From Alphaproteobacteria bacterium (lineage in GTDB: Bacteria > Pseudomonadota > Alphaproteobacteria > JAJUGE01), in NCBI GenBank assembly GCA_029268305.1, contig JAJUGE010000002.1, positions 1-64,000 on the forward strand: a stretch of 64,000 nucleotides of DNA, in the 5' to 3' direction. The translations under genes were made by a program, and so were the position numbers. This document shows, piece after piece, positions 1 through 64,000 of the stretch. The notes under the pieces are model-generated. The model did not search any database. It saw only the letters and a program-made list of their open reading frames with translations, and was not told where the DNA came from. How positions within the stretch are numbered: the stretch's first letter is position 1; each line of letters opens with the position of its first letter.

Positions 1-2406
1 GCCGCCGTTCAGCGTGTCCGCACCGGCACCGCCCTCCAGCGTGTCGTCGCCGCCACCGGCACTCAAGTTGTCGTCGCCGGCCCCGCCATTGAGCAGGTTA
101 GCACCACCGTCGCCCTTCAGAATGTCCGCGAAGTCGGAACCGATCAGTCCCTCGATGTTCGACAGAACGTCGCCGGACGCGTCTCCGCCGGTAGCCGTGC
201 CGTTGTTCAGGCGCACGTCCACCGCCGCGGACGAGCCTGCATACGACGCGACGTCGAACCCGCTGCCACCATCCAGCGTGTCGGCCCCGACCCCGCCCTC
301 CAGCGTGTCGATCCCGCCCTGTCCGAAAAGCAAGTCGTTGCCGGCACCACCCAGGAGCAGGTCATTCCCTTGCGACGCCGGCGTCTCGTCGTAGTTCGGC
401 AGGGTTATGGACAGAGTGTATCTGGCACCGTTGTAGATGCCGTACCCGAGAGCGTGATCGATGACGATGTAGTAGTAGCCCGGCTCGGTCACGTTGTAGA
501 CGATGTGCGGGTCTTCCGAGCCGAGATTGCCATTGTTGTTCAGGTGCTGGGATGAACCCGGGTCGACGCCGGAATTGTCGCTCGCCGAGAGAAGAGCTCC
601 GTTCGCGTGGAACAGGCCCATATATGCGTTGAAGTTCAGAGTCAGGTCGATGTCGAGAACGATGAGGCCCGGCCCCGGCACGAAGATTTTGAAGAAGTCC
701 TGCCCATTGCCGTCTCCGTCCACCAGCACGCTAACCCGCGGGTTGGTGGCGCTGTCGCGAACGAACGGGGTCTCCGCCCTTCCGACCGAGGAGGTGAGGT
801 CGAACGCGGACTGGATCGTGTTGTTCCCCGTGAAGAATGGAAGGCTTATCGCGGCCGGTCCATTGTAGGCCGGCCCACCTTCGCGGCCGTCGCCGAAGAG
901 CGTATCGTTCCCGGCGCTGCCGTACAGGGTATCGTTGCCTTCGCGCCCATTGAGCGTGTCGTGTCCGGCGTTCCCGCGCAGCACGTTGTTGGCGATGTTT
1001 CCTTCGACCCAGTCGTTGCCCGAGCCGCCGTACGCGTTCTCGATCAACGATCGCTGATCGCCGTTGAACATGTAGGCATTGTAGATATTGCCGCTGGCGA
1101 GATGAGCTTCGAAGGGCTGCTGGCCCACGATCTGGTCTCGCAGGCCCTTGACGGCCGTCTGCGCATCGCTGACCCGCGACCACCAGCCCGGCGTGAGGTC
1201 CAGATGCATGTTCGTGGTATAGTTGGAGGCATCGTAGGTGTCGTTGCCGCCGCCGTCCCAGATGGTCAGGAAGATCTTGTTTGCGTCCGGATGGCCGCCG
1301 CCCGGCTTCCCCTGTCCGACGCCGTTGACGAACATCTCGCCGGTCGTCGGTGACCAGGAATAGACGGTGTTGCCGGCATTGGTGGAGTAGTTCGGCCCAT
1401 AGAGATGCTGGATCGCGAGGATGTCCATCTGCATCAGCGTCTGCGGATAGCCGAACTGCTCGTTGTTGTATCCATTGATGAAGTCGTTCGGCACGGTCGC
1501 ATAGCTCATGACCGAGAACTCCTCGGCCAGCCGGTCCGCGGGAATCACTCTGGCGAAAGTGCCGTCCGGGCTGTGAGCGTGAGAGAGGCCGAGGGCATGC
1601 CCGAATTCATGGATGTGGGTCTGCCACGCGAAGTTGCCGGGCAGCGGCGTGCGGTAAATGCCGTTGTTGTCGTTGCCGAACAGCACGTCGCCGCCCGATA
1701 ATCTCTGGTCGAGGTCGGGAAACTCGACAACGCGGGCGGTCGGAATGTTCTGGCCGTTCATCGTGTCGGCTTCGGCGATCACCAGGTCGGAATGCCCGAA
1801 TGGGTCGACCGCCAGAGAGATCTGCAGGTTGGAGACATCCGAATACGAGCCGTAGGAGAACGGCGAATTCGGGGGCGCGGAGGCGCCGCCGAAGATCGCG
1901 CGGGCGGCCGCTTGCTGCAGGGCCGTGACCTGCTGCAGTCCACCGATCGTATGCGGGTAGGGGGAGCCGAAATCGGCGACGCTGTCGGCAAAACTATAGG
2001 TCAGGCTGCCAGTCCACTTGGTGCCCCATAAGATGCCGTCGACATAATTGTTGCCGAACTGCGTTGCCGCGACCACCGTGGCCAGCGAATTCTGGCTGTT
2101 CATCGCAGCGTGGGACGGACTTAAAGTTCTCGCAGCGAAGCCGTCCGTCGAGGGGGCCGCGGAGGCGGAGCTGTATAGGGGCAACGTAGAATTGATCGTT
2201 GCGCGTGAGCCGAGATCCGTACCGAAGCTCAGGGCAAATGCGCTCGCTCGACCGTCGAGGACGCGCGCGCCGGCGGAGGTGGCTTCGCCCATCTCCTCGT
2301 GTTCGTGGTCGCCGGCGAGTACCGATCGGTGCTCCGGATCATCCGACGCGACAGACCACGACAGGCCGAGCTCGAACGAGTCCCCGAATGGCGATTTCCT
2401 GAACAT
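1..2406 (-). CDS. Serralysin-type (M10B) zinc metalloprotease with RTX repeats, 3' end beyond the window
   Basis: The minus frame is open from 2406 to the left edge: 802 codons without a stop, so the C-terminus is missing. The catalytic domain has the metzincin zinc motif HEFGHALGLSH (first His about residue 266) and a Met-turn SVMSYA (Met about 300). RTX nonapeptides (GGSGNDWVEGN, NGREGNDTLYG) follow from about residue 450. A roughly 120-residue segment resembling a PPC (pre-peptidase C-terminal) beta domain comes next, then a second RTX block at the edge. Family knowledge: serralysins bind calcium through RTX and leave the cell by a type I ABC exporter without a cleaved signal; no exporter genes are in this window. 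In-frame ATGs also exist at 2427 and 2433; 2406 is preferred because a G-run lies just upstream. Role inferred: secreted calcium-dependent protease. Confidence 0.88.
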   Translation of the reverse strand, partial: MFRKSPFGDSFELGLSWSVASDDPEHRSVLAGDHEHEEMGEATSAGARVLDGRASAFALSFGTDLGSRATINSTLPLYSSASAAPSTDGFAARTLSPSHAAMNSQNSLATVVAATQFGNNYVDGILWGTKWTGSLTYSFADSVADFGSPYPHTIGGLQQVTALQQAAARAIFGGASAPPNSPFSYGSYSDVSNLQISLAVDPFGHSDLVIAEADTMNGQNIPTARVVEFPDLDQRLSGGDVLFGNDNNGIYRTPLPGNFAWQTHIHEFGHALGLSHAHSPDGTFARVIPADRLAEEFSVMSYATVPNDFINGYNNEQFGYPQTLMQMDILAIQHLYGPNYSTNAGNTVYSWSPTTGEMFVNGVGQGKPGGGHPDANKIFLTIWDGGGNDTYDASNYTTNMHLDLTPGWWSRVSDAQTAVKGLRDQIVGQQPFEAHLASGNIYNAYMFNGDQRSLIENAYGGSGNDWVEGNIANNVLRGNAGHDTLNGREGNDTLYGSAGNDTLFGDGREGGPAYNGPAAISLPFFTGNNTIQSAFDLTSSVGRAETPFVRDSATNPRVSVLVDGDGNGQDFFKIFVPGPGLIVLDIDLTLNFNAYMGLFHANGALLSASDNSGVDPGSSQHLNNNGNLGSEDPHIVYNVTEPGYYYIVIDHALGYGIYNGARYTLSITLPNYDETPASQGNDLLLGGAGNDLLFGQGGIDTLEGGVGADTLDGGSGFDVASYAGSSAAVDVRLNNGTATGGDASGDVLSNIEGLIGSDFADILKGDGGANLLNGGAGDDNLSAGGGDDTLEGGAGADTLNGG

Positions 2407-2455
2407 GCGCCCCCCATCCCAAAGCATAAACATTTTATTCAAATATAATCTTTAT

Positions 2456-2477
2456 CGAGGCGACCGCGAACGCCTCG
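2456..2477. other. 7-bp inverted repeat upstream of the metalloprotease
   Basis: CGAGGCG (2456-2462) and CGCCTCG (2471-2477) are perfect complements around an 8-base loop. On the minus strand the hairpin is followed by an AT-rich stretch leading into the metalloprotease start, so it would lie in the promoter or leader. No T-run follows, so it is not a convincing terminator. Function unknown. Confidence 0.35.
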
Positions 2478-2513
2478 GAGGAGGTTTAATTCTTCAATCG
2501 CCACCTCAGGAGC

Positions 2514-2527
2514 CGGTCATGTGACCG
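2514..2527. promoter_or_regulatory. Candidate operator palindrome in a divergent promoter region
   Basis: CGGTCA and TGACCG are perfect inverted arms separated by TG, roughly 100 bases from both the metalloprotease start (minus) and the oxidoreductase start (plus). The position between divergent genes suits a regulator site. No regulator is assigned. Confidence 0.3.
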
Positions 2528-2629
2528 ACATCACACCGAAAGCCCAGTTGTCCGCCGAGAGCCGCTTCTCCAGGAACGGATAAGGCATCCGACTGTTGCC
2601 GTGGCATTCCAATAGCGATGGAGAGCGGG

Positions 2630-4159
2630 ATGGATACGGCGATTCAGGAGTTTCGCTCGTTCTGGACCGCGACGGCCAAGGAGACGCCGCCGACATATCC
2701 GGCCCTTCGCTCCGACCTCCAGGTCGATGTGGCGATCGTGGGGGGCGGCATCGTCGGTCTCACCGCGGCAGAGATGCTGAGACGCGCGGGGCGGAGCGTA
2801 GCCGTTCTGGAGGCGCGGCGGGTCGGACAGCAGGTCACCGGGCGATCCACCGCGAAGGTGACGTCGCAGCACGGGCTGATTTACGACCGCCTGATCCGCG
2901 ACTTCGGAGAAGATGGGGCGCGGATCTACGGCGAAGCGAACGAGCAGGCGATCGGGCGGATCGAAGAGTTCGTCGCAGAACTCGACCTCGATTGCGATCT
3001 CGCCCGGGCTTCAGCTTATGTGTATGCGGCAACGCCCGCCGAGCTTCCACAGATCCAGCGGGAGGTAGAGGCGGCACTACGGCTCGGCCTTCCCGCCGCA
3101 TACGTGGATCAACTGCCGCTGCCCTTCGCGACCGCGGGTGGCATCCGCTTCGACGGGCAGGCGCAGTTCCAGCCGTACGACTACACGCTCGGTCTCGCTC
3201 GCTCGGTGGCGAGTGCCGGAAGGATCTTCGAGCACACCCGTGTGACCGCCATCGAGGACGACGAGCCCTGTGTCGTGCGGACGGAGGCGGGAGCGACGGT
3301 GACTGCCAAAGACGTCATCGTCGCCACTCATATACCGATCGGTAAGATCGGCCTGTTCTTTGCCAAGGCCTTCCCATACGCGCATCCGGTCATCGCGGCG
3401 AGGGTGAACGCCGACCGCATCCTCGACGGCATGTTCATCAGTGCGGGTTTACCGAGTCACTCGGTACGGTTCGCTCGGCACGGCGGCCAGAACTACGTCA
3501 TCGCCGCGGGCGACAGTTACAAGCCGGGGCACACAGACGAACAGTCACGGGCATTCGCGGATCTCGACCGCTTCCTGCAGGATGCGTTCGGCGTGACGGC
3601 GACGGAGTACCGCTGGACGAACGAAGACTTCGACGCGATGGACGGAGTGCCGTTCATCGGCCGCAGCCCGGGGAGCGGGCACCAATTCGTCGCGACCGGC
3701 TTCAATGCCTGGGGAATTACCGGAGGCACAGTGGCCGGGATACTTCTGGCCGATCTGATTGCCGGCCAGACGAACCCTTGGGCCGAGCTCTTCAATGCGG
3801 GTCGCGCGAAACCCGTGGCCGGTGGGCCTTCCTTCCTCAAGGAGAACATGCACGCCGCACAGCATCTCATGAGCGAGCGCATCCTGAAAAGGCGTCCCGA
3901 CGCGTCTGGCGCCATAGGTCCGGGGGAGGGGGCTATCATCGAACTGGATGGCAAGCAGGTCGCCGTGCATCGGGATACCGAAGGCAGGTTGCATGCCGTT
4001 TCGGCAATCTGCACGCATCTGGGTTGTGTCGTTGGCTGGAACGGGGTCGATCGCACCTGGGACTGCTCCTGCCACGGGTCACGTTTCGGTCTGGACGGCA
4101 GCGTGATCCACGGGCCGGCCGTATCGCCGCTGGAGAAGAAGTCGCTTCCCGCCGAATAA
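2630..4159 (+). CDS. FAD-dependent oxidoreductase with C-terminal Rieske [2Fe-2S] domain
   Basis: About 509 aa. The N-terminus has a dinucleotide-binding fold (VAIVGGGIVGLTAAEMLRRAG, about residues 34-54) typical of DAO/glycine-oxidase-like flavoenzymes. The last 100 residues form a Rieske domain with C461-x-H463 and C479-x2-H482 (CTHLGC and CSCHGSRF). This FAD-Rieske architecture is widespread, but the substrate is usually unknown. The Rieske centre would pass electrons from the flavin to an acceptor. The start at 2630 is preferred over the in-frame ATG at 2618 because GGAGAG lies four bases upstream of it. The ABM-domain gene follows after 33 bases and is probably co-transcribed. No signal peptide is seen, so it is cytoplasmic. 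Confidence 0.88.
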   Translation: MDTAIQEFRSFWTATAKETPPTYPALRSDLQVDVAIVGGGIVGLTAAEMLRRAGRSVAVLEARRVGQQVTGRSTAKVTSQHGLIYDRLIRDFGEDGARIYGEANEQAIGRIEEFVAELDLDCDLARASAYVYAATPAELPQIQREVEAALRLGLPAAYVDQLPLPFATAGGIRFDGQAQFQPYDYTLGLARSVASAGRIFEHTRVTAIEDDEPCVVRTEAGATVTAKDVIVATHIPIGKIGLFFAKAFPYAHPVIAARVNADRILDGMFISAGLPSHSVRFARHGGQNYVIAAGDSYKPGHTDEQSRAFADLDRFLQDAFGVTATEYRWTNEDFDAMDGVPFIGRSPGSGHQFVATGFNAWGITGGTVAGILLADLIAGQTNPWAELFNAGRAKPVAGGPSFLKENMHAAQHLMSERILKRRPDASGAIGPGEGAIIELDGKQVAVHRDTEGRLHAVSAICTHLGCVVGWNGVDRTWDCSCHGSRFGLDGSVIHGPAVSPLEKKSLPAE

Positions 4160-4192
4160 AGCCGACAGACCTGTCAAGCGAGGGAGAATCAG

Positions 4193-4510
4193 ATGCCGAA
4201 GATCGAACCCAAAGCCGGTCATGTGACTCAAATCACCACCGCAGAAACGGACGACGGCCGGCAGGAAGAGCTGCTCGAGCTGATGGAGGAACGGGCGCGC
4301 TTCATGTCGACACAGCCCGGCTTCATCTCGATCAGCCTGCACTGCAGTGTCGACGGCAAGCGCATCGTCAACTACGTGCAGTGGGCGGACCGGGAGTCTC
4401 TAGTTGCCGCCCACCACACGCCGGAGTTCCGGGCGAAGTGGCCGCTCGTCGGCAAGGCATCGGACGAGATCGAGCTGAATCTCTACGAGGTCGTGCACGT
4501 GCAGGAATAG
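4193..4510 (+). CDS. Antibiotic biosynthesis monooxygenase (ABM) domain protein
   Basis: 105 aa, one ferredoxin-like ABM domain. The central segment, with RFMSTQPGFISISLH and VNYVQWADRESL, is the usual core of this family. A preceding GAGGGAGAATCAG stretch gives a good Shine-Dalgarno. ABM proteins are small, often dimeric, and include quinol monooxygenases and heme-degrading enzymes; many have no known activity. It sits 33 bases after the FAD-Rieske oxidoreductase, suggesting a two-gene unit in which both act on the same small molecule (inference). The stop lies only 6 bases from the end of the convergent livF. Confidence 0.75.
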   Translation: MPKIEPKAGHVTQITTAETDDGRQEELLELMEERARFMSTQPGFISISLHCSVDGKRIVNYVQWADRESLVAAHHTPEFRAKWPLVGKASDEIELNLYEVVHVQE

Positions 4511-4516
4511 GAGCGG

Positions 4517-5266
4517 TCAGATCGCGAGATACTGCCGACGCAGATCTGCGTTCTCCAGCACCTCCCGGGCGCCGCCCGTGTAGGCGACGGTGCCCATGTC
4601 TAGAATGACCGCACTGTCGGCGAGCTCCAGTGCGGCCAGGGCGTTCTGCTCGACGATGATCGTGGTGATGCCGAGCCGCTTCACCTCCTCCAGGATCGAC
4701 TCTATCTCCCGCACGATCTGAGGGGCCAGCCCCTCATAAGGTTCGTCCAGGAGAAGAAGCTTCACGTCGCGGGCGAGCGCACGGGCAACCGCGAGCATCT
4801 GTTGCTCACCCCCCGACATCGTGGTCGCTTCCTGCCGGCGACGCTCGGCAAGCCGCGGGAAGTGCTCGTATATCTGCTCGATCGGCCAGCCCGGACGCTC
4901 CGCCACCTGTGCCACGATAAGATTTTCCTCGACCGAGATGCCGGGGATGATCCGCCGGTCCTCCGGAACGAGTTGCACGCCGGCGCGCGCGGCGCGATGC
5001 GCCTGCATGCGGTGGAGTGGCTGACCGGCGAGGATGATCTCCCCCTGCCGCAGGGCCGGATGCGCCGCGCGTGCGATGGTGCGCAGGGTGGATGTCTTGC
5101 CGGCGCCGTTACGTCCGAGCAGGGCGACGATCTGCTTCTCTCGGATCGCGAAGTCGACGCCCTGCACGATATAGCTCTCGCCGTAGTAGGCGTGAACATT
5201 GCGGCACACGAAGAACGGGGCAGCTTGGTCGGCTCCGGTCATCGGGGCGGCAGCTGGCTGCGTCAT
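4517..5266 (-). CDS. livF: LIV-type ABC transporter ATP-binding protein LivF
   Basis: 249 aa. Walker A LLGRNGAGKTSTL, the signature MSGGEQQ and Walker B LLLLDEPYEGL are all present. The length and the C-terminal IVEQNALAALELAD segment match LivF. The start ATG overlaps the livG stop (ATGA), so it is translationally coupled as the last gene of livK-H-M-G-F. It is a cytoplasmic ATPase subunit that powers uptake through LivHM. The true substrate could be a branched-chain amino acid, amide, or aliphatic or aromatic acid; the five genes alone do not settle it. Confidence 0.92.
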   Translation of the reverse strand: MTQPAAAPMTGADQAAPFFVCRNVHAYYGESYIVQGVDFAIREKQIVALLGRNGAGKTSTLRTIARAAHPALRQGEIILAGQPLHRMQAHRAARAGVQLVPEDRRIIPGISVEENLIVAQVAERPGWPIEQIYEHFPRLAERRRQEATTMSGGEQQMLAVARALARDVKLLLLDEPYEGLAPQIVREIESILEEVKRLGITTIIVEQNALAALELADSAVILDMGTVAYTGGAREVLENADLRRQYLAI

Positions 5267-6030
5267 TGCCGGTGCGCTCCACCGAGGTAGGCTTCCTGAA
5301 CGCGCGGATTGGCGCGGACCTCTTCCGGCCGCCCCTCGGCGATCACCGTTCCCTGAGCGAGGACCGAGATCCTGTCAGAGAGCGAGAAGACGACGTGCAT
5401 GTCGTGCTCGATCACGATCTTCGTCATGCCCTTGCGGGAGAGATGCTTCAGGAGATCGATGGTGCGGTTGGTGTCGTGACGCGACATACCTGCCGTCGGC
5501 TCGTCGAGAAGCAGCAGTCGTGGACGGGCAGCGAGGCAAAGTGCCAGTTCCAGACGGCGCTTGTCGCCTCGGGAGAGATGCTGGGCTTCGTAATCCAGCC
5601 AGTCAGCGAGGCCGACCTCCCGCAGATGCTCGGCCGCTTCGTCCATGATCGGGTGGCCCGGGCCGAGCGACTCGAGCACGCGAAGCCCGAACTGCCCGTC
5701 GCGGCGCGCGAGCGCGGCGATCGCCACGTTCTCGACCAGCGACAGACCGGGAAATATCTGCGGCGTCTGAAAGACGCGGGCGATGCCCTTCTGGATGATC
5801 GTGTGCGGGGAGAGGCCTTTCAATTCTTCGCCAGCATAGAAGATGGCACCATGGTCAGCCTGCACGAGGCCGATCAGGACATTCAGAAGCGTCGATTTTC
5901 CGGCGCCGTTCGGACCGATGATGGCGTGAATAGAGCCTTCCTCGACGCTCAGGTTCACGTCGTTGAGGGCGCGGAGGCCGCCGAAGTTCTTGGAGACGCC
6001 GCGGATCTCGAGGATTTTCGAGCTTGGCAT
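5263..6030 (-). CDS. livG: LIV-type ABC transporter ATP-binding protein LivG
   Basis: 255 aa, starting at the ATG at 6030 (MPSSKILEIRGVSKNFGG). The same frame stays open upstream, but that is the shadow of livM. Walker A IIGPNGAGKSTLLNVL and Walker B LLLLDEPTAGMS are present; the signature region reads LSRGDKRRLELA rather than LSGGQ, a known LivG-type variation. A long insertion after Walker A, usual in LivG, is also seen. Its stop overlaps the livF start by 4 bases, and livM ends 17 bases upstream. It pairs with LivF as the ATPase dimer. Confidence 0.92.
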   Translation of the reverse strand: MPSSKILEIRGVSKNFGGLRALNDVNLSVEEGSIHAIIGPNGAGKSTLLNVLIGLVQADHGAIFYAGEELKGLSPHTIIQKGIARVFQTPQIFPGLSLVENVAIAALARRDGQFGLRVLESLGPGHPIMDEAAEHLREVGLADWLDYEAQHLSRGDKRRLELALCLAARPRLLLLDEPTAGMSRHDTNRTIDLLKHLSRKGMTKIVIEHDMHVVFSLSDRISVLAQGTVIAEGRPEEVRANPRVQEAYLGGAHRQ

Positions 6031-6047
6031 GTCGGATCTCCGCGGCC

Positions 6048-7160
6048 CTATTCCTGTTGCTCGCGATCGATTCGCCGCCGCCGTCGGTCCTCGTCCGCAG
6101 CGGGAGCCATGTCGGGAACGTTGTGTCGCCTGGCGCGAACCTTGTGGCCCAAGGTACGGCCCAGGCGCCGACCGAGATCGGCGAAGCCGCCGGGCAGGAA
6201 GATGACGATCGCCACGAAGATGATGCCGAGGACGAGCTTCCACTGTTCGCCGATGAAGGCCTGCACCACGTTCTCGAAATAGAGCATGAACGTGGCACCG
6301 ATCATCGGCCCGATGAGCGTGCCGACTCCGCCGATCACCGACATGATCACCACTTCGCCGGAGGTCGACCAGTGGATGTACTTCGTCGCGACGTAGGGCT
6401 CGTAGATCACCATCAGAGAGCCGGCGACGCCTGCGTAAATCGCGCTGATGACGAAGCCGGCGATCTTGTAGGCGAACACGTTCACGCCCGTGTATTCGAG
6501 CCGCATCGGATTTTCCTTCACCGACCGCAGGATCAATCCGAAGGGCGAGCGGCGGATGATGAGTGCGATGAAGAAGGCGACGATCAGGATTGCCGCCGCG
6601 AAGTAGAACATCGTCAGGCCATGCATCCGCATTCCGAGCAGTGTCGGGGATGGGAGGCCCGTCAGCCCGTTGTCGCCTCCGGTCCACTGCTGCAGGGTCG
6701 ACGAAAGCACTAGCGCGTGCGCCATTTCGGCGAATGCCAGGGTGAGGATCGAGAAGTAGATGCCGGTGCGGCGCAGAGTGACAACACCCAGCAGGAACGA
6801 GATCACGAGCAGGCAGGCGAACGAAAGGGCCATCGCCGGGATGATGTCCGGACCGAGATGCTTCAGCGAAAGGCCGGTGATGTAGGCGGCGGAGCCGAAG
6901 AAGGCTGCGTGACCGAACGAGAGGTAACCGGTGAAGCCCAGCAGGATGTCGAAGCCGAGCGCGAATATCGCCCAGATGACGATTTTGGTGGCCAGCGCCT
7001 CGTAGCCCGCGATCCAGACCAGCCACCACGGCATCGTCAGGACCGCCACCACGAACACGGCGAGCATGATGAAGTCGCCCCGGCGTAGCCGCACTTGCAG
7101 CCCCTTCGACCGATTCCCCACGACGGGCGCAGCGAGAGTGGTTTCTGCCGCATCGCTCAT
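6048..7160 (-). CDS. livM: LIV-type ABC transporter permease LivM
   Basis: 370 aa integral membrane protein with about ten hydrophobic segments. The diagnostic LivM stretch GFDILLGFTGYLSFGHAAFF is near residue 70, and VVIMSVIGGVGTLIGPMIGA is in the second half. The C-terminus is a charged cytoplasmic tail rich in Arg. Its start (7160) overlaps the livH stop (7157-7159), so the two permeases are translationally coupled. It forms the inner-membrane channel with LivH. Confidence 0.93.
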   Translation of the reverse strand: MSDAAETTLAAPVVGNRSKGLQVRLRRGDFIMLAVFVVAVLTMPWWLVWIAGYEALATKIVIWAIFALGFDILLGFTGYLSFGHAAFFGSAAYITGLSLKHLGPDIIPAMALSFACLLVISFLLGVVTLRRTGIYFSILTLAFAEMAHALVLSSTLQQWTGGDNGLTGLPSPTLLGMRMHGLTMFYFAAAILIVAFFIALIIRRSPFGLILRSVKENPMRLEYTGVNVFAYKIAGFVISAIYAGVAGSLMVIYEPYVATKYIHWSTSGEVVIMSVIGGVGTLIGPMIGATFMLYFENVVQAFIGEQWKLVLGIIFVAIVIFLPGGFADLGRRLGRTLGHKVRARRHNVPDMAPAADEDRRRRRIDREQQE

Positions 7161-8131
7161 TCGAACACCCCCTTCGTGCCGAACAGACCACGCGGGCGGA
7201 TCAGAAGCACGACGACGGCGACGAGATAGACCACGATCTGCTGCAGTGCCGTCAGCACGGTCTTCATTGTCGGGTCGCCTATCGCAGCGGCGAAACCGGT
7301 CGTGAAGCTGAGTGCCATGCCGAGCATGAGCGCGGCTATCAGGGCGCCGATCATGGAGCCCATGCCTCCGATCACGACAACCAGGAACGACGGTACAAGC
7401 AGCGCCATGCCGACGGTCGGCGAGACCTGGGTTATCGGTCCGCCGAAGACGCCGGCGATGCCGGCGATCAGGGCGCCGATGCCGAACACGATCGAGAAGC
7501 GCGCCGAGATGTTGACGCCGAGAAAGCGGACGATCTCGGCGTCACGCATTCCCGCTCGGACCACGAGCCCGAAGCGGGTGAACTGCAGCAAAGCGAAAAT
7601 GGCGAGGATCGTCACCGCGGTCACGATGATCAGCAGGAGGCGCCACGCCGGGAAGAACGAGAAGCCCTCAAGGAAGGGCATGGGTATGCGAATGCCGGGA
7701 ATCGCGTCCGGCACGACCGCCCCGGCGCCATAGAAGAGGACCTGTCCTGCACCCCAGCTCGGTAGTGCGAAGGGAATGTTGTTGGCGCCGAACATCCACT
7801 TCAGCGCCTCCTCGACGACGATGGCGACGCCGAACGTGACTAGGATCTGGTCCGTATGAGGTCGGGAATAGAAGAACTGGATCAGGCCGCGTTCCAGCGC
7901 GAGCCCGATCAGGAAGAGGATGATGGGCACGAGGAGGATGGCCCAGCCGAACCCCACACTGCCGGCGAGGAAGACCGCAAAATAGGCGGCGATCAGATAG
8001 AGCGCGCCATGGGCGAAGTTCACGACACCGAGCGTGCCGAAGATGAGGGTGAGGCCGAGCGCAATCAGCGCATAGATCGCGCCGAGCTGCAGCCCGGTCA
8101 GCATCATCAGGAAGATGCTGTTTATGGTCAT
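7157..8131 (-). CDS. livH: LIV-type ABC transporter permease LivH
   Basis: 324 aa membrane protein beginning at the ATG at 8131 (MTINSIFLMMLTGLQLGAIY). The same frame runs on to 8371, but the extension is arginine-rich and uncharacteristic. LivH hallmarks are GTLGVVNFAHGALYLIAAY near residue 45 and FLVVVIGGMGSMIGALIAAL in the last third. It pairs with LivM. It follows livK by 65 bases and overlaps livM by 4. Confidence 0.92.
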   Translation of the reverse strand: MTINSIFLMMLTGLQLGAIYALIALGLTLIFGTLGVVNFAHGALYLIAAYFAVFLAGSVGFGWAILLVPIILFLIGLALERGLIQFFYSRPHTDQILVTFGVAIVVEEALKWMFGANNIPFALPSWGAGQVLFYGAGAVVPDAIPGIRIPMPFLEGFSFFPAWRLLLIIVTAVTILAIFALLQFTRFGLVVRAGMRDAEIVRFLGVNISARFSIVFGIGALIAGIAGVFGGPITQVSPTVGMALLVPSFLVVVIGGMGSMIGALIAALMLGMALSFTTGFAAAIGDPTMKTVLTALQQIVVYLVAVVVLLIRPRGLFGTKGVFE

Positions 8132-8196
8132 CCTGCCCCCGCGACGATCATTGACAAGCGGGTGGAGCGCGGCATTGCACGCTCCGCCCAATGATG

Positions 8197-9570
8197 TCAG
8201 GCAGTCGGCTCGTAGGGACCGAGATCCGCCTCCGGGCCCCCGAATGCGGGCAGGTCCTCCGGATAGGTCACCTCCTCGCGCGGCACATGCTTGACGATCT
8301 CGAGCAGGTCGTACTCGTCTTGCCGTGCCGAAGGGGCCTTGCCTTCCACCACGAGAATATCGTGGAAGCATTGATGATCTTCGGCGCGATAGAGAGCGGT
8401 TCCCGGCCCGATGCCGTCGACTTCGAGGCCTTCCAGTGCCTTGATCACTTCCGGCGGATAGAAGGTGCCGGACTGCTCCACGGCGTTCGCATAGAGGAGC
8501 GTCTGCACATAGGCCGTATGGGCGGCCTGGGAGGGCGGGCGGCCATGTTCCTCCATGAAGGCCTTGATGAAGACCTGCGAACCGGGATCGTCCAGCTTCT
8601 CATTGAAGTTGGCCGTCCCGAGAACGCCTTCGATATTGTCGCCGGCACCCTGCGCCATCAGCTCCGAATAGAGTGGCACGACTACCTCGATCTGCTTGCC
8701 GTTCTTCTGCATGTCACGCATGCCGAACTGCACCGCCTGCGTCAGCGAATTGATCATGTCCTTGCCGTAGTGGTTCAGGATCAGCACGTCGGCGTCCGAA
8801 TTGATCGCGGCGGTGAGGAACTGCGAGAAGTCGGTGGCGCCCAGCGGCGTCATGATGTTGTTGACGGTGGTCCAGCCCTGCTTCTCGGTCGCCTCCTTGA
8901 TCGATTCGTACTGCGTGTGTCCCCAGGTGTAATCGGCGGTGAGATGATAGGCGCGCCGGTCCTTGCCGTAACGCTCGGCGATGATCGGTCCGAGGGCGAT
9001 GCCGGACATGTAGGCGTTGAAGAAATGCCGGAAGCCGTAGCGGCGCCGGTCCTTGCCGGTGGTGTCGTTCGAATGCGTCAGCGCATCCATGAAGATGACG
9101 CCCTTTTCCTGGGCGAGATACTGCTGCGCCACGGCCACGGCAGAAGACGAACCACCGGAGAACATGATGACCCCGTCACGTTCGATCGCACGCTGGGCCG
9201 CCTGACGCGCGGCATCTGGGTTGGTCTGGGTGTCTCCGGAGACATACTCGATCTTCTTCCCGAGCACGCCGTTGCCCTTGAGGCTCAGCGGCTTGATCGT
9301 CTCCAGCATGCCGCCGCCCTCGTTGAGGTGCTTCACGGCGAGTTGGTAGGCGCGCAATTCGTCGGCGCCTTCGTCCGCGTACGCGCCGGTCTGGGGGACG
9401 ATGAAACCGAACTTCACCGTCGATCCCTCGGTACGGGCAGGAAAGTTGCCGATCGCCTTCTGTGCCCAGGCGTTGCGGATGAAATGCATCGGGGCGGCGA
9501 GGGCGATGGACCCGGCTGCCCCAGCTCGCAAAATGCCGCGACGGCTGATTCCCTTTTCGGTGATCTTCAT
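8197..9570 (-). CDS. livK: LIV-type ABC transporter periplasmic substrate-binding protein
   Basis: 457 aa from the ATG at 9570, chosen because GGGAGGA lies 8-14 bases upstream; an earlier in-frame ATG at 9624 lacks such a site. The N-terminus SRRGILRAGAAGSIAL looks like a twin-arginine signal peptide with cleavage near AWA-QK. The mature protein is a Leu/Ile/Val-binding (periplasmic binding type 1) fold with VKFGFIVPQTGAYADEG and FSGGSSSAVAVAQQYL. Export of a binding protein by Tat is uncommon and suggests folding before export. It is the first gene of the five-gene transporter operon; the substrate is not identifiable from sequence. Confidence 0.88.
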   Translation of the reverse strand: MKITEKGISRRGILRAGAAGSIALAAPMHFIRNAWAQKAIGNFPARTEGSTVKFGFIVPQTGAYADEGADELRAYQLAVKHLNEGGGMLETIKPLSLKGNGVLGKKIEYVSGDTQTNPDAARQAAQRAIERDGVIMFSGGSSSAVAVAQQYLAQEKGVIFMDALTHSNDTTGKDRRRYGFRHFFNAYMSGIALGPIIAERYGKDRRAYHLTADYTWGHTQYESIKEATEKQGWTTVNNIMTPLGATDFSQFLTAAINSDADVLILNHYGKDMINSLTQAVQFGMRDMQKNGKQIEVVVPLYSELMAQGAGDNIEGVLGTANFNEKLDDPGSQVFIKAFMEEHGRPPSQAAHTAYVQTLLYANAVEQSGTFYPPEVIKALEGLEVDGIGPGTALYRAEDHQCFHDILVVEGKAPSARQDEYDLLEIVKHVPREEVTYPEDLPAFGGPEADLGPYEPTA

Positions 9571-9694
9571 CTGGCTGTCCTCCCGGGGGTTTCTTGTTTT
9601 CCGCTCCGGCATCTGCCCCCGCACCGACGCCGAAAGGAGACGAAGGGGGTTCAGAGTAAATTTCTCAGGTGTGGCTGACTATAAGCTATTGGAT

Positions 9695-9714
9695 TTCAGT
9701 GATATTTCTGTGAA
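9695..9714. promoter_or_regulatory. Candidate operator dyad between livK and the XRE regulator
   Basis: The AT-rich intergenic region (9571-9747) contains TTCAGTGATATTTCTGTGAA, an imperfect dyad matching at 7 of 10 positions. It lies about 34 bases upstream of the regulator start and 125 bases upstream of livK, so the regulator could act on both divergent units. Inference only. Confidence 0.3.
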
Positions 9715-9747
9715 GAATTAGCTGAAAACCCTTTGGACGTGTAAAGC

Positions 9748-11319
9748 TTGTCAATCGTTCGACGAACCGGCCGCCGACCAACCCCGCCCGCCGGCTTGCG
9801 ACTGCGGCAGCGGCGCCGTGCGCTCGGCGTCACCCAAGCGGGACTGGCGAGCCGGGTCGGCATCTCGGCGAGCTACCTGAACCTGATCGAGCACGGAAAG
9901 CGCGAGGTGGGCGGGAGCCTTCTCCGCCGGCTGGCGGAGGCGCTCGGGACGGAAGTCGGCGCACTCACGGGCCGGGAGGAGGTGGTCCTCGTCGAAGAGC
10001 TCGCCGAGTTCGTAACCGACCCGGTGTTTGGGGGCCTTGCACTCGAACCAGCCGACGCTCAGGAGATCGTGGCGAGGCAGCCAGACTGGGCGCGCGCCAT
10101 GATCCGGCTGCGCCGTCACTACAGCGCCGCTGCGAGGCTGGCCGAGACGTTGTCGCAACGCCTCGCACATGACGCCACGCTCGTCCAGGCGAGCCACGAA
10201 CTCCTGACCCGCCTCACCACCGTCCGCTCGTTCGCCGAGATCCTGCGGGAGCACGAGGACGTGGAGCCGGAGCGGCGGACCCGCTTCATTCAGCAGATCG
10301 CCGAGGAGGGCGCGCGGCTCGGTGACGTGGCGAAATCGGTGTTCGAGCGGCTCAGCGATTTCGACGAGAGCTTGCGACCTTCGACGCCGGCCGAAGAAGT
10401 CGATGACTTCCTCGTCGGGCACGCGCACCACTTTCCGGCGCTCGAGCACGCGGCAGAACCTTTCGGCGAGCGTTTGCGGACTACCGGAAGTGACTACGAA
10501 GGCATGCTGATCGAGCGCCTGGTCGGGCGACATGGCGTCCGGATCGGGACGATCGACGACGCTGCACCGTGGCGTCCGACCTTCGACCCTGTAGCCCGTG
10601 AACTGCGGCTGCCGATAGGCCTCGCTGCGGAGAGCCGGCGGTTCGAACTGGCCCGGCTGGTGTTCGCACTGGAACATGGTGACGTCATCTCCGCGTTCGC
10701 CGAAGATCCGCGGCTGACGACGGCCGCCGCCCGAGAGCGGGCGCGCGAGGTTCTCTCCAACTACGGCGCCGGCGCGCTTCTGCTTCCATACGAGCACTTC
10801 CGGTCGGCAGCTGAGGCAGGGCGTTACGATATCGAGCGGCTTTGCGCGCTGTTCGACGCCAGCACCGAACAGGTTTGCCATCGCCTGGTGACGCTTCGGC
10901 GGCCGGGCGCCGAGGGTGTGCCGTTCGCATTCCTGCGCGTCGACCCGGCAGGCAACATTTCCAAGCGGTTTGGTCTGCCTGGCCTCCGGCTGCCTCGTTT
11001 CGGCGGAGTTTGTCCTCTCTGGGCGGTTTATCGAAGCTTCCAGTCGCCCGGCACGATTCTAGCCCAGCGCGTGCGCCTGCCGGACGGGCGCGAGTTCCTT
11101 CTGGTGGCCCGCGCCGTACTGAAGCCGCCGCGCTCATTCGGTGCCGTCTCCCAGACGTTCAGCATCATGATCGCCTGTGACGCCATGGATGCTTCGTCGA
11201 CCGTCTATGGGGATGCCGCAGCGGCCACGCCGACGCTGGAGTCCGGCATCAATTGCCATCTCTGCCCACGAGAGCATTGTGCCCAACGTGCCTTTCCGCA
11301 GGTCCTGCCGGGAAGCTAG
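9748..11319 (+). CDS. XRE-family regulator (ScfR/RamB-like, DUF2083) carrying a HisKA-like segment
   Basis: 523 aa with a TTG start. Residues about 16-75 form an XRE helix-turn-helix (TQAGLASRVGISASYLNLIE). Residues about 140-205 (H150 in SHELLTRLTTVRSFAEIL) strongly resemble a histidine-kinase dimerisation/phosphoacceptor helix pair. Next comes an ImmA/IrrE-like region (about 270-340) in which the HExxH zinc site is absent: the equivalent stretch reads RRFELARLVFALEHG. The C-terminal DUF2083-type region ends in a cysteine cluster CHLCPREHC. Relatives regulate short-chain acyl-CoA, glyoxylate or propionate metabolism. It lies divergent from the LIV operon and upstream of a response regulator and a histidine kinase, so it is probably the DNA-binding output of that module (inference). 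Confidence 0.82.
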   Translation: MSIVRRTGRRPTPPAGLRLRQRRRALGVTQAGLASRVGISASYLNLIEHGKREVGGSLLRRLAEALGTEVGALTGREEVVLVEELAEFVTDPVFGGLALEPADAQEIVARQPDWARAMIRLRRHYSAAARLAETLSQRLAHDATLVQASHELLTRLTTVRSFAEILREHEDVEPERRTRFIQQIAEEGARLGDVAKSVFERLSDFDESLRPSTPAEEVDDFLVGHAHHFPALEHAAEPFGERLRTTGSDYEGMLIERLVGRHGVRIGTIDDAAPWRPTFDPVARELRLPIGLAAESRRFELARLVFALEHGDVISAFAEDPRLTTAAARERAREVLSNYGAGALLLPYEHFRSAAEAGRYDIERLCALFDASTEQVCHRLVTLRRPGAEGVPFAFLRVDPAGNISKRFGLPGLRLPRFGGVCPLWAVYRSFQSPGTILAQRVRLPDGREFLLVARAVLKPPRSFGAVSQTFSIMIACDAMDASSTVYGDAAAATPTLESGINCHLCPREHCAQRAFPQVLPGS

Positions 11320-11405
11320 GTGGCGCTGTTCCTCCGTACCGGATCAGCCTAAGATCGGGGCCCGTCAGAATGCCGCGTCAAGCCGGCGAGCGGGGGAGGA
11401 CGTCA

Positions 11406-11804
11406 GTGCGCCCACTGGTGCTGATCGCGGAAGACGAGCCGAACATCGTCGAGTCGCTGACCTTTCTGGTCGAGCGGGCAGGCTTTGCCGTGGTCAGCGT
11501 CAAGGACGGGGCGACGGCCTTGCAGAGCATCCAGAACCTCCGTCCGGCCCTCGTCGTGCTGGACGTGATGCTGCCGACTGTGAACGGCTTCGAGGTTCTC
11601 CAAGCGGTGAAGGGCACTCCCGATCTGAAAGACATTCCGATCCTCGTCCTCACGGCACGGGGGCAGGAAGTGGACCGGCAGCGGGCGGAGAGCCTCGGCG
11701 CTGATGCCTTCATCACGAAGCCGTTCTCGAACCGGGACGTAGTGCAACGCGTCTGCGAGCTGTCGGGCGGTGCTCCGGAACCGGAGCGTGGAGACGCCCG
11801 GTGA
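11406..11804 (+). CDS. Single-domain response regulator (REC only)
   Basis: 132 aa from a GTG at 11406, preceded by GGGGGAGGA ending five bases upstream; a longer in-frame ATG at 11370 lacks this site. All receiver residues are present: E9/D10 acidic pocket, D53 phospho-acceptor (VVLDVMLP), T83 and K105 (ITKPF). There is no output domain, so it either relays phosphate or acts by protein contact. It lies between an XRE regulator with a HisKA-like segment and a symporter-kinase; its stop overlaps the next GTG start. Family knowledge: REC-only proteins often shuttle phosphate between histidine domains. Confidence 0.92.
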   Translation: MRPLVLIAEDEPNIVESLTFLVERAGFAVVSVKDGATALQSIQNLRPALVVLDVMLPTVNGFEVLQAVKGTPDLKDIPILVLTARGQEVDRQRAESLGADAFITKPFSNRDVVQRVCELSGGAPEPERGDAR

Positions 11805-12052
11805 GGGGGCGCCGTCTCACCGAGGTAGCGTTCCTTCTGCCCTGGATCGGTGCATTCCTGCTGACACCGCCGTTCGTGGTGATTCTCCAGGCCTGGTCCG
11901 AGCTTTCCGGCTTGCCGCTGTTCATCGTCTACGTGTTCACCTGCTGGATGGCTCTCATCGTCGCCGGAGGGGTGGTGTACTCGCGGCTCGACCGGCTCGA
12001 TGGTGTGGACCGACCACCGGATCGGCGGCTCGGCCGGCGCGACTCGGACTGA
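11801..12052 (+). CDS. Small two-helix membrane protein upstream of the symporter-kinase
   Basis: 83 aa with a GTG start overlapping the response-regulator stop (GTGA). Two hydrophobic segments are visible (about residues 8-29 and 37-60), followed by a charged cytoplasmic tail. It resembles in size and layout the small subunits (DUF4212/DUF485-like) encoded just before sodium:solute symporters, but I do not recognise a specific family. Position and coupling suggest it assembles with the symporter-like domain of the next protein (inference). Confidence 0.7.
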   Translation: MRGRRLTEVAFLLPWIGAFLLTPPFVVILQAWSELSGLPLFIVYVFTCWMALIVAGGVVYSRLDRLDGVDRPPDRRLGRRDSD

Positions 12053-12064
12053 AGGGAGAGGTCG

Positions 12065-14818
12065 GTGCTGACCTCCGGCTTCGTCCTCACGCTCGCCGGG
12101 GGCTATCTGGCTCTGCTCTTCGTCCTCGCCTTCGTCACGGATCGCATGGCGGCGCGAGGGCGTGCGGGCCTCATCAGCTCGCCCATCGTCTACACGCTGT
12201 CGCTCACCGTCTATTGCACGTCGTGGACCTTCTTCGGGGCGGTCGGATCGGCTGCGCGCAATGGGCCGGAGTTCGCGACCATCTATCTCGGCCCGACCCT
12301 GGTCTTCGTCGGTGCATGGTTCCTGCTTCGCAAGCTGGTCCGGATCTCGAAGACGCACCGCATCACGTCGATCGCCGACTTCATCTCCTCGCGGTACGGA
12401 AAGAGCACGCGGATCGCGGCGATCGTGGCCTTGATCGCCGTCGCGTCGACCACTCCCTACATCGCGCTGCAGCTCAAGGCGGTGGCGACGAGCCTCGACA
12501 CGTTGACGATCGGGCGTTCCGTCCTGACTGCGGAAGCGCAGGGGCTTTTCGACGACACCGCGTTCTGGGTGGCGGCCTCGATGGCGGCATTCGTGATCAT
12601 CTTCGGCACCCGCAACATCGGCGCGGACGAGCACCATCCGGGGGTGGTTGCTGCCATCGCCTTCGAGTCGCTGGTGAAGCTTGCGGCGTTCATCGCCGTC
12701 GGCCTCTTCGTCGTGCTCGGGCTGAAGGCGACGGGCGCGGAGTATGCCGGGCCGCTCTGGCTCGACCCGATGCTCCGTGAAACGCCCCCCTTCCAGGCCA
12801 GCGATCCGGCCCGGTGGACCGCCATGCTGTTTCTCTCCGCGGCGGCGATCGTCTGCCTGCCGCGGCAGTTTCAGGTGACGATCGTGGAGGTTACCGACGA
12901 GCGTCACCTCAAGACGGCGAGTTGGCTATTCCCGCTGTACATGCTGCTGATGAGCCTTTTCACGGTGCCGATCGCCGTCGCCGGCCTCGGCCTGGTCGGC
13001 GATGGTGCGAACCCGGACCTGTTCGTCCTGACGGTGCCCATGAGCGTGGGCGAAGAGTGGCTGGCACTGGCGGCCTTCATCGGCGGGTTCTCGTCCGCGA
13101 CTTCGATGGTGATCGTTGCCTGCATCGCGCTGTCGATCATGATCTCCAACCACATCGTCATGCCGCTCCTGCTGCGCAGCCCTTGGCTGCGGTTGCACGA
13201 GATGAGCGACCTGACCGGTCTGCTGCTCGCGGTGCGGCGCCTCTCGATCGTTCTGATCCTGTCGCTGGGCTTCATCTACTATCGTGTAAGCGCCCACTCC
13301 GACGCCCTGGCGGCGATTGGCCTCATTTCTTTCGTCGGTGCGGCGCAGTTCCTCCCGGCGATGGTCGGCGGCGTCTACTGGCGGGGAGGAACCGAACGCG
13401 GCGCCACCGCGGGGTTGATCGCCGGGTTCGTGGTGTGGACCTACACGCTGCTGCTTCCCAGCATCGTTCGGGTCGGCGGCGCGGCGACCGGATTGCTCAC
13501 GGAAGGGCCGTTTGGCCTCGGTTTCCTGCGGCCGGAAGCGCTATTCCATCTCGACCGGTGGGATCCGCTCGTCCATGCCCTGTTCTGGACCCTGACGGCG
13601 AACGTGGTCGCGTATGTCGCGGTGTCGTTGGTCTCGACCCTGAAGCCGCTGGAGCAGTTGCAGGGCTCTCTGTTCGTTGACGCCTTCCGCCGCCGGCCCT
13701 TCGCGGACGCGTCGCGCGCCTGGTCTGGAGACACCGCTGTCGAGGACCTGATGGCGCTCGCGCGGCGGATCATCGGTCGCGACCATGCCTACCGGGCGTT
13801 TCGTGATTATGCGCGGAGCATGGGTCGTGACGTGCGCGAGCTGGTCGCCGACGCTGCCTTGATCTCATTCGTCGAACGACAGCTGGCTGGCTCGATCGGC
13901 GCAGCCTCCGCGCGCGTGCTCGTTCTACGGATCGCCGGTGGCGAGACGATCAGCCTCGACGAAGTCATCACCATCCTCGACGAGACGCAGCAGGCGATCG
14001 AGTATGGCCGCCAGCTCGAGCAGAAGTCGGCCGAGCTGGAGGCGACGGCCGAACAGCTGCGGCGCGCCAACACTCAGCTCAAGCAAATCGACACGATGAA
14101 AGACGACTTCCTGAACCGGGTCAGCCATGAACTCCGGACACCGATGACTTCGATCCGCTCGTTCGCAGAGGTGCTGCTGGAGGAGGAGGGGCTGACGCAG
14201 GAGGATCGGGAGCGCTTCGTCGGCATCATCCACCAGGAATCGCTACGGCTGACACGCCTGCTGGACGAGATTCTTGACCTCAACCGAATGGATGCCGGGG
14301 ATTTGGACTTGCGGCTCGTCCGGCTCGATCCGGCCACGACCCTTCACGAGTCGGTGGCGGCGATGGCCGGCTTCGCGCACCAGCGCGGAGTGACGTTGGA
14401 AGATGCGGTTCCGGCAAAGCTGCCGGAAGTGATCGCGGATGCCGATCGGCTGAAACAGGTGCTGATCAACCTGATCCACAACGCGATCAAGTTTAACGAT
14501 GCGAGAGAGCCCGAAGTGCGCGTGTCGGCGGAGGTGTCCGGCAGGGAGGTCGTGCTGTCGGTTTCGGACAATGGGCCGGGCGTTCCCGCCGCCGATCAGA
14601 CCGTGCTGTTCAGAAAGCTCCCGCGGCGGGGCGGCGAACGCGAAGGCAGCGGCCTTGGCCTCGCGATCTGCAGGCAGATCGTCGAAGCCCATCGTGGCCG
14701 TATAGAGCTTCGGCCGGGGGTGGGGAAGGGAGCTCGTTTCGAGGTCGTGCTGCCGCAGGCGACCACAAAGAACGAGGCCTCGTCCCTCCCGGCGGCCGTC
14801 GCTTCCGCAGGGTCCTGA
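12065..14818 (+). CDS. Sodium:solute symporter (SSS)-histidine kinase fusion
   Basis: 917 aa, GTG start after a GGGAGAGG site. Residues 1 to about 530 form an SLC5/SSS transporter-like domain with about 13 membrane segments (opening GGYLALLFVLAFVTDRMA). A linker and coiled coil (about 640-680, EQKSAELEATAEQLRRA) lead to HisKA with H688 in VSHELRTPMTSIRSF. The HATPase has an N box (NLIHNAIKFND), G1 DNGPGVP (about 834) and G2 GSGLGLAICR (about 861). The architecture matches the CbrA/CrbS type, in which the transporter part senses or moves a metabolite such as an amino acid or acetate. Expected role: inner-membrane sensor phosphorylating the adjacent REC protein. The ligand cannot be read from sequence. 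Confidence 0.93.
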   Translation: MLTSGFVLTLAGGYLALLFVLAFVTDRMAARGRAGLISSPIVYTLSLTVYCTSWTFFGAVGSAARNGPEFATIYLGPTLVFVGAWFLLRKLVRISKTHRITSIADFISSRYGKSTRIAAIVALIAVASTTPYIALQLKAVATSLDTLTIGRSVLTAEAQGLFDDTAFWVAASMAAFVIIFGTRNIGADEHHPGVVAAIAFESLVKLAAFIAVGLFVVLGLKATGAEYAGPLWLDPMLRETPPFQASDPARWTAMLFLSAAAIVCLPRQFQVTIVEVTDERHLKTASWLFPLYMLLMSLFTVPIAVAGLGLVGDGANPDLFVLTVPMSVGEEWLALAAFIGGFSSATSMVIVACIALSIMISNHIVMPLLLRSPWLRLHEMSDLTGLLLAVRRLSIVLILSLGFIYYRVSAHSDALAAIGLISFVGAAQFLPAMVGGVYWRGGTERGATAGLIAGFVVWTYTLLLPSIVRVGGAATGLLTEGPFGLGFLRPEALFHLDRWDPLVHALFWTLTANVVAYVAVSLVSTLKPLEQLQGSLFVDAFRRRPFADASRAWSGDTAVEDLMALARRIIGRDHAYRAFRDYARSMGRDVRELVADAALISFVERQLAGSIGAASARVLVLRIAGGETISLDEVITILDETQQAIEYGRQLEQKSAELEATAEQLRRANTQLKQIDTMKDDFLNRVSHELRTPMTSIRSFAEVLLEEEGLTQEDRERFVGIIHQESLRLTRLLDEILDLNRMDAGDLDLRLVRLDPATTLHESVAAMAGFAHQRGVTLEDAVPAKLPEVIADADRLKQVLINLIHNAIKFNDAREPEVRVSAEVSGREVVLSVSDNGPGVPAADQTVLFRKLPRRGGEREGSGLGLAICRQIVEAHRGRIELRPGVGKGARFEVVLPQATTKNEASSLPAAVASAGS

Positions 14819-14832
14819 TGCGGCTGCCTTCG

Positions 14833-15222
14833 CTATTCCTCGTTGCGCATCTCGGCGAAGACTTCCTTCGCCGTGATCATTGCCTCGCGGACGAGCGGGA
14901 CGCCGATGTAGCCGGAAAGGTGCAGGAGAACCTCGGAGAGCTCGTCTTCGGTCCAGCCCTGACGCCGCGCCATGCGCAGATGCAGCGCCAGCTCCGGCCA
15001 GCGGCCGGTGGCGGTGTCCGAGACCACGCAGATGAGCGCGCGGGTCTTGAGGTCGAGACCGGGGCGGGTCCAGAGGAGCCCGAACACCGCCTCGCTCGCA
15101 TAGTCCCCGAACTTCTTCATGATCGGGTCGTCGTAGATGTTCGCGATCTTGTTGACGAGGGTCTCTCCCATCAACTCGCCGCGGATCTGGCGGCCCTTCT
15201 TCAGCGTTTCGCTCTCTGACAT
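14833..15222 (-). CDS. Carboxymuconolactone decarboxylase family protein
   Basis: 129 aa. The alpha-helical CMD core is clear (SEAVFGLLWTRPGLDLKTRA, LALHLRMARRQGWTEDELSE, GVPLVREAMITAKEVF). The AhpD CxxC motif is absent, so it groups with the gamma-carboxymuconolactone decarboxylase side of the family rather than the disulphide reductases. The exact substrate is unknown. Its end lies only 14 bases from the stop of the convergent kinase gene. The HIBADH-like dehydrogenase lies upstream on the same strand at a 56-base gap and may share a transcript. Confidence 0.82.
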   Translation of the reverse strand: MSESETLKKGRQIRGELMGETLVNKIANIYDDPIMKKFGDYASEAVFGLLWTRPGLDLKTRALICVVSDTATGRWPELALHLRMARRQGWTEDELSEVLLHLSGYIGVPLVREAMITAKEVFAEMRNEE

Positions 15223-15278
15223 TCTTGTTCTCCGTTGCGTGTTAGAGGCTCAGCGTAGCGCTCGGATGCGAGCGCCGT

Positions 15279-16169
15279 CTATTCGCCTTCGATCGCCTTG
15301 ATGACGGCCGTGTAGTAGCGGTCCCCGTAGCCCATGTCCCGGGTCTGCTCGAGCAGACGCTGCGTGGTCTTCGCGCTGGCAAGGTCGAGGCCGCTCTCCT
15401 CCGCGAGGCGCAGCGCGTAGCTAAGATCCTTGAGGATATAGGTGGTGGGGAAGGCGCCTTCCTTCGGGTGGATGTCCGGCAGCATCGACTTCATGCCGTG
15501 GTTGCGCAGCACGAAGCTGTCGGACGAGCTCTTCGCCATCGTCTCGAACAGCACCTTGCCGTCCACCGCGCCGGACTTGTGCGCGACCGCGAGCGCCTCT
15601 GCGATCGCTACCACGGTCTGGGCTACGACCATGTTGTTCATGAGCTTGACGGCCTGACCCGCACCGACCTGGCCGCAATGCGTGATCTCGGTGCCCATGC
15701 AGGCGAGCAGAGGCTGGACGCGCTCGTACGCTTCGGTCGAGCCGCCGACCATGATGCTGAGCGTGCCGTCGATCGCGGCCTGTGCCGTCCTCGCCACCGG
15801 GGCATCGACGAAATCGACGCCTTTTGCGGCAAGCGCCTCCGCCAGTTCTTTGGCGAGGGTCACCGGTGCGGTGCTGCAATCGACCACCGTCTGGCCGGCG
15901 CGGGTGCTGGCGAGAATGCCGGCCTCTCCGAGAACCACCTCACGGACCTGTGGCTCGCCCGGCAGCGAGAGCAGGACGATGTCGCAGCGCGACGTCAGGT
16001 CGGCGATCGAAGCGGCGGATTCTACCCCGTCCCGGCTGAGCCGCTGCAGCGGCTCCGGTCGCATATCGAATGCCAGCACCGGGCGTCCGCTCTTCTTCGC
16101 GAGATTGCGGCACATCGGTTCACCCATGACGCCGAGGCCGATGAAGCCCACCATCTGTCCTGTTTCCAT
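15279..16169 (-). CDS. 3-hydroxyisobutyrate dehydrogenase-family NAD(P) oxidoreductase
   Basis: 296 aa. The N-terminal nucleotide-binding motif GFIGLGVMGEPM (about residues 8-19) is diagnostic of the beta-hydroxyacid dehydrogenase family. The substrate motif DAPVARTAQAA and the catalytic-lysine segment GAGQAVKLMNNMVVAQ are both present. Members oxidise 3-hydroxyisobutyrate or reduce tartronate semialdehyde, succinic semialdehyde or similar. Acyl-CoA enzymes are nearby, but the substrate stays open. It is divergent from the CoA transferase gene, with an 82-base shared promoter region. Confidence 0.87.
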   Translation of the reverse strand: METGQMVGFIGLGVMGEPMCRNLAKKSGRPVLAFDMRPEPLQRLSRDGVESAASIADLTSRCDIVLLSLPGEPQVREVVLGEAGILASTRAGQTVVDCSTAPVTLAKELAEALAAKGVDFVDAPVARTAQAAIDGTLSIMVGGSTEAYERVQPLLACMGTEITHCGQVGAGQAVKLMNNMVVAQTVVAIAEALAVAHKSGAVDGKVLFETMAKSSSDSFVLRNHGMKSMLPDIHPKEGAFPTTYILKDLSYALRLAEESGLDLASAKTTQRLLEQTRDMGYGDRYYTAVIKAIEGE

Positions 16170-16251
16170 CTTGCCGCTTCCCTCCTATCGTGACGCGGCC
16201 GGTCGGCGCGGCGGCGCGACGCGGCGGTTCTGGTGCCAAGGAGAAGACAAC

Positions 16252-17400
16252 ATGCTGCTTTCCGGGATCAAGGTCGTCGAAGTCGGTCAGGCTCTCGCCG
16301 GTCCGCTGGCAGGCGTGATCATGGCGGACATGGGCGCCGACGTGATCAAGATCGAGAAGCCGGACGGCGGCGACGACGGGCGCGGGTGGGGCCCTCCGTT
16401 CGTCGAAGGCACCTCGGTCTTCTTCCACGCCATGAACCGGAACAAGCGGTCCGTCACGCTCGACATCAAAGATGCGGGCGACGTCGAGAAGCTGAAGGCG
16501 CTGGTGGGCGAGGCCGACATCCTGATCCAGAACCTCCGGCCCGGGATCGTGGACGAGCTCGGCATCGGCCCGGACGTGATGATGAAGGTCAACCCCCGCC
16601 TGATCTATTGCTCGATCTGGGCGTTCGGACACACCGGTCCAATGCGCGGCAATCCCGGCTTCGATCCGCTGCTCCAGGCATTCGGCGCGGTGATGACGCT
16701 GACCGGCCGCCCTGAGGACCCTCCGACGTTCCAGGCGCCTGCCATCAACGACAAGGCGACCGGCATGTGGTGCGTGATCGGCGCCCTCGCGGCGCTGCAG
16801 CAGCGGCACCGCACCGGCAAGGGCTGCGTGATCGACACCTCGCTGTTCGAGGCGGCGGTCGCCTGGGTCGAGACCCAGATCAACGGCTACAAGGTGACGG
16901 GTACGGTGCCGCCGCGGCACGGTACCGGCAGTGCCAATCTCGTTCCCTACCAGATCTTCGAGACGGCCGATCGACCGGTCTGCATCGCTGCCGGCAATCC
17001 GCGCCTGTTCGCGAAGTTCTGCCAGGTGATGGGTCATCCGGAATGGGTAGACGACGAGCGTTTCTCAACCGGCCCGAAGCGTTCCGAGAACCGGAAGGCG
17101 TTGGTGGGATTGATCGAGCCGATCCTGAGGACCGCGACACGCGCCGAATGGATCGAGCGGTTCGAGGCGGCAGGGGTGCCGGTGGCGCCTCTCAACGACA
17201 TTCCGGAGCTGGTCGCTTCGGAGCAAATGGCGGCAATGGACATGGCCCGGACGCTGCCGGGCAGAGGCCTCGAAGTGATCGGGCTGCCGTTCTCGATCGA
17301 CAAGGAACGTCCGCGGCCGACGCGCGGCGCCCCGAAGCTCGGCGAGCACAACGACGAGGTTTTCGGCACATTTGAGGCGGCGGCGGACGGTGACGACTGA
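16252..17400 (+). CDS. Family III CoA transferase (CaiB/BaiF type)
   Basis: 382 aa from the ATG at 16252, preceded by AAGGAGAAGACAAC. The same frame is open 570 bases further upstream, but this is antisense to the dehydrogenase. The family opening is clear (GIKVVEVGQALAGPLAGVIM, ADMGADVIKIEKP), as is NRNKRSVTLDIK. The catalytic aspartate is likely in the segment before GMWCVIGALAAL. Members swap CoA between organic acids such as formate/oxalate, carnitine or succinate/citramalate. The following genes (permeases, enoyl-CoA hydratase, ThDP enzyme) suggest an organic-acid catabolic cluster, but the substrate is not determined. Confidence 0.9.
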   Translation: MLLSGIKVVEVGQALAGPLAGVIMADMGADVIKIEKPDGGDDGRGWGPPFVEGTSVFFHAMNRNKRSVTLDIKDAGDVEKLKALVGEADILIQNLRPGIVDELGIGPDVMMKVNPRLIYCSIWAFGHTGPMRGNPGFDPLLQAFGAVMTLTGRPEDPPTFQAPAINDKATGMWCVIGALAALQQRHRTGKGCVIDTSLFEAAVAWVETQINGYKVTGTVPPRHGTGSANLVPYQIFETADRPVCIAAGNPRLFAKFCQVMGHPEWVDDERFSTGPKRSENRKALVGLIEPILRTATRAEWIERFEAAGVPVAPLNDIPELVASEQMAAMDMARTLPGRGLEVIGLPFSIDKERPRPTRGAPKLGEHNDEVFGTFEAAADGDD

Positions 17401-17418
17401 TTGGACGGCGGGCGCCGC

Positions 17419-18021
17419 GTGAACGACAGCTCATCCGAAGCGTCATCTCCTCGCTCCGATCGGGTCAACAGAGCCAAGCCCGGCGGAGGACAGAAATCTG
17501 CCCTTTACGGGTTTCTGTTCGTCTCGGCCCTCGCGCTCGCCAGCGCCGTGCTGTGCTACCTGATCAGGGGACCGGAGGTGTTCGCCGAGGTCGTCGGCGC
17601 ACAGGGCGATTTCCTGCTGGACGTGATCCCGCGGGTCGGCGCCGGCATCTTCCTGGTCGGGTTCCTCACGGTTCTGATCCCGCCGGAGCCGATCGCGAAG
17701 CTCCTGGGCGAGGGCTCCGGGCTGAAGGGGCTGCTGATTGCGACGGCCGCGGGTGTTGCGACACCCGGCGGCCCCTGGGTGATCTTTCCGATCGTGACTC
17801 TGTTCTCCCGGTCGGGCGCCGATCTCGGCGCATGCGTGACGTATGTGACGGCGTGGGGCCTGCTCAGCTTCCAGCGCCTCCTGGTCTGGGAGATCGCATT
17901 CCTTGGCGTCGATGTCTCGCTGGTCCGGTATACGTCCGGGCTCGCCGTTCCGATCGTCGCGGGCCTTCTCGCGCGGCGCTTCATGGCTATGGTCGACGGA
18001 CCGCGGCCGGCGAGGGGCTAG
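17419..18021 (+). CDS. Half-size ArsP/DUF318-like permease, first half
   Basis: About 200 aa from a GTG at 17419; a TTG at 17401 is also in frame and neither has a strong Shine-Dalgarno. There is a charged cytoplasmic start, then about five hydrophobic segments, with VGFLTVLIPPEPIAKLLGEG followed by GVATPGGPWVIFPI. The motif resembles the repeated core of the ArsP_1/DUF318 permease family, whose usual length of 300-350 aa contains two such halves. It is followed after 3 bases by a second half-size protein carrying the same motif type, so the two probably form one heterodimeric carrier (inference). Confidence 0.7.
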   Translation: MNDSSSEASSPRSDRVNRAKPGGGQKSALYGFLFVSALALASAVLCYLIRGPEVFAEVVGAQGDFLLDVIPRVGAGIFLVGFLTVLIPPEPIAKLLGEGSGLKGLLIATAAGVATPGGPWVIFPIVTLFSRSGADLGACVTYVTAWGLLSFQRLLVWEIAFLGVDVSLVRYTSGLAVPIVAGLLARRFMAMVDGPRPARG

Positions 18022-18024
18022 AAG

Positions 18025-18519
18025 ATGTCCGCTTCCCTGCTCCTGGTCTGGGCGATCGCGTTCGTCGCGGCGGGCGCGGTCGCCGTCATGCCGGACAAGA
18101 GCTTCTCGAAGGCTCTCGGGATTTCCTGGCGGCAGGCGCTCCGTGTCACGCCGATCGTCCTTCCGGCTATCATCGCCGCCGGCTTCCTCGCTGCCCTGCT
18201 GCCGGAACGTCTGATCGCCGGACTTATCGGGGCGGAAAGTGGCGTCACCGGCGTGCTGGCGGCTTCATTCATCGGCGCGGTCATCCCGACCGGGCCGATG
18301 GTGGTGATGCCGATCGCGGCGGCGCTGCTCAAGGCGGGCGGCGGCGTGCCGCAGATCTGCGCGCTCGTGAGCGCGTGGTCGATCATGAACCTGCACCGGC
18401 TGTTTCTCTGGGAGTTGCCGATGTTGGGGGGACCGTTCACGTGGCGGCGCTTCGCCACCGGCCTGCTGCTGGCGCCCCTCACCGCATGCGTCGCGCAGCT
18501 TATCCTGCTGGCAGGTTGA
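18025..18519 (+). CDS. Half-size ArsP/DUF318-like permease, second half
   Basis: 164 aa, four to five hydrophobic segments. The core ALLPERLIAGLIGAESG then GAVIPTGPMVVMPIAAALL parallels the IPPEPIAKLLGEGSG and ATPGGPW core of the preceding gene, as expected for the two pseudo-symmetric halves of an ArsP-like permease. The ATG at 18025 follows GAGGGGCTAGAAG, a usable Shine-Dalgarno overlapping the end of the first gene. Cargo is unknown; relatives export organoarsenicals, or their function is uncharacterised. Confidence 0.7.
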   Translation: MSASLLLVWAIAFVAAGAVAVMPDKSFSKALGISWRQALRVTPIVLPAIIAAGFLAALLPERLIAGLIGAESGVTGVLAASFIGAVIPTGPMVVMPIAAALLKAGGGVPQICALVSAWSIMNLHRLFLWELPMLGGPFTWRRFATGLLLAPLTACVAQLILLAG

Positions 18520-18600
18520 CGCGCGCTTGCTTGCTTCGCTCGACGATGCGGTTATCTTCGCGATCGAGCCTGCATCGCTAAAAGCCGAAACGGAAGTCCC

Positions 18601-19290
18601 ATGCCAACGCTCGTTCTTCTTCGTCATGGCCAGAGCATCTGGAATCTCGAGAACCGGTTCACGGGATGGACCGATGTCGATCTCACCGAAGCCGGTCGAG
18701 AGGAAGCCCGCCGTTCCGGCCGTGCGCTGAAGGAGGCCGGGTTCGACTTCGACATCTGCTACACTTCCGTGCTCAAGCGGGCGATCCGCACCCTCTGGAT
18801 CGCCATGGACGAAATGGACCGGATGTGGCTTCCGGTCATTCGCCACTGGCGTCTCAACGAGCGGCACTATGGGGCCTTGCAGGGCCTCAACAAGGCCGAG
18901 ACGGCCAAGAAGCACAGCGACGAGCAGGTCTTCATATGGCGGCGGAGCTTCGACACGCCGCCGCCGGCGCTCACTCCCGACGACGAGCGCTACCCGGTCA
19001 ACGATCGCCGCTACGCGGATGTCGGCCGGGAGAACATCCCGCTGACGGAAAGCCTGAAGGACACCATCGCTCGCGTGCTGCCTTACTGGGAATCCGAGAT
19101 CGCACCCCGGGTCCGGTCCGGCGATCGGGTCCTCATCGCGGCGCACGGCAACAGTTTGCGGGCACTGGTGAAGCATCTGGACAGTGTGCCGGACGCAGAG
19201 ATTCCGAAGGTGGAGATCCCTACCGGCGTGCCGCTCGTCTACGAACTCGATGACGACCTGAAGCCGCTCAAGCATTATTATCTGGAATAG
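18601..19290 (+). CDS. gpmA: 2,3-bisphosphoglycerate-dependent phosphoglycerate mutase
   Basis: 229 aa. The phosphohistidine motif [17 protein letters not shown] (H9) is at the N-terminus, followed by [36 protein letters not shown] (catalytic Glu) and [15 protein letters not shown] (second active-site His). The length and the C-terminal [14 protein letters not shown] match GpmA rather than a general histidine phosphatase. It catalyses 3-phosphoglycerate to 2-phosphoglycerate interconversion in the cytosol. It is a housekeeping gene inside a catabolic stretch and need not be functionally linked to its neighbours. Confidence 0.95.
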
Positions 19291-19326
19291 CGCTTCAGCC
19301 ATTCGCGGCGGTCTTCGAGGGGGGAG

Positions 19327-20097
19327 ATGTCGGAGCCGGTTCTGCTGGAACGGGAGGGGGCGGTCGCGATCGTGACGCTGAACCGGCCGGAAAAGCGGAA
19401 CGTTCTGGACACGTCGCTGCGCGAGGCCCTCTACGGGGTGCTCGGCGCATGCCTGACGGACGCAGCCGTTCGGGTGGTCGTTCTGACGGCCAACGGAGAT
19501 TTCTGCGCGGGCGGTGCCCTTGAGACCTATGGTGACATCACTGTAGTGCACGCCCGCCGCCGGCTTCAGGAAAGTCATCAGATACTCCGGGCCCTGATCG
19601 AGGGGCCCAAACCCGTCGTCGCGGCGGTGGAGGGTGCGGCCATCGGCGCCGGGACCGGATTGGCTTTGGCCTGCGACCATATCGTGGCGGGAGCATCTGC
19701 TTGCTTTTCCCCTTCTTCGGCACGGTTCGCTGCCATGCCGGATTGGGCCCTGCTCTTCACCTTGCCGCGCCGCATCGGCTTTGCGAAGTCACGCGAATTG
19801 TTCCTGTTCGGCGGAGCGGTCGAGGCCGGAGCCGCGCTGCAGATGTCGCTCGTCGACGCAGTCGTGCCGGAAGGTCGGGCGAGGGCGGCCGCGGTCGAAA
19901 GGGCAAACCGACTCGCGGACTTCCCGCCGCTCGCCGTCAAGATCACCAAAGCCGCGGTGAACGGACTCGACCAGAATCTGGAATCGGTGCTGCACGCGGA
20001 GCTCGAAGGACAGCCCTACCTCTTCCGATCCCAGGACTTCCGCGAAGCGGTATCGGCATTCAAGGAACGGCGGCCGCCCGAATTCCAGGGCAAGTGA
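19327..20097 (+). CDS. Enoyl-CoA hydratase/isomerase family protein
   Basis: 256 aa crotonase fold. REGAVAIVTLNRPEKRNVLD opens the domain, the oxyanion-hole segments are NGDFCAGGAL and EGAAIGAGTGLALACD, and ARFAAMPDWALLFTLPRRIG follows. Instead of the two catalytic glutamates of classical hydratases, the segment reads SARFAAMPDWALL, so the reaction may be isomerisation, thioester hydrolysis or decarboxylation. An ATG preceded by GGGGGAG is used. It lies 20 bases before the ThDP enzyme, likely the same transcript. Confidence 0.85.
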   Translation: MSEPVLLEREGAVAIVTLNRPEKRNVLDTSLREALYGVLGACLTDAAVRVVVLTANGDFCAGGALETYGDITVVHARRRLQESHQILRALIEGPKPVVAAVEGAAIGAGTGLALACDHIVAGASACFSPSSARFAAMPDWALLFTLPRRIGFAKSRELFLFGGAVEAGAALQMSLVDAVVPEGRARAAAVERANRLADFPPLAVKITKAAVNGLDQNLESVLHAELEGQPYLFRSQDFREAVSAFKERRPPEFQGK

Positions 20098-20117
20098 CGC
20101 CTGCGAGGGAGAAGACC

Positions 20118-21803
20118 ATGAACCAGCTTTCCGGCGCCGAGGCGGTCGTACGCATGCTCCGCCTTCACGGCGTCGAGCACGTGTTCGGGCTTTGCGGCGA
20201 TACCAGCCTCCCGTTCTATGATGCGCTCTATCGCACCGGCAGCGACATCCGCCACATCCTGGCACGGGATGAACGATCGGCCGCCTACATGGCGGATGGC
20301 TATGCCAGGGTCACGGGCAAGGTGGGCGTGTGCGAAGGGCCAAGCGGTGGCGGCGCCACCTACATTCTGCCGGGGGTCGTCGAGGCGAACGAATCATCGA
20401 TCCCGGTGCTCGCATTGACCACCGACATCGCGGTCGGCAGTCGCGGGAAATTCACCCTGACCGAGCTGGATCAGGAGGCGCTGTTCCGCCCGCTGTGCAA
20501 ATGGAACCGGGTCGCGGACACCGCCCGGAGCCTGCCCGGACTGTTCCGCACCGCCTTTCGTGCAATGACCACGGGGAAGCCGGGTGCTGCACATATTGGC
20601 CTGCCATTCGATGTGCAGAACGACCCGGTCGACGAAGGCGACATCTGGGCCGATCCGACGTTCGGTCGCTACCCCGCCCTCCCGGTAGCCGGGGATCCTG
20701 ACGCGGTGGCGGCGGCGGCCGACCTGTTGCTGGCGGCCAGGCGGCCGATCTTCGTCTGCGGCGGCGGCATCGTGATCTCCGGCGCCGAGGAGGCATTGCG
20801 CCGAGTCGCGGAGGCGGCGGGTGCGATGGTCGCGACGACGATCAGCGGGCAGGGCAGCATCTCCGACGAGCATCCGCTCGCCGTCGGCGTTGTCGGTAGC
20901 AACGGCGGGGTGATCCAGACCCGGGAGCTGGTCGATGCCGCGGACCTCGTGGTCTTCGTCGGCTGCCGCGCGGGCTCGGTGACGACGGAGCGCTGGCGGC
21001 ATCCGGTTCCGGGAAGGACGAAGGTGATCCACATCGACGTGGACCCGGGCGTCCTAGGCGTCAGCTACGAGACGGAAGTGTCGATCGCGGGCGATGCGCA
21101 CTTGACGCTCGAAGCGCTGGCGCGTGCGATCGGTGAAGGGGGCGGGACAGGAGGGGATGCCCACGCCCTGGTAGTGGAGGCTCGGCGTTCCAAGCGAGAC
21201 GCCTTCCGCCTCCTCGCGCAGTCCGAAGATCGGCCGATCCGGCCGGAACGCGTCGTCGCGGACCTCCAGGCTGTGCTTGACCCGGACGCTACCGTGGTCT
21301 GTGATCCGGGGACCCCATGCCCCTACTTCTCCGCCTACTACGATCAGAGGACAACCGGCCGGCACTTCATTTCGAACCGGGCCCACGGCGCGCTCGGCTA
21401 TGCGTTGTCGGCGTCGCTCGGCGCATACATCGGCCGCCCCGGGGTAAAGACCGTGGCGGTAATGGGCGACGGCTCGTTCGGCTTCACCGTCGGTGAACTC
21501 GAGACGGTGGTTCGCCTCGGCGCACCGATAACCTTCGTAGTGATCTCAAACGCCGCCTTCGGCTGGATCAAGGCGGGGCAGCGGCACGGCTACGACAGCC
21601 GCTTCTATTCGGTCGACTTTTCCCGCACCAACCATGCTGCGGTCGCGGAGGCTTTCGGCGTCAGGTCGTGGCGAGTCGAGGACCCGGCTCGCCTCCGTGC
21701 AGTCTTGGCGGAGGCAGTCGAAGCGGATGAACCCACGCTCGTCGACGTGATCTGCCAACCGCTCGACGAGGCGCGGGCACCCGTGAGCGAATGGGTGGCG
21801 TGA
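20118..21803 (+). CDS. Thiamine-diphosphate-dependent enzyme (acetolactate synthase-like)
   Basis: 561 aa from the ATG at 20118, preceded by GAGGGAGAAGACC; the longer open frame upstream is a shadow of the hydratase gene. The activating Glu lies in ARDERSAAYMADGYAR (about residue 50). The cofactor motif runs from MGDGSFGFTVGELETVV to ISNAAFGWI. Three-domain organisation (PYR, central, PP) is standard. The activating Glu argues against glyoxylate carboligase. Acetolactate synthase, sulfoacetaldehyde acetyltransferase, oxalyl-CoA decarboxylase or another 2-keto acid decarboxylase remain possible. Absence of a small regulatory subunit nearby argues for a catabolic role (inference). Confidence 0.87.
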   Translation: MNQLSGAEAVVRMLRLHGVEHVFGLCGDTSLPFYDALYRTGSDIRHILARDERSAAYMADGYARVTGKVGVCEGPSGGGATYILPGVVEANESSIPVLALTTDIAVGSRGKFTLTELDQEALFRPLCKWNRVADTARSLPGLFRTAFRAMTTGKPGAAHIGLPFDVQNDPVDEGDIWADPTFGRYPALPVAGDPDAVAAAADLLLAARRPIFVCGGGIVISGAEEALRRVAEAAGAMVATTISGQGSISDEHPLAVGVVGSNGGVIQTRELVDAADLVVFVGCRAGSVTTERWRHPVPGRTKVIHIDVDPGVLGVSYETEVSIAGDAHLTLEALARAIGEGGGTGGDAHALVVEARRSKRDAFRLLAQSEDRPIRPERVVADLQAVLDPDATVVCDPGTPCPYFSAYYDQRTTGRHFISNRAHGALGYALSASLGAYIGRPGVKTVAVMGDGSFGFTVGELETVVRLGAPITFVVISNAAFGWIKAGQRHGYDSRFYSVDFSRTNHAAVAEAFGVRSWRVEDPARLRAVLAEAVEADEPTLVDVICQPLDEARAPVSEWVA

Positions 21804-21864
21804 GTGGAGCAGTGCGAAGCGGTTCACGGTGCCTTGTCGGGGTCGATCCGGGCGCGGCGGCGTG

Positions 21865-22614
21865 ATGCCGTACTCTGACCCGGTCCTGCTGTTCTACTGG
21901 GTCGCCACGCTGGCCCTGGCGGGATTTGCCAAGGGCGTGTCCGGGATCGGCCTGCCGCTGATCGCGGTCTCCCTGCTTTCGCTGGTCGCGAACATCACGA
22001 CAGTGCTCCCGTTGGTCGTAATCTCGTTCGTCGTCACCAACGTTTGGCAGGCCCTCTCTTCCGGCCTGGTGGTGCCTTCTCTTGCCCGATTCTGGCACCT
22101 TCTGCTGACAACGGCTCTGGGGACGGTCGTGAGCGCATGGCTGATGATCGGCCTCGACCCGCGCATCTTGTACGGTGTGCTCGGTGCGATGGTCCTGCTG
22201 TTCATCGCGAGCGGGCCGCTTCATCGACACCTTCACGTCCCCAGGTCCCGGGAATGGTGGCTGAGTCCCCTGGTCGGACTTCTCGCCGGCATCTTCGGTG
22301 GATTCTCCTCGATATTCGGCCCGACCCTGGTGAGCTATATGGCGGCGCTGAAGCTACCCAAGGAGGAGTTCGTCGGCGCCATCGGCGTGCTGTTGTCCGC
22401 CAGCACTGTCGTTCTCGCGTTGTCGCTGGTCGCCAACGGCTTGCTCGGTTGGTACGAGGCGATGTGGGGCCTCGTACTCCTCGCTCCGGTTGCTGTCGGT
22501 ATGGCCGCGGGCCAGCGCCTCCGCCGGCACATATCCCAGCTCTGGTTCAACCGGATCATCATGATCCTGCTGACGGTGATCGGCCTCAACCTGCTCCGTC
22601 GAGCGCTCTACTGA
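21865..22614 (+). CDS. TauE/SafE-family membrane permease
   Basis: 249 aa with about eight hydrophobic segments. The first repeat reads LAGFAKGVSGIGLPLIAVSLLS and the second GLLAGIFGGFSSIFGPTLVSY, the duplicated pattern of the sulfite exporter TauE/SafE (DUF81) family. The ATG at 21865 is chosen; a GTG precedes it directly, and an upstream TTG or ATG would add an arginine-rich stretch. It comes 61 bases after the ThDP enzyme and probably exports an anionic product or imports its substrate (inference). Its stop is immediately adjacent to the end of the convergent fumarase gene. Confidence 0.85.
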   Translation: MPYSDPVLLFYWVATLALAGFAKGVSGIGLPLIAVSLLSLVANITTVLPLVVISFVVTNVWQALSSGLVVPSLARFWHLLLTTALGTVVSAWLMIGLDPRILYGVLGAMVLLFIASGPLHRHLHVPRSREWWLSPLVGLLAGIFGGFSSIFGPTLVSYMAALKLPKEEFVGAIGVLLSASTVVLALSLVANGLLGWYEAMWGLVLLAPVAVGMAAGQRLRRHISQLWFNRIIMILLTVIGLNLLRRALY

Positions 22615-23277
22615 TCAGATCACCTCGTCGTCGCGGTTGACGGTTTCGCCATAGCGACGGAGAGCGGGGAACTTCAGGCCGGCATAGACGCGCTCGATAC
22701 CGTCGAGGGTCTCACGATTGGACTGCTCGAACAGGCTGCGGCCCCGCAGGTCGCTCTCGACCAGGAAGGGGCCGAAATTCTCCACCTCGAGCACCCAAAC
22801 CGCCTGCGCGATCCCCAACTCCTTCAGCCAGTGGACATCGCGCACGCGCTTGATCCCGCGGCCGAGCAAGGCGCCGGTGCCGTAGCCGACGGTGGTGAGA
22901 TAGATCGCGCCGTTGGGCACGAAGTGATCCCGGTAGTCCTGCTCCGACATCCCGCCCTTGCCGAGGATCAGCTTCGCCTTCGAGATTTCGAAGAACTTCG
23001 GAAGGAAGCGGGAGAAGCGGAAGCTCGCGGTAGCGGTGACGGCGCCGAGATTGTAGGTGCCGTCGTCGCCCACGCTCGCCGCCGGCGAGCAGTGAAAGTT
23101 CGCGTTCCCGAGCGAGGCGAGATCGACCGGCGGCATGACGCCTTCGTCGATCTTCTTGTAGAGCCCTTCGCGCCCCGTATAGACGATGCCGTCGAGATAG
23201 ACGACCGTCCCGATCTCGAGGGGCTCGAGGTCGCTCGTCTCCACGGGCAGACGAAGGCGCGCGGACTTCAACGTCAT
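22615..23277 (-). CDS. Class I fumarase/tartrate dehydratase-like beta subunit
   Basis: 220 aa corresponding to the C-terminal domain of class I fumarases. The start ETSDLEPLEIGTVVYLDGIV, the swivelling-domain motif ANFHCSPAAS and GKGGMSEQDYRDHFVPNGA (catalytic loop; reads GKGGM where fumarases have GKGG) are clear. It is 10 bases downstream of the alpha-like gene and works with it as an iron-sulphur hydratase. In this operon, context suggests hydration of fumarate or a substituted analogue. It is the last gene of the minus-strand TRAP/dehydrogenase operon. Confidence 0.87.
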   Translation of the reverse strand: MTLKSARLRLPVETSDLEPLEIGTVVYLDGIVYTGREGLYKKIDEGVMPPVDLASLGNANFHCSPAASVGDDGTYNLGAVTATASFRFSRFLPKFFEISKAKLILGKGGMSEQDYRDHFVPNGAIYLTTVGYGTGALLGRGIKRVRDVHWLKELGIAQAVWVLEVENFGPFLVESDLRGRSLFEQSNRETLDGIERVYAGLKFPALRRYGETVNRDDEVI

Positions 23278-23287
23278 GGCGAACCCC

Positions 23288-24250
23288 TTACTCGGCGGCG
23301 TGAAGCGCGGCGTCTGCGCACCACTCGATGCCCTCTCGGCGCATATAGGGCGTGAACCATTTCGGATCGGTCCGGTACTCGATGCGCCCGTCGGCGTGAA
23401 CGCGAGCGGTCGCTCGCCGTGACGAGAGGCAGAAGCTGTGCACGCTCATCGGCATGCCGCCCGTATGCGTGTAGCCGACCTCGATGTGGCAATCGACCAC
23501 CATCGACGTGCCGACGAAGCCCATCGGACCCATGCCGATGCTGTTGCCGAGGTCCTTCAGCTCCTGTTCGAGCTTCGCGATCTCCGGGTCGGGATTGGCG
23601 TCGCCGACTGCGCGCAGACACGCCGCCTGTTTGCCCAGCACCATGGCCGTGTCCTTGCTGCCGCCGAGGCCTATGCCGACGATCGCCGGCTGGCACGCGA
23701 GGCCGCGCCTGCCGAATTGCACCATCACGTCGAGAAAAAACTTCTTGATGCCGTCGATGCCGTCGCCTGGGAAGAGCATCCGGTAATCCGTCCCGAACAG
23801 GCCGCCCTTGTGCACCGTGGTGACGTCGATCCAGTCGGCGTCAGGCTCGAACGAGTACTCGATCTCCGGCGCGTTGATGCCGACATTGTTGTTGTTGTCC
23901 TGGCGCGAGAGCGGGTGGACCCGGTTCGGGCGGAGCGGCACGTCGCGTGTCGCGCGGGCCGTGGCGCTGCGGAGCGCATGCTCGAGCCCGATGAAGCCGC
24001 CGTCGAGCCGCGCCTCGTTTCCGACCTTTACGTAGTAGCGTGGCACGCCGGTGTCGGCGCACATGGCGCGGCGGTCCTGCTCGGCCGCTTCCCAGTTGTC
24101 GATCATCGACATCAGCACGAAACGGCTGAGTTCGTTCTCCTCCTTCTCGAGCATTCCCCTGATGCCGGTGCGATAGTCCTCGGGGATCTCGATCGCCGCC
24201 TTTCCCATGATCGTGTATGCAGCCTCTTCGATCCGGGCATTGGGGATCAT
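23288..24250 (-). CDS. Class I fumarase/tartrate dehydratase-like alpha subunit
   Basis: 320 aa from the ATG at 24250 (MIPNARIEEAAYTIMGKAAI), with GAGAGGAGGACGCC immediately upstream. Iron-sulphur cysteines are likely in MCADTGVPRYYVKVG, RRGLACQPAIVGIGLGG and the C-terminal VDCHIEVGYTHTGG or SFCLSSRR regions. It is slightly longer than typical alpha subunits (about 280-300 aa) and its sequence differs from housekeeping fumarase A, so it may prefer a substituted fumarate, tartrate or mesaconate-like substrate. Paired with the beta gene 10 bases downstream; it follows the flavoprotein gene by 20 bases. Confidence 0.87.
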   Translation of the reverse strand: MIPNARIEEAAYTIMGKAAIEIPEDYRTGIRGMLEKEENELSRFVLMSMIDNWEAAEQDRRAMCADTGVPRYYVKVGNEARLDGGFIGLEHALRSATARATRDVPLRPNRVHPLSRQDNNNNVGINAPEIEYSFEPDADWIDVTTVHKGGLFGTDYRMLFPGDGIDGIKKFFLDVMVQFGRRGLACQPAIVGIGLGGSKDTAMVLGKQAACLRAVGDANPDPEIAKLEQELKDLGNSIGMGPMGFVGTSMVVDCHIEVGYTHTGGMPMSVHSFCLSSRRATARVHADGRIEYRTDPKWFTPYMRREGIEWCADAALHAAE

Positions 24251-24270
24251 CGGCGTCCTCCTCTCGCCGG

Positions 24271-26019
24271 CTATTCGCCGGCCTTCGCCAGCGGCCGACC
24301 GGTGTTGTCGATAAGCGACTGACCGGGGCGCACATGCGTGAAGGCGACCGGCTCGTTCGTCACCTCCAGTGCCGCATTCTGCAATCGCACCGCCGTATAG
24401 GTGGATGTAGAGAGATCGCTCGTCTCGGGAAAGTCTTCTCGGAAGTGGGCACCTCGGGAATCCTCCCGCGCCAGTGCTGCCGCGGCGATCGATCGGCTCA
24501 CCATCACGAGGCTTTCGAGGTTCATCCGGTCGTGCCAGGTGAGGTTGAAGGCGCGGGTAGTGGCGGGGAGGCCGGTGGTCTCCAACTCCCGCGCCATCCC
24601 TTCCAGCTCGCGCATGGCTTCGCGGATGCCTTCCGCCGTGCGCATGATCCCCACCTTGTCCCACATCAGGTCGGCCAATCGATCGCGGATCGCGTGGAAG
24701 TCGGTCGCCGGTTTCCCGAACGGCGCCAGACAGCGATCTACCGCGGCGTCGATCACGTCGGGGTCCGGCTCGGGTGCGGAGCCTGCGCGGGCAATCCAGC
24801 CCGGGATGACATCACCCGCGATGCCGCCGAAGACAGTGGAGTTGGCGACGCCGTTACCGCCCAGACGATTGGCGCCGTGAACGCCACCCGTGTCCTCGCC
24901 GGCGGCGAACAGGCCCGGCACACCCGTCGACGTATCCGGCCCGAACTCGACGCCGCCCATCATGTAGTGCGCAGTCGGGACCACTTCGACGAGGCCGCTC
25001 GCGAGGTCGAAGCCGCAGTCGGCACAGCGTTCCACCATTCCCTTGAACTGGCGACGCACCTCGTCGGGGCCGAGATGGCTCATCTGAATATAGACGCCGC
25101 CGTTCGGGGTGACGTTGCCCTGCCGCATCTCGGCATAGATCGCGCGGCTGACGATGTCGCGCGTCGCCCGCTCGTTCCGAGGATCGTAGCGGCCCATGAA
25201 CCGTTCGCCATCGCCGCCGAGCAGATAACCGCCGGCGCCGCGCAGGCCCTCTTCGAGCACCGTGCCGGTCATCCGCGTGTCGACGCCGGCGAGCAGGCCC
25301 GTCGGGTGGAACTGCACCATCTCCATGTCGCGGAGCCTGAGGCCGAGCCGGAGCGCCATGGCCATGCCGTCGCAGGTCTTGTCGCCGGAGGGGGTGTGAT
25401 AACGATACATGGTCGGGCCGCCGCCGGTCGCGAGCAGAACCGCCTTGGCGCGGACGAACCGGAATTCGCCCGTCCGCATGTCGACCAGGAGCGCTCCGGA
25501 GATGCGATCTTCGCCGCGACCCCGAACGAGCTCGACCGCGCGATGCTCCTCCAGCCGATTGATCCGTCGCGCCCAGACCTGCTCCATGAGCCGGCTGATG
25601 ATCTCGATGCCGGTCAGGTCGCCCTTGTGCACCGTGCGATCGAAGCTCTGCCCGGCGAAGGCCTTCTGGTGAATGGTGCCGTCGGGGTTACGGTCGAAGA
25701 AGCAGCCGAGCTCGTTCTCCAGCTCCTGTATACGCTCTACGGCGACCGTCACGAGCGTCCAGGCGAGCTCCTGGTTGTTCAGCCACTTCCCGCCTTCGAT
25801 GGTGTCCATGAAGTGGCGCTCGACCGAGTCCTCGGGCGCCAGCGCCACGTTGTAGCCGCCCTGAACCATGCGTGTGCAGCCGCACTTGCCGAGCAGCCCT
25901 TTGACCGCGACGGTGATATCGAGATCAGGATTCGCGGCATGGGCGTGCAGCCCGGCAAAGAGGCCCGCACCGCCGCTGCCCAAGATCAGGAGATCGGTTT
26001 CGTGCCGTTCGACCTGCAT
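24271..26019 (-). CDS. Succinate dehydrogenase/fumarate reductase-like flavoprotein subunit
   Basis: 582 aa. The FAD fold is DLLILGSGGAGLFAGL at the N-terminus. HPTGL in MVQFHPTGLLAG (active-site His) and the catalytic-Arg region AERYDPRNERATRDIVSRAI-type are present, as is GGVEFGPDTSTGVPGLFAAGE. The stretch that carries the FAD-linking histidine in SdhA (SHTVAAQGG) here reads CTRMVQGGY; a Cys or Thr occupies that place, so FAD is probably non-covalent, as in L-aspartate oxidase. It is shorter than ordinary SdhA. It lies in an operon with its own iron-sulphur and two membrane subunits, so it is a quinone-linked dehydrogenase or reductase for a succinate-like acid (inference). Confidence 0.88.
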   Translation of the reverse strand: MQVERHETDLLILGSGGAGLFAGLHAHAANPDLDITVAVKGLLGKCGCTRMVQGGYNVALAPEDSVERHFMDTIEGGKWLNNQELAWTLVTVAVERIQELENELGCFFDRNPDGTIHQKAFAGQSFDRTVHKGDLTGIEIISRLMEQVWARRINRLEEHRAVELVRGRGEDRISGALLVDMRTGEFRFVRAKAVLLATGGGPTMYRYHTPSGDKTCDGMAMALRLGLRLRDMEMVQFHPTGLLAGVDTRMTGTVLEEGLRGAGGYLLGGDGERFMGRYDPRNERATRDIVSRAIYAEMRQGNVTPNGGVYIQMSHLGPDEVRRQFKGMVERCADCGFDLASGLVEVVPTAHYMMGGVEFGPDTSTGVPGLFAAGEDTGGVHGANRLGGNGVANSTVFGGIAGDVIPGWIARAGSAPEPDPDVIDAAVDRCLAPFGKPATDFHAIRDRLADLMWDKVGIMRTAEGIREAMRELEGMARELETTGLPATTRAFNLTWHDRMNLESLVMVSRSIAAAALAREDSRGAHFREDFPETSDLSTSTYTAVRLQNAALEVTNEPVAFTHVRPGQSLIDNTGRPLAKAGE

Positions 26020-26028
26020 GCTACGAGC

Positions 26029-26376
26029 CTAGAACGCACCCAGCAGGAAGAACAGTCCGGCGACGACGGCGAAGCCGCCGCCGAGCGCGATGTAGTCCTT
26101 CTGCCGGTCTCGCCACGGTAGAAACTCCACCGCGAGCAGCCTGAGCCCGCCCGCCAGATGCGCCGCCAGGAGGATGACGAGCCCGGCCTCCGCTAGCTTG
26201 ACGAGCGGGTTCTCCGTCCAGGCGAGGAAGCGATCGAGCCGTGCGGCCTCGTCGACGGCCATGGCCAGAACGTAGAAGTGCAACGGCAGGAAGACCGCGA
26301 GGCCGACGCCCGAAATCCGGTGCAGGACGAAAGCCCAGTAGGCCGGATGGCCACGCGTCGCAACCGGCGGCTTCAC
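26029..26376 (-). CDS. SdhC/FrdC-like cytochrome b membrane subunit
   Basis: 115 aa, GTG start at 26376 overlapping the stop of the preceding small subunit (GTGA). Three membrane segments are visible. The SdhC signature HRISGVGLAVFLPLHFYVLA lies near residue 20, with candidate heme-ligand His residues (HFYVLA and AAHLAGG). Together with the adjacent 111-aa subunit it would anchor the flavoprotein and iron-sulphur subunits in the inner membrane and exchange electrons with quinone. It sits 9 bases upstream of the flavoprotein start. Confidence 0.8.
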   Translation of the reverse strand: MKPPVATRGHPAYWAFVLHRISGVGLAVFLPLHFYVLAMAVDEAARLDRFLAWTENPLVKLAEAGLVILLAAHLAGGLRLLAVEFLPWRDRQKDYIALGGGFAVVAGLFFLLGAF

Positions 26377-26708
26377 GTCACGGCTCCCACGGCATGAAAT
26401 CCGAGCCAGAGCAGGACAACGCCAAAGAGCAGGGCGGCCACGTCGAGGCTCCGGCCGCGCCACGCGGTCATCTCACGGACGACGGTCCGCACACCGATCG
26501 GCGCATGAATCGCCGCTGCCAGCACGAACATGCCGTAGAACAGCATCCAGCCCACGCTGCCCTGGGTGCGCGACAGGATCTCGTCTGCGCTCAGGCCGCC
26601 ACGGATCGCGATGACGATCGTGACCAGATGCGCCAGCACGAGGGGCGCCAGAACCATAGCCGACCCCCGTTGCAGGATGAACAGCCAGAGCTCGAGCCGA
26701 CGGGTCAC
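26373..26708 (-). CDS. Second succinate dehydrogenase-like membrane anchor subunit
   Basis: 111 aa, GTG start at 26708 overlapping the iron-sulphur gene stop, with a G-run Shine-Dalgarno just upstream. Three hydrophobic segments are visible: LWLFILQRGSAMVLAPLVLA, WMLFYGMFVLAAAIHAPIGV and ALLFGVVLLWLGFHAVG. Candidate heme or quinone-site residues are the Gln-Arg-Gly-Ser of the first helix and the His of AAAIHAP. It is typical of SdhC/D-type anchors; the open frame extends upstream, but only as a shadow of the iron-sulphur gene. Confidence 0.78.
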   Translation of the reverse strand: MTRRLELWLFILQRGSAMVLAPLVLAHLVTIVIAIRGGLSADEILSRTQGSVGWMLFYGMFVLAAAIHAPIGVRTVVREMTAWRGRSLDVAALLFGVVLLWLGFHAVGAVT

Positions 26709-27427
26709 AGCCCCCCCTTGAGCGCGGCTTCCACCGTCCGGCGCTTGAGGCCCGCGATCGCGGCGGTCGGGTTCAGCGCCTTCGGGCAGTAGGTCGAGCA
26801 GCTCTGATGGGTGTGACAGGCGTGGCAGCCGGCGTCGCCGGCGACGGCGCGGAGATGGCCGGTGCGATCGGCATCCCGCTCGTCGTTCACCAGGGTCCAG
26901 GCGCGGTTGAGCGCGGCGGGTCCGAGATAATCCAGGTTCCAGGCGACGACGTCGCATGCGGCGTAGCAGATGCCGCAGTTGATGCATTCGATCCCTTCGT
27001 CGGCCGCGGTCCGCTCGGCGCTGGCGGGGTCGACGCTCGCCATCGGATCGTGGCGCGTCGCTGAGGGGACGAAGCTTCCCGTCGCCCGTCGCCATTTCTC
27101 GAAGAATGGCGTCATATCGGTGACGAGGTCGCGGATCACCGGCATGTTGCGCAGGGGCGCAATTGTCAGCTTCCCGTCCCGTGCAACCCGGCTTACGTGG
27201 GTGCGGCAGGTCCAGCGCGGCTCGCCGTTCACCGTCATGGCACAGGAACCGCACATGCCTACCCGACAGGCGAAGCGGTAGGCGAGGGCAGGGTCGAGCT
27301 TCTTCTGGACGTAGGTCACCACGTCCAGGATCGTCTGGTGATCTCGTTGCGGTACATGGAACGTCTGGAAGCTGCCGTCCTCGCCGCCGCGCCAGATGTC
27401 CACGGAAAGGGTGTCGTTCTCACTCAA
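26705..27427 (-). CDS. Succinate dehydrogenase/fumarate reductase-like iron-sulphur subunit
   Basis: 240 aa. The N-terminal plant-type [2Fe-2S] ferredoxin domain has CRVGMCGSCAMTVNG and a fourth Cys in WTCRTHV. The C-terminal domain holds CINCGICYAACD, CHACHTHQSCSTYCPKAL, giving the [4Fe-4S] and [3Fe-4S] ligands. All ligands appear intact. It links the flavoprotein to the two membrane anchors. It follows the TRAP large permease gene by 76 bases and overlaps the next gene by 4 bases. Confidence 0.92.
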   Translation of the reverse strand: MSENDTLSVDIWRGGEDGSFQTFHVPQRDHQTILDVVTYVQKKLDPALAYRFACRVGMCGSCAMTVNGEPRWTCRTHVSRVARDGKLTIAPLRNMPVIRDLVTDMTPFFEKWRRATGSFVPSATRHDPMASVDPASAERTAADEGIECINCGICYAACDVVAWNLDYLGPAALNRAWTLVNDERDADRTGHLRAVAGDAGCHACHTHQSCSTYCPKALNPTAAIAGLKRRTVEAALKGGL

Positions 27428-27503
27428 GGCGGCCGCCCGCGTGCTGGAATTTCCCTTCCGTCGACCATACCACCGGCGGCTACGGTGCAGGCAAGTCGGT
27501 CCG

Positions 27504-28817
27504 TCAACCGCGCATCGTGCTGGGCAGAAACAGCGCCAGCTCCGGGAAGGCGCACAAGACGAAGAGCATGACTAGCCCGGCCGCGATATACGGAAGCAAG
27601 CCCTTGAACACGTCCTCCAGCTGTACCAACCCGCCGGAAGCGGCCTGGACGACGAAACAATTGATTCCGACCGGAGGCGTGACGGCACCGATCTCGCACA
27701 ACAGCACCACGTAGATGCCGAACCAGATCGGGTCGAATCCGAGCTCGAGCATGACAGGATGGGTAATGGGCAACGTGATCGCCAAAAGCGGCGGTGCATC
27801 CATCAACATGCCGAGGAAGAGGTAGAGCACCGTCACCAGCAGCACGATCACCCACCGGTTGACTTCCGCCGTGGTGAGGAAATCGCCGATCATGCCGGCG
27901 AGCCCGCTGATCGCGAGAAACTTGGAGAACACCAGCGCCGAAACGATGATGCCAAAGATCATTGCAGTGGTTTGCACCGTGTCGGCGAGAACGGTCGGGA
28001 TCTGAATCTCCCGCAGCCCCCGTTGCCGGATCATCGCCATGATGAACGTGGCAAGCGCGCCGATCGCGCCTGCCTCGGTCGGGGTGAATACCCCCAGATA
28101 GAGACCCCCAATGATCGCGATGATCAGGAGAATGAGCGGCCCGGCCAGCCGCAGCGACCAGAGTTTCTCGCCCAGCGTCGAGGTGTTGGGGATCAGCGGT
28201 GCCAGTTTCGGATTTCGACGCACCGAGAACCACGTCGCGAAGGCGAGCAGCACTGCGAAAACAGCACCGGGAATCGCGCCGGCGATCAGGAGCGCGCCGA
28301 TGCTGGATTCTGTCAGGATGCCGTAGACCACCATGAGCGCCGACGGCGGAATCATGACGGCCAGGGTGCCCGAGATCGCGATGGACGCCGAAGCGAGCCT
28401 TTTATCGTAGCCGCGCTCCAGCATCTGGGGCAGGGCGAGCTTGGTGAAGAGCGTGGTCGTGCCGATGCTCGACCCCGAGGCTGCGCCGAAAGCGGCTGCA
28501 CCCCCGGTGGTCGCGATCGCGAGACCGCCGCGCATGCCGCCGAGCCACCGGGTCGCGGCCTCGAACAGATCCTCGCCGAGCCCGGCGCGCATGGCGAAGA
28601 AGCCCATCATCAGGAACATCGGGATGACGCTGAAGTGGAAGCTGTGCGTCGTGTCATAGAATACGGACCGGAGCACGCCGAGCGTGCCGTTGGAACCCAC
28701 GATGGCGCCGAGGCCGAGCGTGCCAACGAGGCCGAGCGCCACCATCACGTTCATGCCGGCCAGGATGCACAGGACCAGCCCGACGATGCCGACGGCCCCG
28801 ATCTCGATGCCGCTCAC
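27504..28817 (-). CDS. TRAP transporter large permease (DctM type)
   Basis: 437 aa from a GTG at 28817 that overlaps the DctQ stop (GTGA). About 12 hydrophobic segments are visible, starting IGAVGIVGLVLCILAGMNVM. Hallmarks are the family motif FGAASGSSIGTTTLF in the first half and GVFTPTEAGAIGALATFIMA in the middle. It is the main translocation subunit of a sodium-driven tripartite transporter for a carboxylate. It is directly upstream of the succinate dehydrogenase-like genes, so its cargo is probably the substrate of that complex (inference). Confidence 0.92.
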   Translation of the reverse strand: MSGIEIGAVGIVGLVLCILAGMNVMVALGLVGTLGLGAIVGSNGTLGVLRSVFYDTTHSFHFSVIPMFLMMGFFAMRAGLGEDLFEAATRWLGGMRGGLAIATTGGAAAFGAASGSSIGTTTLFTKLALPQMLERGYDKRLASASIAISGTLAVMIPPSALMVVYGILTESSIGALLIAGAIPGAVFAVLLAFATWFSVRRNPKLAPLIPNTSTLGEKLWSLRLAGPLILLIIAIIGGLYLGVFTPTEAGAIGALATFIMAMIRQRGLREIQIPTVLADTVQTTAMIFGIIVSALVFSKFLAISGLAGMIGDFLTTAEVNRWVIVLLVTVLYLFLGMLMDAPPLLAITLPITHPVMLELGFDPIWFGIYVVLLCEIGAVTPPVGINCFVVQAASGGLVQLEDVFKGLLPYIAAGLVMLFVLCAFPELALFLPSTMRG

Positions 28818-29341
28818 GGGTCTTCTCCGATCGCCGACAAGTCTCCGAGCGCGACAAAACAGTGACGGAGGGCATCGAGGAGAAATTGCGCGCTGAGAAG
28901 GACGGTGCCGACGAAAATGGCCATCTTGACTGGCCAGATCGGAAAGCGGATCTGGCCCCACTCTTCTTCGCCGATGCTGTAGGAGCGCATCGCATAGCCG
29001 AATGCGGCATAGGCGCACCAGGCGAAGAAGGCGGCGCCGACGAGGAGCACGGCGATGTAGAGTGCGTGCTGCAGGCCGATCGGCAGGTGACGTGTCAGCA
29101 ACGTCACCCGGATGTGGCCGCGCCGGCTCTGCGTATAGGCGAGCGACAGAAAGACGATCAGAACCAGACCCGCTTCGGTGAGTTCGAACGCGCCGGGCAC
29201 GGGTGTATTGAACAGCTTGCGCATCAGGGCATTGGCGTCGATGAGCCACATGATGGCGAACGTGATCAGGCCGCACAGTATGCCGAGCCAGGTAAGCAGC
29301 CTGACATAGGCGCGGTACAGGCGCTCGAAGCCTTGGGCCAT
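28814..29341 (-). CDS. TRAP transporter small permease (DctQ type)
   Basis: 175 aa with four membrane segments. The DctQ pattern is clear (NTPVPGAFELTEAGLVLIVF, then SRRGHIRVTLLTRHLP). It couples to the large permease through a 4-base overlap, and is separated from the binding-protein gene by a 59-base gap that contains a terminator hairpin. Confidence 0.9.
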   Translation of the reverse strand: MAQGFERLYRAYVRLLTWLGILCGLITFAIMWLIDANALMRKLFNTPVPGAFELTEAGLVLIVFLSLAYTQSRRGHIRVTLLTRHLPIGLQHALYIAVLLVGAAFFAWCAYAAFGYAMRSYSIGEEEWGQIRFPIWPVKMAIFVGTVLLSAQFLLDALRHCFVALGDLSAIGEDP

Positions 29342-29363
29342 GCGAACCCCGTCGGATCAGAGT

Positions 29364-29395
29364 GAAAAGCCGCCGCGGCGAAGCCCACGGCGGCT
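29364..29395 (-). terminator. Rho-independent terminator/attenuator after the TRAP binding-protein gene
   Basis: AGCCGCCG (29388-29395 on the minus strand) pairs with CGGCGGCT (29368-29375); the interior can add three more pairs around a triloop. On the minus strand the stem is followed at once by TTTT. It lies between the binding-protein and small-permease genes, where partial termination would give more binding protein than membrane subunits. Confidence 0.6.
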
Positions 29396-29400
29396 CAAGA

Positions 29401-30423
29401 TCACTTGTAGGCGAAGAACTCAGCCAGCTCGGCGGCCGGCACGCCGGTCTCGCTCGCTCGCCTGATCCACTCCTGCCTCGCTTGCTGGACGCCTTCGCTC
29501 TTCACCGCTTCGGCCACAGCCTCTTCCGGGAAGGGAAGCACCTCTACACCCGTCTCCTTCCACTCCTCGAGGATCTCGTCGGTGAGGTTGTAGAGGGTGT
29601 TGACGTATTGAATGATGTACTCACGGCCCAGGCCATCGAGGATCGCTCGCGTCCTTTCGTCGAGCGCCTCGTAACTCTCCCGGTTCATGGCGATGAAGTG
29701 TCCCCAGTTCGCACCGAGCGGGAACCGGAGGTAATATTTCGCCACCTCTTCGAAGCGCCAGCCGCGGGCCAGAGTGATTCCCGTCGGCGAGCAGTCCAGA
29801 ATTCCGCGCTCCAACGCCTCATAAGCGTCGGCAGTCCCCATCGAAACTGGCGTGGCTCCGAACGCTTCGAAAACCCGCGGGAGCGCATGGCCGTAGCTAC
29901 GGATACGGAGTCCCTTGAGGTCTTCGGGGCTGCGGACCGGCTTGGTGCAGATCAGCCCGTAGTCTTCGAGGGGCCGCCAGCCCACGATCCGCATATTGTA
30001 GCGCTTCATCTCCTCATCGAACTGGGGGTACTTGTCGTACCACTGCACGAGCTTCTGCCCGAGCTCGACCTCCGAATTCGGCTGCGGCTGGAAGAACGTG
30101 ACGACGCTGTTCAGCAGCAGCTGATCCTGGAAGTAGGGAACGACGATATCACCGATGTCGCCGACACCCGTCTCCAGCGCATCCGGAACCTCCCGCTGAC
30201 CGGCTACGCTGCCGCCCCAGAAGACTTCCATCTCGTGTTCGCCGCCGGTCCGCTTCTTGAATTCGTCCACGAACCATTGGAGCGAGATCGAGTGCGCATC
30301 GTTCGCCGCTTGTGGCTTGAAGGTGATGTATCTGAGCGTTTTCGCATCCGCGTCGGCCGCGATGCCGAACGCGACGATCCCGAAAAGACCTGCCGTAGCG
30401 GCGAGAAGCTTCCCTGGCCCCAT
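29401..30423 (-). CDS. TRAP transporter solute-binding protein (DctP type)
   Basis: 340 aa. The signal peptide (LLAATAGLFGIVAFGIAADA) has probable cleavage near DADA-KT. The DctP fold is clear: WFVDEFKKRTGGEHEMEVF, GGSVAGQREVPDALETGVGD, and LKGLRIRSYGHALPRVFEAFGATPV carrying the conserved Arg that binds the substrate carboxylate. TCAGGAGGGAACG precedes the ATG. It is the first gene of the operon running to 22615; carboxylate substrate expected, identity unknown. Confidence 0.92.
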   Translation of the reverse strand: MGPGKLLAATAGLFGIVAFGIAADADAKTLRYITFKPQAANDAHSISLQWFVDEFKKRTGGEHEMEVFWGGSVAGQREVPDALETGVGDIGDIVVPYFQDQLLLNSVVTFFQPQPNSEVELGQKLVQWYDKYPQFDEEMKRYNMRIVGWRPLEDYGLICTKPVRSPEDLKGLRIRSYGHALPRVFEAFGATPVSMGTADAYEALERGILDCSPTGITLARGWRFEEVAKYYLRFPLGANWGHFIAMNRESYEALDERTRAILDGLGREYIIQYVNTLYNLTDEILEEWKETGVEVLPFPEEAVAEAVKSEGVQQARQEWIRRASETGVPAAELAEFFAYK

Positions 30424-30539
30424 CGTTCCCTCCTGAGGATTTTATGGTTATCGAAACAGCCTCCCACGCCGGCTCCGATCGATCAAGATGCTCAGAATCG
30501 GCGTGGAATGGCGGCAGCGTCAGGAGAGCCTCGAAACTG

Positions 30540-32927
30540 TCAAAGCTTCATCAGTCGTAATCGGAGTGCATTTCCGATGACTGATACCGAGCTCAGGGAC
30601 ATGGCGACGGCGGCGACGATGGGGCTGAGTAACCAGCCGAACGCCGGGTAAAGCACCCCTGCCGCGATCGGCACGCCGAGCCCGTTGTAGATGAACGCGA
30701 AGAACAGGTTCTGACGAATGTTGCGCATCGTAGCTCGACTCAGGGCGCGGGCCCGGGCGATGCCGGCGAGGTCGCCTCTGACGAGCGTGACCTCGGCGCT
30801 CTGGATCGCGATGTCAGTGCCGGTGCCCATGGCTATCCCTACGTCCGCCTCGGCCAGCGCGGGCGCGTCGTTGATACCGTCACCCGCCATCGCCACGATC
30901 CGTCCCTCTGACCGCAATTCTCTCACGATGCGGTGCTTGTCCTGGGGCAGCACCTCCGCTTGGATTTCGTCGAGACCGAGCTGCCGCCCCACAGCCGCGG
31001 CTGTCGTCGCATTGTCGCCGGTCAGCATGATGATGCGGATGCCGTCGTCCCGAAGCGTCTGCAGGCTATCGGCGGTGGTCGCTTTGATGGGGTCTGCGAC
31101 TGCCAGGACGCCCGCAGCCTTTCCGTCTACCGCCACGAAGAGAGTGGTCGCCGCATCGCGTCGGAGCTGTTCGGCACGGCCCTCCAGCTCTCCGAGCGCG
31201 ATCCCACTGTCTTCCATGAGCCGGCGGTTGCCGAGCGTCACCCGATGGCCTGCGACCGTTCCATGCACCCCCTTGCCCGTGGTGGAGCCGAAATCCGTTG
31301 CTTCATCCAACATTAGGTCGCGCTGGCGAGCGGCCGCGACGACGGCCGCGGCCAATGGATGCTCGCTCGACCGTTCCACGCTCGCGGCGAGGGTCAGGAT
31401 CGTCGTCTCGTCGAAACCCGGCGCCGTCACGATTTCGGTCACCCGCGGGCGGCCTTCGGTCAGGGTTCCGGTCTTATCGACCACCAGAGTATCGACTTTC
31501 TCCAACCGCTCGAGCGCTTCTGCGTTCCTGATCAGAACGCCGGCCTGCGCGCCACGACCCACACCCACCATAATCGACATCGGTGTCGCGAGCCCGAGAG
31601 CGCAGGGGCAGGCTATGATCAAGACCGAGACGGCGACGATCAGGGCATAGGCGAGAGCAGGGGCGGGGCCGCAGATCGCCCAAACAACGAACGCCGCCAT
31701 GGCGACGAGCACCACGGCCGGCACGAACCAGCCGGCCACCTTGTCTGCCACACGCTGGATGGGTGCCCGACTGCGCTGTGCTTCGGCCACCATCCGGACT
31801 ATCCGCGCCAGGACCGTGTCCGCGCCGACCTGCTCGGCGCGCATCACGAAGCCGCCGGCCTGGTTGATCGTGCCGCCGATGACCTTGTCGCCCGGCCCTT
31901 TTTCGACCGGCATCGGCTCGCCGGTCACCATCGACTCGTCGACGGAACTGCGGCCCTCCAGCACCGTGCCGTCGACTGGCACCCGATCGCCGGGCCGTAC
32001 CCGAAGCTGGTCGTCTACCCGGACCGCCTCGACCGGCACTTCTTCGTCCTGCCCGTCAGCGGTGACCCTCCTCGCGCTGTTCGGTGCCAGGTCCAGCAGA
32101 GCGCGGATCGCGCCGCCGGTGCGCTCGCGGGCCCGCAGCTCGAGGATCTGGCCGAGGAGCACGAGGACCACGATGACCGCGGAGGCCTCGTAATACACCG
32201 CGACCACTCCCTCCGCGCCTCTGAAGCCGTCGGGAAAGATGCCCGGTGCGACAGTCGCGACCACGCTGAAGGCGTAGGCGGCACCGACGCCCATCGCGAT
32301 CAGGGTGAACATGTTAAGATTGCGGCTGACGAGCGACGCCCAGCCCCGCTGGAAGAAGGGCCATCCCGCCCAGATGACGATCGGAGTGGCGAGCAGAAAC
32401 TGCAGCCAGACCGACAGACGCGGCGGAATCACCTCGTTCAGTGCGAGCCACGGCAGGTGAGCGCCCATCTCCAGGATGACGAGAGGCACTGCCAGAGCCG
32501 CGCCGATCCGGAAGCGCCGCGTGAAGTCGACCAGTTCCGGGTTCGGCTCATCGGTTAAGGATATCTCCTCCGGCTCGAGCGCCATTCCGCAGATCGGGCA
32601 GCTACCGGGGCCCTCCTGCCGGACTTCCGGGTGCATGGGACAGGTGTAGATCGTGCCCGGCGGCGCCGGTGCCGCTTCGTCTCTATCCGAGCTGAGATAC
32701 TTTTCCGGATCGGCGGCGAACCTGCTCCGGCACCCCGCGCTGCAGAAGTGGTACTCGATCCCGGCATGCTCGTAGCGGTGACTGGAGTTGGCCGGGTCCA
32801 CGATCATACCGCAGACCGGATCCGTCGCTCCGGCGGTCGCCGTCCGGTCCCCGCCGGTCTGCGAATGGCCATGACAACATCCCGCTTCCGCCTGGCCGTG
32901 ATGGTGCGTCTTCGACCGTCCGTTCAT
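30540..32927 (-). CDS. copA: Copper/silver-type P1B ATPase with N-terminal YHS and HMBD metal domains
   Basis: 795 aa from the ATG at 32927, preceded by GGAGAG; a longer in-frame start at 32957 exists. The His/Cys-rich N-terminus ([14 protein letters not shown]) is followed by a YHS domain (TDPVCGM then CSAGC) and a heavy-metal-binding domain ([22 protein letters not shown]). No classical GMxCxxC domain is seen. The core has about eight membrane helices, the CPC motif ([13 protein letters not shown]), phosphorylation motif [11 protein letters not shown] and hinge [10 protein letters not shown]. It should export monovalent copper or silver from the cytosol, matching the divergent CsoR gene. 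Confidence 0.92.
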
Positions 32928-32991
32928 GTCCAAACTCTCCGCCCGATCTGCGCGCACCCACCATTAGAGGATGCGGAACCTGTCAAGGCTC

Positions 32992-33021
32992 TTGCCTCTA
33001 TATACATTAGGGGGGTATAGT
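32992..33021 (+). promoter_or_regulatory. csoR promoter with overlapping CsoR-like operator
   Basis: TTGCCT (32992-32997) and TATAGT (33016-33021), 18 bases apart, could form the csoR promoter. Inside lies TATAC (33001-33005), a nine-base centre ending in a G-run, and GTATA (33015-33019): perfect 5-base inverted arms overlapping the -10. Known CsoR sites are pseudo-palindromes of the TATACCC...GGGTATA type. Position suggests autoregulation and control of the divergent ATPase. Confidence 0.55.
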
Positions 33022-33028
33022 ATAAAGC

Positions 33029-33304
33029 ATGGACGAAGGAGCGAAAACGGACATCGCGAAGCGCCTGCGGCGAATCGAAGGGCAGGTGCGCGGCATCGGT
33101 CGGATGGTCGAGGAGGATCGTTATTGCATCGACGTGCTGCACCAGCTGCAGGCGGTACGAGCAGCGCTTCACAAGGTGGAGGAGAAGATCCTCAAGGATC
33201 ACGTCCACCATTGCGTCGCTAACGCGTTCGCGAGCGGCGATGCGGCCGATCAGAACGCGAAGATCCAGGAGCTGATCGACGTGGTTGGGCGGCTGACGAA
33301 GTAG
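33029..33304 (+). CDS. csoR: CsoR-type copper-sensing transcriptional repressor
   Basis: 91 aa all-helical DUF156 protein. The motif RLRRIEGQVRGIGRMVEEDRYC is at the N-terminus. The copper ligands C33, H58 and C62 have the same 25- and 4-residue spacing as in characterised CsoR, which distinguishes it from FrmR, RcnR and CstR. It has no helix-turn-helix; it binds DNA as a tetramer and releases it on binding Cu(I). It is divergent from the copper ATPase with a 101-base shared control region. Confidence 0.93.
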   Translation: MDEGAKTDIAKRLRRIEGQVRGIGRMVEEDRYCIDVLHQLQAVRAALHKVEEKILKDHVHHCVANAFASGDAADQNAKIQELIDVVGRLTK

Positions 33305-33323
33305 GCTGCAGGGGCGCGACGGG

Positions 33324-33339
33324 CCGCGACGGGTCGCGG
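33324..33339. other. Hairpin between convergent csoR and pyruvate oxidase genes
   Basis: CCGCGAC and GTCGCGG are perfect 7-base arms around GG, in a 60-base convergent gap that also has an 8-base direct repeat (GCGACGGG at 33316 and 33326). A possible bidirectional terminator, but there is no T-run. Confidence 0.35.
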
Positions 33340-33364
33340 AGGCGCGGGCGGGGAGGTTGCCCCC

Positions 33365-35119
33365 TCAGACCATCTCCCGAACCCGATCGGAGACCGCGGT
33401 GAGAGCGATGCGGCCGCGGTGCGGCGTTCCTCTCAGCAGAGATTCGGCAAACTTCTGCACTTGCGAAAGCTTGATCTTCGGCGGCATTGGCGGCTCATGC
33501 GCGTCGACCACCGCTTCGATCACCGCCGGCTTAGGGTCAGCCAGAGCCTGGTCCAGGATCGGGCCGCAATCGGCCGGATCGGTGATCGTGTAGCCGCTGC
33601 CTCCGCAGGCCCGCGCCACCGCGGCGAAGTCGATGGGCTGCAGGTCGCATCCGAATTCCGGATTGCCGAGGAAGACCATCTGTTCCCACTTGATCTGCCC
33701 AAGGCTGTTGTTCTTGATGACGACCACCTTCACGGGCAGGCCGTACTTAACGCAGGTGGCGAATTCCCCCATCAGCATAGTGAAGCCGCCGTCGCCGACC
33801 AATGCGACGACCTGGCGATCGGGGAACGCCACCTGAGCGGCGATGGCGTAGGGCAGGCCGTTCGCCATCGTCGCGAGATTGCCGGAGAGGCTGCACATCT
33901 GGCCTCGCCGAACCGGCATCTGGCGCGCATACCAGGTCGAGATCGTTCCGGAGTCGGAGGTGAAGATCGCGTCGGTTCGTAGACGCTTTCCCAGTTCCCA
34001 GGCGACGACCTGCGGCTTCATCGGCAAGTCGGGGCGCGTCCCGCGTTCCTCCATCAGCTTCCACCAGGACTGCATGCCGTCCTGTGCCTTCTTCAGGAAG
34101 GAGCGATCCTGATTGCGGCGCAGGAGCGGCAGCAGTTGCCGGAGCGAGCGCTTTGCGTCGCCGACGAGTCCTACCTCTGCGGGATAGCGGAGGCCTATTC
34201 GGGTGGGGTCCAGGTCGATCTGCACACAACGCGCCTGCCCCGGCTTCGGATAGTACTCGATGTAGGGGAAGCTGCTGCCGACGATGAAAAGCGTGTCGCA
34301 GGCTTCGATGGCTTCCTGGGATGGCGCCGTTCCGAGAAGGCCGACCGATCCGGTCGTATAGAGGCTCTCGTCCGGAACCGCCATTTTGCCGAGCAGCGGC
34401 TTCCCGATCGGTGCGCCAAGGATCTCCGCGACCTCTTCCAGCTCATCGCCGGCGCCGATCGCCCCGGCTCCGGCGAGGATCATCACCTTCTTGCCGCCGT
34501 TCAGTATCTCCGCCGCTTTGCGCACGTCCGCTTCGTCCGGCAGAGCCGCCCGGCGTGCGAACGTGTGCGAGGTGTGGCCGGGAACGTTGCGCTCCGAGCT
34601 CGCAGACTTGTCGAACGGCTTCTCCTGAAGATCGACCGGGATCGTCACATGTGCCACGCCGCGCCGCGACAGAGCGGTTCTGCAGGCAAGATCGACCACG
34701 TTCTGCACATGGCCAGGGCCCATGATCCGGGCATTGTAGAGCGCGACGTCCTGGAAGAGCTTGTCCAGCTCTACGTCCTGTTGCGTGTGGGTGTGGATCA
34801 GGTCGTGGAACTGCATTCCCGTGATCGCGACGACCGGCACGCCCTCGAGCTTGGCGTCATAGAGGCCGTTCAGCAGATGGATCCCGCCCGGACCCGATGT
34901 CGCGAGACAGCAGCCGATCTTGCCGGTCCATTTGGCGTACCCGCAGGCCATGAAGGCCGCCGCCTCCTCGTGGCGAACCTGCACGAACCTGACTCTGTCC
35001 TGCCGGACCCGGAGCGCCTCCATAATGCCGTTGATACCGTCGCCCGGCAGACCGAAGACGACCTCGACGCCCCAAGCGTTCAGCGTTTCCACGAGAATGT
35101 CGGACGCAGTATCTGCCAT
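33365..35119 (-). CDS. Pyruvate oxidase/dehydrogenase-like ThDP enzyme (PoxB type)
   Basis: 584 aa. The opening DILVETLNAWGVEVVFGLPGDG, activating Glu in VRHEEAAAFMACGYAKWTG and cofactor motif VGDGGFTMLMGEFATCV to NNSLGQIKWEQ match the PoxB branch of ThDP enzymes. The length fits PoxB (about 572 aa). The reaction would be oxidative decarboxylation of pyruvate to acetate with electrons passed to quinone; the C-terminal lipid-binding peptide of E. coli PoxB cannot be confirmed here. The neighbouring copper genes are unlikely to be functionally related. Alternative: another FAD-dependent 2-keto acid oxidase. Confidence 0.87.
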   Translation of the reverse strand: MADTASDILVETLNAWGVEVVFGLPGDGINGIMEALRVRQDRVRFVQVRHEEAAAFMACGYAKWTGKIGCCLATSGPGGIHLLNGLYDAKLEGVPVVAITGMQFHDLIHTHTQQDVELDKLFQDVALYNARIMGPGHVQNVVDLACRTALSRRGVAHVTIPVDLQEKPFDKSASSERNVPGHTSHTFARRAALPDEADVRKAAEILNGGKKVMILAGAGAIGAGDELEEVAEILGAPIGKPLLGKMAVPDESLYTTGSVGLLGTAPSQEAIEACDTLFIVGSSFPYIEYYPKPGQARCVQIDLDPTRIGLRYPAEVGLVGDAKRSLRQLLPLLRRNQDRSFLKKAQDGMQSWWKLMEERGTRPDLPMKPQVVAWELGKRLRTDAIFTSDSGTISTWYARQMPVRRGQMCSLSGNLATMANGLPYAIAAQVAFPDRQVVALVGDGGFTMLMGEFATCVKYGLPVKVVVIKNNSLGQIKWEQMVFLGNPEFGCDLQPIDFAAVARACGGSGYTITDPADCGPILDQALADPKPAVIEAVVDAHEPPMPPKIKLSQVQKFAESLLRGTPHRGRIALTAVSDRVREMV

Positions 35120-35274
35120 CGGGAACTCCCTCTCTCGGAACGAGGCGGATGTCCCCGCAACACTGACGTTAGAGGAGGGTTCCTCCGTAGGGCGCTACCT
35201 GCGGCCGCCGAGAGCTACTGCAAACCGACAGCGGCACCACCAGCTGGCGCTGCGGCCCGCGTCGTGGCAGGCGC

Positions 35275-35574
35275 TCACTCACCTTCTTCGTCGATCGAGA
35301 GCTTGACGACGCTGCCCGTAACCTCGGGCGATTGGGGAGCAAGCGCTGTCCGGTCATCGTCGGTCCAATGCGCGATCCGGATGACCGCCGCCGGCTCGCC
35401 GTCCATGTCAGCATCCTTTACGGGCTCGAGCACGTGCAACCCGTTCATGTCCAGGTAGAAGGTATGATCCCCGAAGTGAGTCTTGAGCTGATCGACATCC
35501 GTATTGCCCTCGGGCAATGGATCGATATTCGTCTGCTGCCTTACGGCGTCGATTTGTGCGGCATTCAGCTTCAT
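35275..35574 (-). CDS. Conserved small acidic hypothetical protein
   Basis: 99 aa, no membrane segment or signal peptide. Composition is acidic with a long Asp/Glu-rich C-terminal half. The central stretch (THFGDHTFYLDMNGLHVLEP) reads like a beta-hairpin of a small soluble domain. I do not recognise a family. It lies 87 bases upstream (in minus-strand order) of sixA and 155 bases after pyruvate oxidase's start. No contrary evidence in base composition, so it is probably a real gene. Confidence 0.6.
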   Translation of the reverse strand: MKLNAAQIDAVRQQTNIDPLPEGNTDVDQLKTHFGDHTFYLDMNGLHVLEPVKDADMDGEPAAVIRIAHWTDDDRTALAPQSPEVTGSVVKLSIDEEGE

Positions 35575-35661
35575 CGGATACTCCAGTGACTGGGACCTCC
35601 GTTCCCAGCTAGCTCGACGGCGTAGGTGTTCAACCCACCAAGCGGGATTTATCGGGGGAGC

Positions 35662-36186
35662 TCAGTTCGCGTCCGACAGCAGCTCGGGAAGCAGCAGCGC
35701 CCGGGGCGTCGCGAGCTTCGGCTGGAAACCACCCCAATCGCTCGCTTCGAACTCGCACACGGCCAACGCACCCGGCGGAAATCCGGCGCTCAGCCGAGCG
35801 TCCGATCCGTAGTCACCGCCATGGATCAGCATCGCGAGGGCCTCGATCGAGGGGTTGTGGCCCACCATCAGTATTGTCCTGGCCCGACCGCCCGATCGGC
35901 GCAACCAGCGCACGAGCGTGTCTGCGTCCGCCTCATAGAGTTCCGGCGCCACCATTCGACGCGGGTCGGCTGGTCTCTGGTTCAGCACCAGATTCATCGT
36001 TTCGTCCGCACGCCGGGCGCCGGAGGATAGCGCGAGGTCCGGGGCCACGCCGCGCCTCGCGAGTTCCCTGCCCACCCTTTCCGCGTCTCGACGGCCCCGG
36101 CAAGTCAGGGTGCGGTCGCGGTCGCGTTGCCCCGCCACTGCCGGTCCAGCTTCGGCGTGTCTCAACAGAAGAAGGGTCAGGCGCAT
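35662..36186 (-). CDS. sixA: Phosphohistidine phosphatase SixA family
   Basis: 174 aa from the ATG at 36186 (MRLTLLLLRHAEAG); the open frame extends upstream to 36261 without a family match. The histidine-phosphatase RH motif is LLRHAEAG (phospho-acceptor His near residue 10), with GRRDAERVGRELARRG, LSSGARRADET and the second His in ILMVGHNPSIE. SixA-type enzymes remove phosphate from phosphohistidine in relay or PTS proteins; the exact target here is unknown. Divergent from ppk with a 107-base gap. Confidence 0.85.
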   Translation of the reverse strand: MRLTLLLLRHAEAGPAVAGQRDRDRTLTCRGRRDAERVGRELARRGVAPDLALSSGARRADETMNLVLNQRPADPRRMVAPELYEADADTLVRWLRRSGGRARTILMVGHNPSIEALAMLIHGGDYGSDARLSAGFPPGALAVCEFEASDWGGFQPKLATPRALLLPELLSDAN

Positions 36187-36293
36187 CAGCACGCTCCGAT
36201 ACCGGCAGGTCCGCCGAGGCAATGATGTAACAGACCAAGGGCATATATACTCTAGGAGCACATGCGGCCGCGATGCCGGTCGGGGAGATTTGA

Positions 36294-38510
36294 ATGGCGA
36301 TGGACGGAGCAGAGGGCGAGACGAGACACGCGGCCGGCATCAGGACCGCAGAGCTGGCGGCAGGAACGGCTCGCATGCAGCCGTCCTCCGGGGCCGAGGT
36401 GCTCGCCGCCTCTCCGCACCGATTCCTCAATCGGGAGCTTTCATGGCTCGCCTTCAACGAGCGAGTGCTGGAGGAGGCGCGGAATGCCGCGCATCCGCTG
36501 CTGGAGCGCCTTCGCTTCCTTTCGATCTCCGCGAGCAATCTCGACGAGTTCTACATGGTCCGTGTTGCCGGCCTGTGCGCGCAGGTCGCCGCAGGTATCG
36601 CGACGTTGAGCGATGACGGGCTGACCCCTTCGCAGCAGCTCGAAGCTATCAAGGATCGCTCCGGCACGCTGATGGAGGAGCAGCAGCGCTGCTGGCGCGA
36701 ACTGGCCGAAGAGCTTCGTGTCGCCGGGGTTACTCTGGTCGCACCCTCCGAGCTCACCGCGGAGGACGAGGATTGGCTGCGGGACCACTTCATGGAGGAG
36801 GTATTTCCGGTCCTCACGCCATTGGCGATAGACCCGGCGCATCCGTTCCCGTTCATCCCGAACCGCGGATTCTGCATGGCGCTACAGCTTCGCCATCGTC
36901 AGGAAGGCAAGACGATGGACGCGCTGATTCCCATGCCGTTGCGGATTGAGCGCTTCATCCGCCTGCCGGGTCGGAGCATTAGATATCTCGCACTCGAAGA
37001 GCTCATAGGGCTCTTCCTCGATCGATACTTCCCCGGCTACGAAGCGGTGGGGAAAGGGTATTTCCGCGTGATACGCGATAGCGAGGTCGAGGTGGACGAA
37101 GAATCCGAAGACCTTGTTCGTTTCCTCGAGACCGCGCTCAAGCGCCGTCGCCGCGGTCAGGTAGTCCGACTGACGGTAAACGGGAGCATGCCGGACAGCC
37201 TGTTCAGATATGTGGTGCGCGAACTCGAGGCGCAGGGAAGCCATGTCGTCGTTCTCGAGGACCTGGTCGGGCTGCCCGACACCGCTCAGATGATCACCGA
37301 CGAACGGCCCGATCTGCTTTTCCCCGCCTACAAGGCTCGATTCCCGGAACGGTTTCGCGATTTCGGCGGCGACGTATTCGCTGCTATCCGCGCCAAGGAC
37401 CTGGTGATTCACCACCCCTACGAAAGCTTCGATGCGGTGGTTCAGTTTCTGGTGCAGGCGGCGCGGGACCCATCGGTGGTCGCGATCAAGCAGACGCTCT
37501 ACCGGACCAGCAACGACTCGCCGATCGTTCGAGCGCTGATCGAAGCGGCCGAAACCGGCAAATCGGTGACGGCGCTCGTGGAAGTCAAGGCTCGCTTCGA
37601 CGAAGAGGCGAACATCCGCTGGGCACGGGATCTGGAGCGGGCCGGCGCCCAGGTGGTGTACGGTTTCGTCGACCTGAAGACGCACGCGAAGGTGTCGCTC
37701 GTCGTGCGCCGTGAAGGCGCGACGTTGCGCAGCTATGCGCATTACGGCACCGGGAACTATCACCCGGTCACAGCCAAGGTGTATACGGACCTCTCGTTCT
37801 TCACCTGCGACCCGGCTCTCTGTCGTGATGCCGCACGGGCTTTCAATTACATGACGGGCTATGCGAAGCCCGAAACCCTGGAGAAGCTCGCGATCTCTCC
37901 GTTGACGTTGAAGCCGCTCCTGCTTCGCCTGATCAGAGACGAGGCGCGGCATGCGGAAGAGGGCCGGCCGGGGCAGATCTGGGCAAAGCTCAATGCGCTG
38001 GTCGATGCCGAGGTAATCGACGCGCTCTACGCCGCCTCCCAGGCCGGCGTGGAGATCGACCTTGTCATCCGGGGGATATGCTGCCTGCGTCCGGGCATTC
38101 CGGGTCTCTCGGAGCGGATCCGTGTGAAAAGCATAATCGGGCGTTTTCTCGAGCACGGCCGAATAGTGTGCTTTGGCGCCGGGTTCGGGCTACCGTCTCC
38201 GCAGGCGAAGGTTTTCATTTCTTCGGCCGACTGGATGCCGCGCAACCTGCATCGCCGGCTCGAAGCACTGGTGCCGATCGAGAACCCGACGGTCCATCGC
38301 CAGATCCTAGACCAGATCATGATCGCCAATCTGAAGGATGACGTTCAGAGCTGGTCGCTTCGGCCGGATGGCAGCTATGAGCGGGTCAAGCCGGGGCCAC
38401 ATCCTTTCAGTGCGCATGAGTATTTCATGACGAACCCCAGCCTTTCCGGTCGTGGCTCCGCGTTGGCCAAAAGCGGACCCGCACCCTTGTTGGTCCTAAG
38501 CAACGCTTGA
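36294..38510 (+). CDS. ppk: Polyphosphate kinase 1
   Basis: 738 aa. N domain opening [20 protein letters not shown] and the FYMVRVAGL segment are typical. Catalytic core: [36 protein letters not shown] and [17 protein letters not shown], with H483 as the likely autophosphorylated histidine. The C-terminal domain ([14 protein letters not shown]) is intact. It polymerises ATP gamma-phosphate into polyphosphate. A GGGGAG site lies upstream of the ATG. The ppx gene follows with a 4-base overlap (TTGA), so synthesis and degradation are translationally coupled. Confidence 0.96.
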
Positions 38511-40000
38511 AGGTCACGCAGATGGTCCCGGAGAGATCTACCGGCTCCGGTATCGGCGTCGTGGACGTCGGATCCAACTCGATTCGCCTGGCGATCTTCG
38601 CAGAGGCGTCGCGGGCCTTGCTGCCGATCTTCAACGAAAAGGTTCTGTGCGGTCTCGGGCGAGGATTGGCCGAATCCGGCCGTCTCAATCCGGAAGGCGT
38701 GACGTCGGCGCTGGAGAACCTGGCACGGTTCGTGGCGATGGCGGATGCGATGGGCGCCCGCGAAGTGCTCGCTTTCGCGACCGCCGCTGTGCGCGATGCC
38801 CAGGACGGGCAAGAATTCATGCATCTGGTCCGGCAACAGTGCGGATTGGAGATACGTCTGATGGACGGCGGCGAGGAGGCGCGGCTCTCGGCGCTCGGCG
38901 TCGTCTCGTCGATTCCTGACGCGGACGGGATCGTCGGCGATCTCGGAGGTGGCAGTCTCGAGCTGATCTCGGTTGGTGAGCAGCGGGTCATGGAGAATGC
39001 GACCTTGCCGCTCGGGCCTTTCCGGGTTCCGTCCGGGCTTAAGTACGGAGACCTGGTGGACTATGTCGATGCCGAACTTGCGGCTCTGCCCTGGCTCGAG
39101 AAAGCACGTGGCAAGACGCTCTATCCGGTCGGCGGCAGTTGGCGCAGCATCGCCAGAGTCCACATGCGGCATGTCCGGTATCCGCTCAGAGTGATTCATT
39201 ACTACGAGATCAGCTCTCGTGCTGCGGCTGAATTCGGTGCTGTCGTCAGCAAGCTGAGCGGCCAGACGCTGCGGCGCCTCAAGGGGGCGCCAAAGCGTCG
39301 TCTCGACGTTCTCCCGCACGGCGCTCTCATTCTTAATCGGCTCATAGCCCGGGTTCAGCCGAGCTCGGTCGTCTTCTCGAGCTACGGCGTCCGGGAAGGG
39401 ATGATCTTCGACATGCTGACTTCGGAGGAAAGAGCGCAGGATCCTTTGATCGAAGCGGCACGTGAAATGGCCCGGCGGGGCGGCCGCTTCCGCCCGGACG
39501 GAGACTCCCTCGCGGAATGGCTGTCTCCGTTGTTGCCCGAGTCGAGTTCCGTCCGGCGTCTCGCACGTGCGGCCTGCTGGCTCGGCGACATCACCGGTCT
39601 CGATCACCCCGATTATAGGGGCGAGCATGCGTACTTCCGGGTGCTGCGCATGCCTGCGGTCGGGATCGACCACGCCGAGCGGAGCCTGCTCGCACTCGCG
39701 CTCTTGAGCCGGTACGAGGGCGACATCGACGCAGATTTCACGACCGAGACCAAGAAGCTGTTGAACGACGAGGATCTCACGGTCGCCCAGGTGATCGGAC
39801 TGGCACTGAGGCTCGCATTCGCGATCGGTGCAGGTTCGACCGAGCGGGTCCGGGCCACAAGCCTCCGGCTATCCGGCCAGCGGCTGACCCTCCGCGTACC
39901 GCGACAGGGGGCAGGTTTCAGGGGCGATGTGGTCAGCAGGCGGCTGGAGGCACTTTCAAGAGCTCTGGGCCGCAGTGCAGAGTTTAAAACCGCAGACTGA
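38507..40000 (+). CDS. ppx: Exopolyphosphatase (Ppx/GppA family)
   Basis: 497 aa from a TTG that overlaps the ppk stop; an ATG at 38522 is an alternative start. The Ppx/GppA actin-like ATPase fold is clear: [43 protein letters not shown] and [15 protein letters not shown]-terminal HD-like helical region ([15 protein letters not shown]) follows. It degrades polyphosphate or pppGpp. Arrangement ppk-ppx supports the polyphosphate role. Confidence 0.94.
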
Positions 40001-40015
40001 CCACGGGGCGCGACC

Positions 40016-41230
40016 TCAACTGGATTTGGCCGAGGCTTTGGCGCCGGCCTGTCGGACGGGCTTCTCCTTCGCTCCCTCACCATCCAGCCGGATCGCTTCC
40101 AGACGCTTGCCTCGCAGCGCCAGGGCGAGACGTCCCTGCTTCAACGCCAGCGCCGCTTCGCCGAACACCTCTCGCCGCCAGCCGTGGAGCGCCGGTACGT
40201 CGGGATTTTCTTGCCCCGCCAGCTGTTCGAGGTCGCTCGTGCTCGCAATCAGCTTTTGCGCGACGCCGTGTTCCTCGCACTTCATCTTCAGAAGGACCCG
40301 CAGAAGGTCGACGATGGCGCCGACCCCCTGATTCGCTTCCCGGCGGGCCCGGACTCGCGGCGGCTGTGGGAGGGGCGAGCGTGCGGCCTCTGTGATCGCT
40401 TGGAGAAGTTCGGTTGCCGCACGGCTTTCGGCGAAGCCTTTGGGCACGCCGCGGCTCCGAGCGAGGCTCTTGGCGTTCGACGGAGCCTGCGCGGCAATGT
40501 CGAGGAGCGCGTCGTCACGCAATATCCAGTTCCGCGGCGTGTCGCGACGTTGCGCTTCACGTTCACGCCAGGCTGCGGCGGCCTGCAGGACGGCCAGAAA
40601 CTTCGGGTTGTCGCTGCGTGTCTTCAGCCGTTCGTAAGCGCGCTCCGGATCCAGGTTATAGGTGTCTGGATTGGTCAGGATCGCATCTTCTTCTTCGACC
40701 CACGCAATGCGGCCGTTCTTTTCAAGCCGCTCCCGAAGCTTCTCGTACACGCTGCGCAGATGAACCACGTCGGAGAGGGCATAGTCGATCTGCTGCGGCG
40801 TCAGCGGGCGCTGCGACCAGTTGGTGAAGCGGGAGACCTTGTCGATGCGCGTGCCGGTCAGCGAGGCGACCAGAGTCTCGTAGCCGACGGAGTCGCCATA
40901 GCCGCACACCATCGCGGCGATCTGGGTATCGAACAGAGGTTCCGGTATGGTCCGCGCGCCGTGCCAGAAGATTTCGACGTCCTGGCGTGCTGCATGCATG
41001 ACTTTCAGGACACTGCGATCGGCCAGCAGGTCATAGAACGGCTTGAGATCTATCCCCGGAGCGAGCGCATCGATGGCGACAGCACGCTCGGGCGCAGCCA
41101 CCTGCACGAGACAGAGCTTGGGCCAGTAGGTGCTGTCCCGCATGAACTCGGTGTCGACGGTCACATAATCCGCCGATGCTGCCGCACGGCAGAAGGCTTC
41201 CAGCTCTGATTGTTCGGTAATTATCGTCAT
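40016..41230 (-). CDS. rnd: Ribonuclease D
   Basis: 404 aa. DEDD-type 3'-5' exonuclease: YVTVDTEFMRDSTYWPKL (Exo I), VMHAARQDVEIF (Exo II) and DYALSDVVHLRSVYEKL (Exo III with Tyr). HRDC-like helical domains follow (NWILRDDALLDIAAQAP). The C-terminus is a Lys/Ala-rich tail (EKPVRQAGAKASAKSS). It trims the 3' ends of tRNA and other stable RNAs. In related genomes rnd sits beside ppx as here, though convergent. Confidence 0.95.
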   Translation of the reverse strand: MTIITEQSELEAFCRAAASADYVTVDTEFMRDSTYWPKLCLVQVAAPERAVAIDALAPGIDLKPFYDLLADRSVLKVMHAARQDVEIFWHGARTIPEPLFDTQIAAMVCGYGDSVGYETLVASLTGTRIDKVSRFTNWSQRPLTPQQIDYALSDVVHLRSVYEKLRERLEKNGRIAWVEEEDAILTNPDTYNLDPERAYERLKTRSDNPKFLAVLQAAAAWREREAQRRDTPRNWILRDDALLDIAAQAPSNAKSLARSRGVPKGFAESRAATELLQAITEAARSPLPQPPRVRARREANQGVGAIVDLLRVLLKMKCEEHGVAQKLIASTSDLEQLAGQENPDVPALHGWRREVFGEAALALKQGRLALALRGKRLEAIRLDGEGAKEKPVRQAGAKASAKSS

Positions 41231-41290
41231 GAGCCGCGTATACAGGATTAGATAGGCACAGGAAATGCCGTGATCGACCAGTCGCGGCCC

Positions 41291-42502
41291 TCAATACGTC
41301 CGCTTTAGCGCAAGCACGGCGTTCAATCCTCCGAAGGCGAACGAGTTGGAGATCGCGGCTTCGATCGGCATCGCGCGCGCCTGGTTCGGAACATAATCGA
41401 GGTCGCAGGCAGGATCGGGCTCCAGAAAATTCGCCGTGGGAGGGGCGATTTGGTCTCCAAGTGCCCTGATGGTGGCGACCAGCTCGATCGCTCCCGCCGC
41501 ACCCAGCGCATGCCCGTGCATGGACTTGGTCGAAGAGACCGCGAGTCGATCAGCGTGTTCGCCGAATACCCGTCGGATCGCCCGGCTCTCGGTCGGGTCG
41601 TTAGCGAGCGTGCCGGTGCCATGTGCGTTGACGTAGGTCACATCCTCCGGCTTCACGCCAGCATCTTCGAGCGCTCCGCGCATAGCGGCAGCCGCGCCGT
41701 CGCTCGACGGCTGCAGGAGGTCGTTGGCGTCGGAGGACATGCCGAATCCGGCCAGCTCCGCGAGAACCGCCGCACCTCGCGACTTCGCTCGCTCGAGCGG
41801 CTCCAGCACGAATATGGCCGCTCCTTCACCCAAGATCATGCCGCGGCGCCCTTGGCTGAATGGGCGACAGGTGTCCGGAGCCATCACGCGCAGCGCCTCC
41901 CACCCCTTCAGGGTGCCAAGCGTGAGGGCCGCTTCCGCACCGCCGGCGATCGCCAGCTCGCATTGTCCGGTTCGCACCATATTGAAGGCAGTGCCGATCG
42001 CGTGATTGGACGACGAACAGGCGCTCGCCACGGTCCAGGCCGGACCGGTGATGCCGAAGCGCATGGTGATGTGGCTCGCCGGAGCGTTCAGCATGAGCTT
42101 CGGAATGGTGAAAGGAGGCAGGCGAGTTGCGGTTTCCGCATAAAGCCGGCGATAGCATTCATCCAACGTCGCCATGCCGCCCGCGCCGGTGCCGACGATC
42201 ACGGCAGTCCTGCAGGCCAGATCAGATTCGAATTGGATACCGGACTGGACCACCGCCTCGTCAGCTGCGACGAGCGCGAACTGGGTGAAGCGGTCGATCT
42301 GCGCAAGCTCCTTCGCGTCGAAATAGCCTTCGGGATCGAACCCCGACACTTCGGCGGCATTGCAGGCATGGAGGAGGGAGGTGTCGAATGAACGGATTGG
42401 CCCGATCGCGCTCCGTCCGGTCAGGCACGACTTCCAGAACGCGTCGACCGAGTTTCCGAGCGGCGACACGCAACCCATTCCGGTAATGGCGACCCGTCGC
42501 AT
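41291..42502 (-). CDS. Beta-ketoacyl-ACP synthase (KAS II/NodE-like) paired with a dedicated ACP
   Basis: 403 aa thiolase-fold KAS. The catalytic Cys is C162 in ASACSSSNHAIG, with H294 (VNAHGTGTLANDPTE) and H331 (KSMHGHALGAAGAIE). The segment CSSSNH replaces the usual C-A-T-G after the nucleophile. It starts immediately after the stop of the ACP gene (no gap), so the two are co-translated. Specialised FabF/NodE-like enzymes of this kind make unusual acyl chains on their own ACP; with lpxD next to them, a lipid A acyl chain is a reasonable target (inference). Confidence 0.9.
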   Translation of the reverse strand: MRRVAITGMGCVSPLGNSVDAFWKSCLTGRSAIGPIRSFDTSLLHACNAAEVSGFDPEGYFDAKELAQIDRFTQFALVAADEAVVQSGIQFESDLACRTAVIVGTGAGGMATLDECYRRLYAETATRLPPFTIPKLMLNAPASHITMRFGITGPAWTVASACSSSNHAIGTAFNMVRTGQCELAIAGGAEAALTLGTLKGWEALRVMAPDTCRPFSQGRRGMILGEGAAIFVLEPLERAKSRGAAVLAELAGFGMSSDANDLLQPSSDGAAAAMRGALEDAGVKPEDVTYVNAHGTGTLANDPTESRAIRRVFGEHADRLAVSSTKSMHGHALGAAGAIELVATIRALGDQIAPPTANFLEPDPACDLDYVPNQARAMPIEAAISNSFAFGGLNAVLALKRTY

Positions 42503-42763
42503 TCAGGCGCCGGCGGAGCGTGATTTATCGGCCAGAAGCCTCTCCACGGCATCGAGAAGCTCGCCGACACTAACGAGGTCGACGCCGATCTCGCCCTCGG
42601 CGAGGTAGATGTCGAATTCCTCTTCGATGAGAAACATGATCTGGACGAACTGCACGGATGAGATATCGAGATCTGCGAGGGTGGAATGCCGCTGCACCGT
42701 GTCCCGAGGGACACCCGCCTCACGTGCTATGATCTCCCTGATCCTGCTCTCGACGTCCGGCAT
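42503..42763 (-). CDS. Specialised acyl carrier protein
   Basis: 86 aa. Helical acidic ACP fold with FLIEEEFDIYLAEGEIGVDLVS in the second half. The phosphopantetheine site, normally DSL, reads DISSV (S36 the probable attachment serine), so it is a divergent, pathway-specific ACP. AGAGAGGACGACATG gives a good ribosome site. Between lpxD (86 bases upstream) and the ketosynthase (adjacent downstream). Confidence 0.87.
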   Translation of the reverse strand: MPDVESRIREIIAREAGVPRDTVQRHSTLADLDISSVQFVQIMFLIEEEFDIYLAEGEIGVDLVSVGELLDAVERLLADKSRSAGA

Positions 42764-42786
42764 GTCGTCCTCTCTGGGCTCGGACC

Positions 42787-42798
42787 GCCGCTAGCGGC
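42787..42798. other. 12-base perfect palindrome between lpxD and the ACP gene
   Basis: GCCGCTAGCGGC is fully self-complementary and lies 24 bases upstream of the ACP start. Could be a weak hairpin or an operator. No further support. Confidence 0.25.
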
Positions 42799-42849
42799 AC
42801 CTGGCGTCACCTCCGCCGAATATAGCGCACAACACTACGGCAGCCCGGA

Positions 42850-43962
42850 CTACCGGTGGTCCAGTCGCAACAGCCGGCGCCGAAGATCCGCCACATCCCG
42901 AATCAGGCGCCGGAGACGACCGATGTTCAGCTCCCGTTCCAGCGCTTCCGATTTCGGAGCCGCCGGGTAGCCCAGTACCACCTGTTTGGGCGGAACATTG
43001 CGCCACACGCCGCTACCGGCGCCGACGACGGCATCATCCCCGACCTCGATGTGGTCGGCGAGGCCGACGCCCCCCGCCAGCACTACCCGATCACCGAGCC
43101 GGCAGCTTCCGGATATTCCGACGCACCCCGAGATCAAGCAGTCCTCGCCAATGTGGCAGTTGTGCGCGATCTGCACCTGATTGTCGATCTTGGTTCCACG
43201 TCCGATGACGGTTGCGCCGAGATTGGCGCGATCGATCGTGGAGCAGGCGCCGATCTCGACATCGTCGCCGATGACGACGGTGCCGATCGAATTTATCCGG
43301 CGAATGCCCCTGTTGTTCGTGGTCACGAAATCCCCGCCGGTCTTTGCCGCTTCGAAGCTGGCTTGCTCCGGGGTCACGAAGCTGAAGCCGTCGGCGCCGA
43401 CGCTCGCGTTGTGGTGGATGATGACACGGTTGCCGATGCAAACGCGCTCACCGATACGCACGCCCGAGTGCAGCAGGCAGTTCTCGCCTATCCTCGCCGA
43501 GGCACCTACGCTCACGTGCGACATGAGGATACTGCCGCTGCCGACCGAGGCGTCGGGGCCGACATGCACGAACGGCCCGATCGAGACCGCTGGATAAATC
43601 ATAGCCGATGCGTCGACGATGGCGGAGGGGTGGACACCCGGAGGTGGATCGACAGGGGATGCGAAGATCTCGAGCAGGTCGGCCAAGGCGTAACGGGGCC
43701 GCTGCACGCGCACCACGCCCTCCAGAAGCCCTTGCGGAAGGCAGATATCCTCGGCGACGACCGCTCCAAGTACCGGTGAGCCCTCCAAGGCGGAGACGAG
43801 CGCCGGCTCCATCACAAAAACCAGATGGTCCGCTCTCGAGACCTCCGTGGGATGGACGAGCGCCGACACCTGAATCTCGCCATTGCCAATGAGCTTGCCG
43901 TTCAGCGCGTCGGCCAGATCGCCGAGGGTGACTGGGGGACGCAGGGGGAGACGCTCGGACAT
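42850..43962 (-). CDS. lpxD: UDP-3-O-(3-hydroxyacyl)glucosamine N-acyltransferase LpxD
   Basis: 370 aa. The N-terminal uridine-binding domain is followed by left-handed beta-helix hexapeptide repeats ([20 protein letters not shown] and many more). The LpxD core [20 protein letters not shown] and [11 protein letters not shown] are present, with catalytic His H267. A C-terminal helix completes it. It transfers a 3-hydroxyacyl chain from ACP to UDP-acyl-glucosamine in lipid A synthesis, in the cytosol at the inner membrane. It is not in the usual bamA-lpxD-fabZ-lpxA cluster but beside a dedicated ACP and KAS, so it may be a second copy with a distinct acyl preference (inference). Confidence 0.93.
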
Positions 43963-44052
43963 GGAAGTGAAGCTCAGCCAAGCGCGCGGGACCGACGGGG
44001 GCCACTTCGATCGAGGCGGATCCCTGTTTCCGATCGTGGTCTCACCGCGAGC

Positions 44053-46707
44053 CTACGAAGCCGCTTCGCCCAATGACTTGGATGCGATCTCATAAACATC
44101 CCTCGAAAGCTTCGGCTCCGCCAGCACTCGTCGCAACGCCGCCTGCATCTTCTCCTGGCGCGCCTTATCAAAACGCCGCCAGCGCCCGAGAGGACCCAGC
44201 AAACGGGCGGCCGTCTGCGGATTGAGCTTGTCGAGCTCGATGACGCGGTCCGCGAGGAAGGCGTAGCCGCTGCCGTCTTGGGCATGGAACCGGAGCGGAT
44301 TGCCGCTTGCAAACGCGCCCACGAGGGCGCGCACCTTGTTGGGATTGCGGATCGAGAACGCCTCGTGATCCAGCAGCTCCTTTACCCGCTCCAGTGTCTG
44401 GGGGAGCGACGAGGTGGCTTGGAGCGCGAACCATTTGTCGACGACCAGCGTGTCCGACTGGAACTTTCGGTAGAAATCGTCCAGGGCCTCCTGGCGGTCG
44501 GGCGCGGCGATATCGTTCAGTGCCGCCAGCGCTGCCATCCTGTCGGTCATGTTGTCCGCCTCGAAGTACTGTTCCTTGACGAGGGCACGCATCCCCGGCT
44601 CTTCGATCAGGGCAAGATACGACAGCGCCGCGTTCTTTAACGCTCGCCGCCCGGCCGAAGCTGCGTCTGGGCTGAACGGCTCATTGCTGCGATTGTCGCG
44701 GTAGAGTGTAAGCAGCTCTTCCTTGTAGTTGGTTGCGATCTCGCGTCGGAGCTTTTCCCGTGCGGTGTGAATCGCCTCGACGTCGATGATCTCCATCTGT
44801 TCGCCGATGTAGTCTTCGCTCGGCAGCGTCAGCATCTGCGCCGCAAAGGCGCGATCCTCTACGGCGTCTTCGATCGTCCGCCTCAAAGCCTCGACGAAGT
44901 CCGGAGCGATCGGACCGCTGCGCGTGCCGTTGCGCACCGCCCGCAACAGAAGGTCCGTGGCGTACTGCTGTCCTGCCTCCCATCTGTTGAAGCGGTCCGT
45001 GTCGTATCCCATCAGAAAAGCCCGGTCTTCTTCCGGGAGGTCGATCTTCAACCGGACGGGAGCGCCGAAACCCCGGTTGATGGAGGGCACCGGCGGCAGG
45101 GGCACATTCAGGAACCGGAAGGTCTGTTCTGCTTCGGTGATGTTCAGCACCCGCTCGCCAGCCTCCATGCCGATGCCCTCGCCCTCGAAGCGCAAGGGCA
45201 GTTCCCGCCCGCGCCGATCGAGCAGCGCGACCTTGAGGGGCAGGTGCACCGGCTTCTTTTCCGGCTGGCCCGGTGTGGGCGGCGTCCGCTGCTTCACCTT
45301 CAGATGGAAGGAGCGTTCCAGGCTGTCGAACTTTCCCTCGACCGAAAGCTCAGGGGTTCCCGCCTGACTGTACCAGAGCCTGAACTGTCCGAGGTCCACG
45401 CCGGTCGCGTCTTCCATCGCCTGCACGAAGTCGTCGCAGGTGACGGCCTGCCCATCGTGGCGCTCGAAATACAGATCCATTCCTCTCCGGAATCCCTCCC
45501 GACCGAGGAGGGTATGTATCATCCGGATGACCTCGGCACCTTTCTCGTAGACGGTGGGCGTGTAGAAGTTGTTGATCTCGATGTAGGACTCGGGACGGAC
45601 CGGGTGGGCGAGGGGGCCCGCGTCCTCCGGGACCTGGCGCGCTCGAAGGGCGCGCACGTCCGCGATGCGGCGAACGGGCGCCGAGCGCATATCCGCCGAA
45701 AACAACTGGTCGCGAAAGACCGTCAGACCTTCCTTGAGGCTGAGTTGAAACCAGTCTCGGCAGGTTACGCGATTGCCGGTCCAGTTGTGGAAATACTCGT
45801 GCGCGACGATGGATTCGATCGCCGCGTAGTCGGCATCTGTCGCGGTTTCTGGGCTCGCCAACACGTACTTGGCATTGAAGACGTTGAGGCTCTTGTTCTC
45901 CATCGCCCCCATGTTGAAGTCGTTGACGGCGACGATGTTAAAGACGTCGAGGTCGTACTCCAGGCCGAAGGTCTCCTCGTCCCAGCGCATCGCGCGCTTC
46001 AGGGCGTCCATGGCATAGGCGCAGCGGTTCTGGTTGCCTTCTTCGACGTAGATACAGAGCTTTACCGTCCGCCCCGAGGCGGTGACGAACGTGTCCTCGA
46101 CTGCCACCAGATCGCCGGCCACCAGAGCGAACAGATAGGACGGCTTCGGAAACGGGTCGTGCCAGACGGCTTCGTGCCGCCCACCGTCGATGCTTCTTTC
46201 GCTCACTCGATTTCCGTTGGAGAGGAGCACCGGGCATGACTTCTTGTCGGCGCGAATCGTGGTAGTGAAGACCGCCATCACGTCAGGTCGATCGGGATAG
46301 AACGTGATCCGGCGAAACCCTTCTGCCTCGCACTGGGTACAAAAGTTTCCGCCGGATACGTAAAGGCCCTCCAGTTTGGTGTTAGCCGACGGATCGATTT
46401 CCGTCTCGATCTCCAGCTCGAACTTCTCGGGCGGAGAAGGGATCCTCAACGATGCTTCGTCGAGGACATATTCCTTTTCCGAAAGCGGCTTCCCGTCGAG
46501 CTTCACCGAAACGAGCTTCAATTCGTCACCGTCGAGGACCAGCGGCTGTACGCCGGAACCCCGGTCGTGATCGCTCCGCACCTTCAGGCGCGAGGTCACC
46601 TTCGTCTTCTTCTCATCGAGGTCGAAGGCCAGATGAACCTCTTCGACCCGATAGTCGGGGGAAGCGTAGTCCGCGAGGCGAATGGTCTTCGGCTGTGCTG
46701 CGCTCAT
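44053..46707 (-). CDS. pepN: Aminopeptidase N (M1 family)
   Basis: 884 aa from the ATG at 46707 (MSAAQPKTIRLADYASPDYR); an in-frame extension to 46773 is possible. GAMENKSLNVFN is the substrate-recognition motif and HEYFHNW (first His about residue 303) with the downstream Glu of LKEGLTVFRDQLF form the zinc site. The all-helical C-terminal domain is complete. It is a cytoplasmic broad-specificity aminopeptidase of the bacterial PepN subfamily. Confidence 0.96.
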   Translation of the reverse strand: MSAAQPKTIRLADYASPDYRVEEVHLAFDLDEKKTKVTSRLKVRSDHDRGSGVQPLVLDGDELKLVSVKLDGKPLSEKEYVLDEASLRIPSPPEKFELEIETEIDPSANTKLEGLYVSGGNFCTQCEAEGFRRITFYPDRPDVMAVFTTTIRADKKSCPVLLSNGNRVSERSIDGGRHEAVWHDPFPKPSYLFALVAGDLVAVEDTFVTASGRTVKLCIYVEEGNQNRCAYAMDALKRAMRWDEETFGLEYDLDVFNIVAVNDFNMGAMENKSLNVFNAKYVLASPETATDADYAAIESIVAHEYFHNWTGNRVTCRDWFQLSLKEGLTVFRDQLFSADMRSAPVRRIADVRALRARQVPEDAGPLAHPVRPESYIEINNFYTPTVYEKGAEVIRMIHTLLGREGFRRGMDLYFERHDGQAVTCDDFVQAMEDATGVDLGQFRLWYSQAGTPELSVEGKFDSLERSFHLKVKQRTPPTPGQPEKKPVHLPLKVALLDRRGRELPLRFEGEGIGMEAGERVLNITEAEQTFRFLNVPLPPVPSINRGFGAPVRLKIDLPEEDRAFLMGYDTDRFNRWEAGQQYATDLLLRAVRNGTRSGPIAPDFVEALRRTIEDAVEDRAFAAQMLTLPSEDYIGEQMEIIDVEAIHTAREKLRREIATNYKEELLTLYRDNRSNEPFSPDAASAGRRALKNAALSYLALIEEPGMRALVKEQYFEADNMTDRMAALAALNDIAAPDRQEALDDFYRKFQSDTLVVDKWFALQATSSLPQTLERVKELLDHEAFSIRNPNKVRALVGAFASGNPLRFHAQDGSGYAFLADRVIELDKLNPQTAARLLGPLGRWRRFDKARQEKMQAALRRVLAEPKLSRDVYEIASKSLGEAAS

Positions 46708-47187
46708 CGGTGCACCCGCGTATGCAAGAGGGCGTGGACTGACCTGCTCGTTATGCAGGAGAATGCCAGACATAAGGAAGGGAGATCGACCCGCATAGTG
46801 AGGCTCCTGCGAAGCAGGTCGTCAAGGCGTACTCCGCGCCGGAACAGCTCCTGCAGGCTCCTGCTTCGGCAGCTTGTTCTAAGCATCATCTCGATGACGA
46901 AAATCTTTGATCCGGATGCTTAAATTTCGCCCGGCCGAGGGAACGCAATCGGCCGATCCTGCGTTTCTACGAGCGTCGGATCGCTGCCCGCCGCACCTAA
47001 TTCTGCCCGACGGAAATGTGTGTCGGGAACCACGTCAGATCCTAGGCAAGATGGCGTGGGGGCAGGGGGCGAGACGGCGGAATGTCGAGTGCTAGAACTG
47101 AGCGTCCCGGGACCATGGGCCGGCGGCACCGGACCATGGTCCCTTGACATTGCCCGGCGCGAAGCCTTCAGTCAGTGATCCAACGGC
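46708..47187. other. 480-base divergent intergenic region with several inverted repeats
   Basis: No gene is supportable here. Visible structures: CCTGC-GAA-GCAGG (46806-46818); a longer imperfect hairpin with arms GAACAGCT (46842) and AGCTTGTTC (46871-46879) enclosing CTGC-TTCG-GCAG; an AT-rich stretch around 46900-46925; and the phased palindromes near 47104-47143 listed separately. It should carry the promoter of pepN (minus) and that of the redox gene (plus). Small open frames here have no recognisable family. Confidence 0.5.
47104..47149 (+). promoter_or_regulatory. Phased palindromic operator and -35 element upstream of the redox gene
   Basis: GTCCCGGGAC (47104-47113) and GGACCATGGTCC (47131-47142) are perfect palindromes. 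GGACCATGG repeats directly at 47110 and 47131, exactly 21 bases apart, and GGGACCATGG (47109-47118) is also the inverse of CCATGGTCCC (47134-47143). TTGACA (47144-47149) follows at once, with a weak -10 TTCAGT 17 bases later. The layout suggests a dimeric regulator on two sites on one DNA face (inference). Confidence 0.45.
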
Positions 47188-47192
47188 GGAGG
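47188..47192 (+). promoter_or_regulatory. Shine-Dalgarno that defines the TTG start of the TGA-containing gene
   Basis: GGAGG at 47188-47192 lies seven bases before the TTG at 47200. This near-ideal site favours initiation upstream of the TGA at 47242 instead of at the GTG at 47308, which has no such site. Confidence 0.7.
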
Positions 47193-47199
47193 AGTTATC

Positions 47200-47970
47200 T
47201 TGGAATCGCGAGAAAGCATACGCGTCTTCTGGCATCCTGGCTGAACGAGCTGCCTCAGGACGAAAGAGTTCCTGTCGATCCGTGGGATCGAGTTCGAGTC
47301 TATAGACGTGGCGAACGATGAAGGCGGCATGGACGCCCTCAGGGCTCTCGGAGCCCGGACGGTTCCTGTCGTCGCCAAAGGCGATCGCTACGTGTTCGCG
47401 CAATCACTCAAGGTCGTTGCCGAATTCGTCGGATTGGCGGGAGATTTCGGGCCGGCTTTAGCCCCGCCCGAATTGATATCCCGCCTGGATCGTATCCTCG
47501 CGGGCGTACAGCGGTTCGTACGCCAGTTGCCGGAGGGCGAACTGGAAACGAAACTGAAGAACCGTAACCGGACCTACCGTCAACTCGGCCACCATGTCTT
47601 CCGCATTCCGGAGGCCTTCGTGGATGCGGTGGGTGAAGGGCGGCAACTAACCTACGAAGCGCTAACGGCTCCGCCGCCCGAAAATATCCGCTCCGGTTAC
47701 GATATCGCCGAATACGGCAGCGTCGTCCGGCAGAAAGTGAGGAACTGGTGGGACAGCACCAGCGGCGGAGGGTCGCTTCCGCAGATGGTGGACACCTATT
47801 ACGGCCAACAGCCACTGCATGAGGTTCTAGAGCGCACCACCTGGCACGCCGGCCAGCATGCGCGTCAGCTCATGTCGATCCTGGAAGACCTCGGGATAGC
47901 CGCCGATCAGCCCCTCACCGAGGCCGATTTCGCCGGATTGCCGATGCCGCAGAACGTTTGGGACGATTGA
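47200..47970 (+). CDS. Candidate selenoprotein: glutaredoxin-like UxxC domain fused to DinB-like domain
   Basis: 256 residues if the TGA at 47242-47244 is read as selenocysteine at position 15. The codons just before it give IRVFWHPG, those after it TSCLRTKEFLSIRGIEFE, so the active site would read G-U-T-S-C, the place of the first Cys in a glutaredoxin CxxC. Beta2 (FESIDV) and the cis-Pro motif RTVPVVAKGD complete the thioredoxin-like domain (about 1-80). Residues about 90-250 are a DinB/DUF664-like four-helix domain with candidate metal ligands H131/H132, H216 and H220 (TTWHAGQHARQLM). The start is a TTG with GGAGG seven bases upstream. Two hairpins follow the TGA. Alternatives: nonsense mutation, base error, or a shorter protein from GTG 47308 that would lose the redox site. 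gamma-Glutamyltransferase follows with an overlap. Confidence 0.72.
47256..47274 (+). promoter_or_regulatory. Candidate bacterial SECIS hairpin 1
   Basis: CAGGA and TCCTG pair around a 9-base loop (CGAAAGAGT) whose second base is G. The loop begins 17 bases after the TGA. Bacterial SECIS elements lie just downstream of the UGA with a small loop and a G in its first two positions, which this meets. The stem is short. Confidence 0.4.
47275..47291 (+). promoter_or_regulatory. Candidate bacterial SECIS hairpin 2
   Basis: TCGATCC and GGATCGA form a perfect 7-bp stem with the triloop GTG, whose first two bases are the GU typical of SelB-binding loops. The loop starts 38 bases after the TGA, at or just past the far end of the spacing seen in bacterial SECIS elements. 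It could act alone or stack with hairpin 1. Confidence 0.4.
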
Positions 47971-49844
47971 CATCACAGGCCCGTAGCCGCGTCGGCTCGT
48001 GCCTTGCCGCAGCAGGCGATTTGCCTGCTGCCGGTGAGCGCGAGCCGATCGGCTATCGCTGTTCCACGCTCGCGGAACGAGGGCCCGGGTGTCGGGCGCG
48101 GACATTCCTCGGCCCGCTGGTCGCGCTCTTCGTCTGCTTTCAACAATCGGACGCCCCGCTGGGTGCCGAGATGCGGCCAGATCCGGAAGCGGCGAGCGGA
48201 ATAATCGAGCGAACAGCGGTCGCGGCAAATCGCTACATGATTGCCGCCTCGCATCCGCTCGCGGCTGAAGCGGGGCTAGAGGCTCTCCGCCGCGGCGGCA
48301 GCGCGGTCGACGCCGCCATTGCCGCGCAGATGGTTCTGACCCTGGTCGAGCCGCAGTCATCCGGGATAGGCGGCGGCGGCTTTCTCCTGCACTATGATGC
48401 GGAGTCGGGGGAGCTGAAAGCTTACGACGGCCGCGAAACCGCCCCTGCGGCGGCAACGCCCGACATGTTCCTCGACGAATCCGGAGAGCCGCTCGCCTTC
48501 TTCGACGCCGTCGTCGGGGGCCTCTCCGTCGGCGTGCCCGGGCTCGTGCCGATGCTCGAGCGCGCGCATCGCGAGGAGGGCGAGCTGCCGTGGGCGAGCT
48601 TGTTCGCGGAGGCGATCGCGCTGGCCGAACGCGGCTTTCCGGTTTCACCCCGGCTGCATGCGCTGATCGCCGCCGACAAGTACCTGAAGCGGCATCCCGC
48701 CACCGCCGCCTATTTCCATACGCCGGAGGGCGCTCCGCTGCCGGCCGGCCACATCCTGCGCAATCCGGAACTGGCCGACACGCTCCGTGCCCTGGCCGAG
48801 GAAGGGAGCGCCGCAATCCTGACCGGCGAGATAGCGGCGGAGATCGTGGCCGAGGTGAGGGGCTTTGCGGCCAATCCGGGCCGGCTGAGCATGCAGGATC
48901 TTGCCGGTTACCAGCCGGTCGTCCGAGAGGCGGTCTGCAGAGCCTACCGACACTACCGCGCCTGCGGCATGCCACCCCCGAGCGCCGGGCCAATCGCCGT
49001 GCTGCAGACGCTGGGCATGCTGGAGCGGTTCGATGTCGCGGCACGCGGGCCGTGGTCGGTGGAATCGGCACATCTGTTCGCCGAAGCGAGCCGCCTCGCC
49101 TTCGCCGACCGGACGTATGTCGCCGATCCGGCTTTCGTAGACGTGCCGGTCGGAGGTCTGCTGGACCAGCGCTACCTCCTGGAGCGTTCCGAGCGCATCT
49201 GTATGGACGGCTCACTGGGCGAGGTGCTGCCTGGTACGCCCGCGATTCGCAAAACGGAGCTCGCTCCTCCAGCGGACGGAATGATTCGGCCACCATCGAC
49301 GATGCATCTGAGCGTGGTCGACGAGCAGGGCAATGTCGCTTCGCTCACCAGCAGCGTCGAGAACGCGTTCGGCTCGCGAATCATGGTGCGCGGCTTCATG
49401 CTGAACAATCAGCTGACGGACTTCTCGTTTCGGCCAGAGGTGGATGGGCGACCGGGCCCCAACCGTGCCGAGCCGGGAAAGCGCCCGAGAAGCTCGATGG
49501 CGCCGATGATCGTGTTCGGTCCGGAAGACCGGCCGGTACTTGCGATCGGGTCGCCGGGAGGCTCCCGCATCATCGGCTATGTCGGGAAGGTGCTCCTCGG
49601 TGTCATCGATTGGAACCTGGACGTGCAGCAGGCGATCTCGCTGCCGAACATCACGAACCGGAACGGCCCTACGGACCTGGAGGCCGACAGCTCGGCGGTA
49701 GCGTTGCAGGAGCCGCTGGAGCGGCTGGGGCATTCGGTGAGGCTCGTGCCGATGACCAGTGGTTTACATGGCATTCAGATCCTGCCGAGCGGCCTGCTCG
49801 GGGGCGCTGATCCGCGTCGGGAAGGGGTAGTCCTCGGCGACTGA
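47958..49844 (+). CDS. ggt: Gamma-glutamyltransferase
   Basis: Up to 628 aa; start uncertain. TTG codons at 47958, 47967 and 48021 and an ATG at 48171 are in frame; a hydrophobic stretch (FLGPLVALFVCFQQSDAPLGAE) ends just before that ATG and looks like a signal peptide, so a start upstream is preferred. The Ntn-hydrolase core is clear: AASHPLAAEAGLEALRRGGS, SSGIGGGGFLLHYD, and the autoprocessing site PSTMHLSVVDEQG where Thr (about 448) is the nucleophile. The residue after it is Met where E. coli has a second Thr. The oxyanion segment GSPGGSRIIGYV is intact. It cleaves gamma-glutamyl bonds such as in glutathione, probably in the periplasm. It overlaps the preceding redox gene by 13 bases. Confidence 0.88.
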   Translation: MGRLTSQARSRVGSCLAAAGDLPAAGEREPIGYRCSTLAERGPGCRARTFLGPLVALFVCFQQSDAPLGAEMRPDPEAASGIIERTAVAANRYMIAASHPLAAEAGLEALRRGGSAVDAAIAAQMVLTLVEPQSSGIGGGGFLLHYDAESGELKAYDGRETAPAAATPDMFLDESGEPLAFFDAVVGGLSVGVPGLVPMLERAHREEGELPWASLFAEAIALAERGFPVSPRLHALIAADKYLKRHPATAAYFHTPEGAPLPAGHILRNPELADTLRALAEEGSAAILTGEIAAEIVAEVRGFAANPGRLSMQDLAGYQPVVREAVCRAYRHYRACGMPPPSAGPIAVLQTLGMLERFDVAARGPWSVESAHLFAEASRLAFADRTYVADPAFVDVPVGGLLDQRYLLERSERICMDGSLGEVLPGTPAIRKTELAPPADGMIRPPSTMHLSVVDEQGNVASLTSSVENAFGSRIMVRGFMLNNQLTDFSFRPEVDGRPGPNRAEPGKRPRSSMAPMIVFGPEDRPVLAIGSPGGSRIIGYVGKVLLGVIDWNLDVQQAISLPNITNRNGPTDLEADSSAVALQEPLERLGHSVRLVPMTSGLHGIQILPSGLLGGADPRREGVVLGD

Positions 49845-49869
49845 GCCCGACAGATCCCGATGCTCGAGA

Positions 49870-51318
49870 TTAGCCGATTCTGCCCGTGCGGCGCAGCACG
49901 CGCCCGGGCAACTCGCCGGTCGGTGCGGACGGCCGCCACACCGGCTTTCCATTGACGTAGACTGCCTCGATTCCGGCAGCGGGCGTGGCCGGCTGCTCGA
50001 AGGTCGCCCGGTCGATCACGGTCGCCGGATCGAAGATCACCAGGTCGGCGAATGCACCCTCCCGGAGGAGGCCTCGATCGACCAGCCCGAACTTCGAGGC
50101 GGACAGCCCGGTCATCCGCCGCACAGCTTCTTCCAACGGCATCAGGCCGAGATCCCGGCTGTAGTGCCCGAGAACGCGCGGGAAAGTGCCCCACAAGCGA
50201 GGATGCGGCATCTCTCCGCCGGGAAGACCGTCGGAACCGATCATCGCTCCGTCGAACCGCAGCACCCGCTGTACGTCGTCTTCTGCCATGGCGAAATAGA
50301 TGGCCCCCGCCGGCATCAGCCGCTCCGCCATCTCCACTATCGAGACGCCATTCTCGGCTGCGAGCTCTGCCAGATCACGGCCGGAAGCATCGGGCATACG
50401 CTCCGACCAGGTGATCAGCACCTTCGACGCGTCCTCGAGCCTCTCAGGCAGGAGAACCGTGGAGCTCGCGTTGTAGGGGTAGACATCGAGGCTGACCGGC
50501 TGCGTCTTCGCCGCCTCGGCGATGCGGGGGAGGGTGCGCGCAACCTTGCCGTGGCTCGCCTTCCCCGAAGCCTTGTGGTGCGAGAGCACGACGGCGATCG
50601 CGGCACGCCGGCCGATCTCCAGCGCTTCCTCGACCGATTCCTCCAGCTGCGGGCCCTCATTGCGCAGGTGGGTCGCATAGATGCCGCCGAAGGGCGTCAC
50701 CGCCTCGGCTACGGCAACGACTTCGTCGGTCGGGGCGGACCGGGCCGGGGGATAGAACAATCCTGTGCTGAGGCCGGAGGCGCCGGCCTGCATCGCTTCG
50801 GTCACCCGCACCTTCATCTCGGCGATTTCGGCAGGGGTGGCCGCTCGATCCAGAGCGTCCATGACACCGACGCGAAGCGTCTGGTGTCCGACCAGAGCGA
50901 TCACGTTGGTGGCGGCGGGCCGCCGATCGAGCTCGTGCAGATAAGGGTCGAACGAGGGGTACCTGTACCAGGCCGCGTCCCCCAGCAGGTCCAGCGGCGG
51001 GGTAGGGCGGGACTCGGTGATCAACGGCGCCAGACTGATGCCGCAGTTGCCGATCACGACCGTCGTGACTCCCTGGCTGACCTTTGGCGCCATGTCGGGA
51101 TCGCTGAGGAGCATCCGGTCGTCATGTGTGTGGACGTCGATGAAGCCGGGCGAAACCGCCTTGCCGCCCGCGTCGACTATCTCGTCGGCGGTCGCGTCCT
51201 TCAAATCGCCGACCTCCGCGATCCGGGCGCCGCGCACCGCGACGTCCGCCACGAACGAAGCCCGGCCGCTGCCGTCGATGACCCGGCCGCCGCGGATGAT
51301 GAGGTCGAAGCTTGCCAT
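49870..51318 (-). CDS. N-acyl-D-amino acid deacylase (D-aminoacylase) family amidohydrolase
   Basis: 482 aa. FDLIIRGGRVIDGSGRASF opens the composite beta domain, GFIDVHTHDDRMLL carries the first zinc ligands, VVIGNCGISLAP the Cys ligand typical of D-aminoacylases, and ATHLRNEG and VLSHHKASGK later His residues. The catalytic Asp is likely in MIGSDGLPGG. It hydrolyses N-acyl-D-amino acids; substrate specificity is not resolvable. First in a minus-strand run of five genes ending with an amidase; a nitrogen- or amide-scavenging theme is possible. Confidence 0.9.
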   Translation of the reverse strand: MASFDLIIRGGRVIDGSGRASFVADVAVRGARIAEVGDLKDATADEIVDAGGKAVSPGFIDVHTHDDRMLLSDPDMAPKVSQGVTTVVIGNCGISLAPLITESRPTPPLDLLGDAAWYRYPSFDPYLHELDRRPAATNVIALVGHQTLRVGVMDALDRAATPAEIAEMKVRVTEAMQAGASGLSTGLFYPPARSAPTDEVVAVAEAVTPFGGIYATHLRNEGPQLEESVEEALEIGRRAAIAVVLSHHKASGKASHGKVARTLPRIAEAAKTQPVSLDVYPYNASSTVLLPERLEDASKVLITWSERMPDASGRDLAELAAENGVSIVEMAERLMPAGAIYFAMAEDDVQRVLRFDGAMIGSDGLPGGEMPHPRLWGTFPRVLGHYSRDLGLMPLEEAVRRMTGLSASKFGLVDRGLLREGAFADLVIFDPATVIDRATFEQPATPAAGIEAVYVNGKPVWRPSAPTGELPGRVLRRTGRIG

Positions 51319-51344
51319 TGCTGCTCCCGCTGTTGCCGGATCCT

Positions 51345-52130
51345 TCAGGAAGCGAGATTGAGGCTCGCACCCACCTCGATCTCACCATCACGGGTCACGA
51401 TGGTGTAGATGCCGCAGTCGGCGTGGCCGAAACTCCGTCTCAGCGCCTGCGGCAGGTTCTGATCCCGGACACCGCTGACAGGGTTCACGTTGGTGGCGGC
51501 GCAACGGCCGATGCGCGATGTAACCTCCAGACGCGCGTCGCCGATCGCCAGCGTACGGCCGATCCACTCGAACTCCGACCAGGGCGGAGCCTCGATGTAG
51601 ATGTTGCCGCGGAAACGCCGCTCGTCGAGCGAGGCTCCGACGATCTCCGCGACCGCGCGAACAGTGCCGAGATTGATGATCGAGATATGCGGCTGCGGTG
51701 TGTCGGCGAAAGCCTGCCCTTCCTCTCCTTCGGGCTTGGGCGGGATCTCGACCAGACGCGTGGCGCCCCGGAGTTCCTCGCCCGGGACGAGGGCGGACAG
51801 GACGGCTTCGAGACGCCGGGCCTCATTGGGCGAGCCCAAGTGGCCGGCGAAAACCTCTTCGCCATCGCGCTCAAGACGGAGGAAGTCCTCTTCCGGTCGG
51901 TGCTCGGCGGAAACCGTGACCATGTTTGCGTTGCTGGCGACCTGGAGGAAATTGCCGCGACGGACCCAGTGCGGCTTCCCTTCCTCGAACTCGATGTCAC
52001 CGTTGCAGACGGCGAAGCGGCGGTCGTGCGCGATCGGACGCCCTGCCGTGAGGGAGATCCGCGTCATCGGCTGACCGGGAAGCCCTTTCACCGGATAGCG
52101 GTAGAGAGCTTCGATTTTTCCCAAAGACAT
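51345..52130 (-). CDS. MOSC domain protein
   Basis: 261 aa. The N-terminal beta-barrel MOSC_N domain opens GKIEALYRYPVKGLPGQPM. The C-terminal MOSC domain contains IGRCAATNVNPVSGVRD with the conserved Cys (about residue 210). MOSC proteins bind molybdenum cofactor or transfer sulphur (mARC/YiiM relatives); the electron-transfer domain of some members is absent here. Separated by 26 bases from the D-aminoacylase and 16 bases from the enoyl-CoA hydratase. Confidence 0.88.
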   Translation of the reverse strand: MSLGKIEALYRYPVKGLPGQPMTRISLTAGRPIAHDRRFAVCNGDIEFEEGKPHWVRRGNFLQVASNANMVTVSAEHRPEEDFLRLERDGEEVFAGHLGSPNEARRLEAVLSALVPGEELRGATRLVEIPPKPEGEEGQAFADTPQPHISIINLGTVRAVAEIVGASLDERRFRGNIYIEAPPWSEFEWIGRTLAIGDARLEVTSRIGRCAATNVNPVSGVRDQNLPQALRRSFGHADCGIYTIVTRDGEIEVGASLNLAS

Positions 52131-52146
52131 TACCGCGTCGCCCCTC

Positions 52147-52956
52147 CTAGGACTGGCGCTCCGCCCTTCTTCTGCGAAGCCGCTCCACCACCTCGCCCGT
52201 CATCCGTGTCGGCTCGTCGGAATCGAACGCGCGGGCGAAGTTACGGATGCCCTCCTGAATGGCGTCATTTACCGGCAATGCCTCCCAGAGCCGGACCAGC
52301 TCCTTCTGCAGCCGGATGGCGCGCGGTCCGGCCTCGACGATCGCCGCGACCCAGCTCTCGACGGCGTCATCCAGATCTTCCGCGAGCACGACCTTCTCCA
52401 CGAGGCCCCATTCCACGGCCTCGGCAGCGCTGATGTTCTCACCGGTGTAAACGAGCTGCTTGGTGCGCCCCCAGCCGATCAGCTGCGGGAAGAGAGCGGC
52501 CTCGACCACCGAGGGTAACCCGATCTTCACCTCGGGCATGCCGAAGACTGCGCCTTCCGTCGCCACCCGCAAGTCGCAGGCGGCCATCACCTCGACGCCG
52601 GCGCCGAGGCAGATCCCGTTGACGCGGGCGATCACCGGCACCGGCAGGTCCCGGATCGACTTGCTCATGGCATGGACGCGGCTGATGAAGGCGCGCGCCG
52701 TGTTCCGGTCCAGGCTATTGAGTTCGAACACGTCGGCGCCACCGACAAAGGCGCGTTCGCCCTCGCCTGTGATGACGAGCACACGCAGCTGCTCGTCCTT
52801 CGAAAGTTCGGTGACCGCATCGACGAACGCCTCCATAACCACGGACGAGAGGCTGTTCATCCGGGCGGCGTTCGCGATCGACAGATGAGCCACGTGGCCG
52901 CTGCTGCCGCGCTCCTCGATCCGGACCTTCACGGGGCCTTCCGCTGATTGAGGCAT
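52147..52956 (-). CDS. Enoyl-CoA hydratase/isomerase family protein
   Basis: 269 aa from the ATG at 52956; the longer frame upstream is a shadow of the SDR gene. Crotonase hallmarks are VAHLSIANAARMNSLSSVVM, GEGERAFVGGADVFEL and ARVNGICLGAGVEVMAACD, with GMPEVKIGLPSVVEAALFP carrying the usual catalytic Glu. It is distinct in sequence from the hydratase at 19327. Eight bases after the SDR gene, so co-transcribed with it. Confidence 0.89.
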   Translation of the reverse strand: MPQSAEGPVKVRIEERGSSGHVAHLSIANAARMNSLSSVVMEAFVDAVTELSKDEQLRVLVITGEGERAFVGGADVFELNSLDRNTARAFISRVHAMSKSIRDLPVPVIARVNGICLGAGVEVMAACDLRVATEGAVFGMPEVKIGLPSVVEAALFPQLIGWGRTKQLVYTGENISAAEAVEWGLVEKVVLAEDLDDAVESWVAAIVEAGPRAIRLQKELVRLWEALPVNDAIQEGIRNFARAFDSDEPTRMTGEVVERLRRRRAERQS

Positions 52957-52964
52957 GGGTACAC

Positions 52965-53747
52965 CTAGAAGAGTGAGTAGGCTCCGTCGATCACGAAGGT
53001 GTCGCCCGAGTGATAGGCGCTCGCGTCGCTGACGAGGTAGACGGCGATGCCGCCGAAATCCTCCTTCGTGCCCCAGCGTCCGGCGGGCACGCGCGGCAGC
53101 ACGGCATTGCGGAACTTGTCCCAGTTGAATGCACTCTCGGTCATCGCCGTCTCGATCCAGCCGGGCAGAATGGCGTTTGCGCGGATCCCGTGGCGGCCGA
53201 ACTCGACGGCCAACCCGCGCATCATCGAGATGACCGCACCCTTCGTGGCGCCGTAATGCTCGCCGCGCGCCTGCCCCATGATCGCCGCCAGGCTGCTGGT
53301 GACGGCGAGCGAGCCGCCCTTGCCGCGTTCCACCATGTGCCTCGCGGCGGAACGCAGGGTGAAGAAGGCGCCGTCGAGATTGACGCTGGTGACGCGGCGC
53401 CACTCCTCATAGCTCATGCCGACGAACCCGTCAGGAGCTCGGCGTCGGTCGCTGGAGACACCCGCGTTGGCGAAGCAGGCGTCGAGGTGCCCAAGCTCTG
53501 ACACCGTCTCTGCGAACCGGTCCAGTACCTCCTGTTCGTCGGCGACATTGCAGCGAAGCGCCACGACCCTGGTACCGAACGCTTCGAGCTCGGCACGAGC
53601 CGCTTCGTTCTTTTGCTCGTTCGTGCCCCAGATGCACACATCGGCGCCCGCCTGGGCCACCGCTTCGGCCATGCCCAGACCGATGCCGCTGTTGCCGCCG
53701 GTAATGAGGACTTTCTTTCCGGTCAGGTCGAAGGGCGTGTAGGCCAT
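52965..53747 (-). CDS. Short-chain dehydrogenase/reductase
   Basis: 260 aa from the ATG at 53747 (MAYTPFDLTGKKVLITGG). NAD(P) motif GGNSGIGLGMAEA (TGxxxGxG type), ACFANAGVSS (NAG motif) and active site SSLAAIMGQARGEHYGATKGA with Tyr-xxx-Lys. A classical SDR; cofactor probably NAD(H)/NADP(H); substrate unknown. It directly precedes the enoyl-CoA hydratase, suggesting a 3-hydroxyacyl or hydroxy-acid oxidation step (inference). Confidence 0.92.
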   Translation of the reverse strand: MAYTPFDLTGKKVLITGGNSGIGLGMAEAVAQAGADVCIWGTNEQKNEAARAELEAFGTRVVALRCNVADEQEVLDRFAETVSELGHLDACFANAGVSSDRRRAPDGFVGMSYEEWRRVTSVNLDGAFFTLRSAARHMVERGKGGSLAVTSSLAAIMGQARGEHYGATKGAVISMMRGLAVEFGRHGIRANAILPGWIETAMTESAFNWDKFRNAVLPRVPAGRWGTKEDFGGIAVYLVSDASAYHSGDTFVIDGAYSLF

Positions 53748-53784
53748 GCTTGCAGAGTCCTTGAACAGGTTCGAATGTGAGAAT

Positions 53785-55200
53785 TCATGTCCGGCAGCAG
53801 GGAGCGACGCCGATGCGTTGCCGTGCAGTGCCGAGAAGCCGTTCGAATGCCAACCCCGCGGCAATAACCCGCTCGTCTTCCCAGAGAGGTGCGAGAACCT
53901 GGAGGCCTACGGGCATTCCGGCAGCGTCGAGTGCAACCGGCATGCTCAGCCCGCAGAGGCGAAGCAGATTGCCGGGGAAGGTGTTGCGCAGGATCGCCAT
54001 GTTGTGGCGCGCGTATGCAGTGGCGTCCTCCACCTCAGTCACAGCCGGCGGCGTGATGGCGATCGTTGGCGTGAGGAGCACGTCCACTACCGCCAACCGC
54101 TCCGCCGCGGACCGGGCGAGCTCTTCCAGCCGATTCCTGCGGGCGAGGTAGTCGATCGCCGTCAGAGACTGTGCCGCCTCGAACCGAGCCGCCACCCTCG
54201 GGTCCAGCGTCTGCTGCCAGGGCTCCAGCTCAGTGGAGATGAAGGCAGCGAACTCGGGCCCCGCCAGACCGCCGACGGAGAAGATCTCCTGCGCCTCCAG
54301 CAGTTCCGGCACTTCGATGCGCTCGACCTTGAGCCCGCCGCGCTCCAGCTCCGCGATCGCCGCCTGCACGCCCTCCACAATGCCCGGACTGCAATCCTCG
54401 AAAAACCAGTCGCACACGCCGGCGCGAAGATCGCCTGGCGACTGCGCCATGAGCTGGGCGGCCGCGACGTCGGCGGGCTCCTCTATGAAGGGGTCGATCG
54501 CGGCGAAAGCGATCGCCGCGTCTGCAACCGTGCGGGTCAGGATCCCGGCACTGTCGAAAGTCGGGCTGAGGGGAACGATGCCTGTCGTGTCCCAACGGCC
54601 GACGCTCGTCTTGATGCCGACCGAGCCTGTCAGGCTCGCCGGGATACGCACGGAACCGGCTGTGTCGGTACCGAGAGCAAGCACGGCCGTGCCCTCATGA
54701 AGGCTGACACCGGCGCCACTGCTGGAGCCGCCCGGTACCCGGTGCGTTTCCCGATCCCACGGGTTTCGAGGCGCGCCCCAATGGGCGTTGGTGCCGACGC
54801 CGCCGAAGGCGAACTCGACGGTGTGCGTCTTGCCGGTTACGACGGCAAGGTTATGACGGACCGCCGCAACGACCTCGCCCTCCATCTCCCACTTCACCGG
54901 AAGCTGGCGCGGCGTGCCCGCGAATGTGGGGTACCCCGAGACGCCGTAGAGATCCTTGATTGAGACCGGCAGGCCCTGAAGTGGCCCGAGATCGACGCCG
55001 GCATCGAACGCGGCGTCGGCTGCAGCAGCCTGCCGGCGCAGACGATCCTCGTCCCAGGTCTTGTAGGCCCCGAGCGTGCCTTCGAGACGGTCATGATTCG
55101 CGATGACCCGCTCTGCGATATCCTGCGCCGTCGTCTCACGGTCACGCAGAGCGTCGGCGAGCTCGCCCAGCGAACATTCGATCGGATCGAAGTCGGTCAT
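53785..55200 (-). CDS. Amidase signature family enzyme
   Basis: 471 aa from the ATG at 55200 (MTDFDPIECSLGELAD); the frame is open upstream to 55614 but antisense to the GH9 gene. The Ser-cisSer-Lys triad is intact: K82 (PVSIKDLYGVSG), cis-Ser around S159 (PGGSSSGAGVS) and nucleophile S183 (TDTAGSVRIPAS). It resembles GatA, but no GatB/C are near, so it is a stand-alone amidase or allophanate/urea-amide hydrolase. First gene of the minus-strand five-gene run. Confidence 0.91.
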   Translation of the reverse strand: MTDFDPIECSLGELADALRDRETTAQDIAERVIANHDRLEGTLGAYKTWDEDRLRRQAAAADAAFDAGVDLGPLQGLPVSIKDLYGVSGYPTFAGTPRQLPVKWEMEGEVVAAVRHNLAVVTGKTHTVEFAFGGVGTNAHWGAPRNPWDRETHRVPGGSSSGAGVSLHEGTAVLALGTDTAGSVRIPASLTGSVGIKTSVGRWDTTGIVPLSPTFDSAGILTRTVADAAIAFAAIDPFIEEPADVAAAQLMAQSPGDLRAGVCDWFFEDCSPGIVEGVQAAIAELERGGLKVERIEVPELLEAQEIFSVGGLAGPEFAAFISTELEPWQQTLDPRVAARFEAAQSLTAIDYLARRNRLEELARSAAERLAVVDVLLTPTIAITPPAVTEVEDATAYARHNMAILRNTFPGNLLRLCGLSMPVALDAAGMPVGLQVLAPLWEDERVIAAGLAFERLLGTARQRIGVAPCCRT

Positions 55201-55325
55201 GATTCCATCCGCAGCGACGGTCGGTTCTCGCACACAGCTTTCGCTTGCCCGAAACAGACCATACATGAGGCTCCATCGGAAGACATCCGTCTGCAGATGG
55301 CCGGTTAGCTCCACGGAGTGCTGAC

Positions 55326-57092
55326 GTGACGAACGCGAGTTCGGGACCCGTCGTCGGGCGGCGGCAGTTTGGGAGCATGTTGCTGGGGGCGAGCGCGACT
55401 CTCGGCACTGCGTCCGGCCTCGGGCTCTGGCGACCGGCCGCTGGTGCCAGCCTGATTCCTGCAGTGGTGGTGAACCAGGTTGGATATCGCCCGGAGTTGC
55501 CGAAGCGGGCGCTTCTGATCGGCGCCGAGCTGATCCACGAAGCGCAGCTGGTCGACGTGAACCGCGGCACGACGGTGGCAGAGATCGTCCCGCAGCGGCG
55601 TCCGACGAGGACACCCTCCGGCGATCCCGTAGCGGTCCTGGATTTCAGTGAGCATGCCCACCCAGGCAGATACGTTATCCGGGCGGGGCAATGGCAATCC
55701 TATACCTTCGCGATCGAACGGTCGGTGTGGGAGCTCCCCATGGTGCTGCTCCTGCGCTCGTTCTATCTGCAGCGCTGCGGCGTCGCGGTCAGGGATAACA
55801 TCAGCGGCCTCTCGCATGGTCCCTGCCACCGCGACGACGCGTACGTGCGCCATGGCGACGCGCACCACACGGTCGGAGAGCGTCTAGATCTCGCCGGCGG
55901 CTGGCACGATGCTGGTGATTTCGGAAAGTATGTGGGACCGACCGCGGTCACGCTCGGCCGGCTGCTGACCCTGCTCGAGCAGCACGGCGAACTTTTCACA
56001 GACGGACAGCTGGTCATTCCGGAGAGCGGCGACGGTCGACCGGATGTCCTCAGCGAGGCCGCTGTAGGTCTAGACTGGCTGCTCGCGATGCAGCGTCCCG
56101 ACGGAGCCTTCTATCGAAAGGTCGCCGGCGAGTCATGGCCCGGTATGGTGATGCCGGAGGCCGATGGCCAGCGCCGATACGCCTACGGGCCCGCGACCTC
56201 GGACACCGCCAAGGCGACTGCCGCCCTGGCGCTCGGAGCCCGGCTGTGGCGGCCCTTCGATGCTGGTCGTGCGGAGCGATATCTCGCCGCCGCCGAGCGC
56301 GGTTGGCGCCATTTGAAGACGGTTCCGGAGCAGGTCGTCGACGACCGTGCGGGCGACGACGCCGGCTCAGGCAGGTATCTCTTCTCGGAGATAGACGACG
56401 AGGTGACCCTGACGCACGATCGGGATGACAGGGCGTGGGCGGCGGCAGAGCTCTACCTGACGACGCGGCAGGACAGCTATGAGGAGGCCTTCGAGCAGCT
56501 CGTGGCGCGGATGGACTACGGCCTGTTCGAGTGGAAGGACCCGTCACCCCTTGGTCTCGCCAATTATCTGTTCGCGTCCGGCCTCGGCGACGCTCGGGGT
56601 CTGAAGGAGCGGATTGGAGGCAAGCTGATTCGGCGGGCGAACCAGCTTCTCGAACGGGTAGAGGCGAGTAGTTACGGGATTGCGCTCGACGAGTTCAAAT
56701 GGGGCTCGAACAAGATGGCGGCAGAAGAGGGAATCACCCTCGCTCTCGCCTACCGGCTGACGCAACGCTCCGAATACCTCGTCGCTGCCGTCGGACAGCT
56801 CGATTATCTGCTCGGTCGTAACCATTTCAACAAGAGCTTTGTGACCGGCGTGGGGGCCGATCCGGTAATGAACATGCATCATCGCCTTGCGGTGGCGAGT
56901 GGCAGGCCGTTGCCGGGCTTCCTCGTCGGAGGTCCGAACGACGGTGCCCAGTCCGGCATCGCACCGAAAGGACGTGGTCCGCTCAGCTACGCCGACGATG
57001 CCGGTTCCTACGCCACAAATGAGAGCGCGATCGACTACAACGCATCCCTGCTGGGGCTGATCGGCGAACTGGCGACGGTGCGGCCGGTCTGA
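55326..57092 (+). CDS. Tat-exported glycoside hydrolase family 9 (endoglucanase-like)
   Basis: 588 aa with a GTG start. The N-terminus VGRRQFGSMLLGASATLG is a twin-arginine signal. An Ig-like CelD_N domain follows (PAVVVNQVGYRPELPKRALL). The (alpha/alpha)6 GH9 domain has GGWHDAGDFGKYV with D195/D198 (base and nucleophile-activating Asps) and NESAIDYNASLLG with E566 as proton donor. The usual GRNPxxxSFVTGxGxxxPxxxHHR segment is DYLLGRNHFNKSFVTGVGAD with MHHR. It cleaves beta-1,4-glucans or related oligosaccharides outside the cytosol. No cellulosomal or carbohydrate-binding module is attached. Rare in this group of bacteria (general knowledge), so transfer is possible. Confidence 0.9.
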   Translation: MTNASSGPVVGRRQFGSMLLGASATLGTASGLGLWRPAAGASLIPAVVVNQVGYRPELPKRALLIGAELIHEAQLVDVNRGTTVAEIVPQRRPTRTPSGDPVAVLDFSEHAHPGRYVIRAGQWQSYTFAIERSVWELPMVLLLRSFYLQRCGVAVRDNISGLSHGPCHRDDAYVRHGDAHHTVGERLDLAGGWHDAGDFGKYVGPTAVTLGRLLTLLEQHGELFTDGQLVIPESGDGRPDVLSEAAVGLDWLLAMQRPDGAFYRKVAGESWPGMVMPEADGQRRYAYGPATSDTAKATAALALGARLWRPFDAGRAERYLAAAERGWRHLKTVPEQVVDDRAGDDAGSGRYLFSEIDDEVTLTHDRDDRAWAAAELYLTTRQDSYEEAFEQLVARMDYGLFEWKDPSPLGLANYLFASGLGDARGLKERIGGKLIRRANQLLERVEASSYGIALDEFKWGSNKMAAEEGITLALAYRLTQRSEYLVAAVGQLDYLLGRNHFNKSFVTGVGADPVMNMHHRLAVASGRPLPGFLVGGPNDGAQSGIAPKGRGPLSYADDAGSYATNESAIDYNASLLGLIGELATVRPV

Positions 57093-57176
57093 GCTTTGCT
57101 TGTCGTAAAGGTTGGTAAGGATTGCGTGGTAGGGTTCAGAGAGGTGTGCGAGAGCCGGCCATATGGATAGACGGCA

Positions 57177-58007
57177 ATGAAGGATAGTGAAGGCGGCTCC
57201 GGGGGCGACTTGGAGGAGAGCGCGTCGCAGGACAGTCGAACGAGAAGCATCCGCACGCGTCTGCGGGCGGTGCGGCACGTCTTCAATACACGACTGCGCG
57301 CTTATTTCATCGCCGGCGTTCTCGTAACGGCGCCAATCACCATCACCGTCTGGCTGGCTTGGGAGATCGTCGGCTTCTTCGACGCGCAGGTGCAGTCGCT
57401 GCTGCCGGCGCGGTACAATCCCGAGCACTATCTGCCATTCACGATACCGGGCATCGGGCTCCTGGTATTCATCACTGCGGTAACCTTGATCGGTGCGCTC
57501 ACCGCTGGTCTGATCGGGCGCACGGCGCTCTCGCTGGGCGAGCGCGTGCTGGCGAAGATGCCGGTAATCCGGACTGTTTACGGCGCACTGAAGCAGATCT
57601 TCGAGACGGTTCTGGCCCACAAGTCGGAAGCGTTCCGCCAAGTGGTCCTGTTCGAGTACCCTAGGCGCGGAATCTGGTGCATGGGCTTCGTCAGCGGTCG
57701 GACCGAGGGCGAAGTGCAGAACCTGACGGAGGACGAGGTCGTCAACGTCTTCCTCCCGACCACGCCGAACCCGACCTCGGGCTTTCTGCTGTTCGTCCCG
57801 AAAAAGGACTTGGTCATCCTCGACATGAGTGTCGAGGACGGGATCAAGATGGTGGTATCCGGTGGCATCGTGACGCCGCCAGATCGTCGTTCCGAACAGC
57901 AGAAGGCTCAGCCGAGATTCCCGCTGCGCGACACGATCGGTCGCGCGGTAGCCGACGAGGAGGCGGCCGTCGCACGTGCCGCCGACCGTCAGCCGGAGCG
58001 GATATAG
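57177..58007 (+). CDS. DUF502 family membrane protein
   Basis: 276 aa. A charged N-terminus is followed by two membrane helices, AYFIAGVLVTAPITITVWLA and IPGIGLLVFITAVTLIGALT. The family core then reads MPVIRTVYGALKQIFETVLA and FLPTTPNPTSGFLLFVPKKD. Function of DUF502 is unknown; in plants COV-like relatives affect vascular patterning. Its last 19 bases overlap the 3' end of the convergent recG. Confidence 0.88.
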   Translation: MKDSEGGSGGDLEESASQDSRTRSIRTRLRAVRHVFNTRLRAYFIAGVLVTAPITITVWLAWEIVGFFDAQVQSLLPARYNPEHYLPFTIPGIGLLVFITAVTLIGALTAGLIGRTALSLGERVLAKMPVIRTVYGALKQIFETVLAHKSEAFRQVVLFEYPRRGIWCMGFVSGRTEGEVQNLTEDEVVNVFLPTTPNPTSGFLLFVPKKDLVILDMSVEDGIKMVVSGGIVTPPDRRSEQQKAQPRFPLRDTIGRAVADEEAAVARAADRQPERI

Positions 58008-60115
58008 CGGATGGCAGCGTCGCGTCCGAACAGGTAGAGAAGCGTCTTCAGCGCCTCCCCCTGGGGAGAGGTCAAATCTGGATCCCGCTCCAGCACGAGC
58101 TTTGCGAATTGCTGCGCGTCGGCGAGAAGGTCGGCGTGGTGAGTGAGATCAGCGAGGCGCATGGCCGGTAAGCCACTTTGCCGCGTGCCCAGCACCTCAC
58201 CGGCGCCACGCAGCCTCAGGTCCTCCTCGGCGATCGTGAAGCCATCGTCGGTTCTTCTCATGGTGTCGAGACGGGCGCGTGCCGTGTCGTTGAGGGGCGC
58301 CGCGTAGAGCAGCAGGCAGGTCGAGCGCCAGGCGCCCCGTCCGACACGGCCACGGAGTTGGTGAAGCTGGGCGAGGCCGAAGCGCTCCGCATGCTCGATC
58401 ACCATCACCGTCGCCTCGGGGACATCCACCCCGACCTCGATCACCGTGGTCGAGACCAGTATCTCGATCTCGCCAGCGGCGAATGCCGCCATCACCGCAT
58501 CTTTTTCGGCGGCCTTGAGTCGCCCGTGGACGAGCCCTACGCGTCCGGGGAATCGGGCCGCGAGGTCGCGGTAGCGGGCTTCCGCGGCCGCCGCATCGAC
58601 CTGCTCGGACTCTTCGACCAGCGGACAGACCCAGTAGACCCTGGCTCCGCTCTCCAGGGCACGGGAGAGGCTGGCGACAACCTCCTCGATACGGGAAAGC
58701 GGGATCGTTCGCGTGTCGATCGGCTGTCTCCCGGCAGGCTTTTCGCGAAGAGCTGAATGGTCCAGGTCGCCGTATGCGGTGAGCGTCAGGGTGCGCGGGA
58801 TCGGTGTCGCCGTCATAACCAGAACATGCGTGCGCTGACCCTTCTCGGCGAGCCGCACCCGCTGATCCACCCCGAAGCGGTGTTGCTCGTCCACGACCGC
58901 GAGGGCCAGGTCGTGGAACACCACCTCGTCCTGAAACAAGGCGTGGGTGCCGACCACCACGCGGGCGGAACCGTCGGCGATACGGGCGAGGATCTCTCGC
59001 CGGGACTTGCCCTTCTCGCGCCCGGTGAGGAGGGCAACCTCGATCCCGACAGCCGAAGCCAGCCGCTCGATCGTGAACAGATGCTGCCTTGCGAGAATTT
59101 CGGTGGGGGCCATCAGCGCAGCCTGTGCCCCTGCCTCGATCACATCCGCCATCGCGAGGAAGGCGACGACGGTCTTGCCGCTTCCGACGTCACCCTGGAG
59201 CAGGCGAAGCATCCGCTTTCCGCTGGCCAGATCGCCCGCAAACTCCGCAAGCGCCTGACGTTGGGATCGCGTGAGCTGGAAAGGCAGAACTGCCTCCGCA
59301 GCTTGCCGCAATCTTCCGCCGGAAGGGAACGCGCGCGCCGCCTGCCGTCGCTGCCGGGCGCGTATGATGGCCAATGCAAGCTGGCTCGCCACCAACTCGT
59401 CGAAGGCGAGCCGCATCCGGGCAGAGCTCTCGGGAAGGAGATCATCCGAGGAGTTCGGGGCATGCACCCGCGAAAGCGCCTCTCGCCAGGATGGCCACCG
59501 CCTGCCGCTCCGGATCGAACCATCGATCCACTCGGGCAGCTCCGGTGCCCGATCTATGGCGGCCATGATAGCGCGGCGAAGCACCTTCGGGCTCAGCCCC
59601 GCCGTCAGCGGATAGACCGGCTCGACTGTCATGCGCTCGTCGAATTCTTCGGGAGGAACGACGTGGTCGGGGTGGGTGATCTGCCGTTCGCCGTGAAATG
59701 TCTCGAGAGTGCCGCTGACGATCCGGGTGCTGCCCGGGGGGAGCAGCTTCATCAGGTAGTCCGGACGGGCATGGAAGAAGACGAGGTGGAGGAATCCGGT
59801 TTCGTCGGCACAGCGCACGCGATAGGGAAAGCGGCGCGCGGACGGCGGCAAGTGAGCTTCCACCTGCAGTGTAAGGGTGGCGATGCGGCCGGGCTCGGCC
59901 TCCGAAACTTTCGGGCGGAACCGGCGATCTATAAGTCCGGTCGGGATGTGCCAGCAGAGATCGACGACGAGAGGCCCGGCCACCTTCTCGATCAGCTTCG
60001 CCACTCTGGCGCCGACGCCAGGCAGAGCCGTGACCGGAGCGAAAAGCGGGTACAGGATTTCGGGACGCACGCGGTTCCGCCTATGGTCTTGCGGGCTCGA
60101 GCGGACTGCTGACAT
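57989..60115 (-). CDS. recG: ATP-dependent DNA helicase RecG
   Basis: 708 aa. The N-terminal wedge (OB) domain is followed by the helicase core: GDVGSGKTVVAFLAM (Walker A), DEQHRFGVDQRV (motif II), TATPIPRTLTLTAYGD (motif III) and VIEHAERFGLAQLHQLRGRVG (motif VI). The C-terminal RecG wedge segment is present. It remodels stalled replication forks and branched DNA. Convergent with DUF502, sharing 19 coding bases; divergent from sdhE. Confidence 0.96.
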   Translation of the reverse strand: MSAVRSSPQDHRRNRVRPEILYPLFAPVTALPGVGARVAKLIEKVAGPLVVDLCWHIPTGLIDRRFRPKVSEAEPGRIATLTLQVEAHLPPSARRFPYRVRCADETGFLHLVFFHARPDYLMKLLPPGSTRIVSGTLETFHGERQITHPDHVVPPEEFDERMTVEPVYPLTAGLSPKVLRRAIMAAIDRAPELPEWIDGSIRSGRRWPSWREALSRVHAPNSSDDLLPESSARMRLAFDELVASQLALAIIRARQRRQAARAFPSGGRLRQAAEAVLPFQLTRSQRQALAEFAGDLASGKRMLRLLQGDVGSGKTVVAFLAMADVIEAGAQAALMAPTEILARQHLFTIERLASAVGIEVALLTGREKGKSRREILARIADGSARVVVGTHALFQDEVVFHDLALAVVDEQHRFGVDQRVRLAEKGQRTHVLVMTATPIPRTLTLTAYGDLDHSALREKPAGRQPIDTRTIPLSRIEEVVASLSRALESGARVYWVCPLVEESEQVDAAAAEARYRDLAARFPGRVGLVHGRLKAAEKDAVMAAFAAGEIEILVSTTVIEVGVDVPEATVMVIEHAERFGLAQLHQLRGRVGRGAWRSTCLLLYAAPLNDTARARLDTMRRTDDGFTIAEEDLRLRGAGEVLGTRQSGLPAMRLADLTHHADLLADAQQFAKLVLERDPDLTSPQGEALKTLLYLFGRDAAIRYIRSG

Positions 60116-60163
60116 GCCGTTGGGACGGGCCTATATCGTACGCAGCCGAGAGGGAGAAGGGCA

Positions 60164-60427
60164 ATGACGCACTCGATCGAGGTCCGGCGGAAGCGGCTGC
60201 GATTCCGAAGCTGGCATCGCGGAACCAAGGAGGCGGATCTCATATTGGGCCGCTTCGCCGATACATATCTGGATACCTTCGACGAGGAGCAACTCGACGT
60301 CTACGAGTGGCTCCTGGATCAGAGCGATCCCGACATCTACGACTGGATCACCGGCCGCACCCCAGTTCCCGCGGTCTTCGATCACCACGTTACGCGTTTG
60401 CTTTCCTCTTTCAAGGTAACGGTCTAG
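60164..60427 (+). CDS. sdhE: SdhE/CptB-type FAD assembly factor
   Basis: 87 aa helical protein. The flavinylation motif is RSWHRGTKEADLILGRF (RGxxE-like) near residue 15, followed by DEEQLDVYEWLLDQSDPDIYDWITGR. It attaches or delivers FAD to succinate dehydrogenase-type flavoproteins. AGAGGGAGAAGGGCA precedes the ATG. In this genome both an ordinary SdhA (elsewhere) and the unusual flavoprotein at 24271 could be clients. Four bases before mfd, co-transcribed. Confidence 0.9.
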   Translation: MTHSIEVRRKRLRFRSWHRGTKEADLILGRFADTYLDTFDEEQLDVYEWLLDQSDPDIYDWITGRTPVPAVFDHHVTRLLSSFKVTV

Positions 60428-60431
60428 CTCC

Positions 60432-63400
60432 TTGATACCTCTGGACGACACTCTCGCAAAACCGGGCCGACACGCTCTCGTCGGTGCCCCGGACGGTTAC
60501 GACGCGAAAGCCGTTGCCGACCTGATATCCACCGGCGGCGCCGGCTGCATCCTCTTCGTCGCACGGGACGAGGAGCGGATGCAGCGCATGCGCGAGTCGC
60601 TGGCGTTCTACGCTCCCGACGTGAAGCCGATGCTCTTTCCCGCGTGGGATTGTCTGCCCTACGATCGGGTGTCCCCACACCCGGATGTGGTGAGCCGCCG
60701 GATCGACGCTCTGACGCGGCTCGCTGATGCCGACCATCTCCCGAAGCTCGTGCTGACGACCGTCAATGCGCTGGTTCAGCGGGTGCCGCCGCGCGACGTC
60801 TTCCGTGGGGTGCGTTTCCGTGTCGAGGTGGGCGGCCGGCTGGATATGGATGCGCTGACCGGCTTCCTCGCCGAGAACGGCTACTCTCGCACCGATACGG
60901 TGATGGAGGCCGGCGAATACGCGGTGCGCGGTGGGATCGTCGACCTTTTCCCTCCCGGGACGGAGGAGCCGCTTCGGATTGACCTTTTCGGCGACGATGT
61001 CGAAGGCATCCGGACGTTCGATCCCTTAAGCCAGCGGACGACCGGGAAGCGCAAAACGATCGACCTCAAGCCGGTCAGTGAGGTCTTCCTCGATGAGGCT
61101 TCGATCGAACGATTCCGCTCGGGCTACAGGGGCCTCTTCGGAGCCGTGGCGGGCGAGGATCCGCTTTACGAAGCGATCAGCGCCGGCCGGCGCCACGCCG
61201 GGATGGAGCACTGGCTCGCGCTGTTCCACGAGCGGTTGGAGACCTTGTTCGACTATCTGCCGGAAGCTGCGGTGCTCCTCGACAAGGCGGCGGAGGAGGC
61301 GAGGGACGCGCGGCTAGAGTTGATCGCGGAGCATTACGCCTCGAGGCTGGCACTCCAGGGCTCGGACGTATCCGGCGGTGGCGGATCTTACCGTCCGGTG
61401 CCGCCGGACCGCTTGTATCTGGACGCTGACGGTTGGGAAGCCGGCCTTGCCGAGCGTCCCGTTGCAGCGCTGGCCGAGTTCGAGAGCGATCCGTCCGACA
61501 ATAACGTGGTCGATGCTGGTGGGCGGCGAACACTGGACTTCGCCGACGTCCGCGCCCGGCCAGATGTCAATTTGTACGAAGCCGTAGGCGAAAGGCTCGC
61601 GCAGGCGCGAGGCGATGGCCGTCGCCCGATCGTCGCAGCCTACACCGCCGGTTCGCGCGACCGGCTCGGCATGCTGCTTCAGGAGCACGGCGTCGGCCCA
61701 CTCCAGCAGGTGTCCACCTGGGCGGAGGTGGCGGCCCTGCCGGCCGAGACGATTGGCCTGGCAGTCCTTGAGCTGGAGCACGGCTACTCCGGGCCCGACC
61801 ACATTGTCGTCGCCGAACAGGATATTCTCGGCGAGCGGCTCGGCCGCAGGACGCGCAGCAGACGTCGTGCCGAGCAATTCCTGACAGAGGCGACCCAGCT
61901 CTCGGAAGGAGATCTGGTCGTCCATGTCGAGCACGGCATCGGCCGCTACGAGGGGCTGGAGACGCTGTCGGTCGGCGGCGCACCGCATGACTGCCTGCGC
62001 CTGGTTTACCATGGCGGCGACAAGCTCTATGTGCCGGTCGAGAACATCGAGGTGCTCTCGCGCTTTGGCTCCGACGAGAGCAGCGCGCAGCTCGACCGGC
62101 TTGGCGGCGTCCAGTGGCAGGCGCGGAAGGCCCGGCTGAAGAAGCGCATCCGCGAGATGGCGGACCAGCTCATCGCTATCGCCGCGCAGCGGACGCTGAA
62201 ATCGGCCGAAATCTATCACCCGCCCGAAGGCGCCTACGACGAGTTCTGCGCCCGTTTCCCTTATCCCGAGACCGAGGACCAGCTTCGCGCGATCGAAGAC
62301 GTCGTCGACGACCTAGCCGCCGGCCGGCCGATGGACCGCCTCGTCTGCGGCGACGTCGGTTTCGGCAAGACCGAGGTGGCGCTGCGTGCGGCGTTCGTCG
62401 CGGCGATGTCCGGGATGCAGGTGGCGGTGGTGGTGCCGACGACATTACTCGCCCGTCAGCATTTCCAGACCTTCCGGGAGCGTTTCGCAGGCCTTCCGGT
62501 GCGGATCGGTTTGCTGTCCCGCATGGTGACGGGCAAAGAAGCGAGCGCCGTCAAGGCGGGGCTTGCCGACGGCACCATCGACATCGTCATCGGCACGCAC
62601 GCCGTTCTGGCGAAGAGCATCAGGATCAAACGGCTCGGCTTGCTCATCATCGACGAGGAACAGCATTTCGGCGTCGCACACAAGGAACGACTGAAGCAGC
62701 TTCGCACCGATGTGCACGTGCTGACCCTCAGCGCCACCCCGATCCCGCGCACGCTGCAGATGGCGCTCTCCGGCGTGCGGGAGCTCAGCCTAATCGCCAC
62801 GCCGCCTGTAGACCGGCTCGCGGTGCGTACCTTCGTCACCCCATACGATCCGCTTACCGTGCGAGAGGCGATCGTGCGCGAGCGGTTCCGCGGCGGGCAA
62901 ACCTTCTATGTCTGCCCGCGCGTGAAGGATCTGCCGGAAGTCGTGGACGAGGTTAAGAAGCTCGTTCCGGATGCGAAGATCGCGGTCGCACATGGGGGCA
63001 TGGCATCGGGCGACCTCGAAGAGGTCATGTCCTCCTTCTACGACCGGAAATTCGACGTGCTGGTGTCGACCAACATTGTCGAATCCGGCCTCGATATCCC
63101 GACTGCCAACACGCTAATCGTGCACAGGGCGGATATGTTCGGGCTCGCCCAGCTCTATCAGCTTCGGGGACGGATCGGTCGGGGCAAGGTGAGGGCTTAT
63201 GCCTATCTCACGTTGCCGCCGCGCAAGATGCCGACGAAGGCGGCGGAGAAGCGGTTGCACATCATGCAGGCGCTGGACTCGCTCGGCGCCGGTTTCACTC
63301 TCGCCAGTCACGACCTGGACATTCGCGGGGCAGGCAATCTGCTCGGCGACGAGCAGTCCGGCCACATCAAGGAGGTCGGTATCGAGCTCTACCAGCAGAT

Positions 63401-63953
63401 GCTCGAGGATGCGGTCGCGGAGGCGAAGGCGGGCGGCGTCGAAGTCGAGACCGAGGACGCCTGGAGTCCACAGATCAATATCGGCACACCAGTCTTGATT
63501 CCCGAAACCTATGTGCCGGAACTCAGCATCCGCCTCGGGCTCTATCGACGGATTGCCTCGCTGGAGGACCGTAAGGAAATCGACGCTCTCGCCGCCGAAC
63601 TCATCGACCGGTTCGGGCCTCTCCCGGAGGAGGTGTCGAACTTGCTCGATATCGTGGCGATCAAGCGACTCTGCCGCGCCGCCGGCATCGACCGCGTGGA
63701 TGCAGGACCGAAGGGCGTGGTGATCGGCTTCCACAAGGACACTTTCGGCAACCCCGCCGGGCTTGTCGCCTATATCGCCCGTCAGAAGGGGACCGCGAAG
63801 GTCCGTCCCGACCAGCGCCTGGTCCTCCAGCGGAACTGGGACACCCCCAAGGCTCGCCTGGAGGGGGTTCAGAAAATCCTGAAGAGCCTCCGCTCCATCG
63901 CCACGCAGGATCAGTCCGGTTCCGCTGATGCCCGTGTTGCGGCGGCGCGCTGA
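60432..63953 (+). CDS. mfd: Transcription-repair coupling factor Mfd
   Basis: 1173 aa with a TTG start four bases after sdhE. The UvrB-homology region (EYAVRGGIVDLFPPG) is followed by the RNA-polymerase interaction domain (SEGDLVVHVEHGIGRYEGLE). The helicase has GDVGFGKTEVALRAA (about residue 640), DEEQHFGVAHKERLK (about 740), TATPIPRTLQMAL-type motif III, and FGLAQLYQLRGRIGRGKVRA. The C-terminal TRCF domain is complete. It removes stalled RNA polymerase and recruits UvrA. The gene ends 47 bases before the window edge. Confidence 0.96.
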   Translation: MIPLDDTLAKPGRHALVGAPDGYDAKAVADLISTGGAGCILFVARDEERMQRMRESLAFYAPDVKPMLFPAWDCLPYDRVSPHPDVVSRRIDALTRLADADHLPKLVLTTVNALVQRVPPRDVFRGVRFRVEVGGRLDMDALTGFLAENGYSRTDTVMEAGEYAVRGGIVDLFPPGTEEPLRIDLFGDDVEGIRTFDPLSQRTTGKRKTIDLKPVSEVFLDEASIERFRSGYRGLFGAVAGEDPLYEAISAGRRHAGMEHWLALFHERLETLFDYLPEAAVLLDKAAEEARDARLELIAEHYASRLALQGSDVSGGGGSYRPVPPDRLYLDADGWEAGLAERPVAALAEFESDPSDNNVVDAGGRRTLDFADVRARPDVNLYEAVGERLAQARGDGRRPIVAAYTAGSRDRLGMLLQEHGVGPLQQVSTWAEVAALPAETIGLAVLELEHGYSGPDHIVVAEQDILGERLGRRTRSRRRAEQFLTEATQLSEGDLVVHVEHGIGRYEGLETLSVGGAPHDCLRLVYHGGDKLYVPVENIEVLSRFGSDESSAQLDRLGGVQWQARKARLKKRIREMADQLIAIAAQRTLKSAEIYHPPEGAYDEFCARFPYPETEDQLRAIEDVVDDLAAGRPMDRLVCGDVGFGKTEVALRAAFVAAMSGMQVAVVVPTTLLARQHFQTFRERFAGLPVRIGLLSRMVTGKEASAVKAGLADGTIDIVIGTHAVLAKSIRIKRLGLLIIDEEQHFGVAHKERLKQLRTDVHVLTLSATPIPRTLQMALSGVRELSLIATPPVDRLAVRTFVTPYDPLTVREAIVRERFRGGQTFYVCPRVKDLPEVVDEVKKLVPDAKIAVAHGGMASGDLEEVMSSFYDRKFDVLVSTNIVESGLDIPTANTLIVHRADMFGLAQLYQLRGRIGRGKVRAYAYLTLPPRKMPTKAAEKRLHIMQALDSLGAGFTLASHDLDIRGAGNLLGDEQSGHIKEVGIELYQQMLEDAVAEAKAGGVEVETEDAWSPQINIGTPVLIPETYVPELSIRLGLYRRIASLEDRKEIDALAAELIDRFGPLPEEVSNLLDIVAIKRLCRAAGIDRVDAGPKGVVIGFHKDTFGNPAGLVAYIARQKGTAKVRPDQRLVLQRNWDTPKARLEGVQKILKSLRSIATQDQSGSADARVAAAR

Positions 63954-64000
63954 GGTTCAGGCAGAGGTGTTGTCGAGCGCGGGTGCGGTGCTCGCCACCA

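Follow-up and report, generated by a model that had tools for sequence, protein, structure and literature searches.

In two-component systems, the output is normally a phosphorylated aspartate, located in a receiver domain that is fused to a DNA-binding domain. The DHp-type phosphotransferases ChpT, Spo0B and PhyT possess a HisKA-like hairpin without a working kinase and pass the phosphate on to a second receiver (REC), and in the PTS-regulated PRD transcription factors a histidine is phosphorylated by HPr/EII; the PRDs are unrelated to HisKA. In the CrbS/R, RpuS/R and CbrA/B systems, which control the transport or the use of carbon sources, an SSS-type transporter domain is fused to a histidine kinase (the SLC5/STAC kinases), and the partner in CrbS/R and RpuS/R is a response regulator of the LuxR family (PMC9100948). 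The regulators of the ScfR family (RamB, PrpR/MccR, PccR) combine an HTH domain with M78/IrrE-like and ScfRs domains and with the cysteines of a 4Fe-4S cluster; the region that follows the HTH domain is invisible in the crystals of PrpR (PMC6765138), and Paracoccus RamB uses two boxes of nearly the same sequence, separated by a spacer of 18 bp (PMC10370305). Pden_1785 has been noted briefly as being linked to a two-component system (PMC10370305); a HisKA segment in ScfR regulators is not described in the openly available literature that we have searched.

Here, we have analysed a stretch of 64,000 nucleotides of alphaproteobacterial DNA (the window), in which a regulator of the ScfR family carries a HisKA/DHp-like insert and is followed by the genes of a stand-alone REC protein and of an SSS-type histidine kinase (Table 1). 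An earlier note on this DNA had pointed to a HisKA-like segment with a phospho-acceptor histidine in an XRE-type regulator, and had tied this segment to the two downstream genes. Judged from their sequences, the insert-bearing ScfRs are a conserved class with a single origin on the ScfR tree, and we lean slightly towards a phosphorelay that would run from the kinase through the REC protein to H150 and end on the DNA-binding protein. Elsewhere in the window (positions 2618-4159), a FAD-dependent (DAO) oxidoreductase carries a fused Rieske [2Fe-2S] domain at its C-terminus.

Table 1. Positions of the features of the locus, numbered from the first letter of the window.
Feature	Position	Strand	Remarks
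HAAT-type ABC transporter operon (Peripla_BP_6 binding protein, LivH, LivM, LivG, LivF)	4517..9624	-	Divergent; probable target
ATTTACAAAA-type candidate operator box	9705..9720	-	12.8 bits; in divergent promoter
Possible second box, degenerate, CTTTACACG	9736..9751	-	31 bp away; weak, 3.2 bits only
ScfR-family regulator with HisKA/DHp-like insert	9748..11319	+	523 aa, TTG start; Pfam domains, PrpR homology
HTH_3 DNA-binding domain, regulator residues 19-70	9802..9957	+	Pfam
HisKA/DHp-like insert, regulator residues ~140-205	10165..10362	+	Pfam, family profile; absent from ordinary ScfRs
H150 codon, phospho-acceptor equivalent	10195..10197	+	H in 42/45 REC-linked homologues
M78/IrrE-like and ScfRs C-terminal part, regulator residues 278-519	10579..11304	+	Pfam; holds C422, C503, C506, C511
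Stand-alone REC protein, no output domain	11371..11804	+	Pfam Response_reg; ORF from TTG 11253; start ~ATG 11371 or GTG 11403
SSS/SLC5-type histidine kinase, 917 aa, HisKA with H688, HATPase_c	12065..14818	+	Pfam

Without its insert, the regulator is a ScfR of the PrpR/RamB type, homologous to M. tuberculosis PrpR (E 3e-55): Pfam recognises HTH_3 (E 1.5e-11), M78/IrrE at residues 278-380 (50.4 bits) and ScfRs at residues 382-519 (160 bits), and a structural search matches the ScfR core with PrpR. C422, C503, C506 and C511, i.e. a single C and a CX2CX4C pattern, are equivalent to the 4Fe-4S ligands of PrpR (PMC6765138), and 71 of the 72 insert-bearing homologues retain them; the XRE-type HTH domain, the M78/IrrE-like and ScfRs domains and the full ligand set all place the regulator in the ScfR family (PF09856). 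By its homology to PrpR, it may also bind CoA esters. The insert is located between the region after the HTH domain and the ligand-binding part.

The insert, which comprises ~65 residues that ordinary ScfRs do not have, is homologous to HisKA domains. The alignment between regulator and kinase that the earlier note had drawn is reproduced by BLASTP (34/95 identities, E 3e-10, regulator 141-228 against kinase 679-773), with H150 and H688 at the residues it had named; this pair has a raw local score of 107, twice the highest value that 2000 shuffles reached (54). The Pfam HisKA model (PF00512) aligns to residues 148-194, with 24.4 bits for the whole regulator (E 3e-5), just under the cut-off of 26.9, with 28.1 bits for the insert segment alone and with 28.2 bits in a scan of the regulator's own genome, above the cut-off; the NCBIfam kinase models PnpS, PhoR and CreC align to the same stretch. 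In the opposite direction, a profile built from 26 insert-bearing homologues finds the DHp domain of Thermotoga HK853 over 89 positions, which span the full hairpin (3dge/2c2a/5uht, E ~2.6e-5), and the homology that is thus seen both ways supports the relay. The HMM search that had been proposed as a check has therefore returned both a Pfam match and a family-profile match, and with the BLASTP alignment these confirm the HisKA-like segment. Chance resemblance, which we have also considered, is ruled out by the shuffles, the HMM and the family profile. The domain search found no HATPase domain in the regulator, as had been stated before.

At E 0.01, Pfam HisKA matches 11 of 26 H-bearing members, 5 of 7 H-less members and none of 22 short-form members; the last count agrees with the earlier statement that ScfRs normally lack HisKA, whereas the low count among the H-bearing members speaks against the relay. 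So do the monomer models, which do not establish a DHp fold: the AlphaFold models, built from two or three sequences, are of low confidence (pLDDT 58 for the full-length regulator and 65 for the segment), with helices predicted at residues 143-167 and 174-203 of the insert (mean pLDDT 58-65). With the low-confidence segment model, Foldseek ranked a chain of HK853 first, but at E 0.47, and the 50 best rows of VIA-align were unrelated helical bundles, without any kinase; no fold match was significant.

Searches of 968 genomes have provided the insert-bearing regulators, 72 in total, of which one (L002) comes from another collection, and 23 insert-less control loci. Within this sample, insert-bearing ScfRs occur only in Alphaproteobacteria, and the other classes of the phylum have the short form only. 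In a tree computed from the columns outside the insert, the presence of the insert maps to one change (support 96) and the loss of the histidine to three. Among the 24 HisKA kinases of its own genome, the SSS-kinase of the operon is the closest to the insert (42.7 bits, the next one reaching 29.6), which fits the capture of the domain from the partner, or convergence of the two on one REC protein; in the preferred reading, a ScfR regulator took up the DHp domain of a sensor kinase, most likely that of the SSS-kinase of its own operon.

By its architecture, an SSS transporter domain fused to HisKA-HATPase, the partner kinase resembles the SLC5/STAC kinases, and over residues 8-475 it matches 10ed_A, a histidine kinase chain of known structure (E 5e-69). 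In spite of this match, Pfam SSF does not recognise the transporter half (12065-13500) even at E 1, so that scans based on families would miss it. The active site of the REC protein (acidic pair, Asp, T/S, Lys) is kept in 33 of 33 trios.

For the neighbourhoods, we have used 39 insert-bearing loci, with flanks of several kb wherever the contig was long enough. REC and SSS-kinase genes lie nearby in 28 of these 39 loci and in none of the 23 short-form loci, normally in the order regulator-REC-kinase; the p value of 5e-9 is uncorrected for kinship and describes an association in the sample, not independent events. The co-occurrence that the earlier note had suggested examining is thereby found, and an entire cluster is carried by the Neorhizobium plasmid NZ_CP025513.1. 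Since the REC protein has no output domain, the DNA-binding step must lie elsewhere.

The residues of 32 complete regulator-REC-kinase trios have been compared. In HisKA kinases, E+1, R+3 and P+5 of the HExRTP box serve autophosphorylation. The partner kinases have this box invariant (E, R, T and P in 32/32), whereas the regulators have E+1 in 5/32 and R+3 in 1/32, with P+5 absent from the common states; thus, the H-E/D-x-R/K-T-P box of autophosphorylating kinases is mostly absent from the insert-bearing regulators, the regulator of the window itself having E151. The histidine is present in all 32 regulators, as are T/S/N+4 and I+15, together with R+10 (29/32), S+11 (29/32) and E+14 (31/32); RSxxEIL, F+30, S+38 and L+41 are retained. 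An acceptor histidine that is kept while the residues of autophosphorylation are lost is the pattern expected of a phosphotransfer domain that is fed by a REC protein.

This pattern also bears on how the phosphate could reach H150. The regulator's DHp could pair directly with the DHp of the SSS-kinase, whose ATPase domain would then phosphorylate H150, as the resemblance of the insert to the operon kinase above any other kinase of the genome might suggest; we regard such a heterodimer as most improbable, since the loss of the kinase-invariant E+1, R+3 and P+5 in most regulators argues against phosphorylation by the ATPase part of the kinase, the kinase sits in the membrane, there would be nothing for the conserved REC to do, and no additional correlation is seen between the kinase DHp and the insert (0.08, p 0.11). 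With E+1, R+3 and P+5 mostly lost and H and T/S/N+4 retained, the residue pattern favours transfer from the REC protein to H150 over such a heterodimer. The distances of the kinase DHp and the REC protein are correlated (0.25, p 0.002), and the partial distance correlation between insert and REC, given the rest, is -0.08 (not significant), i.e. no REC-specific signal, which counts against the relay.

The retained T/S/N+4 (32/32) also gives the insert, with its H, some resemblance to the HExxT phosphatase motif, and the insert could strip REC~P as a phosphatase or phosphate sink, the regulator resetting the signal instead of receiving it. We consider this improbable: the regulators do not retain the acid at +1, the operon would offer the REC protein no other known output, and the strict conservation of the histidine would be unexplained, since the phosphatase activity of HisKA kinases survives the loss of the histidine (PMC7005713). 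The column of H150 (0.41 bits) is among the most conserved, and its neighbour at +1 is free (2.81 bits).

Where a REC gene is linked, 42 of 45 homologues have the equivalent of H150; where none is, 4 of 27 have it (72 in total). Most of the H-less rows come from one genus, so that this count is inflated. Non-conservation of H150 in homologues of the same neighbourhood was to have spoken against the earlier claim, and the count stands in its favour; the HMM matches, the single origin of the insert, the gene linkage and the conservation of H150 together uphold the tie of the segment to REC and SSS-kinase. Two of the three losses fall in lineages where the regulator does not adjoin the REC and kinase genes; in a tree-based test of independent pairs of His loss against REC linkage, significance is out of reach with three losses, and the tracking of His loss with the absence of a linked REC gene is suggestive. 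The H-less genomes that we have checked still encode a kinase-REC pair elsewhere. All members seen of one genus (L078, L079, L082, L086 and L195-L210) have Phe for His and retain the insert, with the REC-kinase pair ~8-10 kb from the regulator in the four genomes checked. L192 and L193, the one clear exception, have Tyr for His in spite of an adjacent REC gene.

Two features of these lineages count against the relay, Tyr in L192/L193, where REC adjoins, and the insert that is kept without its histidine and must have some role without it. The main rival of the relay is docking without transfer, in which the DHp-like insert would bind the REC protein, phosphorylated or not, as an allosteric partner, with H150 facing the REC active site: the RSxxEI surface and T+4 are retained with REC linkage, the insert survives the loss of the histidine where the lineage still encodes REC and SSS-kinase, and L192/L193 retain their adjacent REC with Tyr. 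We find docking alone unlikely, as the conservation of H150 next to a free +1 position exceeds the needs of a docking surface. The same losses could mean that the insert is a structural remnant, which merely adds a dimerising helical hairpin and does not signal, as genus g43, family f117, L088 and L192/L193 still carry the insert although they have lost the histidine; the conservation of the histidine and the linkage to REC and kinase in nearly all the other lineages make this very improbable.

On the other side of the regulator, a divergent HAAT-type ABC transporter faces 34 of 39 insert-bearing regulators and none of the 23 controls (kinship ignored); the transporter of the window has only a weak resemblance to urea transporters (73 bits for the binding protein, cut-off 495). 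In L075 and L077, the insert-bearing regulator faces, by eye, a divergent gene of an SSS-type symporter of ~655 aa, not an ABC transporter, so that a transporter appears to be the target in both arrangements. The upstream regions of 33 related loci share a motif (consensus nAnAnATTTACAAAAn); at >= 9 bits, it has 97 sites, where shuffles give 6.8. Most commonly, two ATTTACAAAA boxes occur in the same direction, 32 bp apart, a spacing that fits the ScfR two-box site with its 18-bp spacer (PMC10370305) and makes them candidate ScfR operators. TTTACA resembles a -35 element, and a part of the motif signal may be promoter. The divergent ABC transporter operon is the probable target of the regulator.

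From the homology, architecture, linkage, residue conservation and promoter motif that we have observed, we infer each phosphoryl transfer of the preferred relay and its direction, as well as the nature of the solute, the target and the consequence for DNA binding. The SSS-kinase would sense or transport a small, carboxylate-like solute and autophosphorylate on H688; the phosphoryl group would pass to the Asp of the stand-alone REC protein, which would dock on the DHp-like helix hairpin of the regulator and hand the group to H150; the phosphate on H150 and the CoA/Fe-S state of the ScfR core would then jointly alter the binding to the paired boxes before the ABC operon. That such a His-Asp-His relay, from a transporter-kinase through a lone receiver to a phosphohistidine on a DNA-binding protein that may respond to CoA esters and an Fe-S cluster as well, is spread through the Alphaproteobacteria has, in our estimate, an even chance. 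A metabolite-sensing transcription factor appears to be wired into a kinase through domain capture, and the predicted substrate-uptake circuit of SSS-kinase, REC protein, regulator and ABC transporter is testable in culturable species.

Compared with the known systems, the insert-bearing regulator combines known kinds, a ScfR regulator, a DHp module and a SLC5 kinase. It shares with ChpT, Spo0B and PhyT a HisKA-like element, here a predicted hairpin, without a working kinase and proposed to take its phosphate from a REC protein; those proteins are relay intermediates, whereas here the element lies inside a transcription factor, in which no ATPase-like part was found. With the PRD regulators it would share the phosphorylation of a histidine on a regulator that binds nucleic acid, but the phosphate comes from HPr/EII there, on domains unrelated to HisKA. 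The kinase, and the control of carbon-source transport or use, recall CrbS/R, RpuS/R and CbrA/B; unlike the LuxR-family regulators CrbR and RpuR, a bare REC protein and a separate, HisKA-bearing ScfR are found here. The domains, the Fe-S cysteines and the two-box operator with its ~18-bp spacer are those of the ScfR family, the ordinary members of which have neither HisKA (0/22) nor linkage to REC and SSS-kinase (0/23). For Pden_1785, the likeness concerns the two-component linkage, and the relay would give gene clusters of that kind (PMC10370305) a possible function. With a bare receiver and the histidine module on the DNA-binding protein, the relay, if true, would reverse the usual output through a phosphorylated aspartate.

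Follow-up and report, generated by a model that had tools for sequence, protein, structure and literature searches.

On the forward strand of the window (the whole 64,000-nucleotide stretch of DNA analysed here), a reading frame running from the TTG at 47200 to the TGA ending at 47970 is broken by one internal stop only, a TGA at its fifteenth codon. An earlier note on this DNA had claimed that this sole stop takes the place of the attacking Cys of a glutaredoxin motif, and a re-reading of the frame confirmed it: with Sec written as U, the codon stands in the context IRVFWHPG-U-TSCLRTKEFL. The strong Shine-Dalgarno sequence that had been placed before the TTG is likewise found, and the features of the locus are collected in Table 1. 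The Ka/Ks values given there, calculated over the whole gene for pairs of TGA-form homologues, show that purifying selection acts on the frame 47200–47970.

Table 1. Features of the fusion gene and its product, in window coordinates.
Feature	Position	Strand	Basis
Glutaredoxin-DinB fusion gene, probable selenoprotein	47200..47970	+	256 residues, counting the UGA as Sec; Ka/Ks 0.09–0.33
Shine-Dalgarno GGAGGAG	47188..47194	+	Sequence; 5 bases (TTATC) before the TTG start
In-frame TGA, probable selenocysteine codon, residue 15	47242..47244	+	TGA 55, TGC 13, TGT 7 among 75 loci
Glutaredoxin domain, residues 8–65; active site U15-T-S-C18, Pro56 invariant	47221..47394	+	Pfam Glutaredoxin (PF00462), 43.9 bits (cut-off 22.9); invariance
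Predicted bacterial SECIS hairpin: 5' arm TCGATCC 47275–47281, loop GTG 47282–47284, 3' arm GGATCGA 47285–47291	47275..47291	+	Pairing, synonymous constraint, compensatory pairs
Predicted DinB/YfiT (S-transferase-like) domain, residues 96–224; invariant His132, His216, His220	47485..47871	+	Pfam DinB_2; AlphaFold2 and Foldseek; His triad

The UxxC/CxxC motif of the glutaredoxin domain is invariant across the family: Cys18 is kept in 75 of 75 members and Pro56 in 76 of 76, and P13, G14, S17, C18, K22 and E23 are all invariant, or almost so, in the family alignment. Sec-containing glutaredoxins (Grx, PF00462) have been described (PMC13188914), and they share with the window protein the glutaredoxin fold and the Sec in the first position of UxxC, but here the domain forms the N-terminal part of a larger protein, whose second domain is the DinB metal domain. 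A glutaredoxin-like fold with Sec is also found in the NCBIfam Uxx-star (seleno)proteins (NF041212, NF041114 and NF041211) and in HUGP/GUXX-star (NF045501). However, these four models have a different architecture from the fusion, and the window protein scores far under their respective cut-offs (35.5 against 66, 14.1 against 72, 26.6 against 100 and 15.9 against 325).

The C-terminal domain is predicted to adopt the DinB/S-transferase-like four-helix-bundle fold. The match of the window protein to Pfam DinB_2 reaches 21.7 bits, slightly under the cut-off of 24.8, and 17 of the 20 family members aligned match this profile at E<1e-3. In the AlphaFold2 model of the fusion protein (pLDDT 91), this domain is superimposed by Foldseek on the DinB protein DR0053 (6iz2, DinB/YfiT) with a TM score of 0.80 of the target and an rmsd of 2.6, and all 76 family members carry the His triad in the spacing His...HxxxH. 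The DinB-like domain that the earlier note had proposed is thus upheld by Pfam, by the predicted fold and by the triad. The bacillithiol transferases of the DinB/YfiT superfamily, which require a metal for activity, have a triad of the same kind (H67, H160 and H164 in YfiT/BstA; PMC5815605), and we infer that the three His residues form a putative metal site. Likeness to this superfamily, which takes in the bacillithiol transferases BstA-H, the mycothiol transferase and EgtB and is reported to include glutathione S-transferases (going by the title of Newton 2011, as cited in PMC10950700), lies in the four-helix bundle and the spaced metal triad; what sets the present protein apart is its fusion to a Sec-glutaredoxin. 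Several Rokubacterial genomes (G451, G453, G454 and G455) yielded additional partial matches; four of these are stop-free and confined to the DinB part (profile positions from about 73–81 to 246–248), and they are possibly stand-alone DinB paralogues.

Homologues of the fusion were gathered from public genomes, whole-genome searches and plasmids, and, after removal of duplicates, 75 loci covered the active-site codon. According to the earlier note, homologues should present Cys at position 15; exactly there, every locus has TGC, TGT or TGA and no other codon, a regularity well beyond chance. The loci with TGA belong to separate genomes in nearly every case, and this form is spread over many families of Alphaproteobacteria and is also present in the Rokubacteria/Methylomirabilota and in the SAR324 group; the cultured Vineibacter terrae CC-CFT640 (L012) is one of its carriers. 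Among the Rokubacteria/Methylomirabilota the family is present in 51 of the 95 genomes searched, with one TGA in each match listed that covers the active site, and in the SAR324 group it is present in 5 of 52 genomes, each with one TGA. A phylum scan of 398 genomes gave two matches, both of which had been found earlier, and therefore did not extend the distribution outside the class. The Cys form is carried by other Alphaproteobacteria and by plasmids of Caballeronia, Variovorax, Roseomonas and Rhizobium, betaproteobacterial plasmids among them. Its annotated records (for instance, WP_244817409.1, WP_162571355.1 and WP_207446294.1, named ‘glutaredoxin domain-containing protein’ or ‘DinB family protein’) are full-length homologues with Cys at position 15, but they lack both the UGA and the constrained hairpin described below. 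On a tree built with the active-site residue left out, parsimony requires at least six exchanges between Sec and Cys, two of them forced by well-supported branches. One genome (G319) holds one copy of each form, Sec (TGA) and Cys (L057 and L134).

The earlier note had called for a search of the genome for the Sec machinery, and all four components are present: a tRNA-Sec with anticodon UCA (72 bits), selB (430 bits) and selA (536 bits), which are neighbours on one contig, and selD (314 bits). Among the genomes with a family member that were tested, tRNA-Sec was found in 14 of 16 TGA-form genomes versus 2 of 12 Cys-form genomes (Fisher p=3e-4, an optimistic value because the genomes compared are related). 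In two TGA-form genomes, G012 (77% complete) and G072 (for which no completeness is given), selA and tRNA-Sec were not detected, which is most simply explained by gaps in draft assemblies. When formate dehydrogenase was considered as a second selenoprotein, no UGA was seen in any match listed, and the sole formate-dehydrogenase-alpha-like match listed in the window genome (G000:C66:14170-16254) has no internal TGA. The usual main selenoprotein therefore seems to be absent, so that the Sec machinery must serve other proteins, and the fusion protein may partly explain why this costly machinery is kept. As for selD itself, one in-frame TGA occurs in each of the genes from SAR324 and Rokubacteria genomes (L045, L046 and L047), and none in that of the alphaproteobacterial relatives. 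In one relative (L118, G054:C48:60001-79900), about 7 kb separate the fusion gene from the selB-selA-tRNA-Sec cluster, and an adjoining ORF encodes a methionine sulfoxide reductase A domain.

A hairpin was expected just after the UGA, and a SECIS-like one is found. In the alphaproteobacterial TGA forms it reads TCGRTCC-GTG-GGATCGA, 31–47 bases past the UGA, and in the TGA forms the loop has a G close to its start. With 37 bases between it and the UGA, the loop is about as distant as is usual for bacterial SECIS elements, a point that counts against the reading. The alphaproteobacterial UGA forms (n=21) keep 6.57 of the 7 pairs, versus 4.48 under a synonymous null, whereas at the same position the Cys forms keep 2.65, versus a null of 2.66. 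In the Rokubacterial and Hyphomicrobiaceae TGA forms other stems are found, nearer to the UGA, which are also above the null and missing in Cys forms; the Rokubacterial stem keeps 8.65 of 10 pairs versus a null of 5.91, and the Cys forms 2.8 versus 2.48. Covariation in the alphaproteobacterial stem, in a test that took in one SAR324 member, leaves 94.6% of cells paired with four of the seven pairs changed on both sides; three of the five measures lie above all 500 shuffles, and every slid control is exceeded. For the Rokubacterial stem, covariation alone gives weaker support on two of the five. A test that needs no structure model, the frequency of synonymous change at conserved residues, gave a concordant picture: in the alphaproteobacterial TGA forms, codons +11 to +17 differ in 5.9% of comparisons versus 51.5% at codons 20–45, and in the Cys forms the figure is 54.7% for both regions. 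The controls for the hairpin leave shared ancestry in, but the Cys forms, treated identically, give no signal at all.

The folding energy of the whole region was replaced by these stem-specific and synonymous-site tests. Compared with synonymous shuffles, it is not lower in the alphaproteobacterial UGA forms (mean z -0.33), where only the specific stem is kept, and clearly so in the Rokubacteria (mean z -2.28). Another hairpin, at 47256–47274 (CAGGAC...TTCCTG), had been seen by eye and in the predicted fold; it was set aside because codons +4 to +10 are unconstrained (differing in 32–72% of comparisons), unlike 47275–47291.

Codon conservation, the presence of the Sec machinery and the hairpin together give strong support to the selenoprotein reading of the TGA put forward in the earlier note, and, on this sequence evidence, we consider it highly probable (roughly 0.94) that the gene 47200–47970 encodes a selenoprotein with Sec at UGA 47242. 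In the proposed decoding, ribosomes would read this UGA as Sec because SelB, with the Sec-tRNA(UCA), would recognise the hairpin 31–47 bases downstream. That the codon is read instead by near-cognate suppression, or as Trp or Cys, with no involvement of Sec machinery, is very improbable: such a reading could invoke the two UGA genomes with neither selA nor tRNA-Sec detected, but tRNA-Sec accompanies the UGA form in the large majority of genomes and is mostly missing from Cys genomes, and the hairpin downstream of the UGA is constrained in UGA forms only. Scarcely credible too is that translation yields only a 220-residue protein from GTG 47308, devoid of the glutaredoxin active site, with the upstream part untranslated. 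The ORF list does contain this frame (GTG 47308–47970, 220 aa), and an ordinary gene finder would probably predict the same; gene finders are expected to shorten the fusion to a ‘DinB family protein’ or to miss its start. However, the stretch preceding this GTG, with P13, G14, S17, C18, K22 and E23, is among the best conserved of the protein, its Ka/Ks is mostly well below 1 (on few sites), and the annotated Cys-form records span the whole frame. Finally, a pseudogene or a sequencing error, in which the TGA would be a nonsense mutation or a miscalled TGC or TGT, has a negligible chance of being correct: the codon is one base away from both and the window genome is a 226-contig draft, but the identical TGA occurs at 55 loci in frames otherwise open, its conservation across phyla makes an error untenable, and the low Ka/Ks over the gene and the invariant His triad and UxxC/CxxC argue against decay.

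We call the glutaredoxin-DinB fusion an unreported selenoprotein family or subfamily, that is, a new domain architecture made from known kinds. The claim that such a fusion was not known as a selenoprotein holds for the two resources consulted: the 2026 inventory, which covers 119 families of prokaryotic selenoproteins, includes Sec-glutaredoxins and has no DinB fusion (PMC13188914), and no NCBIfam model of June 2026 is passed by the window protein. Neither the literature searched nor that inventory contains a DinB-domain selenoprotein, and a search for DinB, glutaredoxin and selenoprotein together found nothing relevant in a literature in which subscription journals are thinly covered. Earlier marine surveys record UxxC selenoproteins of the Grx and Grx-like types under their domain alone (PMC1088965, PMC2398784), and single family members could therefore sit unrecognised there. 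The prokaryotic selenoproteome gains an unlisted architecture, whose members number in the dozens across Alphaproteobacteria, Rokubacteria and SAR324, and selenium becomes linked to the superfamily of DinB thiol transferases, few of whose natural substrates are known. In addition, the natural Sec/Cys pairs, including the genome with both forms, offer a direct test of the advantage that Sec brings.

With regard to function, we infer Sec insertion itself, the metal, the substrate and the coupling of the two domains, and the following scheme is put forward. The Sec selenolate would attack a disulfide, or a mixed disulfide with a low-molecular-weight thiol, and Cys18 would resolve the Sec-bound intermediate; the metal-bound DinB domain may activate or transfer a thiol, and the redox domain could reduce or recycle the thiol-linked substrate on which the DinB domain acts. 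The protein would in this case be a thiol transferase/reductase of two domains, serving detoxification or repair, a proposal to which we give nearly even odds. Somewhat more tentative is the fullest version of the idea: the family, unreported and spanning three phyla or more, would be the first selenoprotein with a DinB fold and a self-contained enzyme, in which the Sec-glutaredoxin regenerates the thiol cofactor or the product of the metal-dependent thiol transferase fused to it.

A different role, which keeps the Sec claim, has a real chance of being right, if one short of even: the DinB domain might be a structural or metal-sensing partner without any S-transferase role, and the protein a Sec-glutaredoxin reducing some protein partner. 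DinB-domain enzymes vary widely in sequence and in the reaction catalyzed, and a comparison of the gene neighbourhoods of family members revealed no conserved partner that might indicate a substrate, so that function is weakly constrained. On the other hand, the His residues of the putative metal site are invariant in the family, as in the bacillithiol transferases that need a metal (PMC5815605), which speaks for the transferase/reductase. In the window itself, a gamma-glutamyltranspeptidase gene lies directly downstream (47958–49844, the longest ORF starting from a TTG that falls within the 3' end of the selenoprotein gene), and a link to glutathione metabolism is possible.

Follow-up and report, generated by a model that had tools for sequence, protein, structure and literature searches.

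An in-frame UGA codon and a co-inherited SECIS-like hairpin in an alphaproteobacterial gene for a glutaredoxin–DinB-like fusion protein

In E. coli, SelB loaded with Sec-tRNA-Sec binds a GU-bearing loop in the mRNA and delivers selenocysteine (Sec) at a UGA codon. The same mechanism is summarised in PMC13188914, where the legend to Figure 2A sets the constraints for bacterial SECIS elements (bSECIS): a loop 16-37 nt from the UGA, a stem of 4-16 bp and a minimum free energy (MFE) of -7.5 kcal/mol or lower. Table 1 of that paper, an inventory from 2026, lists Grx (PF00462, motif UxxC) and UXX-star selenoproteins. The Sargasso Sea paper (PMC1088965, 2005) gives ten 'glutaredoxin' UxxC selenoprotein sequences, and the GOS paper has 'Grx' and 'Grx-like' selenoprotein sets. 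A glutaredoxin–DinB fusion has no entry anywhere in Table 1 of PMC13188914, and, judged by title and opening of the abstract, none of the papers searched on selenoproteins with DinB or glutaredoxin reports such a fusion as a selenoprotein.

Here we describe a gene for a protein of this architecture, located in a 64,000-nt stretch of an alphaproteobacterial genome assembly (GCA_029268305.1, contig JAJUGE010000002.1; hereafter the window). The gene very probably encodes a selenoprotein, a glutaredoxin UxxC–DinB/YfiT-fold product in which an in-frame UGA is read as Sec through the binding of SelB to a downstream hairpin, hairpin 2 (Table 1). Like the selenoprotein Grx of PMC13188914 and PMC1088965, the fusion has a glutaredoxin domain in which the predicted Sec replaces the first cysteine of CxxC; unlike the proteins listed there it carries a DinB-like domain, and DinB is not mentioned in these listings. 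The 2005 Sargasso Sea 'glutaredoxin' set and the GOS Grx sets may include the fusion family. The glutaredoxin part is weakly similar in profile to UXX-star (NF041212, NF041211, NF041114), but it scores below every curated cut-off (35.5 against 66 for NF041212, 26.6 against 100 and 14.1 against 72 for the others), and its motif is UxxC, as opposed to the UxxT or GxGU given for that group in PMC13188914. No NCBIfam model exceeds its cut-off for the fusion. An alphaproteobacterial selenoenzyme of this type, whose relatives include some in assemblies with beta- and gammaproteobacterial labels, may have escaped notice; such genes are easily truncated or misnamed in annotation because the UGA is read as a stop. 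The family would tie selenium to DinB-fold enzymes.

The fusion gene and its relatives

Translated with Sec at the UGA, the gene specifies a protein that begins MESRESIRVFWHPGUTSCLRTKEFL... and consists of an N-terminal glutaredoxin (UxxC) domain and a C-terminal DinB-like domain; its stop codon (47968-47970) falls at the usual C-terminus of the family. The N-terminal part matches Pfam Glutaredoxin (PF00462) with an E-value of 2.8e-11 and 43.9 bits, above the gathering score of 22.9. The match of the C-terminal part to DinB_2 (PF12867; E 2.9e-4, 21.7 bits) lies below the gathering score of 24.8. In an AlphaFold (AF2) model built on 99 homologues (mean pLDDT 96), the C-terminal part aligns with the DinB/YfiT superfamily structures 6iz2 (DR0053) and 2f22 (BH3987) at TM scores of 0.76-0.81 by target length (0.80-0.81 for 6iz2), which supports a DinB-like fold despite the sub-cut-off Pfam score. 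Unlike in fold, the likeness in sequence is slight (at most 14% identity), and the two reference chains, at about 142-145 residues, are too short for an added glutaredoxin domain.

Residues C15 (Sec in the window; U counted as C), C18, H132, H216 and H220 are invariant across the 99 homologue rows, and we take the three histidines, all in the DinB-like domain, to be a metal triad by analogy. To judge by the glutaredoxin-type UxxC and by the three invariant His of the DinB-like fold, the product is probably a selenol/thiol-dependent oxidoreductase or transferase.

Table 1. Features of the fusion gene in the window (coordinates are window positions)
Feature	Position	Strand	Basis
Probable selenoprotein gene: TTG start, codon 15 UGA = Sec, 256 residues, TGA stop	47200-47970	+	read-through translation
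UGA codon at the position of the first CxxC cysteine, probably read as Sec	47242-47244	+	homologue codons
Likely ribosome binding site GGAGGAG, 5 nt 5' of the TTG	47188-47194	+	sequence; inference
Glutaredoxin domain, residues 8-65, predicted active site U15-T-S-C18	47221-47394	+	Pfam
DinB-like domain, residues 96-224	47485-47871	+	Pfam, invariant residues, fold match
Hairpin 1: 5 bp and 9-nt loop as drawn, folding as 6 bp plus a bulge; accessory at most	47256-47274	+	
Class-B-like hairpin CGAAAG/AGTTC/CTGTCG, 5 of 6 pairs	47261-47277	+	p 0.11 against synonymous recoding
Hairpin 2, probable bSECIS of class A: stem of 7 bp, loop GUG, UGA-to-loop distance 37 nt	47275-47291	+	

Full-length relatives were found in 31 of the 385 genomes of the class, 18 with an internal TGA and 13 without it; a phylum-level search of 398 genomes matched two, both known already. 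Together with a contig scan this gave 110 loci (L018-L127), of which a cut-off one (L098) could not be placed and was dropped. The codon at the UGA site is TGA in 78 of the 109 placed homologues and a Cys codon in the other 31 (TGC in 22, TGT in nine); this ratio is not the natural frequency, because the contig loci are the best 80 of 536 relatives from a search whose alignment comprised 18 UGA and four Cys forms. Merging identical 66-nt stretches left 99 distinct homologues, 68 with TGA and 31 with Cys. The motif VFWQPG ahead of the codon is common to both forms, and the TGA homologues, which come from many assemblies, keep a full-length open frame beyond it. One genome (G745) holds two UGA copies of the family (L058 and L060) and another (G305) one UGA and one Cys copy; the latter copy and a full-length Cys-form match in G366 lie outside the homologue set.

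A hairpin co-inherited with the UGA codon

The first-pass annotation of the window had placed two hairpins directly downstream of the TGA and read both as SECIS-like. Both are present with the sequences and positions it gave. Hairpin 1 pairs CAGGA (47256-47260) with TCCTG (47270-47274) around the loop CGAAAGAGT, its stem starting after 11 intervening bases and its loop after 16. Hairpin 2 pairs TCGATCC (47275-47281) perfectly with GGATCGA (47285-47291) around GTG (47282-47284), its stem starting after 30 bases and its loop after 37. The distances of 17 and 38 bases quoted for the two are right if one counts from the TGA to the first base of each loop, and wrong for the stem starts.

Folded alone, hairpin 2 reaches -8.1 (17 nt) to -8.9 kcal/mol (18 nt), and the best structures of 59-nt and 81-nt folds retain it with 6 and 7 bp, respectively; the 59-nt region as a whole is about as stable as its shuffles (z -0.94). 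Its 3-nt loop with G followed by U, its N1-N2 pairing, its 7-bp stem and its energy below -7.5 kcal/mol agree with the SECIS consensus as given in PMC13188914. Unlike the usual form described there, its loop, within the coding region, sits at the far end of the permitted range (37 nt), as the first-pass annotation had suspected, and ten relatives have the signal 14 nt closer to the UGA. An Rfam search of the window returned no match.

A hairpin of this general kind is little evidence in itself. The earlier view that chance would not produce such structure is wrong for a loose pattern (at least 4 bp, a loop of 3-9 nt, G in the first two loop positions, 16-37 nt from the UGA): it follows 1045 of the 1517 TGA triplets in the window (69%), and therefore homology carries the case for a SECIS element. 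Stems of at least 7 bp follow 117 of the 1517 triplets, and a 7-bp stem with a G[G/T]N triloop in range follows four of 1516, the hairpin 2 site among them; the loose pattern is common and the strict form of hairpin 2 is rare. Against a synonymous null the window taken alone gives p 0.05 for the pair count of hairpin 2 and p 0.02 for its MFE.

Hairpin 2, with 5-7 of its 7 pairs and the GTG loop, occurs in 58 of the 68 distinct TGA homologues (class A). In these, 93.6% of the pair cells are held, as against 41.0% for the same columns in the 31 distinct Cys homologues, a background level like that of slid controls; none of the 31 reaches six of seven pairs. The loop G and U, and indeed the whole GTG loop, are invariant in all 58, although these counts are not independent because the relatives share ancestry. 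Columns 38/46 change from U-A to C-G in seven sequences and columns 34/50 change on both sides in two, while the remaining stem pairs are invariant, vary on one side or concern the top C-G pair, which is broken in 23 of the 58 to leave a 5-nt loop CGUGN. RNAalifold recovers hairpin 2 unaided in the UGA members and finds nothing in the Cys members. Under a synonymous-codon null the mean z for hairpin 2 stability is -2.67 in class A and -0.09 in the Cys forms, and all 58 class A members use CGT for the Arg of the loop, a codon that makes up 10.7% of their Arg codons outside it. Over the 17 columns of hairpin 2 the mean energy of class A is -6.45, so many class A relatives miss the -7.5 kcal/mol mark. 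The first-pass annotation had called for just this comparison of UGA and Cys homologues, and had named the lack of a conserved hairpin, or stems broken without compensation, as what would tell against it; neither is seen, since the stem is compensated at two pairs in the UGA forms and pairs at background level in the Cys forms.

The SECIS-like character claimed for both hairpins thus stands for hairpin 2 and applies less well to hairpin 1. The pairs of the latter (-5.2 kcal/mol) are held in 62.8% of cells, other class A members fold in other registers, and in the register originally drawn 50 of 58 class A members have no G in the first two loop positions. This drifting register and the loop content led us to discard hairpin 1 as the principal SECIS. 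Its region shows a slight excess of stability over the synonymous-codon null (mean z -0.56); z is lower in class A than in the Cys forms (Mann-Whitney p 4e-4, the relatives not being independent), and AGR makes up 33 of the 43 Arg codons in class A hairpin 1, compared with 46 of 974 over the remainder of the gene. These two biases leave an accessory role open, and we take hairpin 1 to be possibly an accessory structure, not the SelB site.

Two possible positions for the SECIS element

The ten remaining distinct TGA homologues (class B) have no hairpin 2. Instead, all form hairpin B with six of six pairs, an invariant 17-nt element CGAAAG-AGUUU-CUUUCG with a GU loop that starts after 22-23 nt from the UGA. 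Pairing of hairpin B is 6.00 in class B against 3.68 under the synonymous null, and none of the 31 Cys forms reaches six of six. One homologue (L107) retains both elements, with six of six pairs of hairpin B and six of seven of hairpin A; the window, like L086, keeps five of six pairs of hairpin B. The class-B-like hairpin of the window is a possible remnant of the alternative SECIS, though taken alone it is not significant (p 0.11).

These elements bear on a rival reading, namely that the UGA is read as Sec but SelB recognises hairpin 1 or the class-B-like hairpin instead of hairpin 2. The spacing of both is more usual, the class-B-like hairpin retains five of its six pairs, and the AGR bias falls on hairpin 1; yet the register of hairpin 1 drifts, pairing of the class B type averages 4.14 of 6 in class A against a null of 3.59, and it is hairpin 2 that is kept with a GU loop. 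We regard this alternative as unlikely.

With hairpin 2 as the preferred class A element, the family would use two alternative SECIS hairpins 14 nt apart that share one UCG triplet. The recoding signal would have moved along the gene, with L107 and, more weakly, L086 and the window as intermediates, and the drifting hairpin 1 may fold the intervening RNA and so bring the far SECIS of class A close to the UGA; for this scenario as a whole the chances seem to us evenly balanced. The presence of two SECIS positions in a single gene is the unusual part of the finding.

On the full protein tree the Cys label needs four changes, at least two of them forced by well-supported branches, and four UGA/Cys changes are also found on a tree built without the SECIS-coding residues. 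Since the label needs four changes, Sec and Cys were probably swapped more than once; the protein tree, being unrooted, gives no direction for the change. On the tree without SECIS-coding residues a single class B clade is not rejected (p-AU 0.444). With its repeated Sec/Cys switches and its two SECIS positions within a single gene, the family is a natural experiment on the range over which a bacterial SECIS can move and on the route by which a Cys codon and a Sec codon interconvert.

Selenium machinery and other readings of the UGA

The assembly of the window (226 contigs, about 92% complete) encodes the components of Sec insertion. It has a tRNA-Sec that scores 72 bits (gathering score 47) and to which ARAGORN likewise assigns the anticodon TCA, selA (601.6 bits) adjoining selB (429.7 bits), and selD in the Cys form (314.5 bits). 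The SelD match (L128, contig C8 of the same genome, G000) is part of a 758-codon open frame, which makes a fusion of SelD with a further domain probable. No Sec-type formate dehydrogenase was seen in this genome, where the Fdh-alpha matches are below the cut-off and contain no stop.

Among the genomes of the class, SelA exceeds its cut-off in 17 of 18 with the TGA form and in three of 13 with the Cys form only, as against 55 of 385 overall (Fisher 6e-5). In a second set, the 49 genomes traced from 50 of the 79 contig loci that had been placed, the figures are 27 of 30 TGA genomes (nine of nine class B, 18 of 21 class A) and one of 19 Cys genomes (Fisher 2e-9), and one further Cys genome has a sub-cut-off selA fragment at a contig end; the two sets do not appear fully independent, because identical gene copies suggest shared genomes. 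The UGA genomes in which SelA does not pass the cut-off are G012 (77% complete), G776, G780 and G788, with completeness unknown or partial. On two contigs (C48 of G054 and C44 of G094) the UGA gene lies about 9-10 kb from selA.

Comparison across relatives and genomes thus establishes that the codon and the hairpin exist and are inherited together, in a genome equipped for Sec. By analogy with the E. coli system, SelB carrying Sec-tRNA-Sec would bind hairpin 2 in the mRNA about 36-37 nt 3' of the UGA, with the apical motif N1-G-U-N-N2 (here C-GUG-G) as its target, and the ribosome would then insert Sec.

We think it very unlikely that the TGA is a true stop, with the upstream piece a leader and a separate DinB-only protein starting downstream. 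An open reading frame that could encode one does exist (for example from GTG 47308, 47308-47970, 220 residues), but the Cys homologues read through the codon, VFWQPG precedes it in both forms, C18 just beyond it is invariant, and the link with SelA and with the hairpin would go unexplained. Reassignment or suppression of UGA to another residue would fit the read-through frame taken by itself, yet it is scarcely tenable: the gene, like 36 of the 78 UGA-form homologues, ends in TGA at the normal C-terminus, the alternative at the site is Cys, and the genome has selenium machinery. Equally scant credence goes to a nonsense mutation or sequencing error followed by chance hairpins, for which the abundance of loose SECIS-like forms in the window might speak, since the homologues already refute it with TGA in many assemblies, full-length frames beyond it and a hairpin confined to TGA forms.

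By eye, the fusion gene is adjoined in the window by a gamma-glutamyltransferase-like open reading frame 3' of it on the same strand (47958-49844) and by an aminopeptidase-like one. A rough all-against-all comparison of the ORFs around 80 loci (79 contig loci and the window) found no shared neighbour genes, the gamma-glutamyltransferase-like frame included; the largest cluster covers 16 of the 80 loci and consists in part of spurious ORFs. Cys relatives also occur on plasmids, annotated as 'glutaredoxin domain-containing protein' or 'DinB family protein'. Two plasmid-borne relatives, in Roseomonas marmotae (L136) and Variovorax (L137), carry annotations as full-length open frames and have amidase, isochorismatase-family and transporter genes next to them, neighbours that hint at a role in catabolic pathways.
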